Shown here: positions 1 through 21,109 of the stretch, one piece after another | Position numbering within the stretch: the first letter of the stretch is position 1 | Layout: the number at the start of each line of letters is the position of its first letter | IMG/VR virus record: IMGVR_UViG_3300012356_000008 | Coordinates: 1-21,109 of that record | Source: a virus | Reading direction: 5' to 3' (one strand) | DNA length: 21,109 nt | Notes under the pieces: model-generated | Seen by the model: the letters and a program-made list of their open reading frames with translations, nothing else | Told to the model about the DNA's origin: nothing | The model's database searches: none | Program-made: the position numbers and the translations under genes

Positions 1-646
1 TATCTCTGAGAAGCAGTCAGCAGATTATACCGTGTTCGCTGCTTATGCTGTGACATCCTATAAAGACTTGCTCTTGTTAGAAATCGTTAGGGAACATTTT
101 CCTTTTAATGAGCAGCTAGACCAGCTCGTCTTGTTCCATGAGAAGTATAATTTCAGCCTGGCGGCTGTTGAGAGTGTAGCCTATCAATTGGCTATGGTGC
201 AATCTGCCAGGGATAAGGGATTGCCAGCGCAAGAGTTCAAACCTCCAGCGGATAAAGTGACCCGCTCCAGTACTGCGTCTATTTGGGATAGCAACGGGAA
301 ATGCTACAGCCACAAAAACGCTCATTGGCTGTTTGAGTATGAGAAAGAGATTCTTGACTTTCCCAAAGCGCCGAAAGATGATCAAGTCGACACGAAATCA
401 ATGGCCGCTATTGTGGTGTGCACACGCAAAGTACCCGGCGTGCTTGATCTGGACAGCAACGATGCCACGCAAAAAATAGATCCTACTTTGAGCATAGAGC
501 AAATCCTTGACGCTACAGCCATTCTTGCTGAACAGGCGGTAATTGCACAAAAAGAACAGGATGTACAGTTGCAGGAACTGTACAAAAAAGGACCGCAAGT
601 CAATATTTTTGAGTGGGCTGACTCCCATGAAGGGAGTTATCTCTAA
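1..646 (+). CDS. Terminase large subunit, C-terminal nuclease part (5' partial)
   Basis: The reading frame is open from the first bases of the window, and the residues upstream of the first in-frame GTG (position 32) already read ISEKQSADYTV, a typical TerL nuclease-domain stretch. The gene therefore starts outside the window and the GTG is not its start. What remains is the RNase H-like nuclease domain that cuts phage DNA concatemers during packaging. The ADYT segment, the VAYQLAM helix, the DKVTR motif and the late FPKAPKDDQVD segment with its acidic cluster (about positions 355-391) are family hallmarks. The ATPase half is absent from view. The stop TAA overlaps the next start (TAATG). The call rests on motif recognition and on the portal, protease and capsid genes that follow. 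Confidence 0.85.
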   Translation, partial: ISEKQSADYTVFAAYAVTSYKDLLLLEIVREHFPFNEQLDQLVLFHEKYNFSLAAVESVAYQLAMVQSARDKGLPAQEFKPPADKVTRSSTASIWDSNGKCYSHKNAHWLFEYEKEILDFPKAPKDDQVDTKSMAAIVVCTRKVPGVLDLDSNDATQKIDPTLSIEQILDATAILAEQAVIAQKEQDVQLQELYKKGPQVNIFEWADSHEGSYL

Positions 647-876
647 TGAAAAAGAGTGATTTACTGGTAAATCAAGCACATGAAAGTCAACATTATAAAA
701 ACTTCAAGATAGAGCCGCTTCAGTATATCGAAGAAAACGGACTGGGTTTTCACGAAGGGAACGTGATCAAATATGTGTCACGTTGGCGGCAAAAGGACGG
801 TTTAGATGATCTCAAGAAGGCCAGATTTTATATTGAGCGACTGATAGAATTGGCTGAGGGAGGGGCAAGCGTATGA
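646..876 (+). CDS. DUF3310 family small protein
   Basis: This 76-residue protein matches the DUF3310 pattern along most of its length: HYKNFKIEPLQYIEENGLGF, then GNVIKYVSRW, then a KDGLDDLKKARFYIERLIEL helix. The family is common in phages and is sometimes annotated as nucleotide kinase-like because of a proposed relationship to T7 gp1.7; no P-loop is visible here, so I assign no reaction. An AGGGAG Shine-Dalgarno (631-636) lies inside the end of terL, and the ATG overlaps the terL stop. Its own TGA overlaps the portal start (ATGA), so it is probably translationally coupled to both. DUF3310 genes usually sit with DNA-metabolism genes, so a place between terminase and portal is uncommon. Confidence 0.8.
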   Translation: MKKSDLLVNQAHESQHYKNFKIEPLQYIEENGLGFHEGNVIKYVSRWRQKDGLDDLKKARFYIERLIELAEGGASV

Positions 877-3173
877 GTAAGCGCCGTCGTGCACCCTTGC
901 CACAACAGAAAACAGATCCGAATGTAGCGGTAGTCGTAGGCAATACAGCGCCTCAACAGCCTGCCATGATGCCGCGTAACATGCGTGCATACATTCAGGA
1001 AGGCTATCGCTCTTCTAAAACTGTCTTCAGAGTCGTTGGTCACATCGCTCGAGCTGGCAGCACTATTAAATGGAAGCACTATACGGACGAGACGAAAGAG
1101 CGTGAAATTGATTCTGGCCAGTCTGAACTGTTGAAGTTGTGGAACATGCCCGCTCCACGTGTTGCGGGTACAGCTTTCCGTGAAGCGATGATTGCGTACT
1201 ACTGCATGACCGGAAACAATTACATTCTGGGCATCAATGTCGGGAACAATCCTAAAGCGAAGTTTGATGAGCTGTACAATTTGAGACCGGACCTGACAAA
1301 AATCAAAGTCAATGAGAACGGGCCTGAATACTACGAGTTCGGGACATTCCATCCGCCAAAACGATACGATCCAATGCAGATCATGCACAATAAATTGTTC
1401 GCAGGGAATGATGACGTGTACGGCCTTTCACCTGTAGAAGTTGCTGCCATGCTCGTAGACATCCAAAAGGCTGGGCAAAAGTGGAACCTCGGGTTACTTT
1501 CCAATATGGCCCGCCCCGGGGGCGCATGGGTCACTGATGCTTTGTTGGGTGACACGGAATACAAAGGACTGAAAGAAGAGATCCGCAAGAAATTCGCCGG
1601 GCCGCGTAACGCTGGCGAGACCGCTATCCTGCACGGCGGCGTCAAATGGCAGTCGATGAGCATGAGTCCTTACGAATTGGATTGGTTAGAGTCAGATACA
1701 AAGGGCGATCGCGATATCGCTGGAATTTTCTTTAATTTCCCTACTTTCTTGCTGGGCTTGGCAGATGCCACATTTAATAACCAGGCTGAAGCGAAACACT
1801 TCCTCTATACAGATATCGTGTTTCCGATTATGGACATGTTCGTTGGTTCACTCAACATGTGGCTCACACCGCGTTACGGTGGCTATCTCGACTACGATAA
1901 AGAGGATGTCGAGACGATACGGGAACGGCTTCAAGAGGCAAAAGCAGTAGAGTCTGACAGGGCTGGCAATGAGTTTGCAGGTGGAACATCAACATTCCAC
2001 GAAACACGGACGATACAAGGCAAAGAACAATTGCCCAACAAAGATTTTGTGTTGTTGCAACAAGTGCCTGTCTTTGTCGATCAACTTGATGATTATATTC
2101 AAGCGCAAATGGATAAAGTGCTCAATCCACCGCCGCCGTCGCCACCTTTACAGTTACCGCCAACAAAAATAACAGAAGTGCCTGATGGGACTGACGGGAC
2201 TGAAGGCGATGATGGGAATGATGTATCAAAGTCAAAGCAGAAGATGCTGCCAGCGCCACGTATGCGCTTATGGGAGTATGCGAAAGCGTTGGATTTGACT
2301 ACACCTGAACAGAAACAAAATTATCTCAAGAAAATGGAATCACAAAGGATCAAATGGGAAACAACGATAACCGAGCGTGTTGCGGATTATTTTAAAGACG
2401 AGCAAAAAACTGTTCTGGCCTCTTTGCCTGACAGTGTAGATCCTGGCCAGGCACAAACAAAAGCCATGCATGCGTTAGACGTGGTACAGCAGTCAGGCGC
2501 GCTAAAACATCTCATAGTGAGCTTGTATCAGGATGTTGGTACTGATGTAGGCACGGACACGCTAAAGGAATTGAAGTATGAATACAGGCCATTCCAGACG
2601 AAAGACGATGCGGCGCCTGACGATCTTAATCTGTACGCTCCTGATGTATTGGTGTATCTTTATTCTCTTGCAGCGCAGAAGGTTACTCAGATCACAGATA
2701 CGACCCGAGCAGAAATACAGAGTGCGTTGGCACAAGGGGTACAGGCAGGTGAAGCGTTACCAGCCCTCGTCAAACGATTGAATGATCTCTATCTGGTTTC
2801 TATCATCCCAAAGCGTTCTGAAGTTATTGCCAGGACTGAAGTGATAGCTGCCTCAAACTACGGATCACAAGAAGCGGCGAAATCCAGTGGATTGACGCTC
2901 AAGAAAGTATGGCTATCGACTTCAGATAGTCGTACACGCCCTGATCACGCAGAGGCTGACGGGCAAGAGGTAGACATGGATGAGCCGTTTAAGGTAGGTG
3001 GCTCACAGTTGATGTATCCAGGCGATTCGTCGCTCGGTGCTCCTGCTGATGAGGTGGTGTCATGCAGGTGCACTCAATACTATAGACGGGTGAAAGAGGA
3101 CACAAGTAAAAGTATCCCACCTGCCAGGGAAGTATCCAGGGACTACTATAGAGAATTGCTGAGGGCCAAATAA
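873..3173 (+). CDS. Portal protein fused to MuF-like minor head protein
   Basis: This 766-residue protein has two parts. Residues about 30-400 read as an HK97-type portal: an N-terminal wing region, MTGNNYILGI, a PMQIMHNKLFAGNDDVYGLSPV segment, then FFNFPTFLLGLADATFNNQAEA and MWLTPRYGGYLDYD. A proline-rich linker (about 420-432) and an acidic/glycine segment (to about 455) follow. Residues about 610-741 are a phage Mu gpF-like/SPP1 gp7-like domain with TSDSRTRPDHAEADG (His692), LMYPGD and the closing CRC motif (Cys731, Cys733). Portals form the dodecameric DNA-entry ring; MuF-type proteins are minor head components, some delivered with the DNA. No internal stop or frameshift separates the halves. 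It overlaps DUF3310 by ATGA and abuts the next gene. Confidence 0.9.
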   Translation: MSKRRRAPLPQQKTDPNVAVVVGNTAPQQPAMMPRNMRAYIQEGYRSSKTVFRVVGHIARAGSTIKWKHYTDETKEREIDSGQSELLKLWNMPAPRVAGTAFREAMIAYYCMTGNNYILGINVGNNPKAKFDELYNLRPDLTKIKVNENGPEYYEFGTFHPPKRYDPMQIMHNKLFAGNDDVYGLSPVEVAAMLVDIQKAGQKWNLGLLSNMARPGGAWVTDALLGDTEYKGLKEEIRKKFAGPRNAGETAILHGGVKWQSMSMSPYELDWLESDTKGDRDIAGIFFNFPTFLLGLADATFNNQAEAKHFLYTDIVFPIMDMFVGSLNMWLTPRYGGYLDYDKEDVETIRERLQEAKAVESDRAGNEFAGGTSTFHETRTIQGKEQLPNKDFVLLQQVPVFVDQLDDYIQAQMDKVLNPPPPSPPLQLPPTKITEVPDGTDGTEGDDGNDVSKSKQKMLPAPRMRLWEYAKALDLTTPEQKQNYLKKMESQRIKWETTITERVADYFKDEQKTVLASLPDSVDPGQAQTKAMHALDVVQQSGALKHLIVSLYQDVGTDVGTDTLKELKYEYRPFQTKDDAAPDDLNLYAPDVLVYLYSLAAQKVTQITDTTRAEIQSALAQGVQAGEALPALVKRLNDLYLVSIIPKRSEVIARTEVIAASNYGSQEAAKSSGLTLKKVWLSTSDSRTRPDHAEADGQEVDMDEPFKVGGSQLMYPGDSSLGAPADEVVSCRCTQYYRRVKEDTSKSIPPAREVSRDYYRELLRAK

Positions 3174-3449
3174 ATGTCATTTTCTTCAGAACTTGTTAGC
3201 CCTGAAATACTCAAAAAGTATCCATACTTTATGGAATGGTTAAAAGAATTAAATCGTTTACCAGAGGATGTACTCAATTTTGCTATTCAAACTGAAATGA
3301 AAGAGGTTGCATCTGAAGATAGATGGAAGAAGTACAAACCAACGGATAACTTTACTGTTAGCCTCACTTTTAAGAATGGCGAATATGTTTCGCGTCATGG
3401 GAAATGGAGCGAAGGCAAAATGATGTACTTGTCAGAGGTGAAATCATGA
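3174..3449 (+). CDS. Hypothetical phage protein (91 aa)
   Basis: I do not recognise this gene. The ATG immediately follows the portal-MuF stop with no gap, and its TGA overlaps the next ATG, so it sits in a coupled chain. The protein is small and charged: a helical first half (PEILKKYPYFMEWLKELNRL) and a second half with likely beta strands (NFTVSLTFKNGEYVSRHGKW). No signal peptide, membrane segment or cysteine motif is visible. Its position between portal and protease is a slot where many phages carry small non-conserved genes. It is probably real given the exact coupling at both ends. Confidence 0.6.
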   Translation: MSFSSELVSPEILKKYPYFMEWLKELNRLPEDVLNFAIQTEMKEVASEDRWKKYKPTDNFTVSLTFKNGEYVSRHGKWSEGKMMYLSEVKS

Positions 3450-3784
3450 CTGAACAAGTATTAGAAGAGCGTGGTGGCGTGATTTGTGCTTCAGATAGCT
3501 GGTGGCGTGAGGTATTTACCGATGTGCTCACGATAGACGCTACTGATATTCAAGGTGTATTGCGAGATAAGGGTGTGTTTGCTGAGGTGCATAAACGCTT
3601 GCTTCTACCTGAGTCCTATACCGTGCGTGCCATTTTTTACAAGTGGATGCCCAGACAATGGAGCATTGTGATTGAGGGGCCTGATTTGCCACGTGTCGTA
3701 GAAGGCATGGAATATTCTCAGATTTCCCCGGTCTACCAGCGTAACGAGGACGGGTCAACTCAGCTTGTGAGGATAGACATATGA
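3446..3784 (+). CDS. Hypothetical phage protein (112 aa)
   Basis: The frame stays open up to an ATG at 3404, but the better start is the ATG at 3446: it overlaps the upstream TGA (ATGA) and has a GAGGTG Shine-Dalgarno-like site at about 3435-3440. The product of about 112 residues is not recognised. It has a mixed alpha/beta look, with SWWREVFTDVLTI, a Lys/Arg-rich middle, and a C-terminal stretch (IVIEGPDLPRVVEGMEYSQI) resembling a small beta fold. The TGA overlaps the ATG of the prohead protease, so expression is probably coupled to it. No membrane segment is seen. Confidence 0.6.
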   Translation: MTEQVLEERGGVICASDSWWREVFTDVLTIDATDIQGVLRDKGVFAEVHKRLLLPESYTVRAIFYKWMPRQWSIVIEGPDLPRVVEGMEYSQISPVYQRNEDGSTQLVRIDI

Positions 3785-4866
3785 GAGTAGCCAAAGTCGA
3801 GCGCAAAACTGAATACTTTCCCATTATTGGCGAGATCAAAGCAACCAATGACGAAAAGGGCATCACTGAAGGCTATCTTAACTTTGTGGGCAATATCGAC
3901 TTTGGCGACGACCGGACCATGCCGGGCGCTTTTAAAAGAACCATTGCAGATAGTTACGCCCGTAAAAGCGCGCAAGGGCTAGACTTTTTGTGGCCCTATC
4001 TCTGGAATCATGATTACAACATCTTGCCGCCAGGCGGCATTTTTGAAGCCAATGAGGATAAAAAAGGGCTGTACATTAAGACGCAATACAACATGGATAC
4101 TCAGCTCGGCAGAGAACTCTATAGCAGCTTCAAAATGGGGACCATGAAAAAGCAAAGTATGGGGTATAAAGCCATTCGCTATGAATACGTCAAAGATGGG
4201 ACGCGCTCCATACGCAATCTGCTAGAAATCGCAATCATGGAAGGAAGCGCGGTAGTCTTTCCGATGAACGATCTTGCGGATGTGACCACAGTAAAAAGGA
4301 TACAGAACATGTTGAACAAATCAAAGCCAGTCACAAAAGACTTCACCGCAACCTATCAAGAACGACTGCAAGACGATTGGCAGGATGATCTCTGGAATCT
4401 GTGGTACGCGCTGAAGTCTGAGATTATTGCAGCTTTTCAAGTTGGGGATAGCCCCGTAGAAGACACCAGGGCTGCTCTTAGCCAGTTCAGTGATGCCATG
4501 CTCGCTTATGTGCAGCAAGGCGTTGATTTAGGGATGGTAGAGGCGTTACAGCCTGATGATGATCAGAGTATCCAGTATGGATGGATGTCAGGGGAGCCAG
4601 GCCAGGAGCAAAAAGCAGGCAGGGTTATCTCTGCCCGGAACCATACGTTGATGACGAAAGCTATTCAGGGCATTCAAGGGCATTGTAACGAAATGAAATC
4701 AATGCTCACAGCAGCACAGCAACAAGGATCAAGCGGAGTGATGAGCGCGGATACACCACCTCACACAAAGCAGGATAGCAGTAACCAGGAAGATGACGCG
4801 GTATCCACTCATCATCTGCAGGGTTTGACGAATAGCATCACTATCAGAAACATTTCAAGAAAGTAG
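3781..4866 (+). CDS. HK97-type prohead maturation protease with C-terminal extension
   Basis: Residues 1-170 match the HK97/herpesvirus-type prohead serine protease that removes the capsid delta domain during head maturation. Visible landmarks are ITEGYLNFVGNIDFGDD, MPGAFKRTI, LWNHDYN (His77), GRELYSSFKMG, KQSMGYK (Ser126) and the EIAIMEGSAVVFPMND block (Glu154), giving a plausible His-Ser-Glu catalytic set. Family members are often around 200 residues. This one has 361, with about 190 extra residues that are helical and Gln-rich and include VISARNHTLMTKAIQGIQGH, a segment type common at the end of actinophage-like proteases. The extension may act as scaffold; that is inference. It starts by an ATGA overlap and is followed by the capsid gene, as expected. 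Confidence 0.87.
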   Translation: MRVAKVERKTEYFPIIGEIKATNDEKGITEGYLNFVGNIDFGDDRTMPGAFKRTIADSYARKSAQGLDFLWPYLWNHDYNILPPGGIFEANEDKKGLYIKTQYNMDTQLGRELYSSFKMGTMKKQSMGYKAIRYEYVKDGTRSIRNLLEIAIMEGSAVVFPMNDLADVTTVKRIQNMLNKSKPVTKDFTATYQERLQDDWQDDLWNLWYALKSEIIAAFQVGDSPVEDTRAALSQFSDAMLAYVQQGVDLGMVEALQPDDDQSIQYGWMSGEPGQEQKAGRVISARNHTLMTKAIQGIQGHCNEMKSMLTAAQQQGSSGVMSADTPPHTKQDSSNQEDDAVSTHHLQGLTNSITIRNISRK

Positions 4867-4875
4867 GATACCTAC

Positions 4876-6192
4876 ATGGCAGTATCATCTGTAGAGCTGA
4901 AAGAGCTGACTGAAGCTATTCAGAAGCTCAACAAAGATCTTGACGATCGGGTCAGGACAATTGAAACGTGGCAAACCAAAACTGAGGAAAAAATCAGTAA
5001 AGGTGGCGTGGTTCCGGCTGAAGCAAAGGTCGAGTTGGATTCCTTCAATGCTGAGATCAATGCAAAGATCGCTGAATACAAGGCGCTACGAGAGCAGGAA
5101 AAAGAAGAGAAACTAGCTGCCCAACGTCCTGGCTATGCTGGCAACTACGCGGGCAAACGAGGGCAGAAGCCAGCCGCAACCAAAGCACTGGAAAAATGGA
5201 TGCGTAAGCGCGGCGATATTGACGCTCTAACCAATGAAGAGCGCAAACTGATCGACTTCAATCAGATGGATATTGATCCATATCCTGATGAGCAAAAAGT
5301 TCTGGTAAGCGCAGCCGCTGATTTAGGGGGATTCTTTGCTGGGACTGACTTGTCTGACAAGTTCATTCAGAAGCTTTTCCTTATCAGTCCAGTGCGCTCT
5401 CTTGCGGACAGACAGATTATCGGCGGTGAAAAACTTTTGATCCCGAGTGAGGGTGCAACGGATACCAACATTTTCTGGTCTGATGAACAGTCCGGGTTTC
5501 AGGCATCGACAGACCCGAATCTGGGCATGATTGAGATTTACGCTCGTGAGCTGAACGGCTACCTGAAGTTGTCCAAGCAAAATCTTGAGGATAGCGTTTT
5601 TGACATCGAAGGCTTTATCCTCAAAAGGCTAACCCGTCAATTTGCACAGAAGGAAGGTACGGCCTTTTTGACTGGCGATGGTGTAGCCAGGCCTGAAGGC
5701 ATCTTGACGAATGCTGCTATGGCAGGTACGGGCATCAATGTACTGAATAATAGTACTACGGTTACCATTGTACCGAAGGACATCATCAATCTGATGCATG
5801 CCACAAAATCAGGCTACCGCAAAACGGGCACATGGATGATGTCCAACAACACCATTGGGGTGTGTCGTCTGTTTGTGGACTCTCAGCAGCGCCCGTTATG
5901 GACAATGTTCGGTGATGAGTTCCGTGAAACGCTGTTTGGTCGGCCAATTGTCGAGATGCCCGATATGGCCAATCCGACAGTGGGGACGAGCACCTACACG
6001 GTTGGTCAGTATCCGGTGATCTTTGGAGATATTGGGCAAGGCTATCAGATCGTGGATCGTGTTGGGCTCACCTTCCAGACGCTCAAAGAACTCTTTGCCA
6101 TTCAGAATCAGGTAGCCTACCTTGCGCGCATGCGCGTCGGTGGCAAAGTGGTTCTGCCTGAAGCGATCGCAGTGCTGAAAATTAACTCATAA
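4876..6192 (+). CDS. Major capsid protein, HK97 fold, with delta domain
   Basis: This 438-residue protein follows the protease directly and has the architecture of an HK97-type capsid precursor. Residues about 5-82 are a strongly charged coiled coil (the delta/scaffold domain), followed by a Gly/Lys linker (about 83-100) where protease processing is likely. The shell domain follows: VSAAADLGGFFAGTDLS, SPVRSLADRQ, IEIYARELNGYLKLSKQNLEDS, FAQKEGTAFLTGDGVARPEGIL, WMMSNNTIGVCRLF and a C-terminal VIFGDIGQGYQIVDRVGLTF strand set. No separate scaffold gene is seen, which suits a fused delta domain. The coding sequence is followed by a symmetric inverted repeat that may adjust expression of downstream genes. 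The exact cleavage site cannot be read from sequence. Confidence 0.92.
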   Translation: MAVSSVELKELTEAIQKLNKDLDDRVRTIETWQTKTEEKISKGGVVPAEAKVELDSFNAEINAKIAEYKALREQEKEEKLAAQRPGYAGNYAGKRGQKPAATKALEKWMRKRGDIDALTNEERKLIDFNQMDIDPYPDEQKVLVSAAADLGGFFAGTDLSDKFIQKLFLISPVRSLADRQIIGGEKLLIPSEGATDTNIFWSDEQSGFQASTDPNLGMIEIYARELNGYLKLSKQNLEDSVFDIEGFILKRLTRQFAQKEGTAFLTGDGVARPEGILTNAAMAGTGINVLNNSTTVTIVPKDIINLMHATKSGYRKTGTWMMSNNTIGVCRLFVDSQQRPLWTMFGDEFRETLFGRPIVEMPDMANPTVGTSTYTVGQYPVIFGDIGQGYQIVDRVGLTFQTLKELFAIQNQVAYLARMRVGGKVVLPEAIAVLKINS

Positions 6193-6194
6193 AA

Positions 6195-6235
6195 TTGTCA
6201 TTTTCCTGGTTATAAAATAACCACTGTTTTGACAA
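6195..6235. promoter_or_regulatory. Two-armed symmetric inverted repeat after the capsid gene
   Basis: The outer arms TTGTCA (6195-6200) and TGACAA (6230-6235) are perfect reverse complements. The inner arms TGGTTAT (6207-6213) and ATAACCA (6217-6223) are also perfect, around a 3-base AAA centre. The spacers between outer and inner arms are exactly six bases on both sides. It begins three bases after the capsid stop. It could be an RNA hairpin (weak terminator, attenuator or processing site) or a protein-binding dyad. There is no long T-run, so a strong intrinsic terminator is not supported. Confidence 0.6.
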
Positions 6236-6241
6236 ATGCTA

Positions 6242-6266
6242 TGCAAGGGCTTGTGAGGCCCTTGCA
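6242..6266 (+). promoter_or_regulatory. 9-bp stem-loop abutting the ribosome-binding site of the next gene
   Basis: TGCAAGGGC (6242-6250) and GCCCTTGCA (6258-6266) form a perfect 9-bp stem with a 7-base loop. The Shine-Dalgarno AAGGGAG (6266-6272) for the gene at 6282 starts on the last stem base, and its core resembles the AAGGG inside the stem. The hairpin could influence ribosome loading or protect an RNA 5' end after processing. It has no trailing T-run, so it is not a classic terminator. Confidence 0.6.
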
Positions 6267-6281
6267 AGGGAGATAAAATAC

Positions 6282-6740
6282 ATGCCTTTTTATGGAGTAC
6301 GAGGCGGGAAAAATCCGCTCAAAGAGTTCTGGACAATCCAGACACAGGTACCAAAGGCGTACACCGCTTCAGCCAACGGCGGCAATATTGACCGTTACCG
6401 CAATGGCGGCTATGCCGCTTTGAATCTAGAATTGCTGCCTGGCCTGTGGACTGACGGAACGCACGCATTTGTGATTGAAGAAGCTGACGACAACGGCTCG
6501 GGCGCGCCTGGCACGTATGGCACAGTCGCTATCACCGACTTGCTCTATGATGCGAATGCAAACGCAGCGGGCGGGACCTTTACGAGCATCACAGCGGCCA
6601 CTAGCACCGTGCAAAGGATTGACTATATTGGTAGAAAGCGCTGGGTACGCACGCGCTATGTTGCCTCTGGTACGACCACTGGCGCGGTGTTTGCGGTGGT
6701 AGGGCATCTGTTTAGTCCAGCGATTTTGCCAGCGGCTTAA
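6282..6740 (+). CDS. Putative head decoration/accessory protein
   Basis: This 152-residue, Ala/Gly/Thr-rich, probably beta-sheet protein starts 9 bases after a good Shine-Dalgarno (AAGGGAG, 6266-6272). It occupies the slot just after the major capsid gene, where head decoration or stabilising proteins are usual. The C-terminal half contains DYIGRKRWVRTRYVASGTT followed by GAVFAVVGHLFSPAILP, a pattern I associate with small phage virion proteins found after capsid genes. There is no signal peptide or membrane segment. The role comes from position and overall look, not from a definite family match; another small head or neck protein is possible. Confidence 0.55.
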   Translation: MPFYGVRGGKNPLKEFWTIQTQVPKAYTASANGGNIDRYRNGGYAALNLELLPGLWTDGTHAFVIEEADDNGSGAPGTYGTVAITDLLYDANANAAGGTFTSITAATSTVQRIDYIGRKRWVRTRYVASGTTTGAVFAVVGHLFSPAILPAA

Positions 6741-6763
6741 CCTCGTAGAGAAAGCAGAACATT

Positions 6764-7432
6764 ATGGCAGAGAGTTTAAAGCTAGATTGGCAAGTCACAG
6801 TAGCATCCACGGTAGAACCTGTTACCCTGAGCGACCTTCGTTCAACTTCGACAGGCTCATACCTACGTGTGGACTTTACCGATGATGACGCAGTGCTCTC
6901 TGCCTTGATTTCGCAGTGTCGGCTCACTGCTGAGCAAATCACCGGCAAGTCATTAGCACCGCAAACGATACAGGCCATGTGGACAATGCCGCAAGTCAAT
7001 GCTGGTTCTCTCAGCGGCTTCAAACTGCTCTACGATCAAGATTTCTATCAATACAATGAATCACTTGGAGCGAATCCATTCAGCCCTGCGCCGTTTGTGT
7101 TGACGCTGCCTCAGCCACCGCTAGTTGCCGTCTCATTGTTTGAGTACAGGATAACCGTGTTCTCTGCATGGCAAACATGGCCTCAGAATAGCAATGGTGT
7201 TCCCAACTATGTGGTAGATGCACTACCAACGCCAGGCATGGTGTACTTGCAATATCCACCGCCTGCCTATCAGTACAAGCTGACATTCACGGCTGGCTAT
7301 TCGACATGCCCGCCTGATATCAAACTGGCATTGATGCAATTCATTGCCTGGAAATATGAAAATCGGACAGGTGAGGACATGCCTGCTGAAATACAAAACG
7401 CCTTAATGGGCAATAAATCGTGGGTACTCTGA
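6764..7432 (+). CDS. Head-tail connector protein, gp6-like
   Basis: The N-terminal half has the hallmark of HK97 gp6-like connectors: EPVTLSDLRS, then LRVDFTDDDAVLSALISQCR, then AEQITGKSLAPQTIQ. These helical proteins form a ring under the portal and link the packaged head to the tail. The C-terminal half (about residues 75-200) is a Pro/Tyr-rich region ending in DIKLALMQFIAWKYENRTGED, also typical of the family. At 222 residues it is near the upper end of the family. The RBS is weak. Its TGA overlaps the next ATG (TGATG). Being first in the connector block after the head genes fits the call. Confidence 0.8.
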   Translation: MAESLKLDWQVTVASTVEPVTLSDLRSTSTGSYLRVDFTDDDAVLSALISQCRLTAEQITGKSLAPQTIQAMWTMPQVNAGSLSGFKLLYDQDFYQYNESLGANPFSPAPFVLTLPQPPLVAVSLFEYRITVFSAWQTWPQNSNGVPNYVVDALPTPGMVYLQYPPPAYQYKLTFTAGYSTCPPDIKLALMQFIAWKYENRTGEDMPAEIQNALMGNKSWVL

Positions 7433-7629
7433 TGAAAGAAATTGAGATACAGAAGACGGTAACAAAGGGCTTTGGCTTCACTGGAAAAACGACCTACCAT
7501 TCGTTGCCTGGAGTCAAATTTGAGAATGGGAAGATAGCCTATCTTGACACTGATAAAAGCATCAAAGTATTGAATGATGCTTCTGACCTGGAAGACATTC
7601 CAGAGCTAGAAATTGTTGAGAAGGAATAG
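7432..7629 (+). CDS. Hypothetical small phage protein (65 aa)
   Basis: I chose the ATG at 7432, which overlaps the upstream TGA (TGATG), over an in-frame ATG at 7420 that would sit inside the connector gene. The product is not recognised. It begins with EIEIQKTVTKGFGFTGKTTY and ends in an acidic tail (DLEDIPELEIVEKE). The predicted pattern is beta strands with a short acidic helix, and there is no membrane segment. A two-base gap separates it from the head-tail joining protein, so it belongs to the connector operon. Confidence 0.55.
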   Translation: MKEIEIQKTVTKGFGFTGKTTYHSLPGVKFENGKIAYLDTDKSIKVLNDASDLEDIPELEIVEKE

Positions 7630-7631
7630 TC

Positions 7632-8036
7632 ATGGCAGGTGATAACACGAGCGGTGCATTACGCAAACGTGTCTCGTCTTCAGCGTCTGGCAGGAAGATT
7701 ATCTGCCAGATACAGAAAGATCAAGGCGCTACCACGGCTCCTGATGGCCAAGGCGGCTATACACCTGACTGGCAAATCGTTACGGGCCTGGGCAATGTGC
7801 CTATGACATTTCGGACATGGAGCCCATATCAACAGTTCCTTGCACAGCAAAGATATCCAGGTGTGAATGTTCGGATGCTCATGAAGTATCGTCGTTCTGC
7901 TAAAGTCGATGAAACCATGCGCGTGGTGTACGGGAATCACATTTACTTGATAAGAGGCGCTGAGAACTACGATCAGGATAACGACACCATCATCCTGTAC
8001 TGTGAAGAGTTGCAAGCGACAGGGAGCGTGCGTTAA
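7632..8036 (+). CDS. Head-tail joining (adaptor/stopper) protein
   Basis: This 134-residue protein fits the phage head-tail joining family (SPP1 gp16/HK97 gp7-like stopper). It has an N-terminal basic segment, a GYTPDWQIVTGLGNVPMTF region, then the beta-rich core with FLAQQRYPGVNVRMLMKYRR, DETMRVVYGNHIYLIRGAEN and a terminal IILYCEEL strand. In this family the core beta-barrel closes the connector channel. It lies between the gp6-like connector and the gp10-like gene, the normal order. The family call is good; its exact position in the connector is inferred. Confidence 0.75.
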   Translation: MAGDNTSGALRKRVSSSASGRKIICQIQKDQGATTAPDGQGGYTPDWQIVTGLGNVPMTFRTWSPYQQFLAQQRYPGVNVRMLMKYRRSAKVDETMRVVYGNHIYLIRGAENYDQDNDTIILYCEELQATGSVR

Positions 8037-8050
8037 GGAGTGAAGTATAT

Positions 8051-8251
8051 ATGGTATCTCTCAATCATGAAATGACGGTTGCTATCAAAATAGACACGAA
8101 GGATATTGAGACAAGTGAAGTGTTTACAGAGCTTGTGCGTAAGCTTGTCCGTGAGGAATTAGCGCAAATAGAGAGGCAAGAAATAGACAGACAAATACGG
8201 ATGCAAGTAGGTAGACTAGGTCCACCGGAGCATAAAAAAATAGATGGCTGA
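8051..8251 (+). CDS. Small helical protein of unknown function (66 aa)
   Basis: A clear AAGGAG (8035-8040) lies 10 bases before this ATG and overlaps the end of the previous gene, supporting a real coding sequence. The product is dominated by a charged amphipathic helix (about residues 19-52, from SEVFTELVRKLVREELAQIE onward) with a short beta-like start. No family is recognised. The last 8 bases overlap the start of the gp10-like gene. A run of seven A (8234-8240) is present, but TAG precedes the next ATG in that gene's frame, so it does not look like a frameshift fusion site. Confidence 0.55.
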   Translation: MVSLNHEMTVAIKIDTKDIETSEVFTELVRKLVREELAQIERQEIDRQIRMQVGRLGPPEHKKIDG

Positions 8252-8576
8252 AATCGTACAGGTGCAGGGCCTTTCCACTGTTTTTAAAATGATGGATGAT
8301 TTTTCTCTGAAAACGTCAAAGCGTGCGAACCAGGCGCTGCAGGGCGCGGGCATCGAATGCCAGGCGTTAGCGAAACAAAGTTGTCCAGTGGACAAAGGCC
8401 GTTTGCGCGCAAGCATCCAATATGAGAAAAAACCATTGTTTGTGACCGTCTCTACCAATGTAAGCTACAGTAAGTATGTCGAGTTCGGAACGGTACACAT
8501 GCGCGCGCGCCCGTACTTGTACCCTGCCTGGAAAGTTGCGGCGCAACATCTCATAGAGGAGTTGAGTAGCTTATGA
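8244..8576 (+). CDS. HK97 gp10-like tail completion protein
   Basis: This 110-residue protein matches the gp10-like family closely: a leading helix, SCPVDKGRLRASIQYEK, VTVSTNVSYSKYVEFGTVHM and ARPYLYPAWK. The motif order (Pro-Val-Asp-Lys-Gly, Val-Glu-Phe-Gly-Thr, Pro-Tyr-Leu-Tyr-Pro-Ala) is characteristic. Family members act at the head-tail or tail completion step in siphophages. The start overlaps the end of the upstream small gene, and its TGA overlaps the next ATG (ATGA), so it is coupled to the tail terminator gene. Confidence 0.87.
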   Translation: MAEIVQVQGLSTVFKMMDDFSLKTSKRANQALQGAGIECQALAKQSCPVDKGRLRASIQYEKKPLFVTVSTNVSYSKYVEFGTVHMRARPYLYPAWKVAAQHLIEELSSL

Positions 8577-8989
8577 GTAATCAAACGTCTCTGATGGAAT
8601 TGCAGCCCGCTATCTTTACCAAGCTGACAGCGGATAGTGCACTCATGGCTATCATCACAGGCGTATTCGACTTTGGCGCGGTGCCTGTTAACCAGGCATT
8701 TCCTTATGTGACACTGGGAGATGACACAGAAGCGCCGATGAACGCATTTGGGACACGCGGCTATGAGGCTACAGTGACATTGCACATTTGGGACAACACA
8801 CCAAATTTCAAGCGATGTAAAATCATCCTGGCTCATATGAACAGGTTGCTTGATCAACAGACGCTCACGTTGGCGACACAACACCATGTCGGAACGTGGT
8901 ACGACTTCTCAACAACGATGAATGATCCTGGACTGGACAATATCAGGCATATGCCAGTCAGATACCGAGTTGAAACTCAGGAACAATAA
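8573..8989 (+). CDS. Tail terminator protein, DUF3168-like
   Basis: This 138-residue protein has the DUF3168 layout: an N-terminal helix (LQPAIFTKLTADSALMAIIT), GVFDFGAVPVNQAFPYVTLGDDTE, and an EATVTLHIWD strand followed by a helix containing ILAHMNRLLD. DUF3168 proteins cap the head-proximal end of the tail tube in siphophages (lambda gpU/HK97 gp10-region equivalents). It lies just before the major tail protein, which is the standard place. It starts by ATGA overlap with the gp10-like gene. Confidence comes from motif order and synteny together. Confidence 0.82.
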   Translation: MSNQTSLMELQPAIFTKLTADSALMAIITGVFDFGAVPVNQAFPYVTLGDDTEAPMNAFGTRGYEATVTLHIWDNTPNFKRCKIILAHMNRLLDQQTLTLATQHHVGTWYDFSTTMNDPGLDNIRHMPVRYRVETQEQ

Positions 8990-8990
8990 T

Positions 8991-8996
8991 AGGAGG
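8991..8996 (+). promoter_or_regulatory. Strong Shine-Dalgarno for the first tail-tube gene
   Basis: AGGAGG lies 8 bases before the ATG at 9005. It is the fullest anti-SD match in the window and fits the need for high expression of a tail-tube subunit. Confidence 0.75.
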
Positions 8997-9004
8997 CTTT
9001 TCTT

Positions 9005-9403
9005 ATGGCTATTGCAGCATATCCAGCTACCGTCAAAATTGGAGCGAACACGGTTGCGGATATCATGACCTATGAAATTCCGCTCAAGATGGATATGGCC
9101 GAGACGACGGCATTTGGAGGTTCAGGCGGCGCGGCTGTCGGAACCAAGACCTTTATTCCTACACTTTTTGGGACACAAATCAAAGCTTCAGGTTCATGGA
9201 ATAAAGCCGACACGAACGGGCAAGCGGCATTAGAAACAGCGTTCTTTGCCAGGACAGCAACGACGCTTATATTCAGTCCGAATGGTACCAATACTTACAG
9301 CGCCTCGTGTTTCATCTCTGATCTGAGCATCAAGGCCGATGTCAAAGGGAAAGTCGATATTGATTATACTTTCCAGATAACCGGAGCTCTAACACCTGCC
9401 TAG
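9005..9403 (+). CDS. Major tail (tube) protein, short form
   Basis: This 132-residue protein sits between tail terminator and assembly chaperones with a strong Shine-Dalgarno, as expected for the abundant tail-tube subunit. It is beta-rich. A stretch with KMDMAETTAFGG, KTFIPTLFGTQIKASGSW and SDLSIKADVKGKVDIDYTFQ recurs in the next gene product (KMDMADVTVFN, KSYIPTTISGQLKYSEFW, SDLSVKADPKNAVIQDLTFQ), so the two are paralogues. The first residues (MAIAAY) are also the same, although the DNA differs, implying an old duplication. Tube subunits polymerise into the hollow tail. Either this or the next product could be the major one. Confidence 0.75.
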   Translation: MAIAAYPATVKIGANTVADIMTYEIPLKMDMAETTAFGGSGGAAVGTKTFIPTLFGTQIKASGSWNKADTNGQAALETAFFARTATTLIFSPNGTNTYSASCFISDLSIKADVKGKVDIDYTFQITGALTPA

Positions 9404-9431
9404 GAGTTTCATAGAAAGTTGAGGCCATGCG

Positions 9432-10355
9432 ATGGCAATAGCCGCATATAATTCACAGGTCTTGATCGCTAGCCTGCCTGGTGTGGCCTTCACTAATGAG
9501 GCAACGACAACCAGCGACCTGACAACATATACCATCTCAAATGCAGTAAAACGGTACTTTGATAAGTCAGTAGCCACGGTTGTGCAGGCACAATACGACG
9601 AAACACAGCAAATCCAGATTACCGGATCGCCAACGGGTGGCACATTCATACTTCGTTTTGGTGGCCAGAATACCGCGACGATTAACTGGAATGACAATGC
9701 GGCTACCGTGCAAACAAGGTTGCAGGCTCTCTCATCGATAGGAGCTGGTAACGCCCTGGTAACGGGCGGCCCTGGGCCCGCTACACCGTTTGTAGTAGAG
9801 TTTGCAGGCACGATGGCAAAAACACCAGAGGCACTCATCACGCTGCAGACCAATAGTTTGACAGGCGGCTCGTCTCCATCAGTCAGTATCACTGAGTTGC
9901 AAATAGGTGCAACGTGGGCAGCGATTAGTGCAGGTTTCACGCTCTTCAGGGCTAACGCTCGTGTTGTTTTTGCTGTAGCTCAAGTAGCAGGAACACAAGT
10001 GCGTTTTGCATCAGGCAATTACTTTCCTTACGCAACCGTTGCGAACGCGTCAAACTGTGAATTTACTCCAAAGATGGATATGGCAGATGTGACAGTCTTC
10101 AACTCTGCTGGCAATAAATCCTATATTCCCACGACCATTTCAGGCCAATTAAAGTACAGCGAGTTTTGGGCAAACAATGCCCGCGTCACGAGTTTACAAG
10201 CAAGAGATTTTTTGATTGTCTCATTCCAGACGAGTACCAATAACCGCTATGAAGGCTTTTGTTATGCATCAGACCTGAGCGTCAAAGCAGATCCAAAGAA
10301 CGCGGTTATTCAAGATCTCACATTCCAGCTAACAGACGAATTTTTTAACGCATAA
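9432..10355 (+). CDS. Second tail-tube-like protein with inserted beta domain
   Basis: This 307-residue paralogue of the preceding tail protein has three parts. Residues 1-56 begin MAIAAY and continue with a TTYTISNAVKRYFDKS segment. Residues about 57-160 form an inserted module: QIQITGSPTGGTFILRFGGQ, ATINWNDNAATVQTRLQALSS, IGAGNALVTGGPG, then PSVSITELQIG, a repeat-type beta domain seen in phage and large bacterial surface proteins. Residues 161-307 resume the tail fold and end with the region shared with the previous gene. A GAGG site lies 7 bases before the start. The inserted domain could project from the tail surface, like the Ig-like domain of lambda gpV; that is inference. An alternative is a minor tube or tail-end protein. 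Confidence 0.7.
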   Translation: MAIAAYNSQVLIASLPGVAFTNEATTTSDLTTYTISNAVKRYFDKSVATVVQAQYDETQQIQITGSPTGGTFILRFGGQNTATINWNDNAATVQTRLQALSSIGAGNALVTGGPGPATPFVVEFAGTMAKTPEALITLQTNSLTGGSSPSVSITELQIGATWAAISAGFTLFRANARVVFAVAQVAGTQVRFASGNYFPYATVANASNCEFTPKMDMADVTVFNSAGNKSYIPTTISGQLKYSEFWANNARVTSLQARDFLIVSFQTSTNNRYEGFCYASDLSVKADPKNAVIQDLTFQLTDEFFNA

Positions 10356-10365
10356 TTGAGAAATC

Positions 10366-10818
10366 ATGAAAGAAAAAAGTAGAAAACACATGGATGCATT
10401 ACAAGCGCGTGCGCTGTTATTCCAGCGCAAACTAGCAGAATCTCCTGTAGATTGGTCTATTCCTGGTCTGCCAGAACTAGACAATCAACTCTCTATTATT
10501 GAACTGCCTGCCGACGGACTGAAAGCGTGTGCAAATCTGGCAACGGTTGCAGACGGCACAGTAGACAACACCCTTGCTATGGCAGCCGCTGTCTGTAGAT
10601 CTCTTGTGCTCAGGGAAACAAAAGAACGCATTTTCAGCGATACCGACATTGAAGCGGTCGCTAGCCTTGGTACGACTGTCTTGAAGCCCTTATCAGACGT
10701 GGTAGAGGTCGCTTCTGGCCTATCAGCCAACTCACTTGCAGAGGCGAAAAAAAATTTGAAGATGATCCCCGAGAGCGGTTCAAGCATTTCCTCTGTACCG
10801 AGCTCGGAGGGGGACTGA
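10366..10818 (+). CDS. Tail assembly chaperone, upstream frame (gpG-like)
   Basis: This 150-residue protein lies directly before the tape measure gene, where siphophages encode the tail assembly chaperone. It is mostly helical, with a basic first segment, VDWSIPGLPELD, a helix with ADGTVDNTLAMAAAVCRSLV, then ERIFSDTDIEAVASLGTTVL and SGLSANSLAEAKKNLK, close to the usual chaperone C-terminal region. After the 8-A run the zero frame continues for only about 20 low-complexity Ser-rich residues before TGA, while the -1 frame continues with conserved-looking sequence. The protein would coat the tape measure during tail assembly. The in-frame ATG at 10390 is an alternative start. Confidence 0.8.
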   Translation: MKEKSRKHMDALQARALLFQRKLAESPVDWSIPGLPELDNQLSIIELPADGLKACANLATVADGTVDNTLAMAAAVCRSLVLRETKERIFSDTDIEAVASLGTTVLKPLSDVVEVASGLSANSLAEAKKNLKMIPESGSSISSVPSSEGD

Positions 10819-10949
10819 TCGTCCCGGAGCTAGAAGCAAAGCTAGCAGAATCAGACATCACACGTTGGATGGCCTATTTCATCCTGAAGCAAGAAGATGA
10901 ACAGGCAGCGATAGACAAAGCTAGGGAAGAAGCGAAAAGAACTACATGA
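10366..10949 (+). CDS. Tail assembly chaperone -1 frameshift fusion (gpGT-like)
   Basis: A -1 slip at A_AAA_AAT (10749-10755) gives a product of about 194 residues. The first 130 come from the upstream frame and about 64 come from the codons starting at 10755, which are open to the TGA at 10947-10949. The added part contains LIVPELEAKLAESDITRWM and AYFILKQEDEQAAIDKARE, a short helical domain with a Trp and a Glu/Lys-rich end like known gpT extensions. That TGA overlaps the tape measure ATG (ATGA). Without the slip, 127 bases before the tape measure gene would be unused in an otherwise gapless region. This is established biology for lambda-like siphophages; its use here is inferred from sequence. 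Confidence 0.78.
10749..10755 (+). promoter_or_regulatory. Programmed -1 frameshift slippery heptamer
   Basis: The heptamer A_AAA_AAT in the chaperone frame lies within a run of eight A (10747-10754) and fits the X_XXY_YYZ rule. A weak potential stem starts right after it (TTGAA 10756-10760 with TTCAA 10779-10783, plus CCG 10769-10771 with CGG 10776-10778). A stronger G/C-rich hairpin lies about 50 bases downstream (GGGAC/GTCCC around 10810-10825). Which element stimulates slippage, if any, cannot be told. Confidence 0.75.
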
Positions 10950-13474
10950 GTACCACGATAGCAGATTTGTTAGTCAATTTTCGAGGCGATATCGGTGATT
11001 TAGCCTCTAAAATTGCCGCGGCAAAAACCGACATGAATACCGTTACCGAGACCGCGCAATCGACAGGCGGTGGTATTCTCTCTGGTTTCAAGTCTGGCAT
11101 CAGTGGCATTGTCGATTTCGGGGCGAAAATTGGACAAACGGTCATAGGGATGCAAGGACTTGCACAGGGCGCGGTAGGACTAGCCTCTGCTCTGTTAGAA
11201 CCGAATGCCAGTATGGAACAAACGACCGTCGGATTTGAAACTCTGCTAGGCAAGGGAAAAGCCACACAAGACTTTCTGAGCCAACTCAAAGATTTTGCAG
11301 CCGCTACCCCCTTTGAGTTTCCAGAACTGGCAACCGACGCGCAACATATGCTGGCTTTTGGCTTCACGGCAAAAGAAGTTATACCGACACTCACTAATAT
11401 CGGGGACGCAATGGGCGCTATGGGTAAGAGTAGCGCCGATATTGATCATATCGTAGGAATCTTTGGACAGATGCATGCTGCTGGCAAGCTCAACGCGGGC
11501 GATATGATGCAATTAGCGGACGAAGGTATTCCTGCCTGGAAAATGCTTGCGGACGCTATGGGCAAGACCGTACCGGAAGTGCAGAAACTCACAACCTCTG
11601 GATTAATCCCTGCAGATACTGCAATCAAGGCCGTGTCAGAGGGTATGCATAAGATGTTCGGCGGGGGTATGGCTGCACAGGCTAACACCTTTAACGGCCT
11701 GTTGTCTACCCTGCAAGATAATGCTAGCGCGGCTCTACGCGCCTTCACTGGCCCTTTGTTCGATGCTGCTAAGTCAGGATTGACACAACTAGGGAACCTT
11801 GTCAGTAGCAAGCAATTTCAGGATTTTGCTACTAGTACAGGGCAAGCGATAGCGGTTGTTTTCCAGGAAATTGGCGGGTTTATTTCGGATAATGTCGTAC
11901 CTGCATTTCAGAAATTACAACCTGTTGTACAGCAATTTGTTGGTTATTTCCAATCCGATCAATTTGCCGGAATTTGGGCAGATTTTCAGACATTAGGCAA
12001 CCAGATACTTCAGATTGCCGGGGCATTTTTACAGGCGTCTGGCCCAGCGAACGATCTAGTAAGCGGGCCTTTGTCACTTTTGCCTGGTGTGTTGAGCGGC
12101 ATCTTGACGGCGGCTGACAACATTATTTTTCCGCTCGGTCAATTCTTGCTGTGGATGCAACAAGGGAGTCCGTGGGCTGAGGTAGTAAAAGACGCGCTGA
12201 TTGGTATAGGGGTAGCATTTGCAACTATCCAGATAGGCTCATTTCTGGCAACGTTACCAGCAGTGATTGCTGGGTTTATCGCGTGGGGTGTCGCGGCATG
12301 GGGAGCCGCGGCTGGTGTGATAGCTGCCACATGGCCTGTTTTAGCGATAGGAGCCGCTATAGCTGTTGTCGTCGCTATTATCATCCTTGCTGTCCAACAT
12401 TGGGGCGATATTGCAAAATGGCTGCAAGGGGCATGGTCTGGTATCGCTACGTTTTTTACTACTCTTTTTAAGGGGATAGGAGATAAATTTTCTCAACTTG
12501 GTTCATCTATGCAAAATAAAGCCACGGACATCAAAAGCGGGATAGGAGATAAGTTTTCTGATCTTGGCACGAATGTTCGTAATAAAACAACTGAAATGGG
12601 CAATGCGGTTGTAAACGGCTGGAAGTGGATGTATGATCATAATTATTATTTCAAGGCAATCGTAGATGAAGCAGTCAAAGTATGGGAACAATTCAAGACA
12701 TGGGCAGCCAATACATGGCAAGCAATCTCTGATAGGGTCATAGCGATCTGGCAGAATATTCAGCGACGAGCGCATGATACCTGGCAGACTGTATCAGACG
12801 CGATAAAAACAGCCGTAACCACTGCCGTGCAATGGCTTCAATCGATCTGGACAACCGCTACCACGTGGCTTACTACGCAGTGGAATAAAATCACTTCGCT
12901 CGCCTCGTCCGTGTGGGCCGCTGTTTCTGTTATCTTTGCAAGCATATGGACGCGCTATATCTCGGGTCCTCTCACTTCATTGTGGAATCAAATCCAGGGA
13001 TGGTTTACTGGCATAGGTAAGGGTGCTCAACAAGGGGGCCAAAACTTTATTAGTATGCTTGCAAACAGTATTAGTTCAGGAGCGGGGGCGATATGGAATG
13101 CTGTGACTGGAATCGCAAACACGATATGGTCTGCTTTAGGGTTTCATTCACCGCCGAAAGGCGGGCCGCTTGCTGACTCCGATAAATATATGCCGCGTTT
13201 TATCAATATCCTCAGCACTGGCCTGACTGCAGGCGCTCCACAAGTCGCGAAGGCATCAGCAATTGTTGCACAGCAGATGGCTTATCCTATACGCCCGAGT
13301 GCAACAGCAGTAGCCTCATCAATAGCACCTGTCATGGCTATGCAAGGGAGTGCAGGCGGGCAAGGGCAAACAATTATCTTAGAGGTTGATGGAATGGTAC
13401 TAGCAAAGATAAATAACAAAAATACTGACAAACTGGTCAGATTAAAGCTAGGAAGTAAAGGACGCGTAGCATGA
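10946..13474 (+). CDS. Tail tape measure protein
   Basis: This 842-residue protein follows the frameshifted chaperone and sets tail length. Residues about 90-275 match the tape measure N-terminal domain: MEQTTVGFETLLG, FAAATPFEFPELATDAQ, LNAGDMMQLADEGIPAWKML, then GGMAAQANTFNGLLSTLQDN. Residues about 412-485 are strongly hydrophobic with two or more possible membrane segments, common in tape measures that help DNA enter the cell. Two 22-residue repeats lie at about 510-560. Residues about 580-690 are helical with Trp recurring at near-regular spacing. The end has LGFHSPPKGGPLADSDKYMP, a usual C-terminal motif. By the usual 0.15 nm per residue the tail would be roughly 125 nm. No lysozyme or peptidase motif was seen. 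Confidence 0.92.
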   Translation: MSTTIADLLVNFRGDIGDLASKIAAAKTDMNTVTETAQSTGGGILSGFKSGISGIVDFGAKIGQTVIGMQGLAQGAVGLASALLEPNASMEQTTVGFETLLGKGKATQDFLSQLKDFAAATPFEFPELATDAQHMLAFGFTAKEVIPTLTNIGDAMGAMGKSSADIDHIVGIFGQMHAAGKLNAGDMMQLADEGIPAWKMLADAMGKTVPEVQKLTTSGLIPADTAIKAVSEGMHKMFGGGMAAQANTFNGLLSTLQDNASAALRAFTGPLFDAAKSGLTQLGNLVSSKQFQDFATSTGQAIAVVFQEIGGFISDNVVPAFQKLQPVVQQFVGYFQSDQFAGIWADFQTLGNQILQIAGAFLQASGPANDLVSGPLSLLPGVLSGILTAADNIIFPLGQFLLWMQQGSPWAEVVKDALIGIGVAFATIQIGSFLATLPAVIAGFIAWGVAAWGAAAGVIAATWPVLAIGAAIAVVVAIIILAVQHWGDIAKWLQGAWSGIATFFTTLFKGIGDKFSQLGSSMQNKATDIKSGIGDKFSDLGTNVRNKTTEMGNAVVNGWKWMYDHNYYFKAIVDEAVKVWEQFKTWAANTWQAISDRVIAIWQNIQRRAHDTWQTVSDAIKTAVTTAVQWLQSIWTTATTWLTTQWNKITSLASSVWAAVSVIFASIWTRYISGPLTSLWNQIQGWFTGIGKGAQQGGQNFISMLANSISSGAGAIWNAVTGIANTIWSALGFHSPPKGGPLADSDKYMPRFINILSTGLTAGAPQVAKASAIVAQQMAYPIRPSATAVASSIAPVMAMQGSAGGQGQTIILEVDGMVLAKINNKNTDKLVRLKLGSKGRVA
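12473..12604 (+). repeat. Tandem 66-bp repeat inside the tape measure gene
   Basis: Two adjacent units encode GIGDKFSQLGSSMQNKATDI and GIGDKFSDLGTNVRNKTTEM (22-residue period, 12473-12538 and 12539-12604). The DNA copies have diverged (for example GGATAGGAGATAAATTTTCT versus GGATAGGAGATAAGTTTTCT), so the duplication is not recent. Gains or losses of such units would change tail length in small steps. Confidence 0.75.
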
Positions 13475-14310
13475 GACTCTTTTTACCAGATTATAAAGAA
13501 GTAGCATTCCCTGAATATTGGGATAGGCCAGCTTCAAAGCGGCCTCAGACCTTGCAAGAAGTATGTGATATGCTGCTTCCTTTGCCAGGAATACGCGGTA
13601 TATGGGAAATTATCGCCAGTGATGCCAGGACGGGCGAAATACTTGAACGTTCCATTTACAAGAACGCGATCACTGACGTGGGCGCTCAGGATGCCATAGG
13701 GAATCTGTTTGCTGCAACAGGCGCTGCATTCAATCCAATGAACGTGATGTGCATTAGCACAGACGCCGGGTCTAGCACGCTCACGACAGCCCTCACAGCA
13801 GGTACACCGCCCGGAAGTGCAACTCTTGCAGTGGCTGCCCTGCCAGCCGCTATCCCTGCAAACGCTGTACTGAAACTGGATTATGGTACCGGCTCTGAAG
13901 AGTCATGTGCGACGACAGCGGGCGCTTCAGCCGCTGCTACCAGCATAACTGGCATCACAGCGGTAGGTGGTGGTACATTTACACCTGCCTTTAGCCATGC
14001 TATCGGAAAAACGGTAGTTCCCGTTGCCCTGGTCACTGATAATCCATCAGGCACGCCAACGGGCGGCGTGTACTTGTCCCTCGTCGGTGGTGATTATTCA
14101 TCCATAACAGGAACTGGCATAGGCAACCGGACAAGAACTATCACAAAAAAGTTTCCCGGCGCATCTACTGCAGCCGCTACGTATACGTGGTGTCGGCTGG
14201 CTAACGCGAATCCTATTGTATCGGGCGCGGTAGGCGCGTCTTGTATTGTGCCGCAAGCAGTCATTAACAGCATAACGGATCAGACTTTTGCGGTGGTCAT
14301 AAAATTATAA
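13471..14310 (+). CDS. Tail protein in distal-tail position, with inserted module
   Basis: This 279-residue protein overlaps the tape measure stop (ATGA) and precedes the tail hub, the slot usually held by the distal tail protein, but I do not recognise a Dit fold. The first 60 residues are mixed (PDYKEVAFPEYWDRP, then LPGIRGIWEIIASDARTGE). The region after has KNAITDVGAQDAIGNLF. Residues about 105-185 form a module with TALTAGTPPGSATLAVAALP, ANAVLKLDYGTGSEE and a TFTPAFSHAIGKTVV end, a pattern met inside several unrelated phage structural proteins. The surrounding sequence (CISTDAGSS and later RTRTITKKFPG) reads as one interrupted beta-rich domain. It could equally be a tail-tip or fibre-base protein. 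Confidence 0.6.
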   Translation: MRLFLPDYKEVAFPEYWDRPASKRPQTLQEVCDMLLPLPGIRGIWEIIASDARTGEILERSIYKNAITDVGAQDAIGNLFAATGAAFNPMNVMCISTDAGSSTLTTALTAGTPPGSATLAVAALPAAIPANAVLKLDYGTGSEESCATTAGASAAATSITGITAVGGGTFTPAFSHAIGKTVVPVALVTDNPSGTPTGGVYLSLVGGDYSSITGTGIGNRTRTITKKFPGASTAAATYTWCRLANANPIVSGAVGASCIVPQAVINSITDQTFAVVIKL

Positions 14311-14327
14311 TCTTGCAAGGATGAAGC

Positions 14328-17300
14328 ATGGCTATCACATTTGACGCGGCTACTGGAAATAAGGTTGCAAGTGGAACCACGAACACGTGGTCGCATACCG
14401 TCGCGTCTAGCCAAAGCAATCAAATCCTTGTCGTGAGTGTCGATTCAGGAGCCAGCATATCGGGTATCACCTACAACAGTGTCGCCATGACACAACTTAC
14501 CTCAATCACCTATGGCGGCAGTGAGATACTTTCGCTGTGGTATCTAGTAGCGCCCGCGCAAGGGGCTCACAACGTCGTTATAACCGCTAGCGGAACCACG
14601 TTTATTGTCGGTGTTTCCGCTTCCTATTACAACGTCGCACAAACAAGCATGTTTGGAACGGCTGTAACCAACTCAGGAACCGGAACAGCTAGTACCAATA
14701 CGGTTACTACCTCCAACACCAATCAATGGGTGATTGATACCGTCAACAATGCAGCGGCTAGCACGGATACAGCCACAGCCAGCCAGAACAAGCGTTTCCA
14801 ACCAGCAACCAGTGGAGCCGCTGAAGGCGATATTGTAGCGACCGGCTCCAATATGACGCTTACGTGGTCGTTCACGTCAGGCAACTGGGCACAGATCTCA
14901 GTTGCGATGTTCATTGCGACGACCAATTTCACGACCACAATCACTGATACACAACTGACTTCATTCTCTGCTGAAGCCAGTACAGTACAAACCAATGTGA
15001 TCACCGAGCGACTCACTTCATTTACAGCAGAGGCAAGTGCAAGTCAAACAAACGTAATCACCGAACAACTCACCACGTTTTCAGCCAATGCCACGGTGAC
15101 AAAGAGTCTGGCATCCGTTCCCACAGGCATTCATGTGTTTATCAGTGGCGTAGAAGTGATGATTTATGAGGGATCATTCGAGATTGACGACTCTGTAAAT
15201 GCGGTTTCAACATGCACATTTACGATTCGAGATGATTCAGGGACTAACCACTACACAAAACGACAGCAGGTTCTAGTCATCGATAGCGTCAAAGGATTGG
15301 TTTATAGCGGATACATCAACTCAGTAGAAGAAGATAGAGAGAGCCCGAATACCCTGATTAAATCCGCTGTAGCCATACGAGATAATCATGATCTGGCTGA
15401 AAAGCGAACTTATCCAGGACCAGACTTCACCAATGCCTACGCGGGAACGATTGCTACCTCTCTCTTAGACATTCTTGCTGTGGAAGGCGTGACTGCGCAA
15501 TATGCCAATCGCAGAGAAACCACGCAAGGGCAGTTTGCATTAGGGACGCTTACAGGCGTTACATCCGCTACGAATGTAGGGGATGGGAACCTGGAATTGA
15601 GCCCAGCAGGGACGCCTGTAACCATCATAGAGAGTACCACGTCCGACTTTTCAAGTGGGACATTAACTACCTGCACAGCGGCGAATAACACGCTCACAGC
15701 CACGCCGACGAATACGATCAAATTGACAGGGCAAATGAATGTCGCGGGAATCAGTAATCCAGCCGTCTACTACAAGATTTACTCAGGTTCTTACACGCTA
15801 CAGTCGCGCGATTTCCTGCACTACAGCGTCTGGATTGATGACGCTTCACCAGAGAAAAAAGCAGCCGTTGATATTATTTTTACCGATGGAACCTCTTTAC
15901 GTGATGTGACCAACTTCGGCTATGTCGATGATAATGATATCTTACCAGCGGCAAATGCTGACCTGGGAGGGTTAGCTAGCGGTCGGTGGTATACACGTCT
16001 GATGAATATTTCAGGAAATATTAAGACTGTTGCGTATGTGTCCGTTGCCCTGGCAGGGACACAAACAGGCGTCTATACTGCCTACTTCAAAAATATTGAA
16101 ATCCGCAATTATCCTTTAGACAGGTGGCTCAACCCAAATCAAAGTACGACATTGCGCATCACTATTTTCAATGGCACATTGCAAACACCTGCTCAGCAAC
16201 TACAGTCCATTGGCTACGAAAACTGTGCACTCACGATCGTACCGACCTACGACCTGCCTGTTTATCCAGCGGTAGGAAATGGCCAGGGAGATGCGAATAG
16301 CATCCTGACCAGCTATCCATCCCCGCTCAACATGCCCTATCGCGTGTCATCTGCATACAGCATCAGCGCCGGGGGCATTCTGAGAGCAAGCTTGATTAAT
16401 TGGAGTGCAACGGAGCCCGGCAATACAGCAGCCGATACGCAAAAAACAAAGGCTGTAGTGAAATATCAACTGGACAATGGCGCGCTCGTAGAATGCACCA
16501 ATGGGCAATCCTTGCCTGGCCTTGTGCCAGGGATGAACTTAAGCAGTCGCACGCTTACCCTCTATGAAGAGTTTTACGCCTTGCAAGGGGCATCACCAGA
16601 GGTAGCGCCGTCTTTCAATTCGGTTGTCGTGGCCGTGCAACCATCGTACGCATGCACGAAGTCTGATGTGGCTTACACGACCGTGTGGAGCGCAGGTGAA
16701 GCCGGGACAACCTTCAGTTCTACCGTCGCACTACAAAATGCGCTCACCTTGATTGGGGCAACGCGCAATTGGGACTTCTTGCAGGTTGCCGGGCAAACGT
16801 CGTTCCTGGGATCAGCAGGTGATACGCTCTTCAATCAATCGTATCAATTCGGGAATCCGTCTGCTGGGAATGAATCAAAAACACGATTTGATTTCGCAGG
16901 GACGTACACTAATTGCACCATTGAATGTGATGTCAACATTCAATCGGACATACAAATCGGCGTGGTGTACCGATCCACTAACTTCAGTACGAATAATGGC
17001 TCCTATGCGTACGTTGCGTGGGTAAGTGCCTCTGCGATAACTCTAAAAAGAGGTACCAATACCACAGGCGGCGGCGCGGGAACAACGATTAGCACAGTAG
17101 GAATCACGCTCACAGGTGGGAGTTGGCATAAGCTCAAAGTGATTGTGAATGGTTCAAGTCATCAGGTATTTCTTGATGATGTACGATTTATCAATAGCAC
17201 CGATGCGACCTTTAGCGGTAGCGGCAGCGTTGGCGTCTTTGGCGTCTCGCCAACACAGGCGTACCCACAATTCAACTTCGACAATTTCGGCGTGATGCCA

Positions 17301-19370
17301 CTACTCACGGGGACGTGGCTATCACCGGCTGTTTCGCTTACAGCCGCAAGTACGTACGGCAATAGTTTCATTGCCTGGCGTGATCGGTCGGAAAGCCCAG
17401 CGTCTAACGATAGTATCCTGGTAGAGATGACTATCAATGGTGGGAGCACCTGGACAGCCTGCGCCAATGGCACAGCGCTTCCAGTGTTTAATGTTGGCAG
17501 CAATCTTTCAGGTGTTTCTTTGCAGATTCGTATCACGCTCACCACCACGACGGCTTCAAAAATGCCAGCCATTGATACACTGTGGTGGCTCATCACAGGC
17601 GGATTTTCTAGCTCCGGTACCCGTACCAGCCTTGCACTGCCTATGACCGGAGTAGGGCGACTCGGTAGTTCTGTCGTTGCCTGGAATGCCACGCTTCCGA
17701 CGGGCACAACGCTCGGAGTGGATGTTGCGTTTGACGGCGGCTCATGGGTAGATGTGACCAGTGGCAATGGACAGCCCTTCCCTGTGTTTACCGGGCAGGT
17801 GGCACCAGCTATCGACACGTTTGCCAGCAACACAAGCGCCAACTATACCAATACAAATCGTTCTGGGGGCTCTGTAGCCACTGTGACGTATAACACAGCC
17901 AATAGTCGTCTCACACTGACGGGGGGCTCTAAGGCGCTCTATATCGCTAACAGTCCAACCAATACGGGCGATGTTGAGCTGCTCTTCGACATGGATGAAA
18001 GCGATAGCGGGGGCCTGGTGTGGCATTATCAAGATACAGATAATTTCTATGAGTTGGTGGTAGCTGATGCTTCTGCTTCTGTGAATCCGAATACAATCAG
18101 TCTCTTTAGAATTTCTTCAGGCACACGAACACAGTTAGGCGCAACGACGGCTATCTCATTTGCCAGGGGGACGTACCACCGCTTTAAAGTCCACTACGAA
18201 ATAAATATCCATCTGGCAACCTGTTATATCGATGGCTTGCAAGTACTACAAGTGACTGCCATCCTGCCTGCTACGGGCAAATCTGGACTCAGAAATGACG
18301 GTGGCACATCTCGCTATTATTCACTGCAAATACAACCTTTGAGTGCAGATGTCAGCTCGGATTACGTCCAAACACGATTGAGACTAGCCAGTACTGATCC
18401 AACTGTCACACCGCAAATATCTGACCATACTATAGCGGCGTATGGCACAACGATACAGCCAGGCGCGCTTATTCCCCAAACGGACTATATTTTCAAATAT
18501 ATCAATGAGTGCTTTGACGATTTAATCAAACAATCCTCAGCAAGTGGCGGACAGTGGTGGTGGAATATCGACAAGTATCTTGTCGCTTCCATGCTGCCAA
18601 ACGCGGGCATACCAGCTCCCTGGCTCGGTTCGTCAGTACTCAATCCTGACGGGACTGCTGACTTTCTTGACGCTGGCTTGAAAGTCATTGATGAGTCGGA
18701 CCTGTACAGAAACAGGCAGATCATCACGAATGTCATGGATACCGCGTCCATCAATGAAACTAGGGCGGGCGATGGTATCTCACGAACATGGACATTCAAG
18801 TACAACTGGGCTAGCGCGCCTGCTATCACCGTGAATGGTGTTATTGCTACCGTGGGTGTGAAGGGCGTGGACACAGGCAAGATGTTCTACTACGCGGTAG
18901 ACGATCCTATCATTGCAGTGGATGACAGCATCGCAACGTACACAGCCGCGTATGCTATCAAGTTCGTAGGCACAGGCCAGTTCCTCACCTACAGCCAATA
19001 TGACAATCTGACAGAACAAGCTGCTGTAGCACTTAAAGACAACACCAGCGGCATTGTCGAAAATGTAGAGGATGGCACTGGCCTCACAAAGGCAGCGGGT
19101 GATGCTCTTGCACAGGCGCGCGTGAAGCAATACGGCGTGCGTGGCAAGAAATTAGAAGCCACGACTTTGAGAGAAGGGTTAGCGCCTGGCATGCTCTTGC
19201 CTGCCTTTATTCCTGAACATGATTTGTTTGACACACTCATGCTTATCAGAAATATCAAAACGCGCTTGACGCCAGACGGCGCGACTGGCCTGCATAAGTT
19301 CTGGTATACCATAGAGGCTATATCCGGCGCAGACATTGGTGACTGGACAGAAATGTATAGAAAGCGATAA
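14328..19370 (+). CDS. Giant modular tail hub/tail-tip adhesion protein (1680 aa)
   Basis: A start 6 bases after AAGGA opens a single 1680-codon frame. Residues 1-200 form an extracellular-type beta domain (SITYGGSEILSLWYLVAPAQ and similar). Residues about 205-260 are three short repeats. A hub N-terminal part lies at about 264-420 (GIHVFISGVEVMIYEGSFEI, DSVKGLVYSGYINSVEEDR, NAYAGTIATSLLDILAVEGV) and a hub C-terminal part at about 1372-1680 (FKYINECFDDLIKQSS, GGQWWWNIDKYLVAS, LRE..APG.LLP). Between them lie a jelly-roll CBM-like module (428-598), three copies of a roughly 95-residue beta module with Trp and NG.-LP signatures (about 675-771, 998-1091, 1099-1157 plus 1340-1371) and two LamG-like domains (about 849-990 and 1161-1338), the second nested in the third copy. 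It probably binds host surface glycans at the tail tip. No catalytic motif was found. Boundaries are approximate. Confidence 0.8.
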   Translation: MAITFDAATGNKVASGTTNTWSHTVASSQSNQILVVSVDSGASISGITYNSVAMTQLTSITYGGSEILSLWYLVAPAQGAHNVVITASGTTFIVGVSASYYNVAQTSMFGTAVTNSGTGTASTNTVTTSNTNQWVIDTVNNAAASTDTATASQNKRFQPATSGAAEGDIVATGSNMTLTWSFTSGNWAQISVAMFIATTNFTTTITDTQLTSFSAEASTVQTNVITERLTSFTAEASASQTNVITEQLTTFSANATVTKSLASVPTGIHVFISGVEVMIYEGSFEIDDSVNAVSTCTFTIRDDSGTNHYTKRQQVLVIDSVKGLVYSGYINSVEEDRESPNTLIKSAVAIRDNHDLAEKRTYPGPDFTNAYAGTIATSLLDILAVEGVTAQYANRRETTQGQFALGTLTGVTSATNVGDGNLELSPAGTPVTIIESTTSDFSSGTLTTCTAANNTLTATPTNTIKLTGQMNVAGISNPAVYYKIYSGSYTLQSRDFLHYSVWIDDASPEKKAAVDIIFTDGTSLRDVTNFGYVDDNDILPAANADLGGLASGRWYTRLMNISGNIKTVAYVSVALAGTQTGVYTAYFKNIEIRNYPLDRWLNPNQSTTLRITIFNGTLQTPAQQLQSIGYENCALTIVPTYDLPVYPAVGNGQGDANSILTSYPSPLNMPYRVSSAYSISAGGILRASLINWSATEPGNTAADTQKTKAVVKYQLDNGALVECTNGQSLPGLVPGMNLSSRTLTLYEEFYALQGASPEVAPSFNSVVVAVQPSYACTKSDVAYTTVWSAGEAGTTFSSTVALQNALTLIGATRNWDFLQVAGQTSFLGSAGDTLFNQSYQFGNPSAGNESKTRFDFAGTYTNCTIECDVNIQSDIQIGVVYRSTNFSTNNGSYAYVAWVSASAITLKRGTNTTGGGAGTTISTVGITLTGGSWHKLKVIVNGSSHQVFLDDVRFINSTDATFSGSGSVGVFGVSPTQAYPQFNFDNFGVMPLLTGTWLSPAVSLTAASTYGNSFIAWRDRSESPASNDSILVEMTINGGSTWTACANGTALPVFNVGSNLSGVSLQIRITLTTTTASKMPAIDTLWWLITGGFSSSGTRTSLALPMTGVGRLGSSVVAWNATLPTGTTLGVDVAFDGGSWVDVTSGNGQPFPVFTGQVAPAIDTFASNTSANYTNTNRSGGSVATVTYNTANSRLTLTGGSKALYIANSPTNTGDVELLFDMDESDSGGLVWHYQDTDNFYELVVADASASVNPNTISLFRISSGTRTQLGATTAISFARGTYHRFKVHYEINIHLATCYIDGLQVLQVTAILPATGKSGLRNDGGTSRYYSLQIQPLSADVSSDYVQTRLRLASTDPTVTPQISDHTIAAYGTTIQPGALIPQTDYIFKYINECFDDLIKQSSASGGQWWWNIDKYLVASMLPNAGIPAPWLGSSVLNPDGTADFLDAGLKVIDESDLYRNRQIITNVMDTASINETRAGDGISRTWTFKYNWASAPAITVNGVIATVGVKGVDTGKMFYYAVDDPIIAVDDSIATYTAAYAIKFVGTGQFLTYSQYDNLTEQAAVALKDNTSGIVENVEDGTGLTKAAGDALAQARVKQYGVRGKKLEATTLREGLAPGMLLPAFIPEHDLFDTLMLIRNIKTRLTPDGATGLHKFWYTIEAISGADIGDWTEMYRKR
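14940..15110 (+). repeat. Three 19-20 residue repeats in the hub protein linker
   Basis: Units encode ITDTQLTSFSAEASTVQTNV (14940-14999), ITERLTSFTAEASASQTNV (15000-15056) and a shorter ITEQLTTFSANATVTKSL (from 15057). Codons differ between copies, so the repeats are protein-level and not recent duplications. They link the N-terminal beta domain to the hub core and may be a flexible or beta-strand spacer. Confidence 0.75.
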
Positions 19371-19381
19371 GGAAGAAGAGT

Positions 19382-19576
19382 ATGCTGCAAGTCATTTCAA
19401 CGATCATTTTTTACGTGTGGATGTTTTTGACGCTGTTCTTCGTGTGGCGAATCTGGCAGAACAGTGTTACCACTGCGCAAGCATGGCAGACGCTTATTAC
19501 TGTAACGGTGAAAACGTCTGAAGCGGCGCAAAAAGCTGCTGAAGCAGCGGCTACCCTTGCAAGGGAAAAGCCGTGA
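19382..19576 (+). CDS. Small membrane protein, holin candidate (64 aa)
   Basis: AAGGA (19369-19373) lies 8 bases before the ATG. Residues about 3-24 are a clear membrane segment (ISTIIFYVWMFLTLFFVWRI), followed by a Thr-rich stretch and an Ala/Glu/Lys helix (TSEAAQKAAEAAATLAREKP) that could lie in the cytoplasm or as a coiled coil. The size and single N-terminal segment are compatible with a class III-type holin or a virion membrane protein, but no family motif proves either. The TGA overlaps the GTG of the next gene (GTGA), so the two are coupled. It begins a set of three adjacent membrane-protein genes. Confidence 0.65.
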   Translation: MLQVISTIIFYVWMFLTLFFVWRIWQNSVTTAQAWQTLITVTVKTSEAAQKAAEAAATLAREKP

Positions 19577-19935
19577 TCACGTTTTTAAATGGAGCGTTAC
19601 CGATCTTGCAGGCTGTGTTTGTTCTGGCCGCAGTAGTCGGAGGGATATTTGTATTTCGGAGTACTAAGAGAACAGGCATCATACAAATCCAGAATGATAC
19701 CATTGCTGCTATGCAGCAACAAATTGATGCCTTGAAATCTGGTCAGGATACGCTACAAAAAGAGAATAGCCATCTTCAATATGTCATCGAAACAATTTCA
19801 GAAGCTTTGAAACATAAAGGCATTTTGATCACAATCAATGGAGAAATGATCACATTGGAAGATACAAAGAGTCAGAGTAGCGTGATCAGAAGATCAACAA
19901 AACGGCCAATAATAAAGAGAGAAGAAACATCATGA
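19573..19935 (+). CDS. Membrane-anchored coiled-coil protein (120 aa)
   Basis: The GTG start overlaps the previous stop. The first 30 residues hold one membrane segment (LPILQAVFVLAAVVGGIFVF), then a basic turn (RSTKRTG). A coiled coil follows at about residues 38-75 (QNDTIAAMQQQIDALKSGQD, then TLQKENSHLQYVIETISEAL), a short beta hairpin (GILITINGEMITLED) and a basic tail. This topology resembles the small phage membrane proteins often found beside lysis genes, and could be a holin partner, an anti-holin or a spanin-like protein. No lipobox or signal peptidase site is seen. The TGA overlaps the ATG of a 28-codon gene. Confidence 0.65.
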   Translation: MITFLNGALPILQAVFVLAAVVGGIFVFRSTKRTGIIQIQNDTIAAMQQQIDALKSGQDTLQKENSHLQYVIETISEALKHKGILITINGEMITLEDTKSQSSVIRRSTKRPIIKREETS

Positions 19936-20018
19936 TTGATATCATCAGATGGACTCTTGCGCTTGCGCTCTGGATTGCATTCGTGTATGAAATCATCAAA
20001 GAACTGAAAGGGAAATAA
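19932..20018 (+). CDS. 28-residue membrane micro-protein
   Basis: An ATG overlapping the previous stop (ATGA) opens a 28-codon frame ending in TAA at 20016-20018. The product begins MIDIIRWTLALALWIAFVYE and ends IIKELKGK: a single hydrophobic helix of about 15-18 residues with a basic C-terminus. Exact coupling at the start, a composition that makes a plausible transmembrane peptide, and only three bases to the next gene argue for real coding. The end of the frame also supplies the AAAGGG Shine-Dalgarno (20007-20012) for the next gene. The role is unknown; a small holin or a holin regulator are possibilities. Confidence 0.6.
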   Translation: MIDIIRWTLALALWIAFVYEIIKELKGK

Positions 20019-20021
20019 AAC

Positions 20022-20405
20022 ATGGCAAATACACTACCAACCGGATCGACTGCTATCACCGATCCAAGCAATCCTCAAAATCAGTTGAAAGTGAACGCTG
20101 ATGGCAGTATCACTATTGGCAGCGGCAATACCACAACGGGTACAAAGAGCAATGTGGCAGGATCGGCCTCTTCTGTAACCATTCTGGCGAGCAATACGAG
20201 CCGCAAGGGAGCGATGGTCTACAACGACTCAACCGCTATCCTCTACCTGGATTTGAGCGGCGGTACAGCGTCTAGCAGCTCTTACAGTGTGCAAGTTTCC
20301 TCGCAAGGCTTCTTTGAGTTGCCAGGACCGACGATCTACAACGGCGCAATTACCGGTATATGGGCATCTGCAAATGGTTCAGCACGCGTGACAGAATTTA
20401 GTTAA
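20022..20405 (+). CDS. Beta-rich phage virion/fibre-type protein (127 aa)
   Basis: This 127-residue protein is Ser/Thr/Gly-rich with no membrane segment. Its second half has the pattern SSVTILASNTSRKGAMVYND, STAILYLDLSGGTASSSSYSV, GFFELPGPTIYNG and GIWASANGSARVTEF, which I recognise as a common small beta domain in phage virion or fibre-associated proteins (signatures N-Asp-Ser, Leu-Tyr, Gly-Ile-Trp). The first 50 residues (PTGSTAITDPSNPQNQLKVN) look like an attachment or linker region. It lies after the membrane genes, an area where phages often keep accessory fibre or head-surface genes. The exact virion location is unknown. Confidence 0.6.
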   Translation: MANTLPTGSTAITDPSNPQNQLKVNADGSITIGSGNTTTGTKSNVAGSASSVTILASNTSRKGAMVYNDSTAILYLDLSGGTASSSSYSVQVSSQGFFELPGPTIYNGAITGIWASANGSARVTEFS

Positions 20406-20418
20406 AGGAGTTGAGATC

Positions 20419-20934
20419 ATGCCATTGTTTTCTCCACAAATTACGCCGCTCGTACTCTACGATGGTGAGCCGGGCGCGGCGGTAGCTCAGACGCTTACTG
20501 CCAATAATGCCTACTTTGTTGGTGTCACACTCTATGCTCCTGCCACATTGACAGGTGTTCGCGTGAAATTTACCACGGGTGGCGCGGGCAATTACGATGT
20601 GGGGATTTACTCAGACAATAGCGGAGTACCCGGAACACTGCTCGCTCACGCGGCAGCTACAATAACCTCTTTGGCAACTTCGACAGCAGTTTTGACTCCT
20701 GCACTCATCGGAGGCAACTTGCCGCTGGCACCGGGGCGCTACTGGCTTGCACTTTGGACATCGAATAGCGCCACGGACAAAGTGTCCGGATTCAACTCCG
20801 CTACCACTATGGTTGCATCGCAAACGGGCGCGAATGGAGCCAATGTGCTGCCAGCAAGCGCATCAACCATCACACCCGCGAACACGCAGTTCAAGCCGTT
20901 CTTAGAGGGCATCCTGTTGGGAGGCTGGTCATAA
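20419..20934 (+). CDS. Putative phage surface/tail-associated protein (171 aa)
   Basis: AAAGGAG (20404-20410) sits 8 bases before the ATG. The 171-residue product is beta-rich and has a recognisable choice-of-anchor-like pattern: LTANNAYFVGVTLYAPATLT, GNYDVGIYSDNSGVPGTLLA and LPLAPGRYWLALWTSN, typical of a jelly-roll domain reporting a 'sum of strands' fold seen in many bacterial surface and phage proteins. No signal peptide is present. The TAA overlaps the next ATG (TAATG), suggesting co-translation with the glycoside hydrolase-like gene, so it may aid binding of that enzyme or of the virion to surface polymer. This is inference from context. Confidence 0.55.
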   Translation: MPLFSPQITPLVLYDGEPGAAVAQTLTANNAYFVGVTLYAPATLTGVRVKFTTGGAGNYDVGIYSDNSGVPGTLLAHAAATITSLATSTAVLTPALIGGNLPLAPGRYWLALWTSNSATDKVSGFNSATTMVASQTGANGANVLPASASTITPANTQFKPFLEGILLGGWS

Positions 20935-21109
20935 TGACGGACAACCCCTACGGCATGACAAGCTTTAACTTTAGCGCTACGACCAATACAGAGCCGCTCT
21001 CGCAGATTATCAGCGATATGCAGGCGCTTGGCCTGACCTGGCTCCGCTATCAGGTACCATGGAAGCTGGTCGAGACGCCGCAGGGGACGTACACCTGGAC
21101 GGCGCTTGA
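20934..21109 (+). CDS. Glycoside hydrolase-like protein, N-terminal part (3' partial)
   Basis: An ATG overlapping the upstream stop opens a frame still open at the right edge (58 codons plus two bases). The start reads MTDNPYGMTSFNFSA, then ISDMQALGLTWLRYQVPWKL and VETPQGTYTWTAL. This is the classical first beta-alpha unit of clan GH-A (GH5/GH39/GH42-like) glycosidases, in which a helix-Leu-Gly-x-x-Trp-x-Arg strand is followed by W-x-x-x-E and G-x-Y-x-W-x-x-L(D). No signal peptide is visible. It could be a lysin, a capsule depolymerase or a host-surface hydrolase. The catalytic acids lie outside the window. Confidence 0.55.
   Translation, partial: MTDNPYGMTSFNFSATTNTEPLSQIISDMQALGLTWLRYQVPWKLVETPQGTYTWTAL

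Follow-up and report, generated by a model that had tools for sequence, protein, structure and literature searches.

We propose that the gene at positions 14328-19370 (plus strand) encodes the central hub of a viral tail tip, and that an array of lectin-type and repeated beta domains, inserted in a loop of hub domain II, points outward from the hub, binds glycans and perhaps takes part in opening the tail tube; for this explanation as a whole we estimate a probability of about 0.7. The gene lies in the window, by which we mean the whole stretch of 21,109 nucleotides analyzed here (IMGVR_UViG_3300012356_000008, a 21.1-kb viral fragment from environmental DNA), and is a single uninterrupted ORF of 1680 amino acids, open over its full length. 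Its nearest relative, of 1681 amino acids and 94% identical, is found in the IMG/VR contigs 3300012354 and 3300012350.

Genomic context

The genes 5' of the hub gene encode portal, capsid, tail and tape measure proteins. The hub gene is placed after the tape measure gene (10946-13474, plus strand; PF20155, E 2.1e-24), with one gene (13471-14310, plus strand) between them for which no family match was found. Relatives of this intervening gene, which is directly 5' of the hub in the window, adjoin the hub in other contigs and are found 3' of it in L017, L028, L030, L042, and L043, so that tail-tip genes shift position around the hub. No tail-sheath gene was recognized among the window genes, except that one tail protein had a weak PHROG match, which makes a siphovirus the likelier reading; the window virus is a tailed virus and probably a siphovirus. 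Two scans of genome_contigs for relatives, carried out as a host search, found none.

A tail hub interrupted in domain II

The sequence-only reading of this gene had described a gp27/Tal-like hub core in two parts, at residues 264-420 and from about 1372 onward, with some 950 residues between them. The division of the hub is confirmed by insert-free relatives, in which the halves meet at one conserved site and one of which models as a gp27/gp44-like hub. By profile, the hub halves of the window are found at residues 270-393 and 1375-1679. The N-half (residues 270-390; 15135-15497, plus strand; profile E 2e-44), delimited by the insert-free junction, comprises domain I and the first helix of domain II; the C-half (residues 1375-1680; 18450-19367, plus strand), assigned by profile and from the fold of an insert-free relative, comprises the rest of domain II and domains III and IV. 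A tblastn search against annotated phages identified vir515_00034 (611 amino acids), which matches window residues 279-390 and 1360-1679 with no gap between them.

A profile of the hub C-half retrieved 80 loci in IMG/VR. The gap between the two hub-half profiles measures -2 to 31 residues in the insert-free hubs and 944-1623 residues in the inserted ones (981 in the window), with L056 as an outlier at 174 residues. The junction is common throughout, reading "..EGVTLG-TI.DGPTI.." in insert-free hubs and "..EGVTA-[array]-TIQPGALIPQ.." in inserted ones, and this places the inserted array, which is missing from the insert-free relatives, at about residues 391-1373 (15498-18446, plus strand) rather than at residues 421-1371. 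The C-half thus begins where it had been placed, but the insert starts near residue 391 instead of 420, and the insert, large as had been claimed, is now sized at about 983 amino acids.

In place of the joined segments 264-420 and 1372-1680, two models were calculated, one of the insert-free hub L050 and one of the contiguous window segment 264-1463. The AlphaFold2 model of L050 (480 amino acids, 30 rows) has a mean pLDDT of 81 and is of high confidence up to residue ~415; it matches the solved hubs of HFTV1 (Z 23.9), MuSo2 (43-kDa protein, 22.9), Mu gp44 (21.6), 80alpha (18.9), and T4 gp27 (17.8). On this predicted structure, L050 is a four-sub-domain central hub of the gp27/Mu gp44 type. In the model of the window segment (1200 amino acids, 33 rows, pLDDT 83), strand-helix precedes the insert and strand-helix-strand-strand follows, the same order as in the insert-free model, and the secondary structure of the models puts the window insert in hub domain II. 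The predicted hub fold was in this way supported indirectly, through an insert-free relative that folds as one hub and a window segment in which the order of strands and helices is retained to either side of the array. A search of PDB sequences with the hub profile returned nothing meaningful, so that the identity of the hub rests on fold; the window halves flanking the array match the profiles of the hub family to which L050 belongs, and are assigned with it to the gp27/gp44-like hubs (Tal, BHP).

Composition of the inserted array

The order of the array is beta-sandwich, module 1, LamG1, module 2, first part of module 3, LamG2, and second part of module 3. The beta-sandwich (residues ~416-600; 15573-16127, plus strand) is conserved in the family and is a mostly confident all-beta region of the window segment model. 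A CBM-like jelly roll had been described here from sequence; the model bears out an all-beta sandwich, but searches of Pfam and the PDB found no sequence resembling residues 416-600, and the CBM identity is putative, judged from appearance. The other array components described in that reading, three copies of a beta module and two LamG-like domains, were all recovered, the former by profile and the latter by fold match. Beta module 1 (residues 672-784; 16341-16679, plus strand) and beta module 2 (residues 1005-1099, or 998/1005-1100 by profile; 17340-17624, plus strand) are homologous, with an hhalign probability of 99.9%.

LamG1 (residues 811-992; 16758-17303, plus strand), identified by a VIA fold match, is CBM66-like. 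Its fold matches the CBM66 of Bacillus subtilis levanase (4azz) with Z 21.3 at 1.9 A over 150 aligned residues and 21% identity; a weak sequence match to the same domain, which in levanase is part of an enzyme, was obtained in a PDB profile search (E 2.3e-6), and PF06439 matches with E 8.2e-7. LamG1 has both the CBM66 fold and sequence similarity to CBM66, and fructan binding itself is a prediction from the fold. LamG2 (residues 1155-1341; 17790-18350, plus strand), likewise found by a VIA fold match, has a ConA-like lectin fold for which the lectin domain of galactocerebrosidase gave Z 20.2, with legume lectins scoring lower. A viral structure library yielded many LamG-bearing minor tail proteins and no hub with a window-type array.

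Selection on each part was estimated by comparing the window with its 94%-identical relative, L004. The dN/dS is 0.075 over the whole gene and 0.018-0.115 by part, and synonymous changes dominate everywhere: the beta-sandwich has a value of 0.03, LamG1, the part most conserved between the two, 0.018, LamG2 0.09, and hub C 0.115. The values of 0.02-0.10 for the inserted array correspond to purifying selection, and by this per-part comparison the array is at least as constrained as the hub.

Proposed function of the array

Comparison and modeling show that hub domain II carries about 980 inserted residues, placed in the loop that follows its first helix. The hub halves would close into a normal hub, which, by homology, would form a trimer capping the tail tube; with the array projecting from a surface loop of each subunit, three arrays would stand around the tip and could attach with avidity to polysaccharide on the host surface. 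The beta modules would serve as spacers and keep the two lectin-type domains in place. Opening of the tube may be aided by glycan binding as well; this is the least certain and a speculative step, suggested by the rooting of the array in domain II, since the domain II insertion of T5 pivots as the tube opens (PMC10038345). That the window array binds glycans as its receptors we infer from the modeled folds.

Tail proteins frequently reuse lectin-type folds, and the very low dN/dS of LamG1 would be as compatible with an internal contact as with a fixed ligand; both observations could be accommodated if the array were mainly a structural skirt or spacer positioning other tail proteins, with lectin folds acting as scaffolds that bind no sugar. 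We consider such a role unlikely, given how closely LamG1 matches the fructan-binding CBM66 and given the lectin- and hydrolase-type domains that are swapped on the same hub, which point to sugar targets.

LamG2 inside beta module 3

The preferred reading, an array inserted in a hub and itself bearing a nested lectin, draws further on the structure of module 3. A module profile for which only intact modules 1 and 2 were used matches module 3 as two pieces: profile positions 1-53 before LamG2 (residues 1099-1152; 17622-17783, plus strand) and positions 59-91 after it (residues 1340-1370; 18345-18437, plus strand). The LamG2 fold match fills this interruption to within a few residues. The second piece is weak in any single sequence, yet it is found in 35 of 37 homologues; turned into a family profile, it scores 42.8 against module 1 and 43.7 against module 2, with 60 column-shuffled versions reaching at most 13.2. 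The module profile thus resumes after LamG2 family-wide and far above shuffled controls, and the earlier suggestion that the second LamG-like domain interrupts the third module is upheld.

The weakness of this second piece in a single sequence is what speaks for a hub that is not split at all, in which successive domains follow one another in line and the N- and C-terminal hub similarities belong to two unrelated domains. This is very improbable: the family profile test supports an interrupted module 3, the insert-free relatives join the halves at one site, with one of them folding as a single hub, and linear unrelated domains are contradicted by these homologues.

Distribution and history of the inserted hubs

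The design is common to some 40 related sequences, and the domain order is kept in ~30 divergent viral contigs, most of which are 26-47% identical to the window. An assembly artefact or a chimeric contig, to which a metagenomic fragment might be open, is a negligible prospect for an architecture that recurs in this many contigs and in each part of which synonymous changes dominate. In a tree calculated on hub columns alone, a single clade (support 100/100) unites 37 rows with an inserted or split hub; L048 may go back to the same insert origin (support 34/73).

The two types of hub also differ at their C-terminus. A C-terminal tail of 55-156 amino acids is present in 39 of 40 insert-free hubs, the lone exception running off its contig, whereas the tail is of 14 amino acids or fewer in 30 of 32 inserted hubs and in all four split hubs; gain of the insert accompanies loss of the hub C-terminal tail. 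In the insert-free hubs L036, L039, L044, and L047, a motif like TLYPSTTLYP is common to the insertion-site loop and the C-terminal tail, and the tail often ends in CP...LFPC; the inserted hubs have neither the loop motif nor the tail motif.

Several relatives carry other decorations. Both L025 and L031 have arrays with extra LamG_3 domains, and in L025:1541-7945 (residues 898-1311) one LamG following module 2 seems, as read from sequence, to be interrupted by another (Laminin_G_3, E 5.6e-26), at the loop where split relatives break. The outlier L056:6119-8080 has a single CBM4_9-like domain of ~150 amino acids (E 2.3e-5, just under the Pfam cut-off) in a neighboring hub loop, ~25 residues before the insertion site of the window; this is a small and separate hub decoration. 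Two LamG_3 domains precede the hub in L051, and weak glycoside-hydrolase-like matches precede it in L078 and L064. The latter (L064:344-7942) is a 2533-amino-acid hub whose 1140-amino-acid N-terminal extension resembles a pair of glycoside-hydrolase-like domains separated by a beta domain and repeats, the Pfam match being weak (GH42, E 0.066). L053 (7526-7951) and L060 have a second insertion of ~138 amino acids inside the hub C-half, without a match in Pfam, at a site that is also listed for L066. The hub behaves, as far as these sequence matches suggest, as a holder of sugar-directed modules.

Hubs divided between two genes

The array is divided between two ORFs in L026:775-7930, L027, L040:26-7942, L022:3-6039, and L033:3-7939. 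These split hubs represent four distinct types from several metagenomes, and the break is always at one point inside a LamG domain. Gene A encodes hub N, then the sandwich, module 1, LamG1 and module 2, and finally the first part of another LamG; gene C encodes the end of the broken LamG (read in sequence as "SGGFTLFANGTGT..YPDP"), module 3 with LamG2, and hub C, and opens with a domain of beta or LamG-like type and with short repeats that vary between contigs. Hub N is seen on gene A in L026/L027 and L040, and the contigs of L022 and L033 start within gene A; the hub domains are divided between two proteins in L026 and L040, and probably in L022 and L033. A single origin of the split hubs is compatible with a topology test (AU p 0.25).

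Two genes, B1 and B2, are found between genes A and C in L026, L040, and L022, and homologues of both lie directly 3' of the unsplit L031 hub; neither B1 nor B2 of the split loci has a Pfam or PHROG family. An intron as the cause of the splitting was considered and rejected: the window and seven contigs, all split types included, gave no Rfam match at gathering thresholds, and the gap in L026 and L040 instead holds two conserved ORFs.

Comparison with known tail tips

Hubs with inserted modules have been described as "evolved Tals" in the Streptococcus thermophilus phages SW13 and TP-778L (PMC7291167, PMC9437275). As proposed for the window, the modules of these gp27-like hubs are inserted on linkers and point away from the axis; however, the evolved Tal insert is between sub-domains 3 and 4 and has two modules read as lysins, whereas that of the window is in domain II, ~980 amino acids long, lectin-like and nested. 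The window hub, with modules placed inside its hub domain and with insert-free relatives, counts among the hubs of this kind. T5 BHP pb3 and lambda gpJ have a large hdII insertion with a further nested domain, the plug in T5 and FNIII-A in lambda gpJ (PMC10038345, PMC10721106). These insertions close the tube, while the window insert is made of lectin-type domains and module repeats; the insertion loop of the window is likely identical to the T5/lambda hdII loop. Mapping of the insertion site onto Mu gp44 gave a weak profile alignment, and profile mapping onto lambda gpJ/gpL gave none.

The nearest annotated hub, vir515_00034 (BK063672, host Methanosarcinales), has both halves in common with the window but no insert, and has instead a C-terminal extension of ~156 amino acids. 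Carbohydrate-type domains at the tail tip, as in the window, are also found in the HFTV1 BPH (9h4p) and the central fibre/BHP of mycobacteriophage Douge (8zdo-8zdq), with glycan binding proposed or shown; the predicted sugar-binding domain of HFTV1 follows the hub on its C-terminal side, and separate proteins carry the ConA-like domains of Douge. The hub domains of lambda (L, K, I, J) and RcGTA (13-15) are spread over two proteins, with genes between (PMC10721106). The split relatives resemble lambda gpL/gpJ and RcGTA gp13/gp15 in this respect, but their break is inside a LamG, with B1 and B2 between the two genes, and the window hub is one chain.

The architecture had been called extreme, which is justified for its size and nesting; it fails for the principle, since hub insertions, nested ones too, are known from T5, lambda and streptococcal phages. 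Modules inside gp27-like hubs and nested hub insertions are already known, and the window extends known tail-tip designs; what the window and its relatives add is the make-up and size of the domain II insert, the nesting of a lectin within one of several repeated modules, a clear empty-site series and hubs split between genes. Within one hub family there is a series from no insert through a single CBM4_9, a module array with a nested lectin and arrays with extra LamG domains to two-gene arrays, which makes the gain of receptor-binding parts and the division of a hub between two proteins, as in lambda, directly testable. Hub domain II would be a site that tolerates very large, putatively sugar-binding cargo. 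A tentative reading, which we regard as doubtful, is that the domain II loop is a growth point where lectins were inserted into earlier inserts to give a sensor arm that, on binding sugar, helps the tail to open, and that in some relatives a break within a lectin divided this growing arm over two genes, arriving by another route at a two-chain hub as in lambda gpL/gpJ and RcGTA gp13/gp15.

The N-terminal domain and short repeats

A beta domain of ~200 residues and three short repeats had been noted before the hub, and both are present. Residues 1-202 (14328-14933, plus strand), a domain that is optional within the family, match PHROG 2106 "minor tail protein" with E 8.6e-10; the three repeats of ~19-20 amino acids (residues 203-262; 14934-15113, plus strand) were read in sequence. 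In two phages with an insert-free hub, L045 and L046, a separate 3' protein (L045:6969-8441 and L046:13240-14073) is headed by the N-terminal beta domain of the window (44% identity in L045); by homology, the window's domain is a putative mobile head domain. Repeats of 13-20 amino acids are present at residues 203-262 of the window, at residues ~197-380 of L007, which has more copies, and at the gene C N-termini of L022, L026, L033, and L040; their sequences are very different and their copy number ranges from 3 to more than 10. They sit between the beta-domain "head" and the hub or array, resembling a stalk of variable length.
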